Shown here: one piece after another, positions 1 to 64,000 of the stretch
Layout of the letters: each line of letters begins with the position of its first letter
How positions within the stretch are numbered: position 1 is the first letter of the stretch
Source: Salegentibacter echinorum
GTDB lineage: Bacteria; Bacteroidota; Bacteroidia; Flavobacteriales; Flavobacteriaceae
NCBI RefSeq assembly: GCF_900129445.1
Contig: NZ_FQVT01000013.1
Span: 1-64,000 of the forward strand
DNA: 64,000 nt
Direction of reading: 5' to 3'
The notes under the pieces: generated by a model
What the model saw: the letters and a program-made list of their open reading frames with translations, nothing else
What the model was told of the DNA's origin: nothing
Database searches by the model: none
Made by a program: the position numbers and the translations under genes

Positions 1-111
1 GTGAATCCATATGAGTGGCTTAAATATACCCTGGAGAATATTATGTCCATCAACCATAAAAATATCCGGAATCTCTATCCTCAGAATTATAAAAAATTAC
101 AGCTAGACTGA
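1..111 (+). CDS. IS66-family transposase, C-terminal end (partial)
   Basis: Frame 1 is open from the window edge to a TGA and encodes 36 residues beginning VNPYEWLKYTLENI and ending near LYPQNYKKLQLD. The pattern (N/H)PYEWL, then a short helix, then an LxPxNW-like end is typical of the extreme C-terminus of IS66-type TnpC transposases. Only the last residues are in the window, so completeness cannot be judged. It abuts an outer-membrane efflux gene without visible pump partners, which suggests an insertion bordered that locus. Confidence 0.6.
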   Translation: MNPYEWLKYTLENIMSINHKNIRNLYPQNYKKLQLD

Positions 112-206
112 ACATGATTTTATTATAAAAAAATAGATAATAAAATTACGCTAAATTAAAAGATGTAGTTGGTGGGGCGCATACTTAGTTTTCATCATTA
201 TATTGC

Positions 207-1538
207 TTAAAGATTGATATCGTTTCCCTGGTAAAATTGTAGTAATTGGTGGTATAAAATATTTAGGTATTTAGCTTGTAAATAATTTTGCTGCGCATTG
301 GTATAAATATTTTGACTAATCACTAAATCGGTCGTACTCAACCCGCCCAATTCGTATTTTTTTTGTGCTAATCTATACGATTCTTCCGCAGCTACTCTCG
401 AAGCCTCTGCAGCTATAACCTGCTCCTGGGCAGATAAAGCGTTTTGATAAGCCGTTTCTACCTTTCTATAAACTTCCTTTTCTATATTTTGGTTTTCTAT
501 TTCAGCTTTTTCGATATTTAATGCCGCCGTTTTTACAGCGGCTTTGGTCTGGTTCCTATTGAAAATCGGGATACTTAATGATAAGCCAATCCTTTGGTTG
601 AAATTAACATCAAACTGGTCTGAATACGTAAGGTCCCGAATGCTGGAATAGCCTGTACCTAAACTTCCTATTAAAGCTAATGTTGGCAAATAATTGCCTT
701 TTGCCAGGTCAAGTTCTTTTTTATTTGCAGCAATATTTATCTCACTGGCTTTTATCTCTGGTAAGTAGTCCAGGGCCCTGTAGTATATTTCGATCTTCTC
801 CCTTTCCAGGTTGATTAAATCCATATCCTCATCAATGGTTTTAATCCTTAATTCCAGTGTGGGTGGCAACTCCAATAATTGTTTTAGATCAATGATGTTC
901 TGTTGGTAATTATTTTTTGCGGTGATAACATTATACTTATTGGTGGCCGCCTGGCTTTGAGCTTCGGTGAAATCGGTTAAAGCAATTTCCCCGGCATCGA
1001 GGCGAGCTTTTGCCCGTAAAACTTCCTTTTCTGAAGCAGCTAAATTATTTTCGGCAATAGTGATATTTTCTTTATTGTAAAGAATTTGTAAATAGGTCTC
1101 TAAAATGTTTAAAACGATGTTGTTTTTTTCGACCTCCTCCTGAAAAATACTTTGCTCCAGGAATAATTTGTTTTGTTCAATCTGGTTATTGATCTGGTTC
1201 CCCTGGAATAATGTTATCGCGCTATTCAGCCCCACATTGGTACTATGAATTTGCTCGGTAACATAGGCGCTGGTAATTGGATCTATAGAGTTTCCGTTGG
1301 TAAAACTTTGTGATGCACTACCAAATAAATCGGGTAACCTGGAAGATTTAACTCTGTCATACGCTACTTCAGCAAGCTTTGTATTTATTTCTGCATCTTT
1401 TACGGTGATGTTGTTTTCGATGGCATAGGTGATGCAATCTTCCAACGACCATATTTCAGCAGTGTTTTGATTTCCAGATTCTTGTCCCAAAGAAAGCTGC
1501 ACAATCAATAAACTCGCTATGATAAAAAACAATTTCAT
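207..1538 (-). CDS. TolC-family outer membrane efflux protein
   Basis: 443 aa with a Sec signal peptide (MKLFFIIASLLIVQLSLGQ) followed by two long alpha-helical repeats, the duplicated TolC architecture. The repeat motif of the family is visible near the C-terminus (RLAQKKYELGGLSTTDLVISQNIY). It would form the outer-membrane/periplasmic tunnel of a tripartite exporter. No adaptor or pump gene adjoins it: downstream lies only the IS66 tail and upstream a divergent LytTR gene. It is therefore an orphan here, or its partners lie beyond the left edge. It is distinct from the second TolC homologue at 25701-26990, which sits in a complete RND operon. Confidence 0.88.
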   Translation of the reverse strand: MKLFFIIASLLIVQLSLGQESGNQNTAEIWSLEDCITYAIENNITVKDAEINTKLAEVAYDRVKSSRLPDLFGSASQSFTNGNSIDPITSAYVTEQIHSTNVGLNSAITLFQGNQINNQIEQNKLFLEQSIFQEEVEKNNIVLNILETYLQILYNKENITIAENNLAASEKEVLRAKARLDAGEIALTDFTEAQSQAATNKYNVITAKNNYQQNIIDLKQLLELPPTLELRIKTIDEDMDLINLEREKIEIYYRALDYLPEIKASEINIAANKKELDLAKGNYLPTLALIGSLGTGYSSIRDLTYSDQFDVNFNQRIGLSLSIPIFNRNQTKAAVKTAALNIEKAEIENQNIEKEVYRKVETAYQNALSAQEQVIAAEASRVAAEESYRLAQKKYELGGLSTTDLVISQNIYTNAQQNYLQAKYLNILYHQLLQFYQGNDINL

Positions 1539-1603
1539 TTTTGAGTGTTTTTAATGAACACTTCAAAGGTGAAACTATGTACCAGTTTATAAAATTGAAA
1601 TAG

Positions 1604-1948
1604 ATGTATGGAGTAATTGTCTATACGGAAGGGGGTATTTTATCGATGGAGATTTTTGATTCAATAATTTACCGAAGTTGCCTACTGGAGGATATTATTT
1701 TTATAAAAAGTGATAGCGAATATGTGCACTACCAACTTGAAGATGACCAAAAAATAATGGCCTTACAATCATTGAATAAACTAAGCACAAAACTTCCGGA
1801 TTATTTCCTGCAGGTACATCGCTCCTATATTGTGAACGCCAGAAAAGTTACCGGCCTAAAAGGAAGGGACCTTTTACTTTCAGAAAACATTATTCCTGTA
1901 AGTGATAGTTATTATGAAAAGGTTAAAAAGGAATTGTTTGGCTCATGA
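1604..1948 (+). CDS. Stand-alone LytTR DNA-binding domain protein
   Basis: 114 aa consisting almost entirely of a LytTR domain. Key features are an EDIIFIKSDSEYVHY-like first strand, a LNKLSTKLP helix and the signature FLQVHRSYIVNARKV. Family members usually carry an N-terminal receiver (REC) domain; none is encoded here, and a stop codon precedes the start closely. It is therefore either a minimal LytTR regulator or a truncated response regulator. An internal ATG at 1646 is an alternative start. It diverges from the orphan tolC with 65 bp between starts, so that gene is the likeliest target. Confidence 0.8.
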   Translation: MYGVIVYTEGGILSMEIFDSIIYRSCLLEDIIFIKSDSEYVHYQLEDDQKIMALQSLNKLSTKLPDYFLQVHRSYIVNARKVTGLKGRDLLLSENIIPVSDSYYEKVKKELFGS

Positions 1949-1994
1949 AAACCTGAAGTTTAAACCTATAAATTCCTTGTAGGGGTATCTAAAC

Positions 1995-2909
1995 TTATGT
2001 CTTATTTTTTGAACTGTTCATTATGGTTTTTATATCGTTTAAATCAATTTCTGGAATTGCACCCATAGAACCGGTAACGTAACAGCCAATAGCACTTGCG
2101 AAATCCAGTGCTTTTTGAGGTTCCTTATCGCTCAACAAGCTGCAAAGCAAAGCTCCCAAAAACGAATCACCCGCACCCACGGTATCTACCACTTCTATTT
2201 GATAACCGGGATTAGAATACAAACGATCTTTATAGAAAAGCATTGCTCCAGCACCTCCCATGGTCACGCAAATGGTCTGAATTCCCGTTTTTTCCTTGAT
2301 GAACCGGATATTTTGCTCTATACCATCTGATACTGAACCAAGGACCTGGGATATTTCCAGAAGCTCTTCTTCATTAAATTTAACCATGTTTGAAAATTGC
2401 AATAGCTTTTGGATGGTTTCCATCGTATAGTGAGGCGGCCTAAGATTTACATCGAAAACCTTAAATGCATTAGATTGTGCCAACATACTTAGCAGGGAGG
2501 CTTTAGAAACCTCATTTCTGCTAGCAAGACTACCGTAAATTATCACATCTGAAGCAACAGCCAAAGAAACAGCTGTTTTATTCAGGGAAATAAAGTCCCA
2601 GGCGACCGGTTGGGCTATGGTATAATCTGCAACTCCGTTATCGTCCAGGCTTACTATCACTTTTCCCGTGGGATAATTCTGAAGCACCTTTATTGCAGAC
2701 GTGTTAACCTTTTTTTGCCTTAAATGATCAAGAATTAGGTTCCCGTTATTATCATCACCTACGGCACTAATCACAGCAACCGGAAAACCTAGTGAATTTA
2801 TTCTAAGTGCTATATTTAGCGGAGCACCGCCAATTCTTTTTTCGTTTTCGAAAACATCAAATAATACTTCCCCAAAACTTAAGAACCTAATATTTTTATT
2901 TTTAAACAT
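1995..2909 (-). CDS. PfkB-family carbohydrate kinase (probable fructokinase)
   Basis: 304 aa ribokinase-fold kinase. The N-terminal PfkB signature is seen around GGAPLNIALRINSLG and the second signature with the catalytic aspartate at DTVGAGDSFLGALL. It would phosphorylate a ketose with ATP. It is the last gene of the minus-strand operon, 46 bp after the mannitol dehydrogenase gene. The combination of polyol dehydrogenase and kinase points to fructose as substrate, giving fructose 6-phosphate for glycolysis. The sugar specificity is inferred from context; family membership is clear. Confidence 0.88.
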   Translation of the reverse strand: MFKNKNIRFLSFGEVLFDVFENEKRIGGAPLNIALRINSLGFPVAVISAVGDDNNGNLILDHLRQKKVNTSAIKVLQNYPTGKVIVSLDDNGVADYTIAQPVAWDFISLNKTAVSLAVASDVIIYGSLASRNEVSKASLLSMLAQSNAFKVFDVNLRPPHYTMETIQKLLQFSNMVKFNEEELLEISQVLGSVSDGIEQNIRFIKEKTGIQTICVTMGGAGAMLFYKDRLYSNPGYQIEVVDTVGAGDSFLGALLCSLLSDKEPQKALDFASAIGCYVTGSMGAIPEIDLNDIKTIMNSSKNKT

Positions 2910-2955
2910 AATGATGAAAATTTAAAATTGCTTCTTTCTCTACGGAATTTAATAA

Positions 2956-4455
2956 TTACGATAAATTAGTTTCCGTAGCATTTATATCCTGCACACAATT
3001 TTTTACACCTTTTTCTCTTAACTTTTCCAAAGCGATGGTAAAACTTTCAACAAAGTCTTTATTTTCAATAAGATCACCAAATATAGGTTCAATTTTTAGA
3101 AATTCAACCGGATCTTTATGTGATAAAGCAGCTGCTCTTATCAACCTGTCGCTCATCGCATCCTTGATCTCGTAATCTTTATTGTTTTCATCTACACCAT
3201 CGTTGTATCTACACCATGCAGCAACCACAAAGTTAGCTCTGCTAATATTTCCTTTCCCGGTTATTTGATCTTTGATTGTTGGAAGCAGGAATATGGGCAC
3301 TTTGGCTGAACTTTCTGAACATATTCGCGAAATAAGGTCTTTGATATAAATGTTCTGGAACCTATCCACCAAACTTTTCTTATAATCTTTTAGATTAATT
3401 TCGCCCAAATCCCCAAGGGTTGGGGTAACTTCTATATCCATAAAATCTACCAGAAATTTTTCAAAATCAGGATCGTTCGCGGCTTCATCGATGGTATCGT
3501 ACCCATATAAAGCTCCTAGCATTCCCAACAATGTGTGCCCGGCATTTAGTAAACGAAGTTTCATATTTTCAAATGGAATAACATTCTCCACAAACTGCGC
3601 ACCTACTTTCTCCCAGACAGGTCGTCCTGCTTTAAAATCATCTTCTATTACCCATTGTATAAAAGGTTCACTTACCACCGGCCATTGGTCGTCAATTAAA
3701 AATTCTTCTTTTAAAATTTCTTTATCCTCTAAAACGGTTACTGGGGTGATACGGTCTACCATCGCATTTGGAAAACTTACATTTTCTTCGAACCAGGGTA
3801 GCAGATCAGGTTCGGTTTCTTTTATATAATCAGTTAGTGCTTTTTTTGCGACATCTCCATTTCCCTGGATGTTATCGCAAGATTGTATGGTAATCCCTCC
3901 CAATTCACGCTCCATTCGCAGTTTTAATGCCTGGGTAAGGTAACCAAATACCGTTTTTGGCGATCTGGGGTTTTTCATATCTTCAATGATCACAGGGTTG
4001 CTGAAATCGAACTTACCGGTAGCCTCGTTTAGGTTATAACCACCTTCAGTAATGGTAAGGGACACAATTTTTATATCTGGATGGGCAATTTTTTCAATCA
4101 CTGCCAATGGGTTCTCCGGTGCGAAAATAAATTCAACGATAGACCCAATAACCCTTGCGGAATACGTTCCGTCAAGTTCCTTTACCATAAGGGTATAGAG
4201 ACCGTCCTGATCTTTTAAAATATTATAGATCTTCCTGTCATAATCCAGAAGACCTATTCCGCAGATCCCGCAATCCGTAACCCCGAACTGTTCCATAAGC
4301 ATATCGGTATAATATGCCTGGTGAGACCTGTGAAAATTTCCAACTCCAATATGCACGATACTGGTAATAATTTCGTCCCGGTTATAATTAGGTACTTTTA
4401 CATTTGAAAGTACTGAACTTAAATTTTCCTGATTTAGTACGACTGATGTTTTCAT
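2956..4455 (-). CDS. Mannitol dehydrogenase family oxidoreductase (long-chain, NAD-dependent)
   Basis: 499 aa, the usual length of the polyol-specific long-chain dehydrogenases (mannitol 2-dehydrogenase, fructuronate reductase and relatives). The N-terminal nucleotide site is seen as HIGVGNFHRSHQAYY, and the catalytic Lys-Asn-His cluster as MKLRLLNAGHTLLG about two-thirds along. The expected reaction is mannitol + NAD+ to fructose + NADH. The neighbouring kinase and permease favour a polyol over a hexuronate, since no uronate isomerase or hydrolyase is present. Arabitol or sorbitol remain possible. It lies 5 bp downstream of the permease gene, hence co-transcribed. Confidence 0.87.
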   Translation of the reverse strand: MKTSVVLNQENLSSVLSNVKVPNYNRDEIITSIVHIGVGNFHRSHQAYYTDMLMEQFGVTDCGICGIGLLDYDRKIYNILKDQDGLYTLMVKELDGTYSARVIGSIVEFIFAPENPLAVIEKIAHPDIKIVSLTITEGGYNLNEATGKFDFSNPVIIEDMKNPRSPKTVFGYLTQALKLRMERELGGITIQSCDNIQGNGDVAKKALTDYIKETEPDLLPWFEENVSFPNAMVDRITPVTVLEDKEILKEEFLIDDQWPVVSEPFIQWVIEDDFKAGRPVWEKVGAQFVENVIPFENMKLRLLNAGHTLLGMLGALYGYDTIDEAANDPDFEKFLVDFMDIEVTPTLGDLGEINLKDYKKSLVDRFQNIYIKDLISRICSESSAKVPIFLLPTIKDQITGKGNISRANFVVAAWCRYNDGVDENNKDYEIKDAMSDRLIRAAALSHKDPVEFLKIEPIFGDLIENKDFVESFTIALEKLREKGVKNCVQDINATETNLS

Positions 4456-4460
4456 AATAT

Positions 4461-6182
4461 TTATTTTTTTATTTTTTGTAGAGACTGTGTTCTTTTAAGC
4501 CCCCAGTATGCAGTTATAAAATATCCCAGAGTCGCGATAAACGCGTATGTATCAAAGAGACTTTTGTTTTCCTGATAACTACTCATCCCCTCACTATTTA
4601 AAAACGTATTGAATGCCAATACCAGAATAGTGATTAGGAATGCAATAGATAAAATTTTCAGGATCTTAGAAAGTACCGTAGAATCTTTAACCGGTTCCCG
4701 GTAGGTGGCCGATTGATTTTCCTGATAGTTCTTAATATCTTTTTGTAACTTCTTCTCTTTTTCTATTTCTTCTGAAAAATCTTCAGAAGCACCACCACGG
4801 CTCGCCAGAATCGTATAAATTATCATGGTAAATATCCAGGTGGGAATAAACAGGTAGTAGAAAGACATAATATCCATCGCATTTAAGGCAAAACCGAATA
4901 TTAATCCTATTAACCATGAAAATATAGCTGGTTTACTGGTCGTCAACTGTTTGTAATACGCCCAGTACCTGTTTAGTCCTATTTTTGGAAAGATAAAATG
5001 TTCAGCAAAAACAATTGCCCCCACCGGTACTACCAGTAAACCGGCATAAGTTAATAGCGGTAGTAATTTAGAGAAAACAAACGGAAAACAGGCAATTACA
5101 ACCGTAAATATGCCTACAACAACGGTTGCCTTTCTACGGGAATAATTTTTAAAAATAGCCTGTGCTGCCAATCCAGCCCTATAAAGATTGGCATTTGCCG
5201 TAGTCCAGCCCGCCACGATCACAATTATAAAACCAGACGCTCCAAGTGCTTTAACCGCGACATCCCCCGGATCTAAGGCAATAACATTCTGATCTAAAAG
5301 AATAGCGGCCCCTGCCCCCATAATACCTGCCGCGATCCAGGCTAAATAGTGGCCAAACAACATTCCAAAACTGGTATATAAACCATAAGATTTTCTCTTG
5401 GCAAACCTTAGAAGTGCCATATCTATCAACCCTATATGGGTTATACTATTTGCGGCCCAGGCGAATCCGATAACTTCTAAAAGTCCGATACCTGGCTCAC
5501 CTGTACGGGTAACTCCCCGCCAAATCGATTCATTACCTATTCGAAAAAAATCTCCCCAACTGTTTAGGGAAGTTTCACCCAACACGGCATTGGACAAAGC
5601 AGGCAGAAGCACCAGGGCGCCGGCAACAAATAACACAAATAACCACGGAGCACAGATTCCTGAAAAATTTGCGACGGTATGAAATCCATAAATAGCGACG
5701 AACACCACCACGACCCCCACTAAAACAACAATAGATAAAAAGCCCAGGTTAGTAGAATACCAATGTAATTGAGCCGGAATATCAAATAACAAACGTACCG
5801 CTGAGGCTGAAACCGTGATCATTGCAGCCGAAATTACCGTAAAAATGATCGCGTTCGCCCAATTGTAAAGTTTAGTCATTGAATCCCCGGCTATCTTATT
5901 CAAATAGGTATAAAGGCTCAGCCGGGTTTGTACGGCGATAGGTGCGGTAATAAGGGTCCAACTGAGTACAGCCAGGATATTACCAATAAGTAATCCCAAG
6001 ACAATATCTTTAGTACTTGCACCCAGGGCAACAAAGGTCGCGCCTATAACAAATTCTGTTGCGGCTACATGTTCTCCCGCATATAATCCCGCAAAATATT
6101 TACCTCCATGCAGTTTGTGTTTTGGAACCGGCAATTGTTCCTCATCAAGATGATCAAAATTAGCTTGTGTTGTATTATTCAT
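4461..6182 (-). CDS. NCS1-type (purine/cytosine permease-like) transporter
   Basis: 573 aa with about 12 hydrophobic segments and a hydrophilic, charged stretch near residues 455-485 before the last two membrane helices. The N-terminal region (KYFAGLYAGEHVAATEFVIGATFVALGAS) and the second helix block match the nucleobase:cation symporter-1 family. Characterised NCS1 proteins import cytosine, purines, hydantoins, allantoin or thiamine precursors, yet this gene is embedded in a polyol operon between the dehydrogenase and an outer-membrane protein. The sensible inference is that it imports the polyol. No nucleobase-degrading gene is nearby. Confidence 0.8.
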   Translation of the reverse strand: MNNTTQANFDHLDEEQLPVPKHKLHGGKYFAGLYAGEHVAATEFVIGATFVALGASTKDIVLGLLIGNILAVLSWTLITAPIAVQTRLSLYTYLNKIAGDSMTKLYNWANAIIFTVISAAMITVSASAVRLLFDIPAQLHWYSTNLGFLSIVVLVGVVVVFVAIYGFHTVANFSGICAPWLFVLFVAGALVLLPALSNAVLGETSLNSWGDFFRIGNESIWRGVTRTGEPGIGLLEVIGFAWAANSITHIGLIDMALLRFAKRKSYGLYTSFGMLFGHYLAWIAAGIMGAGAAILLDQNVIALDPGDVAVKALGASGFIIVIVAGWTTANANLYRAGLAAQAIFKNYSRRKATVVVGIFTVVIACFPFVFSKLLPLLTYAGLLVVPVGAIVFAEHFIFPKIGLNRYWAYYKQLTTSKPAIFSWLIGLIFGFALNAMDIMSFYYLFIPTWIFTMIIYTILASRGGASEDFSEEIEKEKKLQKDIKNYQENQSATYREPVKDSTVLSKILKILSIAFLITILVLAFNTFLNSEGMSSYQENKSLFDTYAFIATLGYFITAYWGLKRTQSLQKIKK

Positions 6183-6204
6183 ATTTCAAGTATTTCTTGG
6201 TGAT

Positions 6205-7002
6205 TTATAAAAGTGAAAAATCTAATTCTAGAACAGCTCTCTTACTTTCGGGATTCCAAAAGGCCTTTGCTTTTAAAGTTCGGGAATAATTTAATATTGA
6301 AAGTATCCTTTCTGCCTGAAAGCCTAAACTAACCATGTTTGCCTGTTCACTATAAAAGGTTTTTTCGGTAAAAAAAGAAAATGCCCCACCGGCAAACAGG
6401 CTTGGTCTTAGCTTATTATTATCGAAAACCGGATATCTTACCTCCAGATAATTAGAATAGGAATCTTCTATCCGTCCTTCGACATCGATTTCGTAATCAC
6501 CCCCCTGACCTAATAGAATGGTAGAAAAATAAATATTTAATGGAAAATATTGGGAAACTGAAGTTTCTACAACGATATCGAGAAAATTCGTAGAATGGTA
6601 TTTATTCCAGCTAAAAATATTTGGATTTTCCAGTCCGCTATAGTTGTTGTGGCTTACAAGAGACAGTATACTCTTTGGCCCGAGCCTATAATTTAAATAA
6701 TAAGAAAGTTCTGTGTATTCCCCGTTGAAACTGGAACCGCCCCAAATACCAAGTCTGAATTTTTCCCGGAACAAGCCTACATCCATACTCCCGGCCACCA
6801 TCGCCCCAGGGGTTACCACAAACCCGTGCCAGGTATGCATATTTTTCACATTAACATTAATAGCAAATTTTTCTAAAAAGCTATCCTCATCTTCCTGGGC
6901 CATGACCGGGGCACTATTAAAAACTATAAAAAGCACTATTAGAAATTGTCTCGAACGACCACAGGCGTGGAGATTTATAACTGATATCATTTTACTTTTC
7001 AT
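6205..7002 (-). CDS. Predicted outer-membrane beta-barrel protein, paralogue of 44429-45232
   Basis: 265 aa with a signal peptide (hydrophobic FLIVLFIVFNSAPVMAQ) and alternating aromatic/polar strands typical of a small beta-barrel. It shares a recognisable pattern with the protein at 44429-45232: N-M-x-x-W-x-G near the mature N-terminus, G-x-W-x-G-x-S-F then S-Y-Y-x-N in the middle, and Y-S-x-Y-L-x-x-x-Y later. It is the first gene of the polyol operon, 22 bp before the NCS1 permease, so an outer-membrane channel for the imported polyol is a reasonable guess. I do not recognise a named family. Confidence 0.7.
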   Translation of the reverse strand: MKSKMISVINLHACGRSRQFLIVLFIVFNSAPVMAQEDEDSFLEKFAINVNVKNMHTWHGFVVTPGAMVAGSMDVGLFREKFRLGIWGGSSFNGEYTELSYYLNYRLGPKSILSLVSHNNYSGLENPNIFSWNKYHSTNFLDIVVETSVSQYFPLNIYFSTILLGQGGDYEIDVEGRIEDSYSNYLEVRYPVFDNNKLRPSLFAGGAFSFFTEKTFYSEQANMVSLGFQAERILSILNYSRTLKAKAFWNPESKRAVLELDFSLL

Positions 7003-7027
7003 AGCTGAATTTAACCTATATCATATT

Positions 7028-7035
7028 CAAATATA
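7028..7035 (-). promoter_or_regulatory. -7 promoter element (TANNTTTG) of the polyol operon
   Basis: Read on the minus strand this is TATATTTG, an exact match to the Bacteroidetes -7 consensus, 25 bp before the ATG of the outer-membrane protein gene. No well-spaced TTTG -33 box is obvious. The element abuts and slightly overlaps the inverted repeat at 7033-7057, so a protein bound there would sit between -7 and -33. Confidence 0.5.
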
Positions 7036-7057
7036 AAACGTAGTTTTGACGTTTTAT
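7033..7057. promoter_or_regulatory. Operator 1 of the NrtR-like regulator (perfect inverted repeat)
   Basis: ATAAAACGT, 7-nt spacer, ACGTTTTAT: a perfect 9-bp inverted repeat. It has the same spacing and core (AAACGT-N7-ACGTTT) as the repeat at 7194-7218. It overlaps the promoter region of the minus-strand polyol operon, the expected position for a repressor site. Confidence 0.7.
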
Positions 7058-7193
7058 TTTTTCAAATATATTAATATCTTATAATTAAACATTATAAAAT
7101 TTAAATATTTACTATTTTTAACGTTTCAAATAATATTAACCATTAAATTAAACATGTTATTTATGCGGATATCAAAACCATAAATAAGATCAT

Positions 7194-7218
7194 ATTAAAC
7201 GTTATAAGTACGTTTAAT
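7194..7218. promoter_or_regulatory. Operator 2 of the NrtR-like regulator (perfect inverted repeat)
   Basis: ATTAAACGT, 7-nt spacer, ACGTTTAAT: a perfect 9-bp inverted repeat matching the operator at 7033-7057. It lies just upstream of a possible TTTG (7230-7233) and TATTTTCG (7256-7263) promoter of the regulator gene, so autoregulation or activation of the divergent genes is likely. Confidence 0.7.
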
Positions 7219-7309
7219 TTACTAATATTTTTGGATTAATGTTTAGTTTTATTATTATTTTCGTAAGCTGTGAAGTGGATGAAACAGCCTCTTTTCAAAT
7301 AATTGAAGT

Positions 7310-8035
7310 ATGGATTTTAGAAAAATTTCAAATGTCACTGTAGAATGTGTAATATTTAGCCTGGAAAACGCTGAGCTTAAAATTCTATTATCCCAAAGAG
7401 AACTACAAATAAACACCTCAGGCAATACCAAACTTAATGATTGGATTGTTACGGGTGATTTTATTTATAAGACAGAGACACTTCAACAAGCGGCAAGTAG
7501 AATTCTCAAGTATAATATAGAATATAACCAGGTTCACCAGGAACAATTTGACACTTTCGGAGATCCGAATCGTATCTGGAAGGAAAAAGATATAGTATGG
7601 CTCAAAAAATTAGACGCCGGCACCAGACTTGTTTCAGTAGGTTATATTTCTCTGTTAGCTGCGGATATGTTTAAGAATAAAAAAAGTAGTTCTCAATGGT
7701 TCTCAATTAAAGAATTACCGGAACTGGGTTTTGACCACACTGAAATATTAAAATCTGCCCATGAATATTTGCAAAAGAAAATCCTTATGGAACCGCTTAT
7801 TTTTGAACTTCTTCCTAATAAATTCACATTAAATGAACTTCAAATAGCTTTCGAAGCGATCCTAGACATTCAACTGGATAACCGTAATTTCAGAAAGAAA
7901 GTACTTCGGAAGAAATATATAGTTCTTCTCGACGAAAAAAGGACAGGCTTCTCAAAAAAACCTGCCAACCTCTATATATTCAGCAAGGATATCTATAATA
8001 AAATTGTAGAAAAAAACCAGTTGTTTATTTTTTAG
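7310..8035 (+). CDS. NUDIX-related transcriptional regulator (NrtR/AraR-like)
   Basis: 241 aa. Residues about 1-150 form a NUDIX-like fold (TVECVIFSLENAELKILLSQR, then WIVTGDFI, then LQQAASRIL), but the catalytic Nudix box GX5EX7REUXEEXGU is not intact, as expected for the non-enzymatic NrtR family. Residues about 155-235 form a winged helix (FTLNELQIAFEAIL, then NFRKKVLRKKYI). In Bacteroidetes such proteins regulate sugar and polyol operons. Its divergent position and the two matching inverted repeats make it the likely regulator of the polyol operon. The effector is probably a pathway intermediate, which is an inference. Confidence 0.8.
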   Translation: MDFRKISNVTVECVIFSLENAELKILLSQRELQINTSGNTKLNDWIVTGDFIYKTETLQQAASRILKYNIEYNQVHQEQFDTFGDPNRIWKEKDIVWLKKLDAGTRLVSVGYISLLAADMFKNKKSSSQWFSIKELPELGFDHTEILKSAHEYLQKKILMEPLIFELLPNKFTLNELQIAFEAILDIQLDNRNFRKKVLRKKYIVLLDEKRTGFSKKPANLYIFSKDIYNKIVEKNQLFIF

Positions 8036-8371
8036 GAGAGAGGTTTCCAGCAACCTCCAACTATTTATTTCTTAAAAAACCGATCTTGTTTTATATTCAA
8101 TCAGTAGCGCCGGAATTATATACATTCAAAATATTATGTTGAAACCATAGTGCAAGATCAATCTAAGCCCCACATATCAAACTTCTTAGAGCTTAGTTTA
8201 GAGGAGTGAAAAATGTAAAATTCTTTCTGTTCAGATTGACTACAATTTTTGTTTAAACACAATATTTGGGAATGATTAATCAATCCTACTACTATATAAC
8301 TGTATTTACACATAAATAAAATCGTAATCTGAAAAACGCTTTATTCTGTACTTATTCTGTACTAAAAGAAA
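8036..8371. other. Intergenic stretch with 11-bp tandem repeat
   Basis: No gene is visible. A weak hairpin (GAGGTT/AACCTC, 8040-8057) follows the regulator stop. Near the right end, TTATTCTGTAC occurs twice in immediate tandem (8341-8351 and 8352-8362), close to the tRNA-derived attachment site. Confidence 0.5.
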
Positions 8372-8403
8372 TTAAAAAAGGCCCCACATTTCTGTGAAGC
8401 CTT
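8372..8403 (-). terminator. Rho-independent terminator of the truncated tRNA-Met
   Basis: On the minus strand, an AAGGC...GCCTT hairpin with inner CACA/TGTG pairs is followed by a T-run. It lies directly downstream of the tRNA 3' fragment and so looks like the original tRNA terminator, marking the left side as ancestral chromosome. Confidence 0.6.
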
Positions 8404-8413
8404 GATTTTCTTT

Positions 8414-8463
8414 GTAGCGAGACCGAGATTTGAACTCGGGACCTCCGGGTTATGAATCCGAGC
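8414..8463 (-). other. tRNA-Met 3'-half fragment, probable attachment site
   Basis: Read on the minus strand this contains an anticodon loop TTCATAA (CAT anticodon), variable loop, a perfect T arm (CCGAG/CTCGG around TTCAAAT) and the 3' acceptor strand TCTCGCT plus A. The 5' acceptor strand and the D arm are absent: beyond 8463 the sequence does not pair. A tRNA 3' end followed 150 bp later by a tyrosine integrase is the classic att junction of an integrated element. The intact tRNA copy should lie at the element's other end, which I do not see in this window. Confidence 0.75.
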
Positions 8464-8560
8464 AAGAAAACCGCAAAAAAACGTAATACCACTGAAAATC
8501 AATTATTTGGGCGTGAAATCATTTTCAATTATATCAAATAATATCATCTAATATGGCCAA

Positions 8561-8582
8561 ATGTTGTACCTATGTTGTACCT
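8561..8582 (+). repeat. 11-bp tandem repeat upstream of the integrase
   Basis: ATGTTGTACCT occurs twice without a gap (8561-8571 and 8572-8582). It resembles the other tandem pair at 8343-8364 (ATTCTGTACTT, ATTCTGTACTA), sharing AT-N2-TGTAC. The pairs flank the tRNA fragment and could be arm-type integrase sites. Confidence 0.5.
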
Positions 8583-8614
8583 GAATTTTGTATCTTTAAA
8601 GAAAGAAAGAGCCC

Positions 8615-9823
8615 ATGGCTACTATAAAAGTACTTTTAAGAAAAAAATCTAATGCTCAAATGTTGTACCCAATTGTCATTAGAGTCACAAAAAACAGAAA
8701 AAGTAGTTACATCTACACTGGGCAGTATGTAGATAAAAAATATTGGGACGATGTTAATCAAAAAATTAAGCGATCTCATCCCAATGCTTCTCGATTGAAT
8801 CATTTGCTTTTAGTTAAAATGACTGAAGTAAATGAAAAGCTTTTAGAAATGCAGTATTCAAAAAAGAAAAAATCTATATCTAAATTTAAAAAAGAATTAT
8901 TAAACAATAATACAGCAAATTTCCGGACTGTATCAAATCTATACTTGAACAACATAAATAATAGAAAAAAGATTAATCAATATCTTACGGAGAAAAATAG
9001 AATAGATCAATTCATTAAATTTTCTCGTAATTCAGAATTAGAATTCCAGGACATTGATACCTCTTTGCTACGAAAATTCGAATCTTTTTTATTATATAAT
9101 AAAAAGCTTAAAAGCCGTACTGTTGCTAATTATATGATAACTATTCGAACCGTATATAATTTGGCTATAAGAGAAGATTATGCTGAAAGAAATAATTATC
9201 CCTTTGGAAGAGGAAGATATCAGATAAGAATTCCGGACACCAAAAAAATAGGCTTAACAATTGAAGAGGTTAGATGTCTCGAAGAAGCCACAGGATTATC
9301 GGATGCTCAACAACATGCATTAAACGTATGGCTACTAAGTTTTTATTTTGCAGGAATGCGAATTACAGATGTAATTCAGCTTAAATGGAGAGACTTAAAG
9401 GACAATAGGCTTTATTATAGGATGAATAAAAACAGCAAATTAGTATCTTTAAAAATTCCCAATAAGGCACAGAAAATCATTGACCAATATTCCTTTTTAA
9501 AAACTACAACAAGTAATCTAGTATTTCCAGATCTTTGGGATACTAATTTAGATGATCCCGTTAAACTAAGAATCAGAATAAAGACTATTACCAGGAATTT
9601 TAACAGACATTTGAAAATCATAGCGAATTCGGTAGGTATAGAAAAAAATCTTAGTATGCATACTTCTAGACATACTTTTGGACATATTTCAGGTGATAAG
9701 ATCCCTATTCAAATGTTACAAAAATTATATCGACATTCTTCCATAACAACAACAATGCAATACCAAGCTAATTTTATAAATAAAGATGCAGACGAAGCTC
9801 TGGATAAAGTGATTGACTTTTAA
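8615..9823 (+). CDS. Tyrosine-type site-specific integrase
   Basis: 402 aa. There is an N-terminal arm-binding domain (MATIKVLLRKKSNAQMLYPI), a SAM-like core-binding domain about residues 110-205 and a catalytic domain about 215-395. Catalytic residues are visible: Arg in FAGMRITDVIQLKW, His-x-x-Arg in HTSRHTFGH, and the nucleophile Tyr in SSITTTMQYQ. The length and the domain order match Bacteroidetes integrases of mobile islands. It lies beside the tRNA-Met fragment and points away from it into the island. The reading frame is intact although the following genes are decayed. Confidence 0.92.
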   Translation: MATIKVLLRKKSNAQMLYPIVIRVTKNRKSSYIYTGQYVDKKYWDDVNQKIKRSHPNASRLNHLLLVKMTEVNEKLLEMQYSKKKKSISKFKKELLNNNTANFRTVSNLYLNNINNRKKINQYLTEKNRIDQFIKFSRNSELEFQDIDTSLLRKFESFLLYNKKLKSRTVANYMITIRTVYNLAIREDYAERNNYPFGRGRYQIRIPDTKKIGLTIEEVRCLEEATGLSDAQQHALNVWLLSFYFAGMRITDVIQLKWRDLKDNRLYYRMNKNSKLVSLKIPNKAQKIIDQYSFLKTTTSNLVFPDLWDTNLDDPVKLRIRIKTITRNFNRHLKIIANSVGIEKNLSMHTSRHTFGHISGDKIPIQMLQKLYRHSSITTTMQYQANFINKDADEALDKVIDF

Positions 9824-9935
9824 TATTTTATTGTCTTTAATTTTTAATAGTTTCAAAACCGAAATTGGATTTAAGAGAGAATAATGTTGCTGAATGTGGA
9901 AAACTTTCAGCAATACATCGATGAATATTTAATTC

Positions 9936-10397
9936 TTAATGCCCTAATGTTTTAGAGTAAGCGGCCACTAGATATTCCGCAAATTGCTTTATGTTTTCTT
10001 TGTCCATTTCGTTGGGTGAAAGATTGATTTTTAGTGCTTCTGCCCCACGTGTGGTATGGGTTTTTTCAAATTGTTTATCAAAATCGTCAACAGCTGGACA
10101 GAATTTCTCGTAAATCCGATCTCCCGATCCCAAAACACCAAATATTTTTCCTGTTAAATATATTTTTTCTAAATCAAAGTAGAAGTCTTCAGCTTCTTCT
10201 GGCAAAGCGCCATTGGAACCATAGGTATAAGTAGCCATTACACAAATGTCATAATCTATGAATTTCCTGGGATGAACTTGCATACATTCTTCTACGAGCA
10301 CGTCAATTTTAAGAGCCCGAAGATCTTACGCCAAAAGTTCGGCTATACCTTCAGTAGTTCCCGTCATACTGGCGTAAATAATCAAGGCTTTGGTCAT
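9936..10397 (-). pseudogene. Flavodoxin interrupted by a nonsense codon
   Basis: Read from an ATG at 10397 the frame gives MTKALIIYASMTGTTEGIAELLA, then TAA (10326-10328), then continues in the same frame as DLRALKIDVLVEECMQV to the natural stop, 153 codons in all. The phosphate-binding loop (SMTGTTE), the TYTYGSNG FMN loop and the GSGDRIYEKFCPAVD segment identify a short-chain flavodoxin. A single substitution explains the loss. Translation could restart at the ATG inside the downstream part, but that product lacks the FMN phosphate loop and would not bind cofactor. Flavodoxin is an electron carrier replacing ferredoxin. Confidence 0.85.
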
Positions 10398-10570
10398 TAT
10401 TTTTACTTTTAAATTTTTCCTCTACCCAAAAGGCATTTCTCTAATTAACCGTTGCCTGTCAAAGGAATTTATTAGTATCTTCTAATCTAGCCGACCCTAA
10501 ATAAAATTAGCAAAATTGAAAAGCTTTTGGGAAATTATAGGATATTAAAATCACTAGTGTCCAATAAAAA

Positions 10571-10598
10571 AAGTCCCAATTTCTGGGACTTTTTTTAT
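10571..10598. terminator. Bidirectional terminator-like hairpin
   Basis: AAGTCCCA/TGGGACTT with a short loop, an A-run before and a T-run after. It lies between the flavodoxin relic and the IS4 relic and may belong to the IS left end, where it would block read-through into the transposase. Confidence 0.65.
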
Positions 10599-10633
10599 AT
10601 AATTGAATTTACCTACCAAAACAAATTTCAACT

Positions 10634-11866
10634 ATGGGCAAAAGTATCACTTTTTTGGGAAAGCCGATTTTCAGTAAGCTGATAAACTTATTGGATAAGG
10701 ATAAAATCGATAAACAGGCAGAAGAGTCGGGCACAGATCACTATTGCAAAAAATTCAGCACTTTTCAACATCTCATCACTATGCATGATCTATGGGTTAC
10801 TTCAGGTTGCAACTCCTTACGTAAATTATCTTGTGGTATAGTGAGTTAAGGCTAGAAAATAACGCTTTGTTAATTTGATTATTTCCCAAGACGGAGTACT
10901 ATTTGAGATGCCAACAAACGGCGGGATTATAGTGTTTTTGAGAAGGTTTATGATGATTTTGTAAAAAAATACCGTCCAGATTTATTGGACAGCCAAAAGC
11001 AGATCGTGATCGACAAAAAGGCCTATGCGATAGATTCTACCACGATCAGTCTTTTCCAGCCTATTTTTGAATGTGTGGGGCGAAACCCCTCCAACGGAAA
11101 ACGAAAGGGCGGGGTGAAAAGCCATCAAAAATTAGATTTGCAAGCGGGCATTCCGGTAAAAGTCTATCACAGTCACGCCAAGGAACACGGTTCTTTGTTT
11201 ATACAAAACGAGAATGTGGTTCACAAAAATGAAATAGCGGTTTTTGACAAAGCCTACAACAACTGCGCACTGTTTGATAAATGGTGTGAGCAAGATATTT
11301 TCTTTGTTACCCGTTTGAAGGACTATGCCAAAAAACGATTTATAGAAGAGAAGGACTTATTGGAGAACACGCCAGATTAAGTACTCCGCGATGCTAAAAT
11401 CGCCCTGCCCTACAAAGACGAAAAGGGAAATGAAAAGGAAGCTGAATTGCGCCTGGTCTCTTATTACGATCCCGAAATGAACAAAGCATTCTATTTTTTG
11501 ACCAACCTCTTTGAGGAAGAAGCCAGTCAGATAGCTTTGCTCTACAAAAAACGCTGGCAAGTGGAACTTCTTTTCAAAAAAATAAAACAGAATTTTCCTT
11601 TACAATATTTCTACGGAGAAAATAAAAATGCCATACAAATTCAGTTGTGGTGCACGCTTATTGCACTTCTACTAACCTTTATGAAAAAACAATTCACAAA
11701 ACGATGGGGTTTTTCCAGTCTAATAAGTTTACTGCAAAAACAATTGTTCACTTTTGCAAAATTCATCGACTTCTTCAACAACGTAAATGCCTATGCCTTA
11801 GAATTCACCAAAAATAGCAGCGTACAAGAAGAATCTCAAGAAAAATTAAACTTCTCCAGCGGCTGA
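10634..11866 (+). pseudogene. IS4-family transposase, multiply interrupted
   Basis: The frame starts MGKSITFLGKPIFSKLINLL and shows the DUF4372-like N-terminus. Stops follow at about 10847. The sequence resumes (SVFEKVYDDFVKKYRPDLLDSQK), contains the DDE blocks (AYAIDSTTISLF; IAVFDKAYNN; a stop at 11378-11380; then YKKRWQVELLFKKIKQN), and ends near 11866. The Y-(2)-R-(3)-E-(6)-K signature of IS4 is visible as YKKRWQVELLFKKIK. Several in-frame stops make it a dead element. I could not pair a right terminal inverted repeat with the left side. Confidence 0.85.
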
Positions 11867-11959
11867 ATCCAAAGGGGCTTACTTCTTGAAATTGGAAAAT
11901 AAGAGCCTATTTATAGGGGCGCGCAAATGGTTTTTAGCTAAATTCGGATTTTAACAACA

Positions 11960-12280
11960 GTGAAAAAAAATCATTATAAGGTAGATATAGAATGGTGTCA
12001 AGACCGAAAAGGCACGATGGATGTGCTCGCCAGAATTAGCAGCGGGAAATATACACTGTGTTTAAGTGACTATTCCGCAGGAATTGCCTAATGGAATGCC
12101 CAATATCTGGTCCTATGACATTTTAAAAGTATCTGGTAAGCAACAATTTGAAGCCTGTGGAACTTCTGACAGACATTATACTGTTGCTTCCAAAGATTTC
12201 AATTTCAATGCACTTCGCGATTTATCAAGATCTTCAGGAATAGTGTTTAGAGTAAGTTTATTTCTTCTGGTGATAGTTTT
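11960..12280 (+). pseudogene. OsmC-family protein remnant
   Basis: From a GTG the frame reads VKKNHYKVDIEWCQDRKGTMDVLAR and later, after a frame change, IPQELPNGMPNIWSYDIL. Both stretches resemble OsmC/Ohr-type peroxiredoxins (YKVxIEW...KGTM, then PPEFxxGxPxxWSPE). The conserved cysteine region that should follow is not recognisable and stops intervene. I read it as a decayed OsmC gene, with moderate to low certainty. Confidence 0.4.
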
Positions 12281-12283
12281 AAG

Positions 12284-13609
12284 TCATGATACCTGTTCAC
12301 ATCCCCTTTCATAAAATAGTTGTCTTTCCTGCTGCGGAACAAGAAGACCACCCGTGGCCCAGGCCACATGCGTTGCATTTTTCATGTTGAGATGATGGGT
12401 TGTCGCATATCCTGTTCTTTTCATCAATTGAGGTCCAATTAAACCTGCCGTTGCTGAAGGTTCGACAAAAATATTTTCGGTATCTTTTAACTGTGCTAAA
12501 AGCCTAAAAAGATATCCATCTTCAATAGTAAAAATACCACTGATTAATTGTTTGCTAATTTTTGTTGCAAAATGTGAAGGTCGTCCAACGGCTAAACCAT
12601 CAGCTTCTGTTTTACTGTCAAGTCCAATATCTTGTACACTGATATGACTCATTTCACCGGTCACCAATCCGGTTAAAACAGCAGGACAATGGGTAGGCTC
12701 TACAAAAAAACAGTGCACATTATCACCGTATATCTGTTTTAAACCGAAAGCTGTACCACCTGGTGAACCACCAACCCCACAAGGAGAATAGACAAATAAC
12801 GGATGATCTTCAGCAACCTTAATATTTTGTGCTTTCAATTGTTGGGCTATCCGAAGTGCACCAACGGTATAGCCCAGGAATAAATCCTGAGAATCTTCAT
12901 CATCAACAAAATAGGCATTTGGGTCTGTCTTAGTTTTTTCTCGTCCGGCGAATATGGCTTTGCTAAAATCACCTTCGAATTCGATGACTGTCACACCTTT
13001 TTCACGCAATAAATCTTTTTTCCATTTTTTAGCATCATCTGAAACGTAAACCGTGACTTGAAAACCTAATTTTGAACTGATGATACCAATGCTTAACCCG
13101 AGGTTCCCGGTTGATCCTACACCAATTTTATATTTACTAAAAAATTTTTGAAATCTTGTAGACGTCAAAATACTGTAATCGTCCTCTTTTTCCAACATTC
13201 CTGATTCGAGAGCCAATTTTTCCGCATATTTCATGATTTCAAAAAATCCTCCACGGGCTTTAATAGAACCGGTAACAGGAAGCTCATTATCGCATTTTAA
13301 GAATAATCGCCCTTCAATTTCTCCGTTATTTTTATTTAAAAGAGATTGCATATTTGGAATTTCTCGAAGAGGTGATTCCAGGATTCCGTGACTTTCATTT
13401 AATTCTGGAAATGCTTTTACAAAAAATGGAGCAAAACGTTTCCATAATTGTTCTGCTTCTTTCATATCTTCCTTGTCTATGGAGAATTCAGGAATATTTC
13501 GCATCGATTGTAGCTCCGGATTTAACCAGGCAACAGGTTTTGCTCTTATAACGTCTTTAAGAATAGGAGAAGTACGTACGAAAGAATCTATTTTACTTTT
13601 TGAATACAT
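12284..13609 (-). CDS. dsdA: D-serine ammonia-lyase (D-serine dehydratase)
   Basis: 441 aa fold-type II PLP enzyme converting D-serine to pyruvate and ammonia. The PLP lysine lies in PVTGSIKARGG, the phosphate loop in GVGSTGNLGLSIG, and a glycine-rich SPCGVGGSPGGTAFG segment and a C-terminal VEPSATAG block follow. All match DsdA rather than threonine or L-serine dehydratases. Length is as expected. It is monocistronic, with no dsdX or dsdC neighbour. A short palindrome sits 4 bp upstream of the start. It may detoxify D-serine or feed on it. Confidence 0.9.
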   Translation of the reverse strand: MYSKSKIDSFVRTSPILKDVIRAKPVAWLNPELQSMRNIPEFSIDKEDMKEAEQLWKRFAPFFVKAFPELNESHGILESPLREIPNMQSLLNKNNGEIEGRLFLKCDNELPVTGSIKARGGFFEIMKYAEKLALESGMLEKEDDYSILTSTRFQKFFSKYKIGVGSTGNLGLSIGIISSKLGFQVTVYVSDDAKKWKKDLLREKGVTVIEFEGDFSKAIFAGREKTKTDPNAYFVDDEDSQDLFLGYTVGALRIAQQLKAQNIKVAEDHPLFVYSPCGVGGSPGGTAFGLKQIYGDNVHCFFVEPTHCPAVLTGLVTGEMSHISVQDIGLDSKTEADGLAVGRPSHFATKISKQLISGIFTIEDGYLFRLLAQLKDTENIFVEPSATAGLIGPQLMKRTGYATTHHLNMKNATHVAWATGGLLVPQQERQLFYERGCEQVS

Positions 13610-13612
13610 ATA

Positions 13613-13627
13613 ATTGATATTATCAAT
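13613..13627. promoter_or_regulatory. Palindrome at the dsdA start
   Basis: ATTGATA-T-TATCAAT, perfect 7-bp arms, ends 4 bp before the dsdA ATG. It could be an operator or a small hairpin masking the translation start. Confidence 0.35.
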
Positions 13628-13997
13628 AAATAAATTCGTTATTTAGAATGAGTAAAATTAATTAAACATTTTCGATTAACTCTCCGCTTAAAGTAAATTT
13701 TTGCAGCCTATGAGAATGTTTAAAATAAATAGATTACTACCGTTCCATGCTAAAATTTTTAGCAAAGGTTTTCTATTTTCTGTGAACATACCCTCGTAAA
13801 GAGAGTAGTATGTGGAAAGTCTTCCAGGAGTTTACAAGTATAAGTCTCGTAGGTCGTTTATCTTTAAATATAAACACAGCATTCTTTTAGATATCTTAAA
13901 AATGTTTCGGTTTGTTTTTTTTATTTATTGGAAGAAATGTTGTTCTACTTTTTACAGATAATCAAGTAGAATGGAATTTAATTCCAGGTTTAATTTC
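13628..13997. other. Intergenic stretch, no gene seen
   Basis: AT-rich and without a credible reading frame. Contains GCTAAAA/TTTTAGC-like small repeats only. Confidence 0.5.
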
Positions 13998-14621
13998 TTA
14001 TGTCCTTTTTACTCTTTTCCAAATCCTATCTAAAATCGCTTTATATAGGGGAAGAAAAAACAAAGCATTGATCATTATTTTAAAGATATAATCCACGGCG
14101 GCAATTTCAACCAGATTCTCAGCAAGATAAGGGTCTGAAGTTTTGTAAAATGCAATAGTGAAAAAGCTTAGTGTATCCATAAAATTCCCGAAAATAGCCG
14201 AAGCCAAGGGAGCATGCCACCACTGTGGGTGTTGTCGAAGTTTATTAAACACGAAAATATCTAAAATCTGTCCTATCACATAGGCTGAAAAACTGGCCAT
14301 GGCAATGCGTGCTACAAAAAGATCGAAGCTGAAGAGTGCGTCAAATCCTAACCAAAGACCGTAACGAAAGCCAATGGTGACCAGATAAGAGACTACCAGG
14401 GCAGGAAACATGGCGTAAAAAATAATTCGTCGTCCCAATCGTGCGCCTAAAAGTCGCACTGTAAGGTCTGTAGCCAAAAAAATAAACGGAAATGTAAAAG
14501 CGCCCCAGGTAGTCTTAAACCCGAAAACACTTATAGGAAACTGTACTAAATAATTGCTTGAGGCAATAATAAAGATATGAAACGCGACTAGCAATAATAC
14601 CAGCCTTTTTTTAGAGGACAT
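13998..14621 (-). CDS. yhhQ: Queuosine precursor transporter (YhhQ/VUT family)
   Basis: 207 aa integral membrane protein with about six hydrophobic segments. The family pattern is visible: SNYLVQFP near the start, GAFTFPFIFLATDL, then LGRRIIFYAMF, SFSAYVIGQILDIFVFNKLR and a C-terminal MINALFFLPLYKAI. Members import 7-deazaguanine precursors (preQ0, preQ1) for queuosine tRNA modification. A preQ1-I riboswitch candidate sits directly before the start codon and independently supports the function. Confidence 0.88.
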   Translation of the reverse strand: MSSKKRLVLLLVAFHIFIIASSNYLVQFPISVFGFKTTWGAFTFPFIFLATDLTVRLLGARLGRRIIFYAMFPALVVSYLVTIGFRYGLWLGFDALFSFDLFVARIAMASFSAYVIGQILDIFVFNKLRQHPQWWHAPLASAIFGNFMDTLSFFTIAFYKTSDPYLAENLVEIAAVDYIFKIMINALFFLPLYKAILDRIWKRVKRT

Positions 14622-14628
14622 ATGCTTT

Positions 14629-14671
14629 TCTTAGTTTTTTAATGTGGGAGAGTTTCGAACCACGTGTCCCA
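14629..14671 (-). promoter_or_regulatory. preQ1-I riboswitch candidate controlling yhhQ
   Basis: On the minus strand, GUGG (14663-14660) starts stem P1, followed by the loop UUCGAAACUCU, the closing CCCAC (14648-14644) and the A-rich tail AUUAAAAAACUAAG. The arrangement GGUUC...CCC...AAAAAACUAAG matches the small class I preQ1 aptamer almost base for base in spacing (the B. subtilis queC leader ends in AAAAAACUAAGG). The tail ends about 8 nt before the ATG, so ligand binding would occlude ribosome entry. Context (a queuosine precursor transporter) fits. Confidence 0.83.
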
Positions 14672-14788
14672 TTTTTAATGGTAAATTGATAGGTGCAAGA
14701 TAGCTGACTTTTAGACGTTTTGGGCATAATTAAAATTGAATTTAAAGAATAAAAACGCTCCAATGTGCGGAATAATACCCGAAAAACG

Positions 14789-15388
14789 CTAATAATTATT
14801 TGAAATAAACTTCTTAATATTTTTCCTTTTTTGTTCATTGTATTGTTCCTCTGCAGATTTGGTATGAAATGAATGTGATTCCAAGAAATTAACATTCAAT
14901 GCTGTCCATTGCTCATCGGTAAATAATTGACCATTATACCTTTCCCATTCTTGGCGAAGGTTTGAGTTATTTAATGAAAAAGTGCTTTTCCCTAAATGTG
15001 CTAGATCTGCATCGCAAATCACTTTTTGGGATAATGTCTCAGGTTGTTGAGGCATTTCGGTAGCCTTGATATTAGAAATAACGTTTATAATGTGCCGGTC
15101 TGGATACCCTTCCTCTGTCAAGAATTCCTGGGCATATTTACAGCTCAGTTTTTCGTGACCAACTGTTCCTTTAATATTTCCTATGTCGTGAAAGTAGGAT
15201 GCTATAATTAGTTCCTCCACAGTTTTTTCCGGTAGGTTTTCGTGTTTGGCTAAAAATTTTGAATTTTCAACGACATCCTTAGTATGTTGCCAATTATGAA
15301 AGGGCAGATTCCTGCACCTGCTGGATTCAATAACCTTCTTGCAAAAATCCTTTACTTTTTCTATTACTACTTTATTCATCTCTGTCAT
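14789..15388 (-). CDS. HD-domain metal-dependent hydrolase
   Basis: 199 aa with the HD signature: HNWQHTKDVVENS (first His), YFHDIGNIKG (His-Asp pair), a later conserved CDADLAHLG. Such proteins hydrolyse phosphomonoesters or phosphodiesters, often of nucleotides; the substrate is unknown. It lies between the riboswitch of yhhQ and the methyltransferase gene on the same strand, with 167 bp to yhhQ. Confidence 0.8.
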   Translation of the reverse strand: MTEMNKVVIEKVKDFCKKVIESSRCRNLPFHNWQHTKDVVENSKFLAKHENLPEKTVEELIIASYFHDIGNIKGTVGHEKLSCKYAQEFLTEEGYPDRHIINVISNIKATEMPQQPETLSQKVICDADLAHLGKSTFSLNNSNLRQEWERYNGQLFTDEQWTALNVNFLESHSFHTKSAEEQYNEQKRKNIKKFISNNY

Positions 15389-15427
15389 ACTTCTAAAAAT
15401 TTAACATTTCAAAAAACAAAACCATCT

Positions 15428-16183
15428 TTAGCTATTGGTTTCAGGTAACAGCTTACGTTTTTTCATCACCTTTAAAATAAAATAAGTAATTGAGCTTCCT
15501 ATTGCCGCATAAAACCAAAAATTAAATTCAAAATTTATATTTCGTTGTTGAGCAATGGAACCCGTCCAATCAAACAACCAGAACAAGAGGAATATTGCTG
15601 CAAAACCATTCTTTTCTTTTTTTAGCACTTTTTTAATACAAAATGAATATTTAGGTTTTTTATAGCTCTTAAAGAATGGTAAAAAAGCCGGGGTTACCTC
15701 TGCCCAATCTAAATAGATATCTCCAAATTTTGTAATTAGAAAAGTTTCCTCTGCATACATAATCCGCTCGTAATACAGCCAATAAAGCAAGATAAATGCT
15801 ACCGTAAACCAAAGATTTTCTGTAAGGAGCGCGAGACCCAACCACATAAAAAAATTACCCAGATAAAGTGGGTGCCTCAATAAAGAATACATTCCCGTGG
15901 TGTTGATTTCAGCCGCCACCTGTCCAGCATTGGTGTTTCTACCAGAAGTGTCTTTAGGGGTATATCCTACGGTAAGTCCCCTAATTAAAAGGCCGAAAAG
16001 ACTAATAGAAAGACAGAATAATTTGTAGTAGTTCAAAAACATTTCTCTCATCATCTCTCCAGTATCCATATATTCGTCATATAGAAAAGCCCCCAATCCC
16101 ATTACAAGAAAAAATAATGGTAAGTAACTGCGGTTTTTAAATAGAAAATCTCCCTGTGTCTTAAGTTCATCTTGTAAAGCCAT
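15428..16183 (-). CDS. Isoprenylcysteine methyltransferase-like membrane protein
   Basis: 251 aa with about five to six hydrophobic segments. The ICMT/PEMT core is seen as TGMYSLLRHPLYLGNFFMWLGLAL followed by the paired YERIMYAEETFLITKFGDIY block that binds SAM and closes the active site. The bacterial substrate is unknown; lipids or small hydrophobic thiols are possible. The C-terminal hydrophobic extension is less conserved. It lies 39 bp upstream of the HD hydrolase gene, probably co-transcribed. Confidence 0.78.
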   Translation of the reverse strand: MALQDELKTQGDFLFKNRSYLPLFFLVMGLGAFLYDEYMDTGEMMREMFLNYYKLFCLSISLFGLLIRGLTVGYTPKDTSGRNTNAGQVAAEINTTGMYSLLRHPLYLGNFFMWLGLALLTENLWFTVAFILLYWLYYERIMYAEETFLITKFGDIYLDWAEVTPAFLPFFKSYKKPKYSFCIKKVLKKEKNGFAAIFLLFWLFDWTGSIAQQRNINFEFNFWFYAAIGSSITYFILKVMKKRKLLPETNS

Positions 16184-16317
16184 TATTTTAATAATTTATA
16201 GTTGATAACGTTTAAATAATCTTTATTGCCACTTCTAAATCCAATTTGTAATCCCCTTGGCTAACCGATAAAAGCTAAAATCAAGAAGATATCTCTTGAA
16301 CAATAATCATCATACCT

Positions 16318-16905
16318 TCAAAATTTATAATTAAAGCCTAACATATAGTCTCCATTCCCACTACTAAAAGTGAGTTCCATATGCTCTTGTTGATATGCTG
16401 TTGTGAAGAGTAAGTTACTGCCCAAACCTATAAGCGCACCGGCAGCAACATCAAGAATATCGTGTTTATTAGAGTCTATTCTACTGGCAGCGGTAAAGCC
16501 TGCGAGTGCATAAGCAGGAATACTATATTTAAAGCCGTATCTGCGATGAATATAACCTGCACTGTGAAAAACAGTAGAGGTATGTCCCGAGGGAAATGAA
16601 TTATCATTACTCCTATCTGGCCGGGGTTTATTGATACCCAATTTTAAGCCGTAGGTAACCGCTTCGGTAAGTAATAAGCCTTTGGTAAACTGCCAGGCTC
16701 CTTCCCTATCGCCTTTAATTAAACTGGTTCCAAGCGTCGCTGCCGGAAGTGCAAACAAGATAACATCCCCTATTTTTTGAACAGTTCCTACATCTATCTT
16801 GGTTTCCGCCGTGTCCTGAGCAAATGTATATTGTGAAAATAATAGGCAGAGAACAATGATTACTTCACAGACAGAAGATCTGAAATTTTGAAAATAGATT
16901 AACAT
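16318..16905 (-). CDS. PAP2-superfamily membrane-associated phosphatase
   Basis: 195 aa with a signal peptide and the three PAP2 motifs: KLGINKPRPD, SFPSGHTS, and SRIDSNKHDILDVAAG. Family members dephosphorylate lipid substrates such as phosphatidate, undecaprenyl pyrophosphate or lipid A. A triple 11-bp repeat shared with the GT39, GT2, PepSY, RND and two-component genes sits 89-118 bp upstream, suggesting membership in the same envelope regulon. A lipid A phosphatase role is plausible but unproven. Confidence 0.85.
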   Translation of the reverse strand: MLIYFQNFRSSVCEVIIVLCLLFSQYTFAQDTAETKIDVGTVQKIGDVILFALPAATLGTSLIKGDREGAWQFTKGLLLTEAVTYGLKLGINKPRPDRSNDNSFPSGHTSTVFHSAGYIHRRYGFKYSIPAYALAGFTAASRIDSNKHDILDVAAGALIGLGSNLLFTTAYQQEHMELTFSSGNGDYMLGFNYKF

Positions 16906-16993
16906 TAATTAGTTAAGTTTAGATTTAAGTAAATGTTTTCTATCGGCTTCTTATTTTTGATGAATACAAAGATGAGTGGAAAGTCTTTTTGAA

Positions 16994-17023
16994 ATTTAAA
17001 GAGAATCTAAAGGAAATCTAAAG
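16994..17023 (-). promoter_or_regulatory. Triple 11-bp repeat (CTTTAGA box) upstream of PAP2 gene
   Basis: On the plus strand ATTTAAAG, ATCTAAAG, ATCTAAAG, each separated by 3 bp (starts 16994, 17005, 17016). Same motif and 11-bp period as at 18716, 20113, 21728, 27027 and 29348. Confidence 0.7.
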
Positions 17024-17025
17024 CC

Positions 17026-18681
17026 TTATTTATTATAAAAAATTGTCCATTTGGGATATGTTTTCTTATAATTAAAATTGTTGGTCAGCACCTGAAGGCT
17101 ATCATTTAAATCGGTTCTGTTTCGAAGTAGCAGAAAAGTATTTGGTACTTTTGAAACCCTCTTTAGTTTAGAAAATCCCGCCTCCTCTTTTATATCCCAT
17201 AACTGTTGTTTCCATTCTTCATTATTCTGAAACTGAACTTCACGATTTGTGGTGCGATGATTGGACTTGAGTGTTATAAACCTGGCGTCTGAATAAAAAG
17301 GGATAGATCTCAATAAATAGTCGTGAACCAGGATCGTTTTATCCTTTTTCTCCGATATATTATTGATAAAATGCACCATATTCCTGGTAGAATTTATCAT
17401 CGCATCATTAGTTTTTAAAACCATAGAGCCTATTAAGATAATGGCTGCCCCAAAAGTGGCAGCTATTACTGCAGGTTTATAACTTTTTTCCGCATCAATG
17501 TAATAGGATATAACAAAAGCACTAACGTTTACCAAGAAAGCTACAATTACTGCGGAAGTAGAGATATTTATAAATTCAAAATCACCATACCAGCAAATTA
17601 AAAGGCCTGTAAAAAGCAGACTTAAAATTACCAGAAATGAAAAAATGATAAATCTTATACCGGTAGCACTAAAATGGTTAAGGTTTGCGGCGATAAAAAT
17701 TGCAATCATCCAAAATACAGGAAGGATGTAAAGGCTTAATTTTGTACTAAATATCGAAAACATCAGGATTAACAATACACTCGATGCAAAAAGAAGTCGG
17801 GAGGCATTCCTTAATTTCGGAATGGATTTTAATCTATTTTTTAGGTTGGGAACAAGTCCTATTAACCAGGGCAGCAAGAGTGCAGTAACAATTGGAATAA
17901 AATACCAAAAAGGTTTGGATCTTTCGCTAAAGGAACTACCGGTCATTCTTCCGGCGATCTGCTTTTCAATAAAATAGGTCCATAACTTAGGGTTTTCAAT
18001 CATCACCAGTATATACCAACTTGCCCCTATCGCCAGGCATAATATAATTCCCAGTATATGGTGGATATTTATCCTGAATTTATCTTTAAAAATCACTTTA
18101 CAACTAATGATATAAACCAGGATAAATAAGATCGCTACCGGGCCCTTGGTTAATAAAGCTACCCCTAATAGTGCATAAAAAAGATATAGAAAAAACACTT
18201 TTTTAGTATTGGTATAATATTGCCAACTGTAAATAGCGGCCATTATAAAGGTGGTCAAATAAGCATCGGTGGTTAGGTTTCGGCTGGAGATAAGTACTAT
18301 TGGCATAGAAAAATAAATCAAGCCGGAAAGGAAAGCTATCTTTTTGTTCTTAAATAACAAATTACCCAAGCCATAGATGAGTAATAGTTGCACCGCAACA
18401 GCAATTTGTAGAAAAAACCGGGCGCCAAATTCGTTTACACCAAAAATGCGGTAGCCTAAAGTGGTGATATAATAAGTAATAGGGGGTTTGTGAAAATGAA
18501 AAATTCCTAAAAGTTGCGGATTTAGGTAGTCGCCAGATAGAAACATTTCCCGGCTTATTTCGGCATATCTGGCTTCACTACTTTCTGCTAAGCCATAAGA
18601 ACCTAATCCAATAAAGAGAATAAGAAGAGCCAGGCAAACAAAAATAAAGTAGTAACGGTCTATAGGATTTTTTATACTCAC
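17026..18681 (-). CDS. GT39-type membrane glycosyltransferase (ArnT-like)
   Basis: About 551 aa from the GTG at 18681; an upstream in-frame TTG at 18702 is the alternative. GTG is preferred because it leaves 35 bp to the repeat box, as at the sister genes. There are roughly a dozen membrane segments. The first periplasmic loop has the acidic GT-C motif AESSEARYAEISREMF, as in ArnT/PMT-family enzymes that use polyprenyl-phosphate sugars, and HKPPITYY follows. A short soluble C-terminal domain ends the protein. With the GT2 gene upstream (polyprenyl-phosphate sugar synthase type), it probably transfers a sugar to lipid A or another envelope acceptor. Confidence 0.83.
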   Translation of the reverse strand: MSIKNPIDRYYFIFVCLALLILFIGLGSYGLAESSEARYAEISREMFLSGDYLNPQLLGIFHFHKPPITYYITTLGYRIFGVNEFGARFFLQIAVAVQLLLIYGLGNLLFKNKKIAFLSGLIYFSMPIVLISSRNLTTDAYLTTFIMAAIYSWQYYTNTKKVFFLYLFYALLGVALLTKGPVAILFILVYIISCKVIFKDKFRINIHHILGIILCLAIGASWYILVMIENPKLWTYFIEKQIAGRMTGSSFSERSKPFWYFIPIVTALLLPWLIGLVPNLKNRLKSIPKLRNASRLLFASSVLLILMFSIFSTKLSLYILPVFWMIAIFIAANLNHFSATGIRFIIFSFLVILSLLFTGLLICWYGDFEFINISTSAVIVAFLVNVSAFVISYYIDAEKSYKPAVIAATFGAAIILIGSMVLKTNDAMINSTRNMVHFINNISEKKDKTILVHDYLLRSIPFYSDARFITLKSNHRTTNREVQFQNNEEWKQQLWDIKEEAGFSKLKRVSKVPNTFLLLRNRTDLNDSLQVLTNNFNYKKTYPKWTIFYNK

Positions 18682-18715
18682 AGAAAGATATTTAAAACAC
18701 AAAGATTCAAATAGA

Positions 18716-18734
18716 ATCTAAAGCAATTCTAAAG
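18716..18734 (-). promoter_or_regulatory. 11-bp direct repeat (CTTTAGA box) upstream of GT39 gene
   Basis: Plus strand ATCTAAAG-CAA-TTCTAAAG. It overlaps the 3' end of the LAB_N gene, giving the last gene of the operon its own potential regulated promoter. Confidence 0.65.
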
Positions 18735-19358
18735 GATTTTAGTATTCGTTTTAAGAATCAAAATATTTCTGATGTACAAGAAAGCACCTAAAGAATGGCC
18801 CAGAAGTAAAACAGGGTCCCTTCGGAAAATCGCATACGTGAGGATCATAAAAGAACCAATTAGACTCAGTAGCCAAAAACCCAGGGGCAGGGAAGATTCT
18901 TTCCGCTTTTCAGAATAAAACCATTGATATAAAAATCGCAAGGTAAATACCACTTGTGCCACAATCCCCAAAAGTAAAAGCCAAAATGGGATGTTATCAT
19001 TCTGAAATAATTTTGCACGGTCATAAATATGGTTGTTATAGCCTACATAAAGTATCACAAATGGAAATAGGTACAAAAACCAGCGTAAAAACTTTGGAAA
19101 TTTAAACCATTGCTTTTGTAGGTGCATATTGCGTATATAGATAAAATAAGTCAGCATTTGTCCCAGCATAATGGCAAAGTCGTTACGCAAATAGCCATAC
19201 ACAAACAACAAAAAAGAGGCTATTAAACTTAACTTCCAAAACAGCACGGGGGTAAGTACTTTTTTTTGCTTTTCAGAAATCACCCATTGCAGCAGGGAAC
19301 GAGCAGAAAATAAAATTTGGGCGGTAAAGCCTATGGTGTATATTAGCCAATCGTTCAT
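18729..19358 (-). CDS. LAB_N (lipid-A-disaccharide synthase N-terminal) domain protein, two copies
   Basis: 209 aa with two tandem LAB_N units of three hydrophobic helices. The motif G-x-x-A-Q-x-x-F-x-x-R-x-x-x-Q-W-x-x-S-E-K appears at the start (GFTAQILFSARSLLQWVISEKQK) and again in the second half (GIVAQVVFTLRFLYQWFYSEKRK), each followed by a P-x-x-F/G-W-x-x-S-L block. The domain occurs alone or fused to LpxB. Its start overlaps the GT2 stop by 4 bp (ATGA), so the two are translationally coupled. A role in lipid A or lipid-linked sugar handling is inferred. Confidence 0.85.
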   Translation of the reverse strand: MNDWLIYTIGFTAQILFSARSLLQWVISEKQKKVLTPVLFWKLSLIASFLLFVYGYLRNDFAIMLGQMLTYFIYIRNMHLQKQWFKFPKFLRWFLYLFPFVILYVGYNNHIYDRAKLFQNDNIPFWLLLLGIVAQVVFTLRFLYQWFYSEKRKESSLPLGFWLLSLIGSFMILTYAIFRRDPVLLLGHSLGAFLYIRNILILKTNTKIL

Positions 19359-20068
19359 TCCGACTTCAGTACCTTATAATTAATATATTTCTTCTTCATC
19401 CATACGTACGCAATACAATCGGCCATTGGCCCCAATAATCGGTTCCAAACGCCAAATTTACCATTCCCGGCGATCCTGGGAAAATGTTGGATAGGAACCT
19501 GCTTAATTTTGCCGTTTTGAAGTAAGATCATGGCCGGCAGAAAACGGTGTAAGCCCTGAAACATGGGAATACGCTTTGCATAATCGGTTTTTATAATTTT
19601 AAGGGGGCATCCGGTATCGTCCATTCCATCTTGGGTAAAACTCCTGCGGATAATATTGGCTATTCTGGATGACATGTTCTTTACCAAACTGTCTTTCCTA
19701 TTGGAACGAACGCCGGTCACCAAATCATATTCCCCTATATATTCCAGCAATAAATCAAAATCTTTCGGACTTGTTTGTAAATCAGAATCTATATAACCAA
19801 TAAGGGAACTTTCTGCATAATCGAATCCCGCTTTAATGGCTGTGCTCAAGCCATAGTTTTTATCAAAATTTAAATATTGAAAGCCTGGGTCTTCCGCACA
19901 TATCTTTTTTATAATCTGCAAACTTGAATCACGGGAACCATCATTTACAAATAAAACAGTAGTTGGAATTTTACAATGCTCAAGATAGGATTTCAATTCT
20001 TTTTCTACTCTTTCCAAGTTTTTTTCTTCGTTGAAAACAGGAATTATTATCGTTAACGTATGGGTCAT
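19355..20068 (-). CDS. GT2-family glycosyltransferase (DPM1/ArnC-like)
   Basis: 237 aa. The GT-A fold is visible: TIIIPVFNEEKNLERV at the N-terminus, FVNDGSRDSS, and the metal-binding GYIDSDLQTSPKDF. There is no long C-terminal membrane domain, so it resembles the polyprenyl-phosphate mannose/glucose synthases in their short form. It would make a polyprenyl-phosphate sugar donor for the GT39 enzyme two genes downstream. It is the first gene of the three-gene operon and has the repeat box 45 bp upstream. Confidence 0.88.
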   Translation of the reverse strand: MTHTLTIIIPVFNEEKNLERVEKELKSYLEHCKIPTTVLFVNDGSRDSSLQIIKKICAEDPGFQYLNFDKNYGLSTAIKAGFDYAESSLIGYIDSDLQTSPKDFDLLLEYIGEYDLVTGVRSNRKDSLVKNMSSRIANIIRRSFTQDGMDDTGCPLKIIKTDYAKRIPMFQGLHRFLPAMILLQNGKIKQVPIQHFPRIAGNGKFGVWNRLLGPMADCIAYVWMKKKYINYKVLKSE

Positions 20069-20112
20069 TTTCTTATGGAAATAATTAGCATAATTTGCAA
20101 TATTACAACCGA

Positions 20113-20131
20113 AATCTAAAGCAATTTTTAA
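20113..20131 (-). promoter_or_regulatory. 11-bp direct repeat (CTTTAGA box) upstream of GT2 operon
   Basis: Plus strand ATCTAAAG-CAA-TTTTTAAG; the second half deviates at one core position. It lies 45 bp before the GT2 start, between it and the divergent epimerase gene. Confidence 0.6.
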
Positions 20132-20217
20132 GTTTTGACATTTTCGAAATTATAGTTGTAAAGCCTTGTAAAATAAGGTTTTTATCTCTTCCTTTGAATG
20201 AAATTCAACTTAAATTA

Positions 20218-21219
20218 ATGGAAATATTAGTGACTGGAGCGGCCGGATTTATCGGATCCCATCTTGCAGAAAAATTGCGAAAAATGGGTCATACAGTAAT
20301 TGGCCTGGATAGCTTTTCAGCTTACTATGATGTAAAGCTGAAAAGAAAAAATGCCGAAAGATTACGGAGTTTTGGTATTCCTGTAATTGAGCAGGATCTA
20401 TGTGTAGATTTTCTGGCTACTATTTTGCCAGATACATTTGACTATATTTTTCATTGTGCCGCGCAACCCGGTATAGCGAGTAAATCTACTTTTAAAGGAT
20501 ATCTTGATAATAATATTATCGCGACCCATCATCTATGCCACTTTGCGCAGCAACATTTGAATTTAAAACTTTTTATAAATATAGGGACTTCATCCATTTA
20601 CGGTTCAGATGTATTTTGCGATGAAGAACAAATGGCAAAACCCATCTCAAACTACGGGGTTACCAAATTGGCGGCTGAACAAATTGCGCTGTCACATTCC
20701 CGGCTGGAAGATTTTCCAGCCTGTTCCTTAAGGTTATACTCTGTCTATGGATCCCGGGAACGCCCCGATAAAATGTTTAGCCAATTGATAGATTGTGCCT
20801 TAAACGATAAGAAATTTCCTTTATTTAAAGGCAGTCTTGCCCATAAACGAAGCTTTACCCATATTAATGATATTATAGGCGGTATTGTAAGCGTGATGGG
20901 CAAAGAAGAAAAATGCGATGGCCAGATCATTAATTTAGGTTCCAACAAAGAATACACCACAGCGCAGGGAGTCCATACAGTTGAAAAACTTCTGAATAAA
21001 AAAATTGAATTCAATGAACAGTCCGCAAGAAGTGGAGACCAGTTACGTACCAAAGCGGTTATTGATAAAGCGATAAGATTATTGCACTATAAACCTGCAA
21101 TAAGCCTTGAGGAAGGATTACGGGAGCAGATTAAATGGTTTAAGGAAACACAAAACCGCTCAATCCCCAAAAAGGTATTGAGCGGCTTCCAAACTAACCA
21201 ATCAATTATGAAAAACTAA
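20218..21219 (+). CDS. NAD-dependent sugar epimerase/dehydratase (extended SDR)
   Basis: 333 aa from the ATG at 20218, chosen because MEILVTGAAGFIGSH begins directly at the Rossmann loop; the frame is open upstream without a recognisable domain. The GxxGxxG site, the catalytic SNYGVTK (YxxxK) and the RLYSVYG block place it with UDP-glucuronate/UDP-glucose 4-epimerases. It diverges from the GT2 operon and may supply its sugar nucleotide. The last 20 or so residues are encoded by a terminator hairpin (21156-21185) and are probably not structured. Confidence 0.83.
   Translation: MEILVTGAAGFIGSHLAEKLRKMGHTVIGLDSFSAYYDVKLKRKNAERLRSFGIPVIEQDLCVDFLATILPDTFDYIFHCAAQPGIASKSTFKGYLDNNIIATHHLCHFAQQHLNLKLFINIGTSSIYGSDVFCDEEQMAKPISNYGVTKLAAEQIALSHSRLEDFPACSLRLYSVYGSRERPDKMFSQLIDCALNDKKFPLFKGSLAHKRSFTHINDIIGGIVSVMGKEEKCDGQIINLGSNKEYTTAQGVHTVEKLLNKKIEFNEQSARSGDQLRTKAVIDKAIRLLHYKPAISLEEGLREQIKWFKETQNRSIPKKVLSGFQTNQSIMKN
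21156..21185 (-). terminator. Terminator hairpin inside the epimerase 3' end
   Basis: CCGCTCAAT/ATTGAGCGG, perfect 9-bp arms. On the minus strand it is followed by TTTTGTGTTT, so it terminates the convergent PepSY-like gene while overlapping the epimerase C-terminal codons. Confidence 0.65.
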
Positions 21220-21221
21220 CC

Positions 21222-21686
21222 TTAATCATTATCTTCATCTTCTTCTGAAGTTTCTTTTTTAACCACTTTGCCGCTGGAAGAAATGGCTACTTCCAAAGTT
21301 TCCTCTCCTTTTTCGATTTCAAATTCATAGACCATTCCGTCTTTTGTTTCAGAAATTTCAGACTCTTCAACGTCATAGCGGGAAAAAGACTTTTTCAACG
21401 TATTACTAACGGCTTGCGGAATATCTTTTTTATCAATTTCGTGTTCGGTTTCCTGCCAGGTGCCATCGGTTAAAAAATTGGCAGAATATTTCATCTTTTT
21501 CATCCTGAACTCAGCTTCCCATTCTTTGTCGGATTCCTTGTCCCAGTGTACCTTTTTTGCCGTTGGGAATTTATTTGCAAAGGCTTTCTTAACGGCTTTT
21601 GGCACCTTGTCTTGAGCCATATTTACGCAGGCAAATGTGGTTGTTGCCATAAATACCATTCCTAATATTAAAATTACCTTTTTCAT
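21222..21686 (-). CDS. Secreted PepSY-like domain protein
   Basis: 154 aa from the ATG at 21686 (MKKVILILGMVFMATTTFAC signal peptide; an upstream in-frame start would bury the signal). Two PepSY-like repeats follow: VPKAVKKAFANKFPTAKKVHW with FLTDGTWQETE, then IPQAVSNTLKKSF with ISSSGKVVKKE. The C-terminus is strongly acidic (SEEDEDND). Periplasmic location is expected and the function unknown. The 11-bp triple repeat 42 bp upstream links it to the two-component regulon. In Bacteroidetes such genes often neighbour histidine kinases and efflux pumps. Confidence 0.82.
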   Translation of the reverse strand: MKKVILILGMVFMATTTFACVNMAQDKVPKAVKKAFANKFPTAKKVHWDKESDKEWEAEFRMKKMKYSANFLTDGTWQETEHEIDKKDIPQAVSNTLKKSFSRYDVEESEISETKDGMVYEFEIEKGEETLEVAISSSGKVVKKETSEEDEDND

Positions 21687-21727
21687 ACTCTTCTTTTTTA
21701 AGATTATAGTATAAATGTAACACCACA

Positions 21728-21757
21728 TTCTAAAGTTAGCTTTAAGGGAATCTAAAG
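21728..21757 (-). promoter_or_regulatory. Triple 11-bp repeat (CTTTAGA box) upstream of PepSY gene
   Basis: Plus strand TTCTAAAG-TTA-GCTTTAAG-GGA-ATCTAAAG: outer copies exact, middle copy degenerate, 11-bp period retained. 42 bp before the start codon. Confidence 0.68.
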
Positions 21758-21773
21758 GAAAAATATTGTTTTA

Positions 21774-24700
21774 TTATTCTTTTATAATCTTTAAAATTGT
21801 AGGCAGCACTACAAGTAATAGGGGCAATGCGAAGATCAACCCACCAATAACAGCAATAGCAAGCGGTTGGTGCAACTCTGCCCCGGCACCTATTCCCAGC
21901 GCAAGGGGCATAAGGGCCGTTATCGCGGCAAAAGCGGTCATCAACTTAGGACGTAAACGCGCGGCAATGGCATATTCTATTTTTTGTAAGTGTGTAAGCG
22001 ACTCATCGGTATCCTGATATTGCCTATAGGTGAAAATCGCGTTTTCGCCTATAATTCCCACAATCATAATAATGCCCATATAACTGCCCACATTAAGTGG
22101 TGTACCCGTAATAAATAAGCTTAATAAGCTTCCGGAAACCCCCAGGATGGCAATCACTATAATGGCAAAGGCGATTTTTATTTTTCTGAATAAAAATAAA
22201 ATGACTATAAATACCAGAAGAATGGCAGCTACCAAAATCGTCATCAATTCCTTAAAGGCCTGTTGCTGTTCCTGATAAGCTCCGCCATATTTTATGGTAT
22301 AACCCGTGGGAAGGCTTAGGTTTTTTTGTAAAGTTTGTTGTATTTCATTTAAAGTAGAACCTAAATCCCTATTGTCCAATCGTGCCGTAATCACGCCCAT
22401 GGATTTTTGATTTTCCCTGTTTATTTCGGCCACGCCTTTTTTTGTGGATATCCTGGCCACCGTATTTATAGGAATAGAATTCCCAGTGGGCAACAGGATG
22501 GCAGCGTTTTTAATATTCTCGATCGAGGTTTGGTAGGCGCCGGGATAAATTAACCTAATATTTATAATTTGCTCTTTATCGATCACGGTGCTCAATACTG
22601 TTCCTTGAATTTGGGTCTGCAACTGTAATTGAAAATCGGAAACTGTTAATCCAAACTGCGACAATTTTGCAGCATCTGGCTGAATATTCAAAACAGGTCC
22701 CGCCACGATGATACCGTCATTTACATCGGCTGTGCCGGTAACATTTTCAATTTGTGAGGCTATTTCTTTTGAAAGAGTTTCCAGTTTGTTTACTTCATCG
22801 CCAAAAACCTTCACTTCAATTGGTTGGACAGAACTCATTAAATCGCCCAGCATATCGCCTATAACCTGCCCGAAATCGATGGTTAATTGCGGTAGTTTTT
22901 CTTCGATTTTACTTCGTATTTCATCAGAAACCTCGGTCGTGGTCTTATTGCGCTTATCTTTCAGTTTTATCAAATAATCCCCGCGGTTGGGTTCTGTGAT
23001 AAAAAAGCCTAACTGCGTTCCCAAACGTGCGGAATAAGCTTCTACCTCAGGTTGATTGTCCAAAACCTTGTTCACAAGCTGCAACATCCTGTCGGTTTCT
23101 TTCAGCGTAGTTCCCGCCGGACTATTATAGTCCAGAATGATACTGCCTTCGTCCATTTCGGGTAAAAACCCCGATGGCAGCCTGGAGGGGATCAGCAGGA
23201 TAATTACCACGCAAATGGCAAGAAAAACAAGTCCTATAATCGGCTTTTTCAGGATATGGTGAATCCATTTCGTTTTAGGTTCCTTTTTTGTATGTTTTGA
23301 GCGAGAACTTTTTCGGGTAAATAATATGGAGAGCACAGGCACCACCAGCCAGGTTACCACAAAGGAAGCAGCCAGGGCAATAATCATTGTATAGGCCATT
23401 ACCTGAAAGTAGGCTCCCGCCACGCCTGTCATCAACACAAAGGGGATAAATATAACCAGCGTGCTTAGGGAAGATCCTACCATAGCGGGAAATAAATGCT
23501 GAATCGCCTTGTGGGCAACCCAGCTCATAGGTTTTTCGGGATCTTCTTCCTTTATTTTATGAATTTGTTCTATGGTGATAACCACATCATCTATCATAAG
23601 ACCAATAGCGGCGGCCACCGCACCAAGGGTCATAATATTAAAAGTGTAATTGAATGCTTCCAGAAGAATAAGCGTAAAGGAAAGCGAGACCGGAATGGTA
23701 AAAAGCACCACCATACTCGCCGTGAACGATCTTAAAAATAAAATAACCACCCCCAATGCCAGCGCCAATCCTATCCACAATACATCTTTAATGCTGGAAA
23801 TGCTGGTGTTTACAAAATTGGCTTGTTTGTAATAGGGTTTTAAAACAACATTTTTGGGCAAAATATCCGACAGTTCCTTTACCTTTTTCTCAATATGGGT
23901 ATTGATCTCCACCAGGTTAGCGTTGGGCTGCTTGATTATCGCAATAGTGGGTACATTTTTACCATTGGCCAGTATTTTTACATATTCTTTTACTTCGGAA
24001 ACTTTTATTGTAGCGACATCTTTTAACCGAATTAAACGCTTAGGGCTGTTTACAATGACCAGGTCTTGCAAATCTGAAATATCTTCTACGGCATTGTCGG
24101 TAAGGCTTAGGTACATCCGGTCATAATCTGTGATGTAGCCATTGGATTGCAATAAATTGGCATTGCGTACCGCGTTTTGAATGCTTGAAATAGAAATCCC
24201 AGGGGATTTTATGGCGGCAGGATTGAGTTCTATACGATATTCCTTGTCTTTCCCGCCAATTACCACAATATCTGCCACCCCCGGCGTAGCGGCCAAATAG
24301 GGTTTAATGGTATATTTGGCGATTTTTTTCAATTCCACCTGCGACAAGCCATCGCCTTCTACCGAGTAGCCCATTACCGGAAGTATGGACGGGTTCATCT
24401 TTTCTACCGAAAATACCGTGTTGGGAAGAATGTTACTTTTTGATTGGTTGATAAAGGATTCAATTTGTGATTTGGCCGTATTGATATCCATATCCCAGTC
24501 CAGGAATACAGATATCTCGCAACTGCCGCGCGAGGTGGTACTGCGTATGTATTGCAGGCCTTCCGTACGGCGGATGATATTTTCCAGGGGAATGGTTACC
24601 GAGGTCATCATCTTGTCCACGGGTTGCTGACCGGCATCGGCAATTACCTTTATTTTTGGAAAAGTAATATCGGGAAAAAGCCCCGTTTTTAGGTTTTGGT

Positions 24701-24779
24701 ATGAAAAAAATCCGCCCCCCAACAGGAGTATGGCTATGGCCAAAATGGGATATTTGTATTTGGAGTGCAGGTGTTTCAT
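21774..24779 (-). CDS. RND efflux transporter, inner-membrane permease
   Basis: 1001 aa with twelve membrane helices in the RND arrangement: one N-terminal helix, a large periplasmic domain, six helices, a second large periplasmic domain, then the rest. The proton-relay pair in helix 4 is seen as GLMIDDVVITIEQ. The protein is closer to HAE1/AcrB-like drug pumps than to CusA metal pumps, since no methionine ladder is evident. Its start overlaps the adaptor stop by 4 bp (ATGA). It is the last gene of the tolC-adaptor-pump operon. Confidence 0.92.
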   Translation of the reverse strand: MKHLHSKYKYPILAIAILLLGGGFFSYQNLKTGLFPDITFPKIKVIADAGQQPVDKMMTSVTIPLENIIRRTEGLQYIRSTTSRGSCEISVFLDWDMDINTAKSQIESFINQSKSNILPNTVFSVEKMNPSILPVMGYSVEGDGLSQVELKKIAKYTIKPYLAATPGVADIVVIGGKDKEYRIELNPAAIKSPGISISSIQNAVRNANLLQSNGYITDYDRMYLSLTDNAVEDISDLQDLVIVNSPKRLIRLKDVATIKVSEVKEYVKILANGKNVPTIAIIKQPNANLVEINTHIEKKVKELSDILPKNVVLKPYYKQANFVNTSISSIKDVLWIGLALALGVVILFLRSFTASMVVLFTIPVSLSFTLILLEAFNYTFNIMTLGAVAAAIGLMIDDVVITIEQIHKIKEEDPEKPMSWVAHKAIQHLFPAMVGSSLSTLVIFIPFVLMTGVAGAYFQVMAYTMIIALAASFVVTWLVVPVLSILFTRKSSRSKHTKKEPKTKWIHHILKKPIIGLVFLAICVVIILLIPSRLPSGFLPEMDEGSIILDYNSPAGTTLKETDRMLQLVNKVLDNQPEVEAYSARLGTQLGFFITEPNRGDYLIKLKDKRNKTTTEVSDEIRSKIEEKLPQLTIDFGQVIGDMLGDLMSSVQPIEVKVFGDEVNKLETLSKEIASQIENVTGTADVNDGIIVAGPVLNIQPDAAKLSQFGLTVSDFQLQLQTQIQGTVLSTVIDKEQIINIRLIYPGAYQTSIENIKNAAILLPTGNSIPINTVARISTKKGVAEINRENQKSMGVITARLDNRDLGSTLNEIQQTLQKNLSLPTGYTIKYGGAYQEQQQAFKELMTILVAAILLVFIVILFLFRKIKIAFAIIVIAILGVSGSLLSLFITGTPLNVGSYMGIIMIVGIIGENAIFTYRQYQDTDESLTHLQKIEYAIAARLRPKLMTAFAAITALMPLALGIGAGAELHQPLAIAVIGGLIFALPLLLVVLPTILKIIKE

Positions 24780-25696
24780 CGCTTTATTATTTTTACCAGG
24801 GTAGAATCCTGCATTTGGTAAGCTCCTTCAGTTATTACCCAATCATTTAACTGTACCCGCTCCGACTGAATTTGCACCAGGGAATCATTTTTCAGCAGGG
24901 GATGTACTTCAGTTTTTATCGCGAGCGAATCATCAACCACCTTCATCACCCAATATTTGGTTAAAAGTTCATTGGTCTGCAAAGCGGTTTTTGGGATACT
25001 CATCGCATTGCTACTTTCCTTTTGCAAGAGTTTCACCTGAATGTTTAGGTTTTCCGGAAGGTCGGCTTCTGGTAAATCAACAAGGAAAGTTTGCGCCTGC
25101 GACTGCACATCTATTGTAGGTAAGGTTTCGGTAATAGTAGCGTTTATGGTCTTGCCATTGGGCAATAACAACTCACACGGGGCAGCTATCTGTACACTTT
25201 CTTTATACTCAAATGGAACATTTACCTTGACTACCAGTGATTTTGGTTGTACTACCGAGGCAATGATATCGCCTTCTGCAACGTAGTCGTTTTTGTTTAC
25301 GTTTAGAACGCTAATAATACCTGTGGCATTGCTTTTTATGCTTATGGGATTTATAAATTTTGCCAGCGAACTGTCAATCTTTACTGCGTCGCGCAAGGCG
25401 TCCTGTTCTTTGGTGCGCACATAGGCAAATACCTGGCCGGCCCGAATGTTATCGCCTATTTCATGGCGCATCGAGGAGATGTAGCCAGTGACGTTAGACC
25501 GTATATCTTCTTTGCGCTGGTAAACGCTTACCCCATTAAAAGTGAGGTATTCCCTGATTTCCTGCTGAGTGACAGGCACCGCCCATACTTCTATGGCCGC
25601 TTTTTTGGCGGATACCGTTGCGGTTTTCTTTTTGCAACCCCACAGCGTGGCCAGGCTAATTATAGAAACAAGTAAATAAATAGATAGTGCTTTCAT
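24776..25696 (-). CDS. RND periplasmic adaptor (membrane fusion) lipoprotein
   Basis: 306 aa with a lipobox (ISLATLWGC), then the lipoyl/beta-barrel halves: EDIRSNVTGYISSMRHEIGDNIRAGQVFAYV and ATGIISVLNVNKNDYVAEGDIIASVVQ. The helical hairpin is nearly absent, so this is a short adaptor. It bridges the pump at 21774-24779 and the TolC protein at 25701-26990; its start is 4 bp after the TolC stop. Confidence 0.9.
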   Translation of the reverse strand: MKALSIYLLVSIISLATLWGCKKKTATVSAKKAAIEVWAVPVTQQEIREYLTFNGVSVYQRKEDIRSNVTGYISSMRHEIGDNIRAGQVFAYVRTKEQDALRDAVKIDSSLAKFINPISIKSNATGIISVLNVNKNDYVAEGDIIASVVQPKSLVVKVNVPFEYKESVQIAAPCELLLPNGKTINATITETLPTIDVQSQAQTFLVDLPEADLPENLNIQVKLLQKESSNAMSIPKTALQTNELLTKYWVMKVVDDSLAIKTEVHPLLKNDSLVQIQSERVQLNDWVITEGAYQMQDSTLVKIIKR

Positions 25697-25700
25697 AAAA

Positions 25701-26990
25701 TTACCAGTTTATAAAGTTATACTGGCTCTGTAAAAGCCACATATTGGTTTGCATTTGCAATTGGGTATATACATTTTGTTTGTAGTTTTGGATGACATTT
25801 AGATAATCTACAATGGAGACCTGCCCCTGTACAAGCTTTCCCTTATAAATTTCCAGAATATTCTTTTGTTTCTTGATCTGTTTCCCGAGCAGGATTTTGT
25901 TTTCCTTTAAGGCCGAAATTTGAATTTTGATACTTTCCAGCTTATTCTCCAGCTGAATTTTGGCATTGTTCTTATAAAATTTCAGGTTTTCTTTTTTGAA
26001 TTCGCTCTGCCGGGCATTGTATTTCCGCTGCCTTCCATCATAGATGGGAATCGTGAGCCTTAGCCCGGCACTTAGCCCTATTTTATGTGCTATATTCGGG
26101 ATTTTAACCGCATTGAGACCCGTGTTGCTATAAGCGATTAGTTGTGGTTTATAGGCGTTTTCGAATACCTGTTGATCGGCAGCTACCTGCAGACTGTCAT
26201 TTTTAAATTTCCTTTCATAAAAATGCTTTATTTTATTCAATTCAGCATTTTTAACCAGGACCGGTTCTGGCAAAGTATCGGTTTTATCAAGCTTCATCCC
26301 ACTAAAAGTGTAGAGTTGGTTAATAGCAACTTCCAAATTATTTTGAATTTGCCTGAGCTCTAAATTTTTACTTTCAATATTGAGTTGTAGCAACAAATAA
26401 TCACTTTCCTGAAGGATTCCCCGCTTTACCAGAAGTTCCAGTACCTGTAAGCGTTTTTTAAGATCTTTCAGTATTTCTCTGGTAAAGTTTTCCTGTAATT
26501 GAAGTTGATAGGCCTTCACGTAAGCGTCGGTAATATTCTTTACCAGATTATGCGCTGTTTCTTCCGAAGAAAGGCCTATGGCATTATTCTTTATTTTATT
26601 CTGAAATAAAAGATTGTCTGTTACAGCCTGATTGAAAAGGTTTTTGGTAACATTCACCTGTGCCGAATATAGCCCTCCATTGGTAATGCCAACATCGTAC
26701 CCATACGCGTTAGGAGAGGGTATTGTGGTAATATCAATAGCATTTCCGTTGTTGTTGAAGTAGGGCGCAAAAAGCACTTCAGAAGTAGCATTTACCTGAA
26801 AGGCATTATTTTGTGCACGTATAATATCACTTTGGATTTTACCAATTTTTTCCAGGTTGTTATTTTCCAATAATACGGGTGCGTTCTGTCTTGCATTTTC
26901 AAGAAAAGAGTCCAGACCTGGATTTTTCTGTGAATATAAAAGTTGGCTAAAACAGAAAAAACCAAAAAGAAATGTGAGCTTCTTAAACAT
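25701..26990 (-). CDS. TolC-family outer membrane protein of the RND operon
   Basis: About 429 aa from the ATG at 26990 (MFKKLTFLFGFFCFSQLLYSQ); an upstream TTG is possible but less likely. Signal peptide, then TolC helical repeats with the family motif KGKLVQGQVSIVDYLNVIQNYKQ. First gene of the efflux operon. The repeat box lies 37 bp upstream, placing the pump under the same control as the two-component system that follows it on the map. Confidence 0.88.
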   Translation of the reverse strand: MFKKLTFLFGFFCFSQLLYSQKNPGLDSFLENARQNAPVLLENNNLEKIGKIQSDIIRAQNNAFQVNATSEVLFAPYFNNNGNAIDITTIPSPNAYGYDVGITNGGLYSAQVNVTKNLFNQAVTDNLLFQNKIKNNAIGLSSEETAHNLVKNITDAYVKAYQLQLQENFTREILKDLKKRLQVLELLVKRGILQESDYLLLQLNIESKNLELRQIQNNLEVAINQLYTFSGMKLDKTDTLPEPVLVKNAELNKIKHFYERKFKNDSLQVAADQQVFENAYKPQLIAYSNTGLNAVKIPNIAHKIGLSAGLRLTIPIYDGRQRKYNARQSEFKKENLKFYKNNAKIQLENKLESIKIQISALKENKILLGKQIKKQKNILEIYKGKLVQGQVSIVDYLNVIQNYKQNVYTQLQMQTNMWLLQSQYNFINW

Positions 26991-27026
26991 TGGGGTTTTC
27001 AAATTTGTTGTAAAAGTAGCCTTAAA

Positions 27027-27045
27027 ATCTAAAGAAGTTTTAAAG
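27027..27045 (-). promoter_or_regulatory. 11-bp direct repeat (CTTTAGA box) upstream of efflux operon
   Basis: Plus strand ATCTAAAG-AAG-TTTTAAAG, 37 bp before the ATG of tolC. Confidence 0.7.
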
Positions 27046-27379
27046 CCGAACGAGTTGAATGAATATTTTTTGAATTGATTTAATGAAGCAAAAAATGGTG
27101 CCTGATACGGGAAAAACGTTAATCATTCTTCCCATTCAGGGCTTTTATTTAGGCTATATCACAGCACTAAAGTCTAACCCGCCGAACGGGCAGGTTCAAA
27201 TAAACCATGAAACAGATTTAAAATTCTTAATCTTAAAGTAATGTTTTGCCTATTTTTTTGTTTTAATTGAGGAACTAAAGTACTAAGTGATTCTTTGTAA
27301 ATTCTAAAGTTTATAAAGAGCTACTTCCTTTTTGGACTTTTAATGGAGAGTGTATTCTAAAAAAAATATTCTTAGTGAT
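27046..27379. other. Intergenic stretch, no gene seen
   Basis: No credible reading frame. A single TTCTAAAG half-box occurs at 27302-27309 without a properly spaced partner. Confidence 0.5.
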
Positions 27380-28585
27380 TTAAACAACGAAATGTACCTG
27401 AAAAATATGTTTGTTATTTTCAAAACGATACGAGGGTGTAAACCCATAATAATCACATATCTTTTTAACGATGGAAAGTCCCAGGCCGGTGGAATCCCGT
27501 TTTTTACTTTCTTTATAGAAACGTTCAAAAACCTGGTCCGGGCGCTCCAATACTTCGGTTCCCGAATTTATAACCAGCACGCTCCCATCTTTAATAACAA
27601 CGAGTACCGGCTGATTGTTGGAATTGTGTTTTACCGCGTTAGACACCAAATTATTGCAAAGAACCCTGGCCAGAGAACCATCCATGGGAACCTCTATAGT
27701 ATTTTCTTCCTTTAATTTAATATTGATTGCCGCAAGCTCCTGTATATTTTGAATAGTTTCTTTAAATGTGGTATTAATTGAAGTCGTTTCGGTGCCTGTA
27801 AATTGATTGTTCTCAATTTTAGCCAGTAAGATCAATTTTTTATTCAGTTTTTTTAATCGGCCAATATCGGTTTGCAGGGACGAAAATTCATTGAACTGCG
27901 CTTCATTAATATCAATATCATTAATTATGGTTTCTATTTTGGCCTGCATTATCGCCAGTGGGGTTTGCATTTCGTGGGAGATGTCTTCGGTAAATTGCTT
28001 TAAGTTTCGGTAATCAATTTGAATTTTAGCAGTTAAATCTTCCATCTCACGATTGAGTTCGTGAAACTCCAAAATTTCAGAATCTTCAAGGCTTAAAGGT
28101 TGGTTAGATCTTAGGGAAAAGCTTTTAAGTCGGTCCAGGTTTACAAAAAACGGTTTCCATAATTTCTCATTTCGGGATTTATTCAGATAAAATAAAAAGA
28201 TGAAAGCCAGTAAAATAACGACTAAAAATGTGAAAAGAATGGCAAAAAGGATATTTTCAGACTCAATAGTCATGGCGCGTACGGTTATCATATAATTTTG
28301 ACCGTTGATGTTTTTGGTTCCCGAAAGTTGTCTAAAAAGTTCTATTTCATCCTGAAGGGGATCGTAAATAAGAGTATCTACAAGAATATTTGGCTGCGCA
28401 ATTTCTGTCTTCTCAGCCGTAATTATGGGCGGAATGCCCACAAGTTCTGGATTCTGTTCCAATAAATGTTCCACACGGTTCTTCTCAGAGTAGAGTTCCT
28501 CTTCAATTTCATTCTGCAGGAGCCATTTGGTGTAAATATAAAGGGCGGCGCCAGAGAGTATCATAATGATAATACTGGTAATCAA
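27380..28585 (-). CDS. Two-component sensor histidine kinase
   Basis: 401 aa from the TTG at 28585. Two membrane helices (about residues 1-18 and 110-132) bracket a periplasmic sensor. The dimerisation box is FTEDISHEMQTPLAIMQAKIE with the phospho-His, followed by N box CNNLVSNAVKHNSN and G box DSTGLGLSIVKKI. The frame stays open upstream to 28645 and encodes NNKENNRTPLLRKASKTF, a natural positively charged leader before the first helix. The only start-like codon for it is ATT at 28642, overlapping the regulator stop. Pairs with the response regulator gene immediately upstream. Confidence 0.88.
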   Translation of the reverse strand: MITSIIIMILSGAALYIYTKWLLQNEIEEELYSEKNRVEHLLEQNPELVGIPPIITAEKTEIAQPNILVDTLIYDPLQDEIELFRQLSGTKNINGQNYMITVRAMTIESENILFAILFTFLVVILLAFIFLFYLNKSRNEKLWKPFFVNLDRLKSFSLRSNQPLSLEDSEILEFHELNREMEDLTAKIQIDYRNLKQFTEDISHEMQTPLAIMQAKIETIINDIDINEAQFNEFSSLQTDIGRLKKLNKKLILLAKIENNQFTGTETTSINTTFKETIQNIQELAAINIKLKEENTIEVPMDGSLARVLCNNLVSNAVKHNSNNQPVLVVIKDGSVLVINSGTEVLERPDQVFERFYKESKKRDSTGLGLSIVKKICDYYGFTPSYRFENNKHIFQVHFVV

Positions 28586-28637
28586 AAAGGTTTTGGAAGC
28601 CTTTCTTAAAAGCGGTGTTCTATTGTTTTCTTTATTA

Positions 28638-29312
28638 TTAATCTGCTATAAATTTATAACCACTGCCGTAAGCGGTTTGTATATATTTTGCGCCTTCAGA
28701 AGTGAGCTTTTTCCGGAGATTATTGATATGTACATAAATAAAATCAAAATTATCGAGCAAATCACTATCGTCACCCCATAAATGTTCTGCTATAATCGCT
28801 TTGGAAAGTACGCGACCCTGATTGGTTATAAAAAACAGCAATAAGTCGTATTCCTTCCGCGTAAGCGTGATGGGTTTTTCATTTACATAAGCGCTGCGAG
28901 CCAGGGTGTCCAGACGAATTTCATTAAAAACGATGGAATCCTCACCGCCAAATTGCCCACGGCGTAAAACCGCTTTTATACGGGAATTGAGTTCTGCAAG
29001 ATGAAAGGGTTTTGTTATATAATCGTCTGCGCCCAAATCTAGGCCTTCCAGTTTATTTTCGAGGGAATTGTTTGCTGAAATAATAATGACCCCACATTTT
29101 TTATGTTGCTGCTTGAGTTTTCTGAGCAGGTCGAGTCCGCTGCCGGTTACCAGGTTTATGTCCAGAATCACAATATCATACTCGTACAATTCTAATTTTT
29201 CTGAGGCTTCCTGATAATCTGAAGCAGTCTCACACACATTGGCATCATTTCCCAGGTATTTAGCAATAGATTGTTGTAACTCATTTTCGTCCTCGGCAAT
29301 TAAATACTTCAT
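28638..29312 (-). CDS. OmpR-family response regulator
   Basis: 224 aa from the ATG at 29312 (MKYLIAEDENELQ; the frame extends 11 codons further without a domain). Receiver domain with acidic pair EDE, phospho-acceptor DIVILDINLVTG, and conserved Lys in YITKPF. A winged-helix output domain follows with LTRKEYDLLLFF and a C-terminal FIYVHINNLRKKL recognition region. Followed by its kinase. Its own promoter carries the 11-bp direct repeat 36 bp from the start, suggesting autoregulation. OmpR-type dimers usually bind direct repeats spaced 10-11 bp, matching the boxes seen. Confidence 0.92.
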   Translation of the reverse strand: MKYLIAEDENELQQSIAKYLGNDANVCETASDYQEASEKLELYEYDIVILDINLVTGSGLDLLRKLKQQHKKCGVIIISANNSLENKLEGLDLGADDYITKPFHLAELNSRIKAVLRRGQFGGEDSIVFNEIRLDTLARSAYVNEKPITLTRKEYDLLLFFITNQGRVLSKAIIAEHLWGDDSDLLDNFDFIYVHINNLRKKLTSEGAKYIQTAYGSGYKFIAD

Positions 29313-29347
29313 ATAACCAAATTTAACAAAATAAAAGTAATGCAAGA

Positions 29348-29366
29348 TTCTAAAGGGATTTTAAAG
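29348..29366 (-). promoter_or_regulatory. 11-bp direct repeat (CTTTAGA box) upstream of response regulator
   Basis: Plus strand TTCTAAAG-GGA-TTTTAAAG, 36 bp before the response-regulator ATG. Confidence 0.72.
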
Positions 29367-30096
29367 TTTCTCGATATTGAAAACTTGCATTTTGTCAATC
29401 AGCTGCAAATCCAATTTTTATACGCTGTGTGTTTTTTTATTTCGCAACAAAAATATTGTAGATTTTTCATCCACTTTTACCACCACCGGTAACGACTATT
29501 TTATATTCCCTATGTAATTGTACCCTCCCTACTTCTTAATAGAATCATCAGAAAAGACTTAATTCCACATTCAGAAAAAAGAATATTGTCTACCTAAATA
29601 AATTGCAGCAACCAATCCTGAAGGTTTCAATAAGCTGAAATGGCTTTAAATGTCAACTAATAAAAAACTAAAAAAATGTAGCAAAAAGTAGATAGGTTCC
29701 AAAAGCTATTAGAATAGAATAATTTGGTATTAACCCGTATGATCTGGTTAAAAAGCAGCAAGCTTAAATTTAATAGAAATGAGAAGTTTAAAAATTAAAT
29801 GACAAACGTGGTGATAAAGGACGAAACAATCACGAACGAGCAATCATTAGATTACACCCTCCTTTAAGATGCAAAATATATTTTCTCCCATTTCCTGATT
29901 TTTTAAGCTTCCATGTCACCTGCTTAAACGATAATTTATACTATTACGTTTTCGCTTTTTGATTTTTCAAATTTCACACACACCAGTGTTAAAAGTTGTG
30001 TTAAATAAGAATAAAATAAAATTCACTTTCTCTGGTTTTCTTTAATTTTGTACTCACAATTTCTGGAATCTTCCGCATGAAATTTTAAAAAATTAG
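29367..30096. other. 730-bp gene-free stretch
   Basis: AT-rich, no reading frame above about 40 codons that looks real. Near the right end TAATTTTG (30043-30050) matches the Bacteroidetes -7 element and may drive the small secreted-protein gene at 30097. Confidence 0.5.
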
Positions 30097-30414
30097 ATGA
30101 AAAATTCATTTAAAATATTATTATCAATACTTTCATTTTTCTTCTTCGGCATCACCGAAGGATTAGCTTTTGTAGAGATTAGCGAAAATAAAAATGAAGC
30201 TCTTGATGAAGCGGAAGCAGATCCTTCTTCAAACTTTATTGGAGATACTGGAGTAAAAAGAATCTTTACCCAGAATCAGGAAAGCAATTCTTTAAAATCA
30301 GCGCCGGAATCATTTTCAGCTAACACCATGACAGATGACTTTAGTTTATCATCTGTAGCTGTAAAAAAATCTTTCCCTTCTGCTATAAATAGCACAGCAT
30401 TTTCAAACGAATAA
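30097..30414 (+). CDS. Small secreted hypothetical protein
   Basis: 105 aa. A clear signal peptide (KILLSILSFFFFGITEGLAF) is followed by a low-complexity acidic and Ser-rich mature part (ENKNEALDEAEADPSS; SANTMTDDFSLSS). I do not recognise a family. It stands alone between two gene-free stretches, with a possible -7 element 47 bp upstream. Probably real because of the signal peptide and promoter, but unconfirmed. Confidence 0.5.
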   Translation: MKNSFKILLSILSFFFFGITEGLAFVEISENKNEALDEAEADPSSNFIGDTGVKRIFTQNQESNSLKSAPESFSANTMTDDFSLSSVAVKKSFPSAINSTAFSNE

Positions 30415-31048
30415 ACAAAATTATATCTGCTCTTCCATCGTTTGATATATTATATTTAAGTACTCCAATACAGGATCTAAGCAACAGCTTTTACAGTTTT
30501 TTGATTGTCTGATATTGGTTAATCAGCTTTTGTAATGAATTAATTCGACCTAAACCTGCACCGAAAATAGTAGTGCAATCTCCGGTTAAAAAAAGCGTTC
30601 AAAGCAATCTTCAAGCTTCTTTTTTAGATAATTAGAGCTTTTCTTACAAGCTGGGCTAAATCCTTTCTAGTTTATAGGTAAAAACCTTTGTCTCTTATGG
30701 AAGTTAGAGAATTTATAATTCCTATTTCAATCAATTCTTTCAGAAACAAAAAACTTAGAAGCAAGAAATGTTTGATTTTCTTTAGCAATTATCATTTCTA
30801 TCAGCTTCGCGGTTTTCACCTAAAAGCACTTCAACCACAGTCTTCAAAAGACTCAAAATAAAGTTTTTATAAACCTAAAAAGTTATAACTGTATACTATC
30901 TAAAATTAGGTATAGCGCAGTTACACTCCTAAACCAAAAATCAAAAAAAGTTACAAGCGTAATTCCGTTTCAAACGTAATTATCAAGACCGGTATTTTAC
31001 TATCTCAGAAATAGTAGCAAAGAATTTATTCAATTAAAATCAAATCAT
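30415..31048. other. 630-bp gene-free stretch upstream of the urease operon
   Basis: No gene seen. A small inverted repeat TACTAT/ATAGTA lies just before ureA (about 30999-31017) and may belong to its leader. The promoter of the urease operon must lie here, but I cannot fix it. Confidence 0.45.
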
Positions 31049-31351
31049 ATGAAGTTAACAGAAAGAGAAAAGGACAAGTTATTTATTGTCGTAGTAGCCG
31101 ATGTGGCCAGGCGAAGAAAAGAAAGAGGTGTGAAATTAAATCATCCAGAGGCCGTAGCATTTATCACTAATGAGTTGTTAGAAGCTGCTCGGGATGGTAA
31201 ATCTGTCGCAGAGCTTATGCAGCTGGGAACACAAATTTTAACCCGGGATGACGTGATGGAAGGAATTCCAGAAATGATACCCGATGTACAGGTAGAGCCC
31301 ACATTCCCAGATGGAACGAAGCTGGTAACCGTACACAATCCCATCACATAA
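31049..31351 (+). CDS. ureA: Urease subunit gamma
   Basis: 100 aa, full-length for UreA. Diagnostic stretches: [39 protein letters not shown] and the C-terminal [22 protein letters not shown]. Smallest structural subunit of the nickel urease that hydrolyses urea to ammonia and carbamate in the cytoplasm. First gene of the ure operon; 28 bp to ureB. Confidence 0.97.
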
Positions 31352-31379
31352 AACTTAAACACTAATAAAATAAACCATT

Positions 31380-31688
31380 ATGAAAATAGGTGAAGTTATT
31401 TTAAAAGATGAAGATATTATTTGTAATGCTGATAAGGAGGCAATTACAATTGAGGTAACCAATATTGGCGACCGTCCTATTCAGGTAGGCTCTCATTACC
31501 ATTTTTATGAAGTAAATAATGGTCTTGACTTCGATAGGGATAAAGCTTATGGAAAACGATTGGATATCCCTGCTGGTGCAGCAGTCCGTTTTGAACCGAA
31601 CGATAGAAAAGAAATCAACCTGATTGATTTTGGAGGTAAAAGAGAAGTATATGGTTTTCGCAATGATGTTGACGGACCATTAAAATAA
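31380..31688 (+). CDS. ureB: Urease subunit beta
   Basis: 102 aa. UreB signature [20 protein letters not shown] and the C-terminal [14 protein letters not shown] are present. Second structural subunit, separate from gamma and alpha as in most bacteria (not fused as in Helicobacter). 12 bp to ureC. Confidence 0.97.
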
Positions 31689-31700
31689 AAAAAAGAAATT

Positions 31701-33419
31701 ATGAGTTATAAAATGACAAGGGAGCAATACTCCCAAATGTTTGGTCCAACTACAGGTGATGCTGTACGTTTGGCAGACACAGATTTGTATATTAAAGTAG
31801 AAAAGGATTATACCAAATATGGCGAAGAAGTTGTATTTGGCGGAGGAAAAGTAATTCGCGATGGTATGGGACAAAACTCTAGGATAAGTCGTGAAAACAA
31901 TCCGGATGTACCAGATACAATTATTACAAACGCTTTAGTTTTAGACCACACTGGTGTTTTTAAAGCCGATATTGGTATTCGTGATGGTAAAATTTCCAGC
32001 ATAGGAAAAGCTGGAAATGACAATATCCAGGATGGTGTGACTATTCCCATTGGCGCTTCAACAGATGTTATTTCTGGGGAAGGAAAAATCCTTACTGCCG
32101 GCGGATTGGATACTCACGTTCACGTAATTAATCCAGAGCAGGTTAATGTTGCTTTAAACAATGGAATCACTACCATAATTGGTGGTGGTGCAGGTCCTAC
32201 TGATGGTTCAAGAGCTACAACAGCAACTCCTGGTCCATGGCACATTAAAACCATGCTTAAAGCTGCCGAAGGTCTTCCTGTTAATATTGGTCTTACAGGT
32301 AAAGGACAGGCTACTGCTGCAGAACCTTTAGATGAACAAGTTAAAGCTGGTGCGCTAGGTTTAAAAGTTCACGAAGACTGGGGTTCAACACCGTCAGCGA
32401 TAGATCACGCTTTACAATGTGCTGATAAATACGATGTACAAATTACCCTTCACGCCGATACCTTAAACGAAGGTGGATTTTTTGAAGATACTATGAAAGC
32501 TATTGGTGATCGTGTTATCCATATGTATCACACCGAAGGCGCTGGTGGTGGTCACGCACCAGACCTTATTAGAGCAGCAGGATATAACAACATTATCCCA
32601 TCTTCTACCAACCCTACCCTACCTTATACGGTAAATACTGTAGATGAGCATTTAGATATGGTTATGGTTTGTCACCACCTTAATCCTTCTGTTCCTGAAG
32701 ATTTGGCTTTTGCCGATTCCAGAATTAGACCAGAAACCATTGCTGCAGAAGATGTATTGCAGGATATGGGCGTATTTAGTATAGTAAGCTCCGATGCGCA
32801 AGCTATGGGACGAATTGGGGAAGTTACTACAAGAACATGGCAGGTTGCCGACAAAATGAAGAAACAACGTGGTCCACTGGCCGGTGATAGCGAATATGAC
32901 GATAATAATCGTGCAAAACGTTATATATCCAAATATACCATTAACCCGGCGATTGCTCACGGAGTTTCAGATTATGTAGGCTCTGTAGAAGTAGGAAAAA
33001 TGGCAGATTTAGTGCTTTGGGATCCTAAATTTTTTGGTGCCAAGCCAGAATTAATTGTAAAAGGTGGAGAAATTGTAATGGCCCAAATGGGAGATGCCAA
33101 TGCTTCAATTCCAACTCCACAACCGGTTATGCTTAGATCTATGTTTGCAGACTTTGGTAAAGCCAGGGCGCAAAGCTGTGCCACTTTTGTTTCTAAAGTT
33201 GCTTTTGATAATGATATTAAAGGCGAGCTTGGATTAGAGAAAGAAGTATTACCGGTACACGGTATTCGAAATCTTACAAAACAAGACTTAAAACACAATT
33301 GTGAGACACCAGATATTGATGTGGACCCACAAACGTACCAGGTAAAAATTGATGGGGAAGTAATAACCTGTGAACCTTCAGAAGAACTATCCCTGGCACA
33401 ACGTTATTTCTTGTTTTAA
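31701..33419 (+). CDS. ureC: Urease subunit alpha (catalytic)
   Basis: 572 aa, family-typical length. The nickel ligands and active site are visible: LDTHVHVI (two His), the carbamylated lysine in [24 protein letters not shown], the flap [18 protein letters not shown] with the mobile cysteine and catalytic His, and SSDAQAMGR with the Asp ligand. All key residues are intact, so the enzyme should be active once loaded with nickel. Confidence 0.98.
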
Positions 33420-33438
33420 TATAATTGAAAAAGATAGT

Positions 33439-33891
33439 ATGATTATAGAAAAAATTGTAGGTAACCTTATTGATATGGACGCTTCTGAAATTGAGAAGCG
33501 CCATATCGAAAAGGTAAGAATAGACAGTGACGATCTGGTAAAAAGAATCCAACGCCTTACAACCGATCACGATCGCGAAATAGGCGTTCGTTTAAAAGAT
33601 CCTAAAGATTTATTGGACGGTGATATTCTTTTTATGGATGATAAAAATATGATTGTGATAGATGTTCTTTCAGACGATGTGATTGCCATCCAACCTAAAG
33701 ATATCCACCAGATGGGCGTAATTGCCCATCAACTGGGTAACAGGCACCTGCCCGCAAAATTTGAAGGCAATGAGATGCTAGTTCAATACGATTATCTTGT
33801 AGAAGATTTATTGAAAAAGCAAGACATTTCTTTTAAACGTAAAAATAGGAAAGTTAGGGAAGCTTTTCGCCATATTGGACATAGTCATTAG
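33439..33891 (+). CDS. ureE: Urease accessory protein UreE (nickel chaperone)
   Basis: 150 aa from the ATG at 33439 ([12 protein letters not shown]); the frame extends upstream into ureC and is not used. The central peptide-binding and nickel-site region ([24 protein letters not shown]) contains the conserved His of the dimer nickel site. The C-terminal tail is a short HIGHSH instead of a long poly-His. It delivers Ni to the UreFGD complex. Confidence 0.92.
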
Positions 33892-33893
33892 TT

Positions 33894-34580
33894 ATGGATA
33901 AGAGTTTATTATCCCTATTTCAGCTTTGTGATTCCAATTTCCCGAGCGGTGGGTTTAGCCACTCTTTTGGATTGGAAACTTTCGTGCAATTCGATAAAGT
34001 ACACGATCCCGATACTTTCTCACAGTGGTTAGAATTGTTCTTAAATGAACAGATGGTGAGCGCCGATGGCCTGGCCATTCAAATTGCTTATGAAGCCTTA
34101 GAAAACGATAATCTTGACAAGTTATGGGAAATGGATCACTTGCTGACTATCCAAAATATGTCGCGAGAAACACGTGAAGGAACCAAATATATGGGAAGGT
34201 CTATGGTAAAGATTGCAGATGCGATTTACGACATTGAGAATATTTCCCTTTATAAAGATCGTGTAAAAGAAAAAAAATCTTTTGCACATACAGCCATTGT
34301 TTTTGCCATAATTGGCCATCATTTAAAGATTTCAAAAGAAGAAACAATCCTGTATTACTTATATACCACAGTAATAAATTTAGTTCAAAATGCAGTACGT
34401 GCAATTCCTATTGGCCAAACTGCCGGGCAAAAAATCATTTCAGATTTTCAACCCAAATTAATAAAAGCCGTTGAAGCTATTGGCCAATTAGAACAGCAGG
34501 ATTTTGGCACTATCGCCCCTGGTTTGGAATTAGCACAAATGCAGCACGAACGCGTTAACGTTAGGATTTTTATGTCTTAA
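33894..34580 (+). CDS. ureF: Urease accessory protein UreF
   Basis: 228 aa helical protein. Family hallmarks: LFQLCDSNFPSGGFSHSFGLET at the N-terminus and NAVRAIPIGQTAGQKII in the C-terminal part. UreF binds UreD and the UreG dimer and gates GTP hydrolysis during nickel insertion. Starts 3 bp after ureE. Confidence 0.95.
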   Translation: MDKSLLSLFQLCDSNFPSGGFSHSFGLETFVQFDKVHDPDTFSQWLELFLNEQMVSADGLAIQIAYEALENDNLDKLWEMDHLLTIQNMSRETREGTKYMGRSMVKIADAIYDIENISLYKDRVKEKKSFAHTAIVFAIIGHHLKISKEETILYYLYTTVINLVQNAVRAIPIGQTAGQKIISDFQPKLIKAVEAIGQLEQQDFGTIAPGLELAQMQHERVNVRIFMS

Positions 34581-34616
34581 TGATCCTAACAAAATAAATA
34601 TTTAAAAAAAATTACA

Positions 34617-35237
34617 ATGAAACCAGTTAGAATAGGAATAGGTGGCCCAGTTGGTGCCGGTAAAACCCAACTTATAGAGAAATTAACCCGTGCTTTAGAC
34701 GGTAAGGTAGAAACTTGTGTAATCACCAACGATATTTATACAAAAGAAGATGCTAAAATCCTTCTTAAAAATGGTGTTTTAGGTGAAGATCGTATCATTG
34801 GAGTAGAAACAGGCGGTTGCCCCCATACGGCAATTCGGGAAGATATTTCTATGAATGCCGAAGCAGTTGATATGTTGATAGAACGCCATCCAAACGTTGA
34901 AATAGTTTTTATCGAAAGCGGCGGAGATAATCTTGCAGCAACTTTTAGTCCCGAATTGGTAGATTTCTCGATCTATATCATCGATGTGGCACAAGGGGAA
35001 AAAATACCTAGAAAAGGTGGCCAGGGCATGATTAAGTCCGATTTGTTCATTATCAATAAAATGGATCTAGCTCCTTATGTAGGCGCCGATCTTGATATTA
35101 TGGAATCGGATACCAAAAGATTTAGAGGAGATAAGACGTTCTTTTTCACCAATCTTAAAGACGACACCAATTTGGAAAATGTGGTTAACTGGATTAATGA
35201 AAATGCCTTACTAAAAGATATCAAAGAAAATGTCTGA
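34617..35237 (+). CDS. ureG: Urease accessory GTPase UreG
   Basis: 206 aa SIMIBI-class GTPase. P-loop [15 protein letters not shown], the metal-binding [17 protein letters not shown] (Cys-Pro-His motif that holds Ni between two protomers), [17 protein letters not shown], and the base-recognition [13 protein letters not shown] are all present. It couples GTP hydrolysis to nickel transfer. Its stop overlaps the ureD start by 8 bp. Confidence 0.97.
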
Positions 35238-36063
35238 TTCTAAGTGGACCGGTGTTCTAAATATAGATATAGAAGACCGAGGGGGTAGATCTGTACCTAA
35301 AAATGTCTATTTCCACGATGGCTTAAAGGTACAACGCCCTATCTATCACGGAAACACAGGGATTCCCTGTTATTATATCCTCAATGTAGGTGGCGGTTAT
35401 TTAGATGGAGATTCCTATAAAATTGATGTTCGCGTTAGAGAAAACGCAAAGTTAACGCTAACTACACTGGGCGCAACTTTAATTTATAAAACTCCTACCA
35501 AACCGGTAACCCAAAAAACCGATATTTTCTTGGAGGAAGATAGTTACCTGGAGTATTTACCAGACCCGGTTATTGGTTATGAAAATGCTAGCTATAGACA
35601 GTTTGACAATATCTATATGAAGAAAGGAGCTACGCTTCTGTATTCCGATATTGTCACCCCAGGCTGGTCGTCAACTAAAGGACAGTCTTTTAGTTATGAT
35701 ATGTTGCAACTTAAAACCAATATTTATTTAGAAGGTAAGCAAGTTGTTTACGACCATGTAAAATTGGAACCGGCTGTTCAAAAAATGAATGTGTTAGGCT
35801 TTATGGAAGACTTTACGCACCTGGGTACCTTTATCGTGCTTGATGAAAAAATTGACGATGCCTTAATCAATCGCCTGTATGAAGTAATTGATGAGTTACC
35901 CGGAGATTTTAAAGCCGGAATATCGAAATTAACAACATCCGGATTTACTGTGCGCGTTTTAGCTAACAAAACACAGGAGATTCAAAGTGTTATCTCCGCC
36001 TGTCATAACTTAATAACTAAAGAGTGGTATGACAGGATACCAAATTTTTTGAGAAAATATTGA
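35230..36063 (+). CDS. ureD: Urease accessory protein UreD (UreH)
   Basis: 277 aa. UreD-specific segments: [37 protein letters not shown], and [16 protein letters not shown]. It forms the tunnel through which nickel reaches the apo-urease. It is the last gene of the ure operon, whereas it is first in many Proteobacteria. A terminator hairpin follows at 36072. Confidence 0.94.
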
Positions 36064-36071
36064 CAAATACG

Positions 36072-36106
36072 CCCGGTGTATTTATTAAAAATATTACCGG
36101 GTTTTT
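36072..36106 (+). terminator. Rho-independent terminator after ureD
   Basis: CCCGGT (36072-36077) pairs with ACCGGG (36096-36101) and is followed by TTTTT. It separates the ure operon from the nickel-import genes. Confidence 0.75.
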
Positions 36107-36215
36107 ACTTAAAAAAGGAATGACACTATTGAAATAGACAATCCTAATTGACTAATTTTTAATACTAAAACATTCTCCCACAGAGAGAAAGCTCCTTATC
36201 CACAAACAAGTATAA

Positions 36216-37802
36216 ATGAAAATACATTTTAAAAATATATTAATTGCTTTTACAATAGGTTTACTCTCCACAAGCTGTGCTCAGGATAAAAAAACTCATA
36301 AGTCCAAAAGCGACGAATTGGTTTTAGCCATTGGTGGTGAGCCCGACAATGGTTTCGATCCTACTACAGGATGGGGACAATACGGTTCTCCCCTTTTTCA
36401 AAGTACACTTTTAAAATATGACAAAGACCTGAAAATTGACAAAGACCTGGCCACAAATTATTCGCTTAGTGATAATGGTTTAGAGTGGGAAATTGAAATT
36501 AGGGATAGCATAAAATTTTCTGATGGTAAACCCCTAACTGCCAACGATGTGATTTTCACTTTTAGAACTGCCAAAGAAAGCAATTCTGTAGTTGACCTAA
36601 CCAATTTAAAAAAAATAGAAAAGATAAATAATCACAAGATTAAATTTTATCTCAAAAAACGAAATTCCACCTTTGTTTATTATTTGGCTACGCTGGGAAT
36701 TGTGCCCAGGCACGCTTACAACAGTGATTATAACGAAAATCCAATAGGCTCGGGTCCATACCAAATGGTAGAATGGAACAAGGGACAACAACTCATCGTA
36801 AAGAGAAATCCTTATTATTATGGGGATAAATCATATTTTAAAAAATTAAGCTTTTTATTCCTGTCTGAAGATGCGGCAATTGCTGCTGCAAAATCTGGGG
36901 ATGTAGATGTTGTTTCTGTGTCTTCAACATTTGCCAATAACAAAGTTGACGGTATGAAGCTCGTTAATATTGAAAGCGTAGATAATCGCGGGGTGGTGCT
37001 TCCTTATGTGAAAAACGAAGGAGAAAATATTGAAGGGGCTCCTATTGGTAACGATGTAACATCAGATATTGCAATTAGAAAAGCGATGAACATAGCTGTA
37101 GATCGTAAAAAACTTGTTGAAGGCGTATTAAATGGCTACGGAACACCCGCCTACACCATTGCCGACCATTTGCCCTGGTGGAACCCAGATACACATTTTA
37201 AAGATGGAAGGCTAAACGAGGCCAAATCTATACTTAATGAAGCAGGCTGGATAGAAAATAAAAACGGGATTCGGGAAAAAAATGGTTTGAAAGCTAAATT
37301 TGATTTATACTATCCCTCCAACGACCAAACCCGGCAATCGCTTTCCATTGCTTTTGCAGATATGATGCAAGCTCTAGGTATAGAAATTAAAACAAAAGGA
37401 AAAAGCTGGAACGTCCTGGACCAGGCATTGCACGCTAACGCTATTATGTTCGGTCTAGGAAGTTATACACCTTTAGAGTTATACAATGCTTTTAGTACCA
37501 ACACCCAAGGGCAAGGCCTTAAAAACATTAATTACTATGCTAACCCAACAGTTGACGCCTATTTTAAAAAGGCATTAGAAGCTTCTTCACAGGAAGAAGC
37601 GATGGAGTATTGGAAAAAAGCACAATGGGATGGGAAAACAGGTTTTACTTATAAAGGGGACGCGCCAATAGTATGGCTTGTCAATATTGATCACCTCTAT
37701 TTTGTAGCTAATAAACTGAATATAGGAAAACAAAAAATACATCCGCACGGCCATGGCTGGCCAATAACCGACCAAATTGAAACCTGGCATTGGGAAGACT
37801 AG
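36216..37802 (+). CDS. Nickel ABC transporter substrate-binding lipoprotein (NikA-like)
   Basis: 528 aa of the peptide/nickel-binding SBP family 5. Lipoprotein signal with lipobox LLSTSCAQ, then the family block FRTAKESNSVVDLTNLKKIEKIN, and later DIAIRKAMNIAVDRKKLV. Members bind Ni-chelates or oligopeptides. The position between urease and two permeases, two ATPases and a TonB receptor makes nickel the most likely ligand. First gene of the importer operon. Confidence 0.85.
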   Translation: MKIHFKNILIAFTIGLLSTSCAQDKKTHKSKSDELVLAIGGEPDNGFDPTTGWGQYGSPLFQSTLLKYDKDLKIDKDLATNYSLSDNGLEWEIEIRDSIKFSDGKPLTANDVIFTFRTAKESNSVVDLTNLKKIEKINNHKIKFYLKKRNSTFVYYLATLGIVPRHAYNSDYNENPIGSGPYQMVEWNKGQQLIVKRNPYYYGDKSYFKKLSFLFLSEDAAIAAAKSGDVDVVSVSSTFANNKVDGMKLVNIESVDNRGVVLPYVKNEGENIEGAPIGNDVTSDIAIRKAMNIAVDRKKLVEGVLNGYGTPAYTIADHLPWWNPDTHFKDGRLNEAKSILNEAGWIENKNGIREKNGLKAKFDLYYPSNDQTRQSLSIAFADMMQALGIEIKTKGKSWNVLDQALHANAIMFGLGSYTPLELYNAFSTNTQGQGLKNINYYANPTVDAYFKKALEASSQEEAMEYWKKAQWDGKTGFTYKGDAPIVWLVNIDHLYFVANKLNIGKQKIHPHGHGWPITDQIETWHWED

Positions 37803-37837
37803 TTCGTCTTTTAAACCAATAGTAATTCCAAAAGTTA

Positions 37838-38815
37838 ATGAACTTTATTTTAAAAAAATCGATAAAATTGGTAAGCCTTCTCATAGCAGTTAGTATTCTC
37901 TCTTTTATCCTTGTTAGTAGTTCGCCGGTAGATCCTGTTAGGGCCTATATTGGAAGCGAGTCTATTAATGTAAGTCAATCCCAGCGAGAAAAGATAGAGA
38001 CATACTGGGGACTGCACGAGTCTAAAACCACACAGTTCTTTAACTGGTCAAAATCATTGGTGCAAGGTAATTTAGGACAATCCTTAATTTACAGAAGACC
38101 GGTTGGTGAAATCATAGCTACCCGGTTTAGAGCTTCTTTAGCATTAATGAGCCTGGCGTGGGTTTTATCGGGAGTTTTTGGATTTACTCTTGGAGTTTTG
38201 GCCGGTGCAAGGGAAGGCTCTTTTCTGGATCGACTTATTAAAGGCTATTGTTTTGCTTTGGCCTCAGTCCCTGCTTTCTGTTTAGGTTTAATCCTGTTAA
38301 TGGTTTTTGCAGTATGGTTGGGCTGGTTTCCGGTAGGCCTGGCAAGTCCTTTTGGAGGGCTGGCAAAGAATGTTACCATTCTGGAAAAAATTCAGCATTT
38401 GCTCTTACCGGCCTTAACACTAAGTGTAGTAGGCGTAGCAAGTATCGCTTTGCACACCCGTGAAAAGCTCATTGATGTGATGAATAGCGAATTTGTTCGT
38501 TTTGCGAAAGCTAAAGGTGAAAGCGGAGTGACATTATTATGGCGCCACGGACTTAGAAATATCACTTTACCGGCTATCTCCTTGCATTTCGCTTCATTTG
38601 GTGAACTTTTTGGCGGCGCTATTTTGGTAGAAGAAGTTTTTTCCTATCCAGGGCTGGGACAATCTGTAGTAAAAGCTGGATTGAATGGCGATATCCCATT
38701 ACTTTTAGGTATCACCATTTTTAGTGCCATTTTTATTTTTATAGGCAACCTCATCGCAGATCTTCTCTATTTCCTCATCGATCCACGAACAAAAAGAAAA
38801 TGGTCTCATGGCTAA
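37838..38815 (+). CDS. Nickel ABC transporter permease (NikB-like)
   Basis: 325 aa with six membrane segments and the DppB/NikB-type EAA loop (FAKAKGESGVTLLWRHGLRNI). The first periplasmic region contains the family's PVDPVRAYIG. It partners the permease at 38808, whose start overlaps this stop by 8 bp. Confidence 0.87.
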   Translation: MNFILKKSIKLVSLLIAVSILSFILVSSSPVDPVRAYIGSESINVSQSQREKIETYWGLHESKTTQFFNWSKSLVQGNLGQSLIYRRPVGEIIATRFRASLALMSLAWVLSGVFGFTLGVLAGAREGSFLDRLIKGYCFALASVPAFCLGLILLMVFAVWLGWFPVGLASPFGGLAKNVTILEKIQHLLLPALTLSVVGVASIALHTREKLIDVMNSEFVRFAKAKGESGVTLLWRHGLRNITLPAISLHFASFGELFGGAILVEEVFSYPGLGQSVVKAGLNGDIPLLLGITIFSAIFIFIGNLIADLLYFLIDPRTKRKWSHG

Positions 38816-39674
38816 ACACATTAGGTTAAAATATAAACTATCGCAAAGGTTTGAGGGGAGAAACCCGCGAAAACATGCCTTGATTGTATCTATTGCGGCA
38901 ATAGTTTGCTTATTCACCCTTGTTATAGTGGGAGCTTTTGTAAACGTAGAAGGTTTAGATGTAAACTTTATGGCAAAAAACAATCCACCTTCTTTCACCC
39001 ATATATTTGGCACCGATTGGCTGGGACGGGATATGCTAATACGAACGCTTAAAGGACTTAACTTAAGTTTTTGGATTGGAGTTTTAGCCGCTACTCTAAG
39101 CGTGATTATTGCCGTATCATTCAGCATTTTATCCTCGGTCAACAAAACTCTGGATGCTGTGGTTACCTGGTTAATCGATTTGTTTATGGGGATTCCGCAT
39201 ATCATAACACTCATCTTAATTTCTTTCGCATTAGGAGGCGGTTTAAAAGGGGTTGTTATAGGTGTGGCCTTAACACATTGGCCTATGCTTACCCGGTTGC
39301 TTCGCGCAGAAGTCATGCAAATTAAAAGCATGGAATATATTGGTGTTTCTCAAAATATGGGGAAATCCTGGTGGTGGATAGGTACGCATCATATTTTACC
39401 GCACCTCCTCCCCCAGTTAATTGTTGGTTTTATCCTTTTATTTCCGCACGCCATTTTACATGAAGCAGCAATTACTTTTCTGGGTTTTGGTTTGTCTTCA
39501 GAGCAACCCGCCATTGGTATTATCCTTTCTGAAGCTATGCGTTATTTGTCATCTGGTATGTGGTGGCTGGCCTTTTTCCCAGGATTTTCCCTATTAATTA
39601 TGGTGTTCCTTTTTGATGTTTTAGGCCGTAATCTTCGGAAGTTAATAGATCCCTTAAACGGACAAAAATTATAG
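38808..39674 (+). CDS. Nickel ABC transporter permease (NikC-like)
   Basis: 288 aa, DppC/NikC type: N-terminal helix, TDWLGRDMLIRTLKGLNLS, and the EAA motif region GVSQNMGKSWWWIGTHHILPHLLPQ. Final hydrophobic block contains the FLGFGLSSEQPAIGIILSEA signature of the family. Confidence 0.87.
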   Translation: MAKHIRLKYKLSQRFEGRNPRKHALIVSIAAIVCLFTLVIVGAFVNVEGLDVNFMAKNNPPSFTHIFGTDWLGRDMLIRTLKGLNLSFWIGVLAATLSVIIAVSFSILSSVNKTLDAVVTWLIDLFMGIPHIITLILISFALGGGLKGVVIGVALTHWPMLTRLLRAEVMQIKSMEYIGVSQNMGKSWWWIGTHHILPHLLPQLIVGFILLFPHAILHEAAITFLGFGLSSEQPAIGIILSEAMRYLSSGMWWLAFFPGFSLLIMVFLFDVLGRNLRKLIDPLNGQKL

Positions 39675-39685
39675 TATAAACTGCC

Positions 39686-40546
39686 ATGAAAACTGAAAAC
39701 AATAAACATATCAACCGCCAAAAAGACCGCTTGCTTCTCGAAGTAAAACATCTCAGTATAGCATTTCCCCAGTTTCTTAAAGGTTTTCAGCAAACCCAAA
39801 TTCAGGTGATATCAGATTTTGAAATGACCATAAAACCGGGAGAGGTAGTCGCTGTAATTGGAGCTAGCGGAGCGGGAAAAAGCCTACTGGCCGATGCTAT
39901 ATTAGGTATCCTGCCTAAAACCGCAACAGTAGGTGGAAAAATAAACTACCGTGGGAAACTTTTGTCTTCCCCAAGACAAAAAAGTTTACGCGGAAAAGAG
40001 ATCGCCCTCATTCCGCAATCAGTTAAAGCCCTCAACCCTTTAATAAAAGTCGGGAAACAGGTAAGGGATGTTATTCCCGCGTATCAAAACAAAAAGGAGC
40101 TTCAGGAAGAAGCTTTTTATAAGCTCGGGTTAAGCCCGGAAATTAGTGGTCGTTTTCCGCACCAATTATCTGGTGGCATGGCAAGACGGGTTTTAATTGC
40201 AACGGCCATGTTAAGTAAAGCCCGATTAGTCATTGCAGATGAGCCCACTCCCGGCCTGGATGAATGCCTAAGAAATGAAGTGATAAGTGATTTAAGTAAA
40301 TTGGTTAATGACGGCGAGAGAAGTGTTATGCTTATTACACACGATATAAATGCAGCCCTAAAAATCGCCGACAGGATTGTGGTGGTAAAGAATGGTAAAA
40401 CCATAGAAACAGCCCCCAACGAGGCCTTTAGAAAAGATGGTAAAGAATTACAACATGCTTACACCAGGGCATTATGGCAAGCTTTACCTGAAAATTGGTC
40501 TAATGTTAGGCAGGATTTAAAAGGTTTTAAAAGTTCAATTATTTAG
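39686..40546 (+). CDS. Nickel ABC transporter ATP-binding protein (NikD-like)
   Basis: 286 aa. Walker A GASGAGKSLLADAILG, Q-loop IPQSVKALNPL, signature LSGGMARRVLIA, Walker B ARLVIADEPTPGLD, H-loop LITHD. The Q-loop and family-specific ALNPL place it with oligopeptide/nickel importers. It forms a heterodimer with the next ATPase. Confidence 0.9.
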   Translation: MKTENNKHINRQKDRLLLEVKHLSIAFPQFLKGFQQTQIQVISDFEMTIKPGEVVAVIGASGAGKSLLADAILGILPKTATVGGKINYRGKLLSSPRQKSLRGKEIALIPQSVKALNPLIKVGKQVRDVIPAYQNKKELQEEAFYKLGLSPEISGRFPHQLSGGMARRVLIATAMLSKARLVIADEPTPGLDECLRNEVISDLSKLVNDGERSVMLITHDINAALKIADRIVVVKNGKTIETAPNEAFRKDGKELQHAYTRALWQALPENWSNVRQDLKGFKSSII

Positions 40547-40558
40547 TACTTATAATTT

Positions 40559-41173
40559 ATGCTTAAGATACAAGAGACTAGTTATAGATATCAGCGCGAG
40601 CGACAATTATTTGAAGGTTTGAACCTTACGGTAAAACCGGGAGAAATAGTAGGACTCTATGGTAATAGTGGTATGGGAAAAACCACTATGGCCAAAATTA
40701 TTGCCGGCTATCTAAATCCCGATTCAGGAAAAATTACCGTAGATGATCAAAATCACCATAAAAAATCACCCAACCCGGTTCAACTTATTTGGCAGCACCC
40801 CGAACAGGCGGTAAATCCGCGCTGGAAAATGAAACAGGTTTTGGCAGAAGGTGGAGTTATTCAGAAGGAATTATACGAACAATTTGATATTAAGGAAAGC
40901 TGGATGCAGCGTTATCCCAGCGAACTTTCTGGCGGGGAACTACAAAGGTTCTGTTTGGCAAGAGCACTTATGCCCACCACAAAATACATTATTGCAGATG
41001 AAATTACCACGATGTTAGACGCCCTAACACAAGCCCAAATTTGGCGGGTTATGTTAAGTTTAAAAACACAACGACAACTTGGCATCCTCGCTATAAGCCA
41101 CGATAAGATTTTGTTGGATCGGATAAGTGACAGGGTAATAAATTTTGAAGATTTAATAAAATCACCTAGTTAA
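40559..41173 (+). CDS. Nickel ABC transporter ATP-binding protein (NikE-like)
   Basis: 204 aa, a compact ATPase without the usual C-terminal oligopeptide extension. Walker A GNSGMGKTTMAK, Q-loop IWQHPEQAVNPRW, signature LSGGELQRFCLAR, Walker B TKYIIADEITTMLD, H-loop AISHD. Starts 12 bp after the NikD-like gene. Confidence 0.9.
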   Translation: MLKIQETSYRYQRERQLFEGLNLTVKPGEIVGLYGNSGMGKTTMAKIIAGYLNPDSGKITVDDQNHHKKSPNPVQLIWQHPEQAVNPRWKMKQVLAEGGVIQKELYEQFDIKESWMQRYPSELSGGELQRFCLARALMPTTKYIIADEITTMLDALTQAQIWRVMLSLKTQRQLGILAISHDKILLDRISDRVINFEDLIKSPS

Positions 41174-41182
41174 ATTACTAAA

Positions 41183-43342
41183 ATGAAGCTCAAATTACTC
41201 AATGTTATTTCTTTTTTGATTATAAGCATAAGTACCGGTTATGCTCAAAATACAGGAACGCTTAAAGGACAAATCACAACTAATGATTATCAAGCGATAA
41301 GCCTGGTAGATATTTCTATTAAAGGAACAAATAAAGGTGCGAGTACCAATAAAAAAGGGGAGTTTGTGATTTCTAATGTACCCGCCGGCAAGCATATTAT
41401 TGAGGTTTCCACCCTGGGCTACGAGCCCATTACGCAATCTATAGATTTAAAAGCGAGAGAGAAAAAGACCCTGAATTTTATACTGAAAGAAGCCGTTACC
41501 CAGTTAAGCGGTATAACCATTAAAGGTGGTGGTTTAAATAAGCAAAACAGTGCTACCACGGTTAATACTATAAATGCCAAAAAAATAAGAAAATTAGGCA
41601 TTTATAAGCCAAATGATATTGTAGAAGAAATTCCCGGGGTTACAGTTTCCAACTATAGCCAGGGAGGTACTGCCAGTACGTTTTCGATGCGCGGTTTTGG
41701 CAGCGGCGGTCACGGGGGCGATGTGGCAGTGAATATAGATGGCATTTCATTAAACGAATCGGAAGGCCACGCAGATGGCTATGCAGATATGAACGTTTTG
41801 ATCCCCCTAAACATAGCCAGGGTAAATGTTTATAAAGGCCCATCTTCTGTCTTGTTCGGGAATTTTGCACGGGGTGGTGCCCTATCTTTTGAAACCCGAA
41901 AAGGTGGGCAATACCAGGATATTTCCCTAAAAGCGGGTTCTTATGAAACTTTTGATTTTCAGGCTGCTCTAGGTCAACCTTTGCGGTTACAGAATGACAA
42001 GGATATTAAAAGCAATTTTGCCGTGCAGTTATTCCGCAGCAAAGGATTTACGGAAAATAATGAAAACCTTAGAGGAAATATCAATGGACGTTTAGCTTAT
42101 GATATCTCTGAAAAAACTGATGTTGCTTTAACTTTAAAAGGCCATGCGAGTAATTGGGATGCACCGGGTTTTATTCCAGGAAACTCAGACGTACCGGACG
42201 GAGATCAATTTTATAGTGGAGACCGCTTTAAGCAGGCTTTAAATGCTGAAAATGATGGTGGTAAAAAAACTTTTATTTCCGAGCGTTTGGATGTTAACCA
42301 TACTCTTAATGAAAACCTGCGTTTACTGGTTTATGGCTATTCTGTACAGCAAAATTTTACACGTTTTCAAAAGTTTGGTATTGATGAAGGCGGGCAGCAG
42401 GAAAACAAAAATGGACGGGACGTTTATTCCTTTGGAACCAGCTTAAATGGTAAAAACGCTGTAGGTGCAATTGATTTCGACTGGACTGCCGGGGCAGAGT
42501 ATTACAATGAATTCACCAATAAAAAAAGCTGGAACACTGCTAATCGCGTTAGAACCGAAACAAATCCTTCGCAAAAACGTCGTTTTCGGGTGCAAAGTAT
42601 TTCATTTTTTGCCCAGGGAGAGTTTGATATAGTTAATTATTTTAGGCCAACCATTGGTCTGCGATATGACAGGTACACGGGTTCATTAAAGTTGAGGGAA
42701 CCCGGGGAGACACCTGGTGAATTATCCCTTAACGAACAATCACATTTAAGCCCTAAACTCGGTTTTATTTCCACCTGGTTTAACGGACTTGATTTTAGAT
42801 TTAGTGCCACCAATGGCTTTACAATTCCTTCCGGGATTATTCGGTATGATAAAGACACCAATATTGATCCTTCTGAAATATGGCAGTATGAAGTTGGTTT
42901 GAATTATGACGCGCTAGCCTGGCTCGATTTAGATATAGCCGGTTATATCCTTAATACCTCTTCAGAGCTTAATGAAGTCACGCCCGGCTCCGGCCAGTTT
43001 ATTAATGCCGGAAAAACGCAACGCCGGGGTATTGAATTGAGCGCTAAGGCAAATCCTTTTTCCCGCTTCTATTTCGACGGATCTTTTTCTTATGTAGATA
43101 CCGAAATTAAAGAGAATCCAAATAAAAATTTAGAAGGAAATGAATTAAGTGGTATTCCTAATTCTGTGACAAACCTAAACCTGGATTATACGTTTAAACC
43201 TGGTATAGGATTGCGGTATAAGTTTAAGAACATAGGAAAATATGCCACTTCGGTATTTGATTCTTTTGGTCCGGAAGGCGGGCAATCTTTTGCACCAGCT
43301 CCCGGAAGGAACTTTATGGTAGGTATGAATTTCAATTTATAA
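41183..43342 (+). CDS. TonB-dependent receptor, probable nickel-complex uptake
   Basis: 719 aa. Signal peptide; a CarboxypepD_reg-like domain about residues 25-105 (GTLKGQITTNDYQAISLVDISIKGTNKGAST); a plug domain (IVEEIPGVTVSNYSQGGTASTFSMRGFGSGG); and a 22-strand barrel ending in aromatic residues (FMVGMNFNL). No His-rich motif is seen. Its position directly downstream of the nickel importer genes, 9 bp after the ATPase, points to import of a nickel complex across the outer membrane. It is unlike a SusC protein because no SusD follows. Confidence 0.85.
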   Translation: MKLKLLNVISFLIISISTGYAQNTGTLKGQITTNDYQAISLVDISIKGTNKGASTNKKGEFVISNVPAGKHIIEVSTLGYEPITQSIDLKAREKKTLNFILKEAVTQLSGITIKGGGLNKQNSATTVNTINAKKIRKLGIYKPNDIVEEIPGVTVSNYSQGGTASTFSMRGFGSGGHGGDVAVNIDGISLNESEGHADGYADMNVLIPLNIARVNVYKGPSSVLFGNFARGGALSFETRKGGQYQDISLKAGSYETFDFQAALGQPLRLQNDKDIKSNFAVQLFRSKGFTENNENLRGNINGRLAYDISEKTDVALTLKGHASNWDAPGFIPGNSDVPDGDQFYSGDRFKQALNAENDGGKKTFISERLDVNHTLNENLRLLVYGYSVQQNFTRFQKFGIDEGGQQENKNGRDVYSFGTSLNGKNAVGAIDFDWTAGAEYYNEFTNKKSWNTANRVRTETNPSQKRRFRVQSISFFAQGEFDIVNYFRPTIGLRYDRYTGSLKLREPGETPGELSLNEQSHLSPKLGFISTWFNGLDFRFSATNGFTIPSGIIRYDKDTNIDPSEIWQYEVGLNYDALAWLDLDIAGYILNTSSELNEVTPGSGQFINAGKTQRRGIELSAKANPFSRFYFDGSFSYVDTEIKENPNKNLEGNELSGIPNSVTNLNLDYTFKPGIGLRYKFKNIGKYATSVFDSFGPEGGQSFAPAPGRNFMVGMNFNL

Positions 43343-43396
43343 TTATTTGCAATACATAAACGAAAGAATAGGAATCTATTTTAAAAATTAAATAAC

Positions 43397-44353
43397 ATGC
43401 TAAAAAAAACATCTCATTTCATCAGGATTAACCTAAAAGGAATAGCGCAAATAATGTTGCAAAATAATGCAATAACCGGATTTTTGTTTTTACTGGGAGT
43501 ACTTTACAGTTCCTGGCTTATGGCCGTTGGCATGATTATAGCCACTGTAACCGGAACACTTGTAGGCCATACTTTTAAAGAACACAAAGAAGAATTAAAC
43601 ATGGGCTTATATGGTTTTAATGCCGCTTTAATGGGTATTATCCTGGTGTACCAGTTTGGATTGAATTTCATCTCTATCCTGGCTATTATTGCCAGCTCGG
43701 TACTGGCCACCTATCTCTTTCATCTTTCTTTACTTAAAAAATTAAAAATTTTCACCTTTCCATTTGTTTTGTTTAGTTGGATTTTCGTGTCCTTAATTTC
43801 TTCTGGACATTTTGTAGAAAAACCTGTGCATCCTACTTCGGCCGAGAATTTTCTTCAGGAACCCACTGCAGAGTTTTTTGAGGAATCACTGGAAAGCGTG
43901 GGAATAGAATATGACGATGATAAAATAGACGATGATCTTATTTTTTCCACCCATGGCTTTGGACAAGTAATGTTCCAGGGAAGTGTGGTGGCCGGAATTT
44001 TATTCCTCCTCGGCGTTTATATCAATAAACCGGTAGCAGCTTTATATGGAATTTTCGCTTCTATTTTAGCCATTACTATTTCCCACCTACTCAACCGCCC
44101 GGAATCTACGGTAGATACGGGGATGTTTAGCTTTAACGCTGTTTTATGTGCTATTGCCTTTGCCGGAAGTTTAAAACGCGATGGCTTCTGGGTAGTGATA
44201 AGTACTATGGTTACCGTTACTATAGATGATTATATGATAAAGGCAGGAATACCGCCCTATACTTTTCCATTTGTTGCGACCATGTGGATCATCCTATTCT
44301 CCCGTAAAGGAGTGACGTATATAGGCGAACTTATTCCGAATAAAAAGACATAA
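43397..44353 (+). CDS. Urea transporter (UT family)
   Basis: 318 aa with two homologous halves, each carrying the urea-transporter signature around an L-x-G-F-N/F-S-F-N motif: MGLYGFNAALMGIILVYQFG and GMFSFNAVLCAIAFAG. The first half ends in a hydrophilic linker rich in Glu and Asp (about residues 155-185). UT proteins are selective urea channels. With the urease genes on the same strand, this gives uptake and hydrolysis in one block. Confidence 0.92.
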   Translation: MLKKTSHFIRINLKGIAQIMLQNNAITGFLFLLGVLYSSWLMAVGMIIATVTGTLVGHTFKEHKEELNMGLYGFNAALMGIILVYQFGLNFISILAIIASSVLATYLFHLSLLKKLKIFTFPFVLFSWIFVSLISSGHFVEKPVHPTSAENFLQEPTAEFFEESLESVGIEYDDDKIDDDLIFSTHGFGQVMFQGSVVAGILFLLGVYINKPVAALYGIFASILAITISHLLNRPESTVDTGMFSFNAVLCAIAFAGSLKRDGFWVVISTMVTVTIDDYMIKAGIPPYTFPFVATMWIILFSRKGVTYIGELIPNKKT

Positions 44354-44428
44354 GAACAATTACGAGAAACAGACTAAGTTTTTTAATTAAGAAACAATTA
44401 CTTCGAATAAATTAGTAAAAAACGACTT

Positions 44429-45232
44429 ATGAAACTATTAAAATTATATAGTATGTGCATTATCTGTACTTTATCTATAGGTAGTCACATCTACGCCCAA
44501 AATGATTCCGATGAAACAAAAACTGGTTTCCCTAACGTAAAATTAGGTGTTCAAAATATGTTTTATTGGCGGGGAGCGCCATTGTCTGTATTTTCAACCG
44601 AAGAGCATACTCCTACCCCATTAATTACCGGCGAGTTTAATTATACAAAAGGGGCCTTTACGGCCGGATTTTGGACAGGACAATCTTTTTCAAGTGAGGG
44701 ATATAAAAATGCGAGTTATTACGTAAATTTTAAACATAAAAATTTTCAATTAAGTATTTGGGATATCTACACCTATTCAGGAGTGGCGGAAACTAAAAGT
44801 AAAAACTTTTTTAATTTTAAAAATGAAAAAACACAGCATTTTATCGATTTAAATGCGAGTTATGAATTTAAAAAGGTTCCAATTTCAATCTATTTAGCAA
44901 GTATTATTTATGGAAGGGATGGGGCATTAATCAATAATGATTATGAAAATAGGTATTCCACTTACCTCAAACTAAATTATAACTTAAAAGTCGCTAATGG
45001 CTACTCATTTGATTTTTATATCTCGGGAGCTGGTGCCCTAAACAATATAGATGACACAAATTTTTATGAGACGGCTGAAGCCAGTCATCCTTACGGCATT
45101 TCTGAAATAGGAATAACAGCACATAAATCCTTAAAGTTGTCAAAAAATTATTCAACTCCTATTTCAGTAGGGGCCATATTCAGTCCTATGAACAAGAGAT
45201 TAGATGGCCTAATAACTATTGAATTTTTATAA
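44429..45232 (+). CDS. Predicted outer-membrane beta-barrel protein, paralogue of 6205-7002
   Basis: 267 aa with signal peptide (SMCIICTLSIGSHIYAQ) and alternating strands. Shares the NMFYWRGAPL, GFWTGQSFSSEGYKNASYYVNF and YSTYLKLNY patterns with the polyol-operon protein. It follows the urea channel gene by 75 bp on the same strand, so it may be the outer-membrane pore for urea. I recognise no named family. Confidence 0.7.
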   Translation: MKLLKLYSMCIICTLSIGSHIYAQNDSDETKTGFPNVKLGVQNMFYWRGAPLSVFSTEEHTPTPLITGEFNYTKGAFTAGFWTGQSFSSEGYKNASYYVNFKHKNFQLSIWDIYTYSGVAETKSKNFFNFKNEKTQHFIDLNASYEFKKVPISIYLASIIYGRDGALINNDYENRYSTYLKLNYNLKVANGYSFDFYISGAGALNNIDDTNFYETAEASHPYGISEIGITAHKSLKLSKNYSTPISVGAIFSPMNKRLDGLITIEFL

Positions 45233-45406
45233 AGCTTCTTGAGCAATAGATGTATGGTCTGTTTCATTTAAAAAACGTAACATTGAAAATGAAGTCAGTT
45301 ATTTATACAGTGAAATGAAATTGTAGGTGATAGTTTAAATAACGCGAGATCGTTTAGGTCTGCAAAGACTGATGAAAATTTGTTACTCGCCAGGATTAAT
45401 GAAGCC

Positions 45407-45568
45407 CTAGTGGTTCGGCGCACGGAGTACTAATTTAAAATCGATATCTTGATAATAAAAACGCTTCTGTTGATTAAAACTAATCGATGATTGTACGGCT
45501 GTAAAGTAGTCTCCAATAAAATTAAATAAGCCTACAGATCCTCCGAATAATATGAGCTTCGTTAACAT
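45407..45568 (-). CDS. Possible small protein (53 aa)
   Basis: MLTKLILFGGSVGLFNFIGDY, then a polar C-terminal half rich in Gln, Phe and Tyr. The frame is short and has no recognised homologue. A short hydrophobic N-terminus could be a membrane anchor or a signal. Listed because the 444-bp gap between convergent genes contains nothing better. Confidence 0.2.
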   Translation of the reverse strand: MLTKLILFGGSVGLFNFIGDYFTAVQSSISFNQQKRFYYQDIDFKLVLRAPNH

Positions 45569-45601
45569 AAATTGTTTTTTACTCTTCGGCTAAGATAAAA
45601 A

Positions 45602-45630
45602 AGGTTTGAATTTCATAAAAAATCAAACCT
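45602..45630. terminator. Possible bidirectional terminator hairpin
   Basis: AGGTTTGA (45602-45609) pairs with TCAAACCT (45623-45630) around a 13-nt loop, with an A-run before it. It sits in the gap between the convergent genes at 44429 and 45677. Confidence 0.4.
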
Positions 45631-45676
45631 CTCTAAAACAATTCATAAAGCTAGAATCTAGCGAATTCGATATTTA

Positions 45677-46492
45677 TTAAAGTTCGTAAATTAGTCTAAA
45701 AAACGAACTGAATTTTTCTTTCTCGTTATCGATTGGAAACCCGGCTACTAGTCCTACTGCAAAAGCTTCATTTAACTGTAATTTTAACTGTGGGCGCATA
45801 GTCATTTCAAATTCACTATCTACAACTTCTTTATTAAATTCAACCCCTATAAAGTGATGGGTATTCGGGATGTTATAGTGTAACGAGGTATTTATTTGCC
45901 AATCTACCGAAGTGTAGGTTTCATCGAAATTATGGGACATCATAGGGCCTGTGAAAATTAAGGTATGAAAACTTTCTCCCCATTTTTTTGCTGCGACAAA
46001 GAAAGGTTTATACACCATCCCAGTAACAAATTTGGCAGAATCGTAACTATTAAAATCTGTAAGCTCAAACTCGTGGGCATATCCTATCGCCATAGTGGTT
46101 TGATATTTTGGTGAAACAAAGAAGGAGTATTGAGCAGATAAGATCAATTTATCCAATTTATTCTCTGGAATTTGACTTTCAGAATTGGTCTTATCATAGA
46201 AAGAAAAATCGGTTTCTATTTCCAATCCTAACCTATCAATAGGTGCAAATTCATATTCAGCCAAAACCGCATATTCCCTATAGTTGTTGGTATTGAGAAA
46301 ATCTGACCCCAGGTTAAATTCTTTCTCTCCTTTTCTGGCGCCAAGATCCCTAACTAAATCTATGTAGAGTGGCTCCATGTGTTTAACTTTAGGTGACAAG
46401 CTAATACTATCTGAGTTCTGGGCATATCCAGTACTCCCTATTAATACCAAAAATGTATAAATTAATGTGTTTTTTAAATTTTTTCTCTCCAT
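45677..46492 (-). CDS. Outer-membrane-type hypothetical protein
   Basis: 271 aa with signal peptide (NTLIYTFLVLIGSTGYAQ) and many alternating-pattern strands ending in a C-terminal aromatic strand (FFRLIYEL). The early motif MEPLYIDLVRDLGARKGEKEFNLG is distinctive; I recall it from a family of uncharacterised outer-membrane proteins but cannot name a function. It faces the urease/nickel block convergently. A transport-related or surface role is only a guess. Confidence 0.6.
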   Translation of the reverse strand: MERKNLKNTLIYTFLVLIGSTGYAQNSDSISLSPKVKHMEPLYIDLVRDLGARKGEKEFNLGSDFLNTNNYREYAVLAEYEFAPIDRLGLEIETDFSFYDKTNSESQIPENKLDKLILSAQYSFFVSPKYQTTMAIGYAHEFELTDFNSYDSAKFVTGMVYKPFFVAAKKWGESFHTLIFTGPMMSHNFDETYTSVDWQINTSLHYNIPNTHHFIGVEFNKEVVDSEFEMTMRPQLKLQLNEAFAVGLVAGFPIDNEKEKFSSFFRLIYEL

Positions 46493-47140
46493 CTTACTTA
46501 TTGTTGTTTAGACTGCAAATAAAGGTTGGAAATATGAAAAAAAACTGGAAAGAATAATGTTGCTATTCTTAAACCTAAAGTTTACTTGAATGGTAGGTTT
46601 TAACATATTGAAATCCCAATTTTTACATTATGTGTATTCGATCTTTCTTTACGAATAAATACTTTTCTCTTCAAGTCAGTTTTAATTCTTTCTAAATGAG
46701 AATAATTCATTTTAATAATCCACTCAGCACATTGCCCTTATTTACATCAAAATTGACTTTTCCTGAATATTTCCTATACCACTTCAGAAGTTCCATTCAA
46801 AGTAAAAATCAGGCAAAGAGCTTCCCTCCCAAAATCTTGAACACAATCCCCAATTTTAGTTGTCCATTACATTACTCCTTCCGCTCCTGGCGGAAGATTT
46901 CATTCCACTCCCAACTTAAAATCGGGAATAGCGTTCGCTTCAATAGGATATCATTTTTTCATGTAGTCCCGCTTCCCGTGTTTTTATAATTCATCATAGT
47001 TATTTAGACCTTCCCCCAAGCCACCGCTGCCCCTACCCTTTTTTTGTAAGCAAAATACCAATATTTAGAAGTTAGTCCAGACTGCATAAGCCAGTCGCTT
47101 ACTCCTTTTTATAAGTCCTCCCTAATTCTAAATATTGAAA
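46493..47140. other. 650-bp gene-free stretch at the edge of the mobilizable region
   Basis: A 97-codon plus-strand frame is present but lacks any family resemblance and is composed of compositionally odd residues. A perfect hairpin CTTCCGC/GCGGAAG occurs at 46878-46896. The left boundary of the mobilizable region probably lies here, but no attachment site is identifiable. Confidence 0.4.
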
Positions 47141-47296
47141 ATGTATCAGCAACAAAAAAAGGTAACAGCGGACGGCTCTATAGGAAGTAAATCTAAAAAG
47201 ATCATTATGAAATCATTTAAAAACATCAAAAAAGAAGCGAGACTAAAAAAACAAAAAAAGGAAAACGCTCTGGATATAATAAGTAAATCAGTCTAA
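47141..47296 (+). CDS. Small basic protein upstream of ssb
   Basis: 51 aa, strongly basic (MYQQQKKVTADGSIGSKSKK and a Lys-rich tail NIKKEARLKKQKKEN). It is too short for domain assignment. It precedes an ssb gene in the mobilization module and its Lys density would suit nucleic-acid binding. I do not recognise a family. Confidence 0.45.
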   Translation: MYQQQKKVTADGSIGSKSKKIIMKSFKNIKKEARLKKQKKENALDIISKSV

Positions 47297-47364
47297 AAAA
47301 AATATAAACCAAAACTATCTGAATAGTTCAGATGGTATTTTAATTAATCTTTAAAACTTTTATT

Positions 47365-47709
47365 ATGAGCACTTTAAGAAATCATGTACAGTTAATCGGA
47401 AACCTGGGCGAAGCCCCACAAATCACCAACCTGGATAGCGGTAAAAAAGTAGTCCGCTTTTCACTGGCCACCAATGAGTTTTATAAAAACGCCAATGGGG
47501 AGAAAGTTCAAAAAACCGAATGGCATACTATTGTAGCCTGGAACAAAACTGCCGAAATTATTGAGAAATATACCGGTAAGGGTAAAGAAATCGGGTTAAG
47601 CGGTAAACTAAAATCCCGCAGCTATGAGAAAGACGGGATTACCCGCTACGTTACCGAAATAGAAGCAAGCGAAATCCTGCTTTTAGGGACTAAAAACGGT
47701 AATCAATAA
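47365..47709 (+). CDS. ssb: Single-stranded DNA-binding protein
   Basis: 114 aa OB-fold protein: MSTLRNHVQLIGNLGEAPQI, VVRFSLATNE, KTEWHTIVAWNKTAEIIEKY and GLSGKLKSRSYEKDGITRYVTEIEA all match SSB. The acidic C-terminal tip of chromosomal SSB is missing, as in plasmid- and element-borne SSBs. It likely protects transferred single strands. Confidence 0.95.
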   Translation: MSTLRNHVQLIGNLGEAPQITNLDSGKKVVRFSLATNEFYKNANGEKVQKTEWHTIVAWNKTAEIIEKYTGKGKEIGLSGKLKSRSYEKDGITRYVTEIEASEILLLGTKNGNQ

Positions 47710-47725
47710 GCCGGAAATTAAACAA

Positions 47726-47760
47726 GAGGGCGCTTTCGTCGAAGATTACGCCCTCTTTTT
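47726..47760 (+). terminator. Terminator after ssb
   Basis: GAGGGCG (47726-47732) pairs with CGCCCTC (47749-47755), followed by T5. The same stem recurs at 48177-48205. Confidence 0.75.
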
Positions 47761-47787
47761 ATAAATCACTCATAAAACTAAAAAATT

Positions 47788-48168
47788 ATGAAAGCACAAA
47801 TTAATGAAATTAAAGAAGGACTGCAACATTTCCACGGTTCTGAAACCTTGTTTCAAATCCCATTATTAGGCACCCGGTACACTAACGGACTGAAATATTT
47901 GGCGGAAGCTGCGCAATGCTTTTGGCTAATTACGGATGCTTCGGTCATTGCAAAAAGTTTAATAAAACGTAGTGAATTTATTACGGTGGATTTTAAAAGA
48001 TTGTCCGAAATGGAGCAAAATGCTAAAGGTTATGAAGCCGAAATAATCTACAGCGACGGCAACGATAACATATTGGGGCAACACCGCTACCGGGTAACGG
48101 ATTTTCCGCTTGATAAGCTGCGATTATTTTTTGTAAACAATACGCTGATGTTACCCAGCGAATATTAA
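47788..48168 (+). CDS. DUF6876-family protein
   Basis: 126 aa. The pattern GLQHFHGSETLFQIPLLGTRYTNGLKYLAEAAQCFWLITDAS resembles a family common in Bacteroidetes conjugative and mobilizable elements (DUF6876). No catalytic motif is visible. It sits between ssb and the RadC-like gene and is bounded by terminator-like hairpins. Function unknown. Confidence 0.65.
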   Translation: MKAQINEIKEGLQHFHGSETLFQIPLLGTRYTNGLKYLAEAAQCFWLITDASVIAKSLIKRSEFITVDFKRLSEMEQNAKGYEAEIIYSDGNDNILGQHRYRVTDFPLDKLRLFFVNNTLMLPSEY

Positions 48169-48176
48169 AAATTAAA

Positions 48177-48205
48177 GAGGGCGTTCCCTGGAAAGTTACG
48201 CCCTC
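48177..48205 (+). terminator. Terminator-like hairpin, second copy of the ssb stem
   Basis: GAGGGCG (48177-48183) pairs with CGCCCTC (48199-48205). The arm and flank GTTACGCCCTCTA are near-identical to those after ssb, but the T-run is weaker. Confidence 0.6.
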
Positions 48206-48233
48206 TATTATTAACCCTTTAATCAAGCTAATA

Positions 48234-48683
48234 ATGAAAACCAAAGTTAATGAAATAGCCATAAGTTACAACGGAAGTACTCAAGTGAATTTGCTCCCTA
48301 AAATAACCTGTTCCCAAAGTGCGGCAGAGCTAGCCTTTGGGCAGTGGGATAAAAACAATATTGAACTGCACGAGACTTTTAAAGTTATGTTGCTCAATAA
48401 TGCCAACCGGGTAAAAGGTATTTATGAATTATCAACCGGCGGGATTACCGGCACTTTAGTCGATGTACGTATCTTATTTGCAGTGGTGTTGAAGTCTGTC
48501 ACGACCGCTTTAATATTACTGCATAATCATCCGAGTGGGACCCTTCGACCTAGTGAAGCCGATAAACGCCTCACCCAAAAAATTAAGCATGCCGGGGAGC
48601 TTTTTGATATTAAAGTTTTAGATCATCTGATCATTTCCCCGGGTGGGCGATATTATAGTTTTGCCGATGAAGGCATACTTTAA
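48234..48683 (+). CDS. JAB/MPN-domain protein, RadC-like
   Basis: 149 aa. The JAMM metal site is intact: LLHNHPSGTLRPSEADKRLTQKI (His-x-His-x10-Asp) following the upstream EHxxHG-like strand region. RadC-family proteins carried on mobile elements are widespread; their biochemical role is unresolved. It lacks the N-terminal helix-hairpin-helix of full RadC. Confidence 0.87.
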   Translation: MKTKVNEIAISYNGSTQVNLLPKITCSQSAAELAFGQWDKNNIELHETFKVMLLNNANRVKGIYELSTGGITGTLVDVRILFAVVLKSVTTALILLHNHPSGTLRPSEADKRLTQKIKHAGELFDIKVLDHLIISPGGRYYSFADEGIL

Positions 48684-48703
48684 AAGTAATATTTTTTTGA
48701 TCC

Positions 48704-48733
48704 AAAAGACCTTTGATTTTTCAGAGGTCTTTT
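48704..48733 (+). terminator. Terminator after the RadC-like gene
   Basis: AAAAGACCT (48704-48712) pairs with AGGTCTTTT (48725-48733) and is followed by a T-rich tail. Confidence 0.75.
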
Positions 48734-48891
48734 ATTTTGTTGAAATATTTCAATTCAAATAAAATTTACTATCTTTAGTAAGCTGATATTCAGCATACAT
48801 AATTTTATATAGCTATCCTATTTTTGACTTTCGCTGGTAGCTGTATCCATCTATATTTTACATTCAGGAATTGTTGAAATTCCGAAATGGG

Positions 48892-49136
48892 CAATTGGCC
48901 TTTCGACTGTCGCTAAAGACAGACGATAAGCCAAATTGTATGAAATTTTTGTCCCGCCCGGCGGGACGAAAAGGAATAGCAAGAGGGTAACGGGCAGCGC
49001 CGCGTTACACATTCCTTTTCGATTGCAAACTATTGATTTTCAATGTGTTGAAATTTAATTAGTTTTTCCAATTTCGTCAATTTGCGTCAAATGCCCTGAA
49101 ACAGCCTGTAAATAGGGATGGATTTGCGTCAAATGC
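48892..49136 (+). other. Structured region with nested inverted repeats and iterons, oriT candidate
   Basis: Four inverted repeats follow each other: an imperfect long one (CAATTGGC...GCCAAATTG, 48892-48938) around CTGTC/GACAG; GTCCCGC/GCGGGAC (48951-48967); the perfect CGAAAAGGAAT/ATTCCTTTTCG (48967-48977 and 49011-49021) enclosing GTAACG/CGTTAC (48987-49008). Then TTTGCGTCAAATGC occurs twice (49081-49094 and 49123-49136). No gene is here, and the relaxase accessory gene begins at 49155. Position and structure suit an origin of transfer; the nic site is not assigned. Confidence 0.55.
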
Positions 49137-49154
49137 ACAAAAAAGCGAAGTAAA

Positions 49155-49535
49155 ATGGACTCCTTCATCACCATCAGGTTTAAGAGACAAACGGCAAAAC
49201 GTTTTCAGCAATTCTCAAAAAAGCACTTCAAATCGCACACCGAGGCCATGGCCACCATGCTCGATTTTTTCTTCTATAACGAAATCTCGCCACGGGAAAG
49301 ATTGGGCCCTACCGGACGAACCATTGAAGCCAATTTAAAGAAACGGATCAATGCGGTGATTGCCATAATGAAGGATATGGAAAAGACCCAAACCAAACCT
49401 ACCGTGGCCATGATCGAATCCCTTTTCCAAATCGATACACCTCAAAAGAAGCCGCTAATCCTGGAGAAGAAATTCACGGAAGAAAAAAAGGAAGTACGCT
49501 TCCAGGAAAAACGAAATTCCAATAACAAACTCTAA
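49155..49535 (+). CDS. BfmA/BtgA-type mobilization protein
   Basis: 126 aa with a ribbon-helix-helix-like N-terminus (ITIRFKRQTAKRFQQFSKKHFKSHTEAMATMLDFFFYNE), followed by a helix INAVIAIMKDMEKTQTKPTVAMIESLF. This matches the accessory MobA/BtgA relaxosome proteins of Bacteroidetes. It binds the oriT and recruits the relaxase, whose gene starts 12 bp later. Confidence 0.85.
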   Translation: MDSFITIRFKRQTAKRFQQFSKKHFKSHTEAMATMLDFFFYNEISPRERLGPTGRTIEANLKKRINAVIAIMKDMEKTQTKPTVAMIESLFQIDTPQKKPLILEKKFTEEKKEVRFQEKRNSNNKL

Positions 49536-49546
49536 ATTTTCCAGCT

Positions 49547-50599
49547 ATGTATATCACGATCACACCACAAAAATTGGGCGCTAGTTATTCCAAAAGTTCA
49601 GCAGATTTTGTGGATTATTTGGAAAAAGAAAACCAAGCTTTAGAAGGAGAATTGCCATCTGGAGGTGCAGAAAATATAGAACACTTTTTCAATCAATACG
49701 AAGATGAAATTTCGGCGGAAGAAGTGGTCAGGAAAATTGATGGCAATACCGCCAAATTAGAAAAGACAGAACCTCGCTTCTACTCCATTACCGTCAACCC
49801 TTCAAAATATGAACTGAAGCGTTTCCAGAACCATAGTGAAGACTTAAAAAAATATACCAGGGAATTGATGAAGGATTACGTAAAATCTTTTAATCGTGAA
49901 ATCAACGGGCGACCGGTAAGCATCGATGATATTAAATACTATGCAAAAATTGAACACCGGCGAGCATTTAAGGGTACCGATAAACAGGTAAAGGAAAATC
50001 AGCCTTTTGCCACAAAAATCCTTCAGCTAAAGACCAATATCCGAAAAGTGCAACGCGGCGAAATAACAGGAAGCATCGAAAATATACAACGGGAAATTAA
50101 TCAGTTGGAACGTCAAGCGCCACACCAGCAAAATGGTCAGCGGATCGTGCAGGGAATGCAAAAAGACGGCAACCAAAGCCACATCCATATCATTGTAAGT
50201 CGTAAAGACGCCTCCAATAGGTTTAGTTTATCTCCCGGAAGCAAATACCGAGCTTCTCAGGTCGAATTAAACGGTAAAACAATAAAACGCGGTTTTGACC
50301 GGGATCAATTTTTTAAAAACGCTGAAAAAACCTTCGACAAAACATTCGGTTATCATCGAAACTTCGTAGAAACCTATAAAGCAAGGAAGCAGTTTATCAA
50401 GAACCCAAAAACCTACTTTGCTTCTTTAACCGGGTTACCTGCCAGTGAAAAAGCTATTGCGTTTAAAATACTCAAAGAAACCGGGATTCCACTGGTGCCC
50501 AGCATTCCTGTCAGTCAGACGCAGCTCGCACTCAAGCTATTTCATAAACTACGTAAGGGAATTGATATCGCTGTAAAATCAAGTTCAATCGGAATCTAA
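49547..50599 (+). CDS. Relaxase/mobilization protein (DUF5712-type MobB)
   Basis: 350 aa. The HUH motif is seen in GNQSHIHIIVSRKDASN (His-x-His in a hydrophobic strand). The upstream Tyr-rich segment (RFYSITVNPSKYELK) resembles the catalytic domain of Bacteroidetes MobB relaxases. The C-terminus is helical and basic. It should nick one strand at oriT and pilot it through a conjugative pore supplied by another element, since no type IV pore genes are in the window. Confidence 0.82.
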   Translation: MYITITPQKLGASYSKSSADFVDYLEKENQALEGELPSGGAENIEHFFNQYEDEISAEEVVRKIDGNTAKLEKTEPRFYSITVNPSKYELKRFQNHSEDLKKYTRELMKDYVKSFNREINGRPVSIDDIKYYAKIEHRRAFKGTDKQVKENQPFATKILQLKTNIRKVQRGEITGSIENIQREINQLERQAPHQQNGQRIVQGMQKDGNQSHIHIIVSRKDASNRFSLSPGSKYRASQVELNGKTIKRGFDRDQFFKNAEKTFDKTFGYHRNFVETYKARKQFIKNPKTYFASLTGLPASEKAIAFKILKETGIPLVPSIPVSQTQLALKLFHKLRKGIDIAVKSSSIGI

Positions 50600-50610
50600 A
50601 TTTAGCTACT

Positions 50611-52194
50611 ATGGAAACAGACAGTCTTTTTACAATCATCATGATCCTTGCTATAAGCAGCCTGGTATTTTATGTGGTATTCCGATTGACACGCTATGCG
50701 TTTATGATTAACCTCCTATTGATCGGTATCCTTATATTTGGTCTTTACACTGCCAATACCATCTTTGTATTGCTTCTATATTTGGGCTGTCCACTTTTGC
50801 TCATCAACACCGGGATGTACGTTTTTCTGCATACCTCAACTCATCCTGAAAACAGCGACCTAAAATACCGGGTAAGCTTTGCCACTAAGCAGGGTAATTT
50901 TAAACTCGATAACATCAAACGCGGTGCTTCTATAATTGGTTCTGCAGGAAGTGGGAAGACCGAAAGTGTGGTATATGGGTTTTTAAAGCATTTTCAAAAG
51001 GAAAGCTTTTGCGGCATCATCCACGATTACAAGGATTTTGAATTGACCGAGATGGCTTACCCCTTGTTTAAAGATCATGATGTTCCGTTTAAAATTATTT
51101 CTTTTGATCACATTATTCACAGGGTGAATCCCATCGCTCCGCGCTATTTGGAAAACGAGGAGAGCGTTAACGAGGTCTCCCGGGTGCTTATCGAAAACCT
51201 GTTGGAGCAAAGGGATTCCTATGCGTCCGGAACCACCAGGTTTTTTAATGATGCTGCGGAAGGATTGATCGGCGGCCTCATCTGGAAACTCAAAACCGCC
51301 TACCCAGATCTGTGCACCCTCCCCCATTTGATTGCTATCTACCAATATTTAGATACCGATAGCCTGGTGCAATTTTTAGAAACCAATACCACCTCCAGGG
51401 CCATGGCCGATGCATTTATCAGTGGGAAAGATTCCGAACGGCAAACTGCCGGGGTGAAAAGTACACTGGCCAATGCCTTAAAGCGTATCAGCACCCAACG
51501 GATTTTTATGGTACTTTCCGCGGATGAAGTACCACTTAATATCAACAGTGAAGAAAATCCGGCAGTAATTTCAATAGTGAATAATCCTAAATTCGAAAGC
51601 TCCTATTCCCCGGTTATTGCAACGATAATCCACACCATTACCAAACAAATGAGTGAACGCGGGCAAAGACCATCTTTTTTAATGATGGAAGAAGCACCGA
51701 CCATCCGCTTGCTCAATATGCACCGGATTCCGGCTACCCTGCGAAGTTATGATATTGCCACCATCTACGTGATGCAGGATAAAATCCAAAATGATATGAT
51801 GTATGGTGATAAAGCCAGTAAGGCGATTTTGAGTAATCTTTCTTACCAGTTTTTCGGAAAAGTAAACGATCCCGATACCGCCAAATACTACGAACGATTC
51901 TTTGAGATTGTAAAAAAACAGACCACCAGTATAAACCGAGGCCACAACCTTAATTTTGATACCCGTGTGACCACCGGCGAAAAAGAAATCCCGAAAATTA
52001 GGGCCGATGAGTTCTTTCGTTTGCACCAAGGGGAGTTTATAACGTATGCCGATGGGAAAGACAAAAAGGTGCAGTTTAAATTGGCAAATATTCAGAGAGG
52101 GTTACCGGAAGAATCAGGGCAGTTTACTCAGCCAGATTTAGCGGCTAATTTTGAACGGGTTTATGAGGAGGTGATATCCATTTTTAATCAATAA
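50611..52194 (+). CDS. Type IV coupling protein (TraG/TraD-like, mobC)
   Basis: 527 aa. Two N-terminal membrane helices, then a P-loop ATPase: Walker A IIGSAGSGKTESVVYGFL, and downstream PSFLMMEEAPTIRLLNM (Walker B-like with acidic pair), plus ATIYVMQDKIQND. It is a full-length coupling protein. It starts 12 bp after the relaxase gene, completing the MobA-MobB-TraG set. A truncated second copy of its 3' end follows at 54283. Confidence 0.87.
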   Translation: METDSLFTIIMILAISSLVFYVVFRLTRYAFMINLLLIGILIFGLYTANTIFVLLLYLGCPLLLINTGMYVFLHTSTHPENSDLKYRVSFATKQGNFKLDNIKRGASIIGSAGSGKTESVVYGFLKHFQKESFCGIIHDYKDFELTEMAYPLFKDHDVPFKIISFDHIIHRVNPIAPRYLENEESVNEVSRVLIENLLEQRDSYASGTTRFFNDAAEGLIGGLIWKLKTAYPDLCTLPHLIAIYQYLDTDSLVQFLETNTTSRAMADAFISGKDSERQTAGVKSTLANALKRISTQRIFMVLSADEVPLNINSEENPAVISIVNNPKFESSYSPVIATIIHTITKQMSERGQRPSFLMMEEAPTIRLLNMHRIPATLRSYDIATIYVMQDKIQNDMMYGDKASKAILSNLSYQFFGKVNDPDTAKYYERFFEIVKKQTTSINRGHNLNFDTRVTTGEKEIPKIRADEFFRLHQGEFITYADGKDKKVQFKLANIQRGLPEESGQFTQPDLAANFERVYEEVISIFNQ

Positions 52195-52264
52195 ATATGG
52201 CCATCTTCAACAATTTTATTTTTGAATTTGATGGTATTATGAACCCTTTTCACTCTTACAATTT

Positions 52265-53239
52265 AAAGTGATTGAGTTATACATATAAGAGCCGTATATT
52301 AGCCCTTGTAAACATTGATTATGGATAAATTTAAAGGTAAAAATATCCTAGACTTTATGAAAGTCTTTCCGGATGATGGGTCATGTAGGGAATATTTGGC
52401 TAACTTGAAATGGCACGATGGATTTACTTGTCCAAAATGCGGTCATACTAAAGGATGCTTAAAAAAAGACCATAAGTATCATTGCTATGGTTGTGGAAAG
52501 GTAGAATCTTCAACGGCCGGAACACTTTTTCATAAGGTCAAGTTCGGGCTACGAAAAGCCTTTTGTATCGTTTTTGAGATGAGTACAACTAGCAAAAGCC
52601 TCTCCAGTATCCAAATGGGCGAACGTTATGGTATCCGCCAGGGCACAGCCTGGTATTTTATGCACAAAGTACGCTCGGCAATGGAAAGCAGCAAAAAACA
52701 TCCTTTGAAAGGTTTGGTTCATGTCGATGAATTTATCATTGGCGGACAAGAAGAAAATGCTCCTGGCAGAAGCTACAACACCCGTAAAACCAAGGTTATA
52801 ATAGCGGTGGAGCTTAATGAAGAACGCAAAGTTAAACGTGCCTACGCCAAGGTAATTGACGATTATTCCGCCAAGTCATTTACCCCATTGTTCGAACAGC
52901 ATATATCTGAAGAAGCAAAGGTGGTTACCGACAAATGGCGAGGTTACAGCCCATTAAAGAAAAAGTATAATATCGAGCAGGTACCTAGTAATAAAGGAAA
53001 AAATTTCAAGGAACTTCATATTATAATCCACAAGATAAAGTCTTGGTTGAGGACAGTTCATGCGCCTATTTCAAAACAACATGTCAGAAGGTACCTGGAT
53101 GAATATTCATACAGGTTGAATCGATCACAGTCAAAACAAACCATTTTTCACAATAATATAAAGAGAATGATACAAGGAAAACCACGGCTACATTCCCAAA
53201 TTATTAATGGTAGCTAAATGTATAGCTCAATAAAGTGAT
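52265..53239 (+). mobile_element. IS1595-family insertion sequence with 8-bp target duplication
   Basis: Terminal inverted repeats are imperfect but clear: left ATTGAGTTATACAT (from 52271) against right, reversed, ATTGAGCTATACAT (53231 backwards). The 8-bp direct repeat AAAGTGAT flanks them (52265-52272 and 53232-53239); it overlaps the outer IR bases, so the exact border is uncertain by 1-2 bp. 8 bp is the usual duplication size of this family. It inserted in the gap between traG and the TauE gene, disrupting no gene. Confidence 0.75.
52321..53217 (+). CDS. IS1595-family transposase
   Basis: 298 aa from the ATG at 52321. N-terminal zinc ribbon (CPKCGHTKGCLKKDHKYHCYGCGKVES, four Cys), followed by an HTH (SLSSIQMGERYGIRQGTAWYFMHKVR) and the DDE/ISXO2-like catalytic domain (LVHVDEFIIGGQEE; AKVVTDKWRGY; later RRYLDEYSYRLNR). 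Complete and probably active. Confidence 0.93.
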   Translation: MDKFKGKNILDFMKVFPDDGSCREYLANLKWHDGFTCPKCGHTKGCLKKDHKYHCYGCGKVESSTAGTLFHKVKFGLRKAFCIVFEMSTTSKSLSSIQMGERYGIRQGTAWYFMHKVRSAMESSKKHPLKGLVHVDEFIIGGQEENAPGRSYNTRKTKVIIAVELNEERKVKRAYAKVIDDYSAKSFTPLFEQHISEEAKVVTDKWRGYSPLKKKYNIEQVPSNKGKNFKELHIIIHKIKSWLRTVHAPISKQHVRRYLDEYSYRLNRSQSKQTIFHNNIKRMIQGKPRLHSQIINGS

Positions 53240-53334
53240 ATTAGTACTTTTGCTACAAATTTTGGAGATAGGAAAAGTAAAAAACACCCTAGATAGGTTG
53301 ACTTCCCGAAAATCAACATTCCACCTTGAAATAA

Positions 53335-54075
53335 ATGGATTTAGTGACTTTTTACATCTTAATTATTATTTTCCTTGCTACCTTGGTTCGTTCAACTTTT
53401 GGTTTTGGGGAATCCTTGGTAGCCGTTCCCCTCCTTATACTTTTCATCCCAATAGAAATTGCTGTTCCTCTTTCCGTGCTTCTATCGATTACTATTGCGG
53501 CAATTGTGGTTGTACAAGACAATAAACAAATACATTTTAATAGTGCAAAATGGTTAATTCTTTTTGCGGCCATTGGTATTCCTGTAGGATTATTGTTACT
53601 TGTTTATGGAAATGAAAACCTTATAAAATCAGGATTGGGAATACTGATTATTTTATACGCTATCTATTCCTTACTTTCAAAAAACAATTTTAAATTAGAA
53701 ACTGATAATAAAGCTTGGCTTTTCATTTGCGGCTTTTTATCAGGTATTTTTGGTGGTGCTTATGGCCTTAATGGCCCTCCACTTGTGATCTATGGCAATA
53801 TGCGCAATTGGACGGCCAAACATTTTAGGGCGACCTTACAAGCCTATTTTTTACCGGCCAGTATGATTGGTATGTTTGGTTATTGGTACAAAGGTCTCTG
53901 GACCCCAACAGTAACCTATTATTTTTTGATATCCTTACCGGTTGCAATCCCTACTATTTTTCTTGGAAGGTTTTTAAATCACAGGTTAAAAGATGGAACA
54001 TTTTTAAATTACGTTTATATAGGATTAATTTGTATTGGGGCATTGTTATTATGCCAATCCTTGGTCGAACTATAA
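53335..54075 (+). CDS. TauE/SafE-family membrane permease
   Basis: 246 aa, about eight membrane segments. Family start pattern FLATLVRSTFGFGESLVAVPLL and the second-half repeat GFLSGIFGGAYGLNGPPLVIYGNMRNW are present. Members export sulfite, sulfoacetate or other organosulfur anions. No sulfur gene is nearby, so the substrate is open. It lies on the cargo side of the mobilization module. Confidence 0.85.
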   Translation: MDLVTFYILIIIFLATLVRSTFGFGESLVAVPLLILFIPIEIAVPLSVLLSITIAAIVVVQDNKQIHFNSAKWLILFAAIGIPVGLLLLVYGNENLIKSGLGILIILYAIYSLLSKNNFKLETDNKAWLFICGFLSGIFGGAYGLNGPPLVIYGNMRNWTAKHFRATLQAYFLPASMIGMFGYWYKGLWTPTVTYYFLISLPVAIPTIFLGRFLNHRLKDGTFLNYVYIGLICIGALLLCQSLVEL

Positions 54076-54282
54076 TGAAATACAGTAATCAACCAAACCA
54101 AAGGCAACCTTTATTTTAATTATTTTTCACATTCCTGAGATGAAACAAAACAAATATGACGATAACGATTTTTTTTGAAAGTTATGGTAAAATGCCACGT
54201 TCTGTTGAAGGCTTAAATGTCGTAGGGAAATGATATGTTTTGCGTAAAATATAGAACGATATATTGCGCGGATATAAGGCAA

Positions 54283-54658
54283 GAAAAGCAATCTTGAGTA
54301 ATCTTTCTTACCAGTTCTTCGGAAAGGTCAACAATCCCGATACCGCGAAATACTACGAACGATTTTTGAAATTATAAAAAATCCGAACAAAAGCGTAAAC
54401 CGTGGCCATAACCTTGATTTTGATATGCACACTACCACCGGGGAAAAGGAAATCCCAAAAATTAGGGCCGATGAGTTCTTTCGTTTGCATCAGGGGGAGT
54501 TCATTACTTATGCCGATGGGAAGGACAAAAAGGTACAGTTTAAATTGGCAGATATTCAGAGAGTATTACCGGAAGAATCAAGACAGTTTTCTCAAGAAGA
54601 TTTAGCGGTTAATTTTGAACAGGTTTATGAGGAAGTGAGGGCGATATTTGAAAATTAA
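54283..54658 (+). pseudogene. Degenerate second copy of the traG 3' end
   Basis: From about ATCTTGAGTAATCTTTCTTAC the sequence parallels traG 51825-52194 closely and ends with a homologous stop region (VYEEVRAIFEN). One base is lost near GATTTTTGAAATTAT relative to the intact GATTCTTTGAGATTG, shifting the frame. Only about the last 125 codons remain. It likely marks the end of an older related element that was fused or recombined here. Confidence 0.8.
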
Positions 54659-54687
54659 ATAAAAGTATTTGGGAGACATTAATTATT

Positions 54688-54712
54688 AATCGTAATATTG
54701 CAATTAAACAAT
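54688..54712. promoter_or_regulatory. ArsR operator candidate upstream of arsR
   Basis: AATCGTAATATTGCAAT followed by TAAACAA; the same motif (AATCGTTAAATTGCAAT, then AAACAA) recurs at 55063-55085 before the next gene. The core is an imperfect palindrome around AATATT. Confidence 0.55.
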
Positions 54713-54736
54713 TAAGGGGTAATCAACAAACAGCAT

Positions 54737-55045
54737 ATGTATACCAGTGAGCAAGAAGAAATTGCCTTATTTGCAAAAGTCTTTGGTCATCCGGCAAGAG
54801 TGGCCATTTTACAACAACTTTTTAAAATAGACGCTTGTTATTGTGGGGATTTATCAGAGGAAATCGGACTTGCTCAGCCAACAATCTCTCAACATCTCAA
54901 GGAATTAAAACATTTAGGCTTAATCAAAGGAAACGTTGAGGGAACAAGGGTTTGTTATTGCATTGAACCTAAAAATTGGACTAAAATGAAAAAAGTATTG
55001 TACCAATTTTTAGATCAAGACATTCCTAAGGCAGATTGTTGCTAA
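54737..55045 (+). CDS. arsR: ArsR-family transcriptional regulator
   Basis: 102 aa winged helix (GHPARVAILQQLFKI; GLAQPTISQHLKELKHLGLIKG). The metal-binding Cys pair is in the second helix, KIDACYCGDLSEE, and the protein ends in a CC pair. Heads the arsenic operon and would dissociate on binding As(III). Confidence 0.92.
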   Translation: MYTSEQEEIALFAKVFGHPARVAILQQLFKIDACYCGDLSEEIGLAQPTISQHLKELKHLGLIKGNVEGTRVCYCIEPKNWTKMKKVLYQFLDQDIPKADCC

Positions 55046-55062
55046 AAAAATTTAATTTTATC

Positions 55063-55085
55063 AATCGTTAAATTGCAATAAACAA
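55063..55085. promoter_or_regulatory. Second ArsR operator candidate
   Basis: AATCGTTAAATTGCAAT then AAACAA, matching the motif at 54688-54712. It lies between arsR and the DUF6428 gene, so that gene and arsC/acr3 may have their own regulated promoter. Confidence 0.5.
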
Positions 55086-55092
55086 ATATAGT

Positions 55093-55560
55093 ATGAAGCT
55101 ATCAGAAATTAAAAATAAATTGAATCAATTAGAAAAGATTTCTTTTCAATTGCCAAACGGAGATTTAGTCCCAGGACACTTTCACGTGACAGAAGTGGGG
55201 AAAATAACTAAAAACTTCATCGACTGTGGCGGAACTGTTCGCAAGGAAGAAGTTGTAAACTTTCAGCTATGGAACGCAAACGATTATGACCATAGATTAC
55301 ATCCAGAGAAATTATTGAACATTATTGAACTCTCAGAGAGGGTTTTGGGTATTGAAGATTTGGAAATAGAAGTGGAATATCAAGCCGATACGATTGGGAA
55401 ATTCGGACTTGATTTTGACGGAAAAAATTTTCTTTTGACTACAAAGCAAACCGACTGTTTGGCAAAGGATAATTGTGGAATCCCAACTGAGAAGCCAAAA
55501 CCCCAGTCTTCTGAATTGCCAGCAGGAAGCTCTTGTATCCTGGGAAGTGGGTGCTGCTAA
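55093..55560 (+). CDS. DUF6428-family protein of arsenic operons
   Basis: 155 aa. A conserved core (PNGDLVPGHFHVTEVGKITKNFIDCGGTVRKEEVVNFQLWNANDYDHRL) matches a family found next to ArsR and arsenate reductase in Bacteroidetes. The protein ends in a Cys-rich tail (SSCILGSGCC) that could bind arsenite. The C-terminal Cys cluster makes a metallochaperone role plausible, but no function is established. Confidence 0.75.
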   Translation: MKLSEIKNKLNQLEKISFQLPNGDLVPGHFHVTEVGKITKNFIDCGGTVRKEEVVNFQLWNANDYDHRLHPEKLLNIIELSERVLGIEDLEIEVEYQADTIGKFGLDFDGKNFLLTTKQTDCLAKDNCGIPTEKPKPQSSELPAGSSCILGSGCC

Positions 55561-55578
55561 TAAAAAAACTTCAATTAA

Positions 55579-56217
55579 ATGAAAAAAATAATAGAATCAA
55601 GCTTATTTCTGGGAATAGAAGAATTAATTAAAGATTTAGATCCTGAAATAATTTCAGAAGGACGTAAAGGTGTTTTACAGCCATTAACTAAGTTTATTCA
55701 GTCAAAAGTTTCAAATCATCAAGAAATACGTCTCAATTTTATTTGTACCCACAATTCACGAAGAAGTCATTTAGCACAAGTTTGGACACAAACAATGGCG
55801 TACCATTTCAATATTAAAAATGTGCATTGTTATTCTGGTGGTACCGAAACCACGGCGCTTTTCCCTATGGTTGCTGAAACTCTCAAAAACTCAGGTTTCA
55901 AAATCAAAAAGCTTTCAGAAAATAGGAATCCTGTTTACAGCATTAAATATGCAGGTAATGAGCATCCTATCATCGGGTTTTCAAAAAAAAATGATGATGA
56001 TTTCAATCCGAAATCTGAGTTTGCAGCAATTATGACCTGTTCCCAAGCTGATGAAGCTTGTCCCTTTGTTCCGGGGGCTGAAAAACGCTTCCCCATAACT
56101 TTTGAAGACCCAAAAGTATTTGACAATACCCCACAACAAACTGAAAAATACAGCGAAAGAAGTATGCAGATCGCAACCGAATTATTCTACGTTTTTTCTC
56201 AAATTAATCCTCAATAA
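55579..56217 (+). CDS. arsC: Arsenate reductase, LMW-phosphatase type
   Basis: 212 aa with the phosphatase loop [16 protein letters not shown] (C-x5-R with Ser/His variants usual in ArsC) and a later [27 protein letters not shown] containing the two resolving cysteines of thioredoxin-coupled ArsC. It reduces As(V) to As(III) for the exporter whose start overlaps its stop (TAATG). Confidence 0.88.
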
Positions 56218-57257
56218 TGGCATCAAAAAAATTAAGTTTTCTCGATAGTTACCTCACCTTATGGATTTTTATAGCTATGGTCTTGGGTGTTGGATTTGGT
56301 TATTTCATTCCTTCCTTTCCCGAGATAGTCAATTCGTTCAGTAGTGGAAGTACAAACATTCCCATTGCCATCGGACTGATATTAATGATGTATCCGCCTT
56401 TGGCAAAAGTGAATTTCGCCTTGTTGCCAAAAGTCTTTAGAAATACCAAAATCCTTTCTATTTCGCTTATTCTCAATTGGATAATCGGACCGGTTTTGAT
56501 GTTTATTTTAGCTATTACCTTTCTACGTGATTACCCCGAATATATGGTTGGGCTTATTTTAATCGGGTTGGCACGTTGTATTGCAATGGTACTTGTTTGG
56601 AACGATCTAGCCGAAGGCAGTAGCGAATATGGTGCAGGTTTGGTAGCCTTGAACAGCATCTTTCAGGTATTTGCCTATAGCTTTTACGCGTGGATCTTTA
56701 TAACGGTACTTCCACCTTACTTTGGGTTTGAGGGAGCGATCGTTGATATTTCCATAGGAACCATTGCAGAGAGTGTTGCCATTTATTTAGGAATCCCGTT
56801 TGCTATGGGGATTTTAAGTCGACTAATTTTAGTAAAGCTGAAAGGAGAAGAATGGTACACCCAAAAATTCATTCCCACGATCTCGCCATTGACATTGATT
56901 GCCCTTTTGTTTACAATCGTCATAATGTTCTCGTTAAAAGGCGAATTGATTGTTGAAATTCCAATGGATGTAGTGATTATTGCTGTGCCGCTACTCATAT
57001 ACTTTACCTTAATGTTCATCATAGGCTTTTTCTTTAGCAAAGCTACGGGTGCAGCATACGACAAAACCACAGCTGTTGCATTTACTGCAGCAGGGAATAA
57101 CTTCGAATTAGCGATTGCAGTGGCCATTGCCGTTTTTGGCCTAAATTCGGGACAGGCATTTGCTGGAGTTATAGGCCCATTGGTGGAAGTTCCGGCTTTA
57201 ATTTTATTGGTGCGGGTTTCTTTCTGGTTACGAAAGAAATATTATAAAGAAGTCTAG
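56217..57257 (+). CDS. acr3: ACR3-family arsenite exporter
   Basis: 346 aa with ten membrane segments. ACR3 hallmark region [36 protein letters not shown] is present, including the conserved cysteine of the arsenite path. Last gene of the ars operon; overlaps the arsC stop by 1 base, hence translationally coupled. Confidence 0.93.
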
Positions 57258-57670
57258 AGGTAAAAAATGAAGTGAAGTCTGGTCGAAAATAGTTTTTATG
57301 ATAAAAATTACTAAGCTGATTTTGATTTTTGTTCCATGGTATATGAGCTCGTTCTGACTTTCAACTTTTATATACTTGAAAATACTCTTTATTTTCATAC
57401 GAGGTATAGCGTTGCGAAAAAAGATGCAATTCGGCACTCAGTGCTTCCCGAATTGGATCTATCACAGAGGAGGACAAACGAAAGAGTAAGCACTAATTCT
57501 AAATATAATTGCGTACTAAGTTTTAGCTGAAAAAATAAAAGTTTGACAGAAAATGTATTTATTGTCGAAACTTAAAACTTGAATATTTACCGAGTTGTTC
57601 TTTTGTGTTTTCATATAATGTAAAATACTATTTACTATTTTATATATAATTGTAAAATATATTTAACGTT
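57258..57670. other. Intergenic stretch between ars operon and hipB
   Basis: No gene seen. Just before hipB a cluster of TGTAAAATA-like repeats occurs (AAATA-C-TATTT and two TGTAAAATA copies, about 57618-57658), a plausible HipB autoregulatory site. Confidence 0.45.
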
Positions 57671-57982
57671 ATGTCTCGAAATAAGATTGTTTTACTTCCT
57701 AAAAATAAAAGGATTTTAGAAACTGTGGGAGAAAGTATTAAGTTGGCGCACTTACGCCCAAAACTTACCATGGCGCAAGTTTCTGAGCGTGCTGGTATAT
57801 CCAGACCAACTTTGCCTTCCATAGAAGATGGAAGTTCGGCAGTTTCTTTAGGGATAGTACTTCAGGTTCTGTTAGTTTTAGGTTTGGAAAAAGATTTTCT
57901 TCTGTTGGCAGCGAATAATGTATTAGGTAGGAAAATACAAGATCCCAGGTTAACGATAATGTTTCGAGGTCATAAAAGATGA
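57671..57982 (+). CDS. HipB-like XRE-family antitoxin/regulator
   Basis: 103 aa helix-turn-helix protein: MAQVSERAGISRPTLPSIEDGSSAVSLGIVLQVLLVLGLEKDF. The arrangement is that of HipB partners of HipA kinases. The next frame holds only a fragment of HipA, so this antitoxin is probably orphaned. It ends RGHKR with a TGA that shares bases with the fragment's first codon. Confidence 0.75.
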   Translation: MSRNKIVLLPKNKRILETVGESIKLAHLRPKLTMAQVSERAGISRPTLPSIEDGSSAVSLGIVLQVLLVLGLEKDFLLLAANNVLGRKIQDPRLTIMFRGHKR

Positions 57983-58163
57983 CAATGTGTTGAAACTCCA
58001 CCCCGCACGGAAATTAGCACCCTATTTTCGTCTCAAAGAGACCGAATCAAAAAGAACTATAAATTCAGTTCAAAATCAGGTAGCAACATGGGAGCAGCTT
58101 GCTGGTGAACTCGGAATTCCAAAAAATGAAATAGCATTGATGCAGGATGCTTTTGAATTTTAA
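57981..58163 (+). pseudogene. HipA C-terminal fragment
   Basis: 60 codons in one frame from DNVLKLHPARKLAPYFRLKETESK to VATWEQLAGELGIPKNEIALMQDAFEF and a TAA. The closing W-x-x-x-A-x-x-L-G-I-x-x-x-E-x-x-x-M-x-x-A-F pattern is typical of HipA-like kinase C-termini. The kinase domain itself is missing between hipB and this fragment, consistent with an internal deletion. Confidence 0.5.
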
Positions 58164-58382
58164 AGACAAGGCTTAGATTTAAATTATTCATAACCGAATA
58201 GCCCTTATTTTAGAACTTGTTTACCATCAATCTTAGCGTAAGTAACTCCAGCACACTTAAAAATATAATGCCGAGACCGTCGTCAAAATATTGATTTGCT
58301 ATTTCCAATAAATCCTTCTACTCATTCAATGAGATATTTAAGAAAGTTTTATAATTTAGAGGATTCGTAAACTTCTGAGACA

Positions 58383-58586
58383 ATGAACCGGATTAAAACC
58401 GTTTTGCAAGAAAAAGGCCACAGCCAAAAATGGTTGGCCGAAAAGTTGGGAAAAAGCTATAATATGGTAAATTCCTACGCGCAAAACCGACGGCAACCCA
58501 GTGTGGAAGATTTATTCCGAATAGCAAAAATACTCAATGTAGAAGCAAAGGATCTTCTATTGAAACATAAAGACTTAAAATCATAA
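58383..58586 (+). CDS. Small XRE-family regulator of the type I R-M operon
   Basis: 67 aa, a single HTH_3 domain (KTVLQEKGHSQKWLAEKLGKSYNMVNSYAQNRRQPSVEDLFRIAKIL). The TAA is immediately followed by the hsdM ATG with no gap, so it is the first gene of the operon. Such C-protein-like regulators commonly control timing of restriction genes. Confidence 0.82.
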   Translation: MNRIKTVLQEKGHSQKWLAEKLGKSYNMVNSYAQNRRQPSVEDLFRIAKILNVEAKDLLLKHKDLKS

Positions 58587-60164
58587 ATGGCTAAAAAGAC
58601 AATCAAAAAAGAAAAATCTATTGAAGAGAACCTCTGGGATGCAGCTAATAAACTGCGGGGGTCCATCGAATCTTCCGAATACAAACATGTGGTGCTGGGG
58701 CTTATCTTCCTAAAGTTTGCCAGCGATAAATTTGAAAAACGAAAAGAAGAGTTGATTGCCGAGGGCAAAGAGAAATACCTCGAAATGAAAGACTTCTATA
58801 ATATGAAGAACGTCTTTTTTCTGAATGAAACTTCGCGTTGGTCCTATTTGATTAAAAATGCTAAACAGGACGATATTGCTTTAAAAATTGACACAGCGCT
58901 TAACCAAATTGAAAAGAACAATCCTTCTTTAAGAGGTGCTTTGCCCGATAATTATTTTTCCAGACTTGGTTTGGAGAAAAGCAAATTGGGATCGCTTTTA
59001 GATACGATCAATAAGATTGATACCCAAAAAGACAAATCCCAGGATGTGGTGGGTCGCGTGTATGAATATTTCTTGTCCAAATTCGCTTTGGCGGAAGGAA
59101 AAGGGAAAGGAGAATTTTATACGCCCAAGAGTATTGTAAACCTGATTGCCGAAATGATTGAACCTTATAAAGGGATTATCTATGACCCGGCTTGTGGTTC
59201 GGGCGGTATGTTTGTGCAATCCATTAAATTTATTGAAAGTCACCACGGTAGCAAGCAAGAGATTTCCATTTACGGCCAGGAATATACCAACACCACTTAT
59301 AAACTGGCAAAAATGAACCTGGCTATTCGTGGGATTTCTGCCAATTTGGGCGAGAAAGCAGCCAATACGTTTAGCGACGACCAGCATAAAGATTTAAAGG
59401 CCGATTATATTATGGCCAATCCGCCGTTTAATCAAAAAGCATGGCGGGCCGAAAATGAATTGGTCGATGACCCACGGTGGCGAGGTTATGATATTCCACC
59501 AAAAAGTAATGCCAATTACGCCTGGATTTTGAATATGGTGTCCAAATTGTCTGATGATGGCGTTGCCGGGTTTATTTTGGCAAACGGTGCTTTATCAGGT
59601 GGTGGCGAAGAATATAAAATTAGGAGAAAGCTGGTAGAAAACAATCTGGTGGAAGCGATTGTGATTTTACCGCAGAATATGTTTTATACCACTAACATAA
59701 GCGTAACCGTATGGATACTTAATAAAAACAAAACTGCGCATACCCGTTCTATTGGCGATAAAGAACGCCACTACCGTGATCGGGAAGAAGAGGTTTTGTT
59801 TATGGACTTGCGCCAGATAGGCGAGCCTTTTGAAAAGAAATTTACCCAGTTTAGTTCTAAGCATATTCAGGATATTGCTAAAACCTATCACAATTGGCAG
59901 TCTCCGGTAGGCTCAGACTCCCCACAATATAAAGACATTCCGGAATATTGTTACAGCGCCACCAAAGCAGAGATTGAAAAGAAAGATTTTTCTTTGGTGC
60001 CCAGCAAGTATATTGAGTTTGTAAACCGGGATGAAAATATCGATTTTGATACCAAGATGGCAAGTTTACAAAGCGAGTTGAGTAATTTGTTGCAGCAAGA
60101 AGAACAATCAAAAAGTGAATTGTTGGATGTTTTTAAAGAGCTCGGTTATGCGATCAAATTATAG
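58587..60164 (+). CDS. hsdM: Type I restriction-modification DNA methyltransferase subunit
   Basis: 525 aa. N-terminal HsdM_N helical domain (LWDAANKLRGSIESSEYKHVVLGLIFLKFASDKF), then the N6-adenine MTase domain with SAM loop IYDPACGSGGMFVQS and catalytic IMANPPFNQKAW. Forms the M2S1 modification complex with HsdS. Its 3' end overlaps the hsdS start by 17 bp. Confidence 0.96.
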   Translation: MAKKTIKKEKSIEENLWDAANKLRGSIESSEYKHVVLGLIFLKFASDKFEKRKEELIAEGKEKYLEMKDFYNMKNVFFLNETSRWSYLIKNAKQDDIALKIDTALNQIEKNNPSLRGALPDNYFSRLGLEKSKLGSLLDTINKIDTQKDKSQDVVGRVYEYFLSKFALAEGKGKGEFYTPKSIVNLIAEMIEPYKGIIYDPACGSGGMFVQSIKFIESHHGSKQEISIYGQEYTNTTYKLAKMNLAIRGISANLGEKAANTFSDDQHKDLKADYIMANPPFNQKAWRAENELVDDPRWRGYDIPPKSNANYAWILNMVSKLSDDGVAGFILANGALSGGGEEYKIRRKLVENNLVEAIVILPQNMFYTTNISVTVWILNKNKTAHTRSIGDKERHYRDREEEVLFMDLRQIGEPFEKKFTQFSSKHIQDIAKTYHNWQSPVGSDSPQYKDIPEYCYSATKAEIEKKDFSLVPSKYIEFVNRDENIDFDTKMASLQSELSNLLQQEEQSKSELLDVFKELGYAIKL

Positions 60165-61776
60165 GCCTATTGGCGATTACATACGTCTGGTGGATGAACG
60201 GAACAAGGAGTTGAAAATAACCACGCTTTTAGGCTTGAGCATTACGAAAGAGTTTATTCCTTCCGTGGCCAATACGGTGGGAACCAATATGCGCAATTAT
60301 AAAATTGTTCGAAAAAACCAGTTTGCCTGTAGTATCATGCAGGTTCGTAGAGACAAGAAAATGCCTGTTGCTATTTTAAAGGATTTTAAGGAAGCAATCA
60401 TCTCGCAGGCTTATCCGGTCTTTGAAGTTATCGATGAAGATTTACTCCATCCAGATTATTTAATGATGTGGTTTTCGCGTGAAGAATTTGATAGGCAAGC
60501 CACGTTTCACGCAGTAGGAGGTGTAAGAGGAAGTTTGGAATGGGAAGATTTTTTAAGTTTTGAACTACCAGTTCCTTCCATTGAAAAACAGCGCGAAATT
60601 GTTGCGGAATACAATGTGGTCAAAAACCGAATAAAACTCAATGAGCAGCTTAACCAAAAACTGGAAGAAACTGCGCAGGCGTTATATAAACATTGGTTTG
60701 TGGATTTCGAGTTTCCCTGCCTTCCTTCGGACTATCGTCCTCACGGGCAGGTAAACCTCAAAATATCTGATAATGAACTGAAATCTGAAATTGCTCAAGT
60801 ATGTAATTATAAAAGAACGGGAGGTTTGCCAATATCAGATGGAAGAACTTGGTTTGTGTATCTCATACTTTGTGACGATGACAGTATTTATAAAGGTATA
60901 ACAAATGATTTGTATCGCCGATTTTATGAACATTATACCGCCCAAGGCGCTAAACATACCAAACAGCACAAACCTGTAAAGGTTATACATTGGGAACAAT
61001 TTGATACTAAAGAAGCAGCCGCAAAACGAGAAAAAGAATTAAAAACGGGTTATGGTAGAACTTGGATTGATAGACAAATTAAAAAAGCTGGCGGCCTTGA
61101 AATTATAAAAGCAGGTTTACCTGCCCCGAAAACACAGTTGAGGACGGCAGGGAAAATGGTGTATAATGAGGAGTTGGATAAGGAGATTCCGGAGGGGTGG
61201 AAAGATGGGAGTTTTTTGGAGGCTTTAGAGATTAGTGGAGGTGGCACTCCAAGAACGCAAAACCCAGATTATTGGAACGGTAATATTCCCTTTTTCACCC
61301 CTAAAGATGTTAATGATAGTTACTATGTGATTGAATCTGAAAAGACTTTAACCGAAGAAGGATTAAATAATTGTAGTAGTAAGTTATATAGTAAAAACAC
61401 AATTTTTATTACAGCGCGGGGCACTGTTGGTGAAATAAGTATAGCTGGAACAGAAATGTCCATGAATCAAAGTTGTTATGCTTTCACTGAACCAGATTGT
61501 CTTCAGTTTTATGGGCATCAATTAGCTATACTTACAATCAAAGAACTTATTGGAGAAGCTGTAGGTGCCGTTTTTAGTGCATTGGTAACAAAGGATTTTC
61601 AGGGTAAATCAGTAATTATACCTCCTAAATATTTGAAAAAACTATTTAATAGGAAAATAGAACAATTCTATTTTAGTATTAGAAGTAAAGAGTTTCAAAA
61701 CATCCAACTTTATAAATTGAAAAATCTTCTTCTTTCAAGAATGGCAAATGTGAAAAAAGAAAAAGAAATGGTATGA
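60148..61776 (+). CDS. hsdS: HsdS specificity subunit with inserted GIY-YIG nuclease domain
   Basis: 542 aa from the ATG at 60148 (MRSNYRPIGDYIRLVDERN), overlapping hsdM by 17 bp. Residues about 1-160 form target-recognition domain 1 with its conserved helix (VPSIEKQREIVAEY...QLNQKLEETAQALYKHWFVDFEF). Residues about 235-312 (60850-61089) are a UPF0213-like GIY-YIG domain: FVYLIL...IYKGITN, catalytic Arg in LYRRFYEH, Glu in AAAKREKELK. The usual HsdS linker then resumes (GKMVYNEELDKEIPEGWKDG), followed by TRD2 (LEISGGGTPRTQNPDYW to the C-terminal helix). Normal HsdS proteins are 390-430 aa, so about 130 residues were inserted. The frame is intact. Confidence 0.9.
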   Translation: MRSNYRPIGDYIRLVDERNKELKITTLLGLSITKEFIPSVANTVGTNMRNYKIVRKNQFACSIMQVRRDKKMPVAILKDFKEAIISQAYPVFEVIDEDLLHPDYLMMWFSREEFDRQATFHAVGGVRGSLEWEDFLSFELPVPSIEKQREIVAEYNVVKNRIKLNEQLNQKLEETAQALYKHWFVDFEFPCLPSDYRPHGQVNLKISDNELKSEIAQVCNYKRTGGLPISDGRTWFVYLILCDDDSIYKGITNDLYRRFYEHYTAQGAKHTKQHKPVKVIHWEQFDTKEAAAKREKELKTGYGRTWIDRQIKKAGGLEIIKAGLPAPKTQLRTAGKMVYNEELDKEIPEGWKDGSFLEALEISGGGTPRTQNPDYWNGNIPFFTPKDVNDSYYVIESEKTLTEEGLNNCSSKLYSKNTIFITARGTVGEISIAGTEMSMNQSCYAFTEPDCLQFYGHQLAILTIKELIGEAVGAVFSALVTKDFQGKSVIIPPKYLKKLFNRKIEQFYFSIRSKEFQNIQLYKLKNLLLSRMANVKKEKEMV

Positions 61777-64000
61777 TTACGAAATTTAAACGTATAAAGA
61801 ATCTTGGAGTTTTTAAAGATTTTGATTGGGATAAAACTGTTAGAGACAAAAACGAAGATAATATCATTATTTTCAAAAAGCTCAATATTCTCTATGGTCG
61901 CAATTATTCGGGAAAAACAACACTTTCCAGAATTGTTAGAGCATTAGAAACAGGTCAGATTTCTGATAAATATGAAGATCCTGAATGCTGTATTAGTTTA
62001 GAGGATAGTACCGATGTAACGCAAGTGAACTTTACAACACATAGTAAAACTGTTCGAGTTTTTAACGAAGATTTTATAGAAGATAATTTAAAGTTTATTT
62101 TTGATCCTAATGAAAGTGTAGAAGCTTTTGCCATTTTAGGCGAAGGGAACAATGAAATAGAAAAAGAAATTGAAGACCTTAAAAAGGATTTAGGCTCTAA
62201 TAAAGAAGACAGCGAAACAGGTTTCTATAAAGATTTAAAGACTTTGAAGACTTTACATGAAACTGCTAAAAATTCTTATTCCGATGCAGAGGAAAGCCTC
62301 AATAAACATCTGAAAAATAAAGCTACCGGACAGCCAAACGGCATTAAATATCAGTCCAAATACGAAGAAGTCAATTACAATATTAACAAGCTTAAATTAG
62401 ATATAGAATCGGTTAAAACGGATTCTTATCAACCATTGAATGAACAAGAGGAATCTCAAGCCGAGAATGTTTTAAAAGAAGAGACTAAGGATGAAATTCC
62501 CAAATTGGAAAGTTTAAATCTTAGGTTTTCAGAATTTCAAACAAAAGCAAGTGAGTTAGTAAATCGTAAAATTGGTCAATCTGACAAAATCCAAGAACTT
62601 GCAAAAGATGCCGTGCTTAACAGGTGGGTTAAAGAAGGTAAAGAGTTGCATCAGGATAATCGAAATATTTGTTCGTTTTGCAATAACCCGATAAGTGAAG
62701 AACGATGGGGTGAGTTAGATAAACATTTTGATGAGGAATCAGATAAGCTGGAAAAAGATATTAATGATTTAGTTTCTCAAATTGATGATGAAAAAGAATT
62801 ATTAGATGAGTATGTGATTTTTACAAAAGACCAAATTTATTCAAAATTTAGAGGTGATTTTTACAGTACGAAGGATTCTTATATAACTGATGTTGAAAAT
62901 TATATTAGCTCACTGGAATTAATTAAAAAACAACTGATAAGTAAAAAAAAGAATATTCTCAATCATCAAGTATTTACTGATGTCGATGATTTTTCAGCCG
63001 ATGTAGAAAACACAAAAGATAAACTGGAGGAAATCAGAACGAATTCTAACGAGTACTCATCAAAATTAGACTCTGATCAAAATGAAGCCAAAAAAAAATT
63101 AAGACTCAAAGAAGTTCACGATTTCATTAATGATATTAGATATGATGATTTAATTACTGAACTTGATTCCCTTGCTGAAAAAGAAAAAAATGAGAGGAAT
63201 AAAAAGGATGCCAAGCAAGATAAGATTGATAAATTACTGAAGAACATTTCTGAGAAACAAAAGGAACTGAAAGATGAAAGCAAAGGAGCAGATAAAGTTA
63301 ACGAATATTTGAATGATCATTTTGGCCACGAATTTTTGACAATGAAAGCAATTGAGTTTGAAGATGAAGAAACAGGCAACGATATCTACAGATTTGAAAT
63401 TCGAAGAGAAGGAAAAAAAGCTTATCATCTCAGTGAAGGTGAAAAAAGTTTAATCGCTTTCTGTTATTTTGTCGCAAAACTTCAAGATATCGCAACAAAA
63501 GAAAAAAATCCGATTATTTGGATTGATGATCCAATATCAAGTTTAGACGGGAATCATATTTTCTTTATTTACTCATTATTAAAAATTAAAATCTACAACA
63601 GTAAAGATTTTGAGCAAATATTTATTTCAACCCATAATCTTAATTTTTTTAAGTATTTACAACGACTTCCAAGCCATAATGACAAAAAGAAGGATAGAGT
63701 AAGACACTTTATTATCGAGAGAAAAGATAAAATATCAATTATCTCCGAAATGCCTGATTATATTAAAAGAAATGTCACTGAGTTTAATCATTTATTCAAA
63801 CAAATAGTTGACTGTTCTAACTTAGGACAACTCACGGATCAGAACTATACACTACTTTATAATTTTGGAAACAATGCAAGGAAGTTTTTTGAAATTTATC
63901 TTTTTTATAAATATCCTGATGCTTCAAATCAAACTGAAAAAATGAGAAAATTTTTTGGTGAGGACGAAATACCTACTGTATTGACTGATAGGATAAATAA
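61773..64000 (+). CDS. RloC/PrrC-like AAA ATPase, candidate anticodon nuclease (partial)
   Basis: 742 codons without a stop, cut by the window edge; its ATG overlaps the hsdS stop (ATGA). Walker A GRNYSGKTTLSR (residues 42-53), long coiled coils, a zinc-hook CSFC (Cys300/Cys303), ABC signature LSEGEKS (553-559), Walker B IIWIDDPISSLD (Asp585, Asp586) and H-loop ISTHN. This is the AAA_13 architecture of RloC. Beyond it, NNARKFFEIYL supplies Arg703 and Glu707 at the four-residue spacing of the Arg-Glu pair in the PrrC/RloC anticodon-nuclease triad. The expected His lies past the edge. Rad50-like repair function is the alternative. Confidence 0.8.
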   Translation, partial: MITKFKRIKNLGVFKDFDWDKTVRDKNEDNIIIFKKLNILYGRNYSGKTTLSRIVRALETGQISDKYEDPECCISLEDSTDVTQVNFTTHSKTVRVFNEDFIEDNLKFIFDPNESVEAFAILGEGNNEIEKEIEDLKKDLGSNKEDSETGFYKDLKTLKTLHETAKNSYSDAEESLNKHLKNKATGQPNGIKYQSKYEEVNYNINKLKLDIESVKTDSYQPLNEQEESQAENVLKEETKDEIPKLESLNLRFSEFQTKASELVNRKIGQSDKIQELAKDAVLNRWVKEGKELHQDNRNICSFCNNPISEERWGELDKHFDEESDKLEKDINDLVSQIDDEKELLDEYVIFTKDQIYSKFRGDFYSTKDSYITDVENYISSLELIKKQLISKKKNILNHQVFTDVDDFSADVENTKDKLEEIRTNSNEYSSKLDSDQNEAKKKLRLKEVHDFINDIRYDDLITELDSLAEKEKNERNKKDAKQDKIDKLLKNISEKQKELKDESKGADKVNEYLNDHFGHEFLTMKAIEFEDEETGNDIYRFEIRREGKKAYHLSEGEKSLIAFCYFVAKLQDIATKEKNPIIWIDDPISSLDGNHIFFIYSLLKIKIYNSKDFEQIFISTHNLNFFKYLQRLPSHNDKKKDRVRHFIIERKDKISIISEMPDYIKRNVTEFNHLFKQIVDCSNLGQLTDQNYTLLYNFGNNARKFFEIYLFYKYPDASNQTEKMRKFFGEDEIPTVLTDRIN

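Follow-up and report, generated by a model that had tools for sequence, protein, structure and literature searches.

An in-frame GIY-YIG domain between inverted hairpins in a type I HsdS subunit, with features of a homing-like mobile element

In the bacterium Salegentibacter echinorum (Flavobacteriaceae), the specificity subunit HsdS of a type I restriction-modification (R-M) system carries a predicted GIY-YIG nuclease domain in the middle of its chain. The analyzed stretch of DNA, referred to as the window, comprises 64,000 nucleotides (contig NZ_FQVT01000013.1, positions 1 to 64,000), and the insert-bearing hsdS gene stands in a complete hsdM-hsdS-hsdR locus with the following features:

58587..60164, + strand: hsdM, type I DNA methyltransferase subunit (Pfam N6_Mtase 4e-105, HsdM_N 3.6e-25)
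60148..61776, + strand: hsdS with in-frame GIY-YIG insert, 542 residues, overlapping the end of hsdM
60148..60714, + strand: first target-recognition domain (TRD1) and first conserved helix of HsdS, residues 1-189 (AlphaFold2 helix 145-185)
60712..60758, + strand: left terminal inverted repeat, a hairpin (CCCTGCC..GGGCAGG; repeat search; DNA fold z -1.88)
60715..61152, + strand: insert of 438 nucleotides (146 codons), bounded by CCCTGCC / GGCAGGG and replacing 39 nucleotides of its relatives
60850..61056, + strand: GIY-YIG catalytic domain, residues 235-303 (Pfam E 4e-16)
60859..61032, + strand: residues Y238, Y248, R258, H262 and E295 (codon starts 60859, 60889, 60919, 60931 and 61030)
61113..61155, - strand: right terminal inverted repeat, a hairpin (repeat search; DNA fold z -2.39)
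61153..61776, + strand: second target-recognition domain (TRD2) and second conserved helix of HsdS (best Pfam Methylase_S stretch, residues 348-509; helix 494-534)
61773..64000, + strand: AAA_13 / PDC-S06 protein with a PrrC-like region

The last of these (Pfam 4.5e-131; PADLOC PDC-S06 2e-294 and PrrC 2.2e-11) runs on to position 64148, past the window, and is seen at full length in the locus L021.

On translation, positions 60148-61776 yield a stop-free frame of 542 residues with the hallmarks of a type I HsdS: a Pfam match to Methylase_S (E 4.3e-25), the HsdS 1yf2 as top match among the sequences of solved structures (2.3e-30), two target-recognition domains, the conserved helices, and adjoining hsdM and hsdR genes. 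Residues 1-190 are 48-70% identical to six insert-free HsdS proteins. The AlphaFold2 model of the fusion has a mean pLDDT of 76 and a pTM of 0.57, and in a Foldseek search it finds HsdS structures on top, with a TM-score of 0.51 to the target 1yf2. An earlier note on this DNA, written from its letters and open reading frames, had raised the question of whether the insert breaks the coiled-coil spacer; in the model, the spacer does not look broken, as both long helices are retained and the GIY-YIG domain is tethered by linkers of pLDDT <50.

Six other HsdS proteins carry a GIY-YIG domain at the same site, in records labelled Bacteroidota, Lentisphaerae, Clostridiales and Nitrospinota, which makes the fusion far from a chance event. 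Spliced-out or degraded homologs, named in the earlier note as signs against its proposal, were not found among these seven: the reading frame is kept in 7/7, while both other frames hold stops, and the catalytic residues are not degraded. The proposal itself, an intact UPF0213-type GIY-YIG domain between the two halves of HsdS, is borne out by the Pfam match (PF01541; 59.5 bits against a gathering score of 22.6) and by a frame that is open throughout. Y238, Y248, R257/R258 and E295 lie at the positions it gave, and H262 can be added. Y238, Y248, R258, H262 and E295, which we take to be the catalytic residues in line with their known role in the GIY-YIG family, are invariant in the seven-row alignment of HsdS inserts as well as in a mixed Hsd set (A2).

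Both sequence and fold place UPF0213 and Slx1 nearest to the domain, as expected of this branch of the superfamily. Among the sequences of solved structures, phmmer finds the UPF0213 protein 1ywl (3.7e-10) and, lower, 1zg2 (3e-8), and Foldseek with the insert model finds 1zg2 (2.6e-4) and then, weakly, the Slx1-Slx4 structures 7cq2 and 7cq3 (E 0.05 and 0.09). The domain is a predicted nuclease, its activity deduced from sequence, and judging by dN/dS it is under purifying selection: the ratio is 0.08 for the window against L015 and against L016, two loci with such inserts, and 0.21 for a third, L017, against L015. A conserved start codon of its own was not found upstream of the domain, which is therefore probably made only as part of the fusion.

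That HsdS is interrupted after WFVDFEF had been noted correctly; the far border can be refined, as the match resumes at KMVYNEEL, so that the insert spans 60715-61152. In L112, a locus from the same genus, a native 13-codon stretch, PNKEGKPYKSSGG, lies between the same two residues as the insert. The insert thus replaces 39 native nucleotides, and the junction is not clean, which counts against a mobile element. By contrast, the inverted repeats at 60712-60758 and 61113-61155 match at a level that 0/5000 recodings of the same protein reach, and therefore go beyond what the protein sequence forces. The same test, which covered the window and L015-L019, gave 0/2000 for L015, 0/2000 for L016, 14/2000 for L017, 2/2000 for L018 and 4/2000 for L019. 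Each end of the insert is a REP-like hairpin; a candidate target hairpin at the empty HsdS site gave a DNA fold z of -2.06 in L112 and -0.75 in L113. A strict pattern for the right-end hairpin occurs in its own genome at the insert alone and is thus not multicopy in that genome, which counts against a mobile element. A related palindrome pattern has 0 occurrences in G000, and neither of these two patterns turned up a high-copy repeat in the insert's own genome. The linkers show lower synonymous divergence between the window and L017 (15/42 versus 36/46, p 8e-5), borderline against L015 and L016 (p 0.056 each) and absent for L017 against L015 (p 0.67); as this signal is uneven among pairs, constraint at the DNA level was not relied on.

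Among 60 relatives, six others share TRD1 (E 1e-15). The GIY-YIG domain is absent from all six, and two of them hold another hairpin-forming sequence at the same linker; empty hsdS alleles occur within the same genus. In the family of Faecalibacter, just two already known genomes of 148 carry the insert (E 1e-22). No relative on viral contigs was confirmed by single protein (2 candidate stretches) or by alignment (49 candidate stretches), and phage records gave 27 matches to the GIY-YIG domain, every one below 60% identity; a phage origin was therefore rejected. Plasmids gave two matching records, at 34% coverage. The insertion in HsdS is monophyletic and confined to one site, which counts against a mobile element and is also compatible with a single ancient event followed by gene transfer. 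For one pair, L015 and L016 (Empedobacter/Faecalibacter), the insert differs at 8/438 positions, compared to 14/125 in the left flank (p 2e-5), 7/58 in the right flank (p 6e-4) and 94/1244 in hsdM, the closest flank differences being the fourth nucleotide leftward and the ninth rightward of the insert. In this single pair, with flank widths chosen once the alignment had been seen, the insert appears to have been exchanged at a later time than the flanks; ordinary recombination of the hsdS center could give the same pattern. The insert's dN/dS in this pair is 0.43, from eight changes.

The closest kin of the insert lie in frame in HsdR, at two sites, and in HsdM. In a tree of 68 GIY-YIG domains, built without 11 loci whose motif match failed, the seven HsdS inserts form one branch (98/87), which groups with four of the five HsdR inserts (98/92). 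The remaining one falls among stand-alone genes, pointing to an independent origin, and has inverted ends of its own (20 nucleotides, 90%). One operon, F08102, holds an insert in hsdS and another in hsdR. Compared to the insert-free hsdR of the window, the hsdR of L033 (Flavobacteriaceae) has two insertions, one of 282 nucleotides with a GIY-YIG domain and one of 51 nucleotides that is a bare palindrome; the first 13 and the last 13 nucleotides are common to both, and no target duplication is visible at either in this comparison. A repeat search around the GIY-YIG domains of L033 and L007 found weaker pairs alone (13 nucleotides at 85%, 16 nucleotides at 81%), and the N-terminal inserts of HsdR have a palindrome at their 5' side only, which again counts against a mobile element.

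Stand-alone kin likewise have matching inverted flanks, at a score of 13.5, in 9/30 loci versus 24/930 control intervals of the same loci. By phylum, the enrichment is weak in that of the window, with 7/34 versus 45/1054 at 13.5 but only 2/34 versus 20/1054 at 15, which counts against a mobile element; the other phylum shows it more clearly (6/19 versus 11/589 and 5/19 versus 4/589, respectively). These two within-locus tests share loci and are thus not independent. A first test, with mismatched locus pairs as null, gave 14/52 at its 99% point; because its null maximum of 31.5 exceeds every observed score, we prefer the within-locus controls. Usable loci numbered 52/53 in the first test, 30/41 in the within-locus test and 19/29 and 34/36 by phylum; loci with too little flank were left out, as were, by phylum, domain lengths outside 150-400 nucleotides.

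The inverted hairpin ends, the empty sites, the kin elsewhere in HsdM and HsdR, and signs that the insert was exchanged more recently than the flanks lead us to favor, with a probability of about 0.6, the reading that the insert is a homing-like mobile element that has REP-type ends, resides in frame without splicing and makes its home in type I R-M genes. Among the options in the earlier note, a homing-type insert is thus retained in modified form, while a self-cutting HsdS or a damage sensor is not favored. Relatives in all three kinds of type I R-M genes suggest an overlooked kind of mobile element. It would consist of one UPF0213/Slx1-type GIY-YIG nuclease frame between two inverted REP-like hairpins, and would have entered hsdS in frame. 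Its point of entry would be the flexible linker that joins the first conserved helix to TRD2, a place at which the element would neither splice nor abolish HsdS; the GIY-YIG domain would be translated with the whole fusion, as an additional, tethered domain. The close kin of the element would make up a lineage that inhabits type I R-M genes and has reached HsdS, HsdM and two or more sites of HsdR. The nuclease may be structure-selective like Slx1 and cut hairpins that palindromic targets, or the element's own palindromic ends, extrude, whereupon repair or recombination would copy the element in a homing-like manner, no target duplication having been seen. Bare palindromes with the same ends would be non-autonomous derivatives. 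Its movement and selfishness are what we infer from these patterns, and hsd genes could serve as its vehicle because hsd operons move between species, reshuffling TRDs around a conserved center.

The main rival to this reading is that the domain has been domesticated as an accessory nuclease, i.e. a functional component of the type I enzyme that is targeted by HsdS and, for example, nicks or trims branched DNA from HsdR or blocked forks. Such a role would suit the identical insertion point in seven HsdS proteins (four phyla by record title), the invariant catalytic residues, the dN/dS of 0.08, the probable production as a fusion only, the retention of the GIY-YIG domain while TRDs diverge and the complete surrounding locus. 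It sits poorly with empty alleles in the same genus, kin at unrelated HsdR and HsdM sites, inverted ends in excess of coding need and an operon with inserts in both hsdS and hsdR, and we consider it rather unlikely. Still less probable in our view is a plain domain fusion, in which a stand-alone YhbQ-like gene joined hsdS by illegitimate recombination at repeats, the hybrid spread by ordinary gene transfer, and the palindromes are bystanders, REPs of a kind widespread in these genomes. YhbQ-like stand-alone genes are indeed common (a match at E 1e-10 in 187/395 genomes of the window's phylum), bare palindromes are also found within unrelated genes and intergenic DNA, and a C-terminal CinA-like GIY-YIG fusion exists as well; this account does not readily explain why, outside the selected genomes, 5/6 long-frame cases are type I R-M genes (a count subject to search bias), or why the 282- and 51-nucleotide insertions have 13-nucleotide ends in common.

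An element of intron or intein type, excised at the RNA or protein level, could make use of inverted ends that base-pair in RNA and draw the flanks together. We rejected it and give it hardly any weight, since no splicing domain or catalytic RNA was matched (no intein domain in the protein by Pfam or NCBIfam; a sole Rfam match at E 1, sub-threshold and outside the insert), the frame is kept in all seven inserts with stops in both others, and constraint at the protein level is strong.

While the in-frame acquisition of whole catalytic domains usually becomes visible only long afterwards, this case shows at once the ends, the empty sites, another insertion in the same operon and a bare derivative, which makes the act of insertion itself testable. 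A homing-like mobile element of the kind we favor would tie GIY-YIG nucleases to palindromic repeats and use restriction systems, the cell's barrier to foreign DNA, as a vehicle; a nuclease on the specificity subunit also bears on the evolution of type I specificities. With odds somewhat against it, we tentatively put forward a broader view, namely that these elements form a new class of mobile DNA in prokaryotes, in which a structure-selective GIY-YIG nuclease, framed by REP-like hairpins, spreads splice-free by settling in frame in tolerant linkers of type I R-M subunits, with bare palindromes as non-autonomous forms and stand-alone kin spreading in tandem at tRNA genes. If this were true, in-frame residence would turn HsdS into a hybrid enzyme that could use its target recognition to direct the nuclease.

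The earlier note knew of no characterized HsdS with this layout, and this holds for HsdS as far as the literature was searched. For HsdR, however, a GIY-YIG insert has been in print since 2006: in MCA0838 of Methylococcus capsulatus, an Slx1-cluster GIY-YIG domain is embedded, as here, within the reading frame of a type I R-M subunit, and its absence from an 80%-identical homolog led the authors to judge it recent (Dunin-Horkawicz et al., 2006; PMC1564403). This is a single HsdR case, and the section on it describes neither flanking palindromes nor a lineage, nor any case in HsdS or HsdM; our literature search found no report of palindromic ends, of HsdS and HsdM cases or of the lineage, and no paper linking GIY-YIG nucleases to palindromic repeats. 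Nucleases of the UPF0213/YhbQ/Slx1 type share domain, motif order and fold with the insert, but in the passages describing them (PMC7017083) they stand alone or are combined with a zinc finger, whereas here the domain lies within HsdS between hairpin ends. Rickettsia palindromic elements also reside in frame in protein genes (PMC10969869), yet they measure about 150 bp and carry a short peptide frame; the insert has 438 nucleotides and bears a nuclease, nuclease-bearing and bare forms have common ends, and the 51-nucleotide bare form in L033 resembles those elements only in kind.

REP/RAYT (TnpA-REP) systems likewise have inverted short palindromes around a nuclease gene, no visible target duplication and bare palindromes elsewhere. 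Their nuclease is a Y1 HUH transposase, whereas the insert carries a GIY-YIG domain, and Pfam at E 0.1 finds Methylase_S and GIY-YIG, but no such transposase, in the 542-residue protein; moreover, their palindromes reach high copy numbers, while those tested here are low-copy. The known GIY-YIG homing endonuclease genes of the I-TevI and I-BmoI type ride in introns or stand between genes. The insert resembles them in that a nuclease frame is embedded in a host gene, of which empty alleles exist (0/6 TRD1-sharing relatives with the insert), but unlike them it bears no sign of splicing, and its frame runs straight through that of HsdS.

The open frame at 60148-61776 of the window translates without a stop into 542 amino acids. 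Pfam assigns it Methylase_S (E 4.3e-25), which marks a type I specificity subunit, and places a GIY-YIG domain (E 4e-16) at residues 235-303; the earlier note's reading of a GIY-YIG domain inside HsdS is thus borne out within a single frame. By sequence search, the closest solved relatives of this domain are UPF0213 proteins. An AlphaFold2 model of the protein (mean pLDDT 76, pTM 0.57, 13 sequences), which bears on the question of whether the spacer survives the insert, retains the helices 145-185 and 494-534 and has pLDDT below 50 in the linkers 187-213, 220-226 and 323-328. With the whole model, HsdS and M2S structures lead the Foldseek ranking and the UPF0213 protein 1zg2 comes 15th; for the insert modelled alone (pLDDT 80.5), the match is again 1zg2 (E 2.6e-4), followed weakly by Slx1-Slx4. 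The neighbourhood is as follows:

49.5-53.2 kb: DUF5712 gene, coupling-protein gene and IS1595 transposase
upstream of hsdS and overlapping it: hsdM
downstream of hsdS: AAA_13/PDC-S06 protein
downstream of the AAA_13/PDC-S06 gene, past the window end on the same contig: RhuM-family protein
downstream of the RhuM gene, past the window end on the same contig: intact-looking hsdR

Because of the genes at 49.5-53.2 kb, the R-M operon may belong to a mobile island. It is adjoined by a probable arsenic cluster (54737-57257), whose genes we take to encode an ArsR-like regulator, an arsenate-reductase-like protein and an ACR3-like transporter. The hsdS-to-hsdR stretch, filled by AAA_13 and RhuM in the window genome, partly differs in gene content among four genomes (L021:4774-8422, L033:4667-8734, L034:3640-8546 and L035:4660-10364), with some small ORFs shared among the others; it looks as if it were a defence-gene hot spot.

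The same fusion occurs elsewhere. A scan of contigs from 84,980 species, one genome each, with the insert as query confirmed six relatives, and all six sit in HsdS. The carriers are Empedobacter falsenii, Faecalibacter macacae, Flavobacteriaceae F08102 and three metagenome-assembled genomes labelled Lentisphaerae, Clostridiales and Nitrospinota; one copy (L019) lacks the HsdS N-terminus and another (L020) is truncated by a contig end. In each of the six, HsdS is left after FEFP or FDFP and re-entered at GKM or GEM. The inserts are 54-71% identical to that of the window, and TRD2 is 20-30% identical in the four pairs compared. Protein and profile searches of 1,682 genomes, some repeated, revealed the HsdS form nowhere beyond the window's genome and those reached via the six relatives; this form of the fusion is rare.

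Uninterrupted counterparts were sought among 60 relatives with the TRD1 half of the window's HsdS as probe and E 1e-15 as threshold. Seven of them, including the window's own genome, encode an HsdS with matching TRD1, and the six others (L111-L116, 48-70% identity) all lack the GIY-YIG domain. A plain linker of 30 nt joins FP to GG in three of them; in two the linkers, of 87 and 78 nt, fold strongly (-11.5 and -22.3 kcal/mol as RNA, values without shuffled controls), and in one the linker is missing. Since the window's insert stands in place of 39 native nt, the insertion either was unclean or had some loss after it.

The insert itself (60715-61152) measures 438 nt, a multiple of three. In a gapped alignment, about 47 nt of its left end match about 43 nt of its right end in inverted orientation, with repeat pairs of 15 nt (93%) and 14 nt (100%), and each end forms a CCTGCC/GGCAGG hairpin (fold z -1.88 left, -2.39 right). 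Because the end region is protein-coding, we randomly recoded both linkers with the amino acids unchanged. The observed match was reached by 0/5000 recodings in the window and, in the five relatives included (L015 to L019), by 0, 0, 14, 2 and 4 of 2000, respectively; given this rarity, the inverted ends probably belong to the ancestral insert.

Related domains are found in other type I R-M genes. Outside HsdS, the closest ones all sit in frame: in L006, L013 and L014 within the N-terminal third of HsdR, in L007 within HsdM, and in L033 midway along the HsdR of the F08102 operon, whose hsdS carries an insert as well. Pfam confirmed the host proteins of L006, L007, L033 and a further HsdR, L117; for L013 and L014 the naming rests on similarity to L006. 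With the window's own hsdR as the insert-free reference, L033 hsdR shows a 282-nt insertion containing the GIY-YIG domain and, 50 nt upstream of it, a bare 51-nt palindrome. Both are multiples of three, share the start CCTGCCTGTGCCG and the end CACGGCAGACAGG, and show no visible target duplication. In a tree of 68 domains, limited by few columns and long branches, the seven HsdS inserts form one branch (98/87), joined by four of the five HsdR inserts (98/92) and next by the HsdM insert along with one long-branched stand-alone row (98/91). The remaining HsdR insert, L117, falls amid stand-alone genes; its ends are inverted (20 nt at 90%) and repeated in tandem on both sides, the amplification being in frame, with six copies at 21-bp spacing on one flank and three at 45-bp spacing on the opposite one (L117:3267-3393, 3729-3840).

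Two neighbours of these inserts deserve mention. The HsdR of L006 has a second in-frame insert (L006:2041-2464), a DUF559 domain (Pfam 3.1e-34) between inverted repeats (10 nt, 90%), with one of its ends carrying a hairpin; it may represent another nuclease family of like architecture. Between the insert-bearing hsdM and hsdS of L007 lies a 145-aa ORF (L007:844-1281), presumably of the GxxExxY family.

Beyond the window and the genomes of the HsdS scan, the searches gave six GIY-YIG frames above 400 aa, and five are type I R-M proteins (G263, G131, G530, G399, G109), the G109 frame being an HsdR although the tree places it apart from the R-M clade. In the sixth (L131, G1187, from the phylum of G735), the domain forms an in-frame C-terminal extension of what we take to be a CinA-like protein. 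The window insert served as query for four of the six (G263, G131, G530, G399), which were afterwards included as rows in profile A2; A2 in turn found the other two among the matches listed, one of these lists reaching to about E 2.5e-16. Around G733, one of the 36 matches listed lies in a frame above 400 aa, an already known HsdS. Because the search is biased in this way, a preference of the family for R-M genes is only suggestive.

Empedobacter and Faecalibacter differ at 8/438 nt in the insert, 14/125 in the left flank, 7/58 in the right flank and 94/1244 in hsdM, with the nearest flank differences at the 4th nt leftward and the 9th rightward. The dN/dS of the GIY-YIG domain is 0.08 for the window against either and 0.21 for L017 against L015; dS is saturated for the window against L017 and for L018 pairs. 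Stand-alone family genes were compared with control intervals drawn from the same loci for matching inverted flanks, the sets split by phylum (around G733 and the window's phylum) having overlapping loci:

Matching inverted flanks of stand-alone genes and controls
Set; score; genes; controls
stand-alone loci; 13.5; 9/30; 24/930
stand-alone loci; 15; 6/30; 4/930
around G733; 13.5; 6/19; 11/589
window's phylum; 13.5; 7/34; 45/1054
window's phylum; 15; only 2/34; 20/1054

Some stand-alone kin form tandem arrays of ~365-bp units (L118:839-2741, L119:929-3824, L120:340-1010, L121:700-1520), with 5.2 and 7.9 copies in L118 and L119 (TRF) and two each in L120 and L121 (by eye). The L118 and L119 units end in a CCGCC..GGCGG palindrome and a copy of a tRNA 3' part, and tRNA genes occur at four of nine array-type loci scanned (L118 Met, L120 Met, L121 Pro, L124 Asn). 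Bare CCTGYCTG..CAGRCAGG palindromes lie within open frames in L079 and L080 (G399), in genes seemingly unrelated to R-M, and in L071 (G131), between the TRDs of another HsdS; 7 of 12 palindrome loci examined are in frames of at most 120 codons.

What the sequences reveal, then, is a coding insert whose ends are REP-like, along with empty alleles, kin at several hsd sites, one bare form that shares the ends, and constraint on the nuclease. We favour a mobile element with REP-like ends, at a probability of roughly 0.6. A domesticated nuclease, the less probable account, would explain the conservation equally well but fits less well with alleles that lack the insert, with the inserts at other sites and with the ends. 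For the mobile element, we envisage that a structure-selective nuclease would cut hairpins formed by element or target, that recombination would then copy the element, and that the linker would tolerate the insert, so that HsdS survives and its TRDs go on changing.

Among the papers listed by full-text searches of open-access PMC, we recognized no description of HsdS with GIY-YIG and no account tying GIY-YIG genes to REP palindromes, and its full texts returned nothing for GIY-YIG together with 'repetitive extragenic palindromic'. An insert in HsdR has already been reported (Slx-1 section of PMC1564403). The presumed selectivity of the insert nuclease is modelled on Slx1, a structure-selective nuclease. 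Low intrinsic activity would explain why hosts tolerate the element, and Slx1, as a passage of PMC7017083 describes, is weak by itself and stimulated 500-fold by Slx4.
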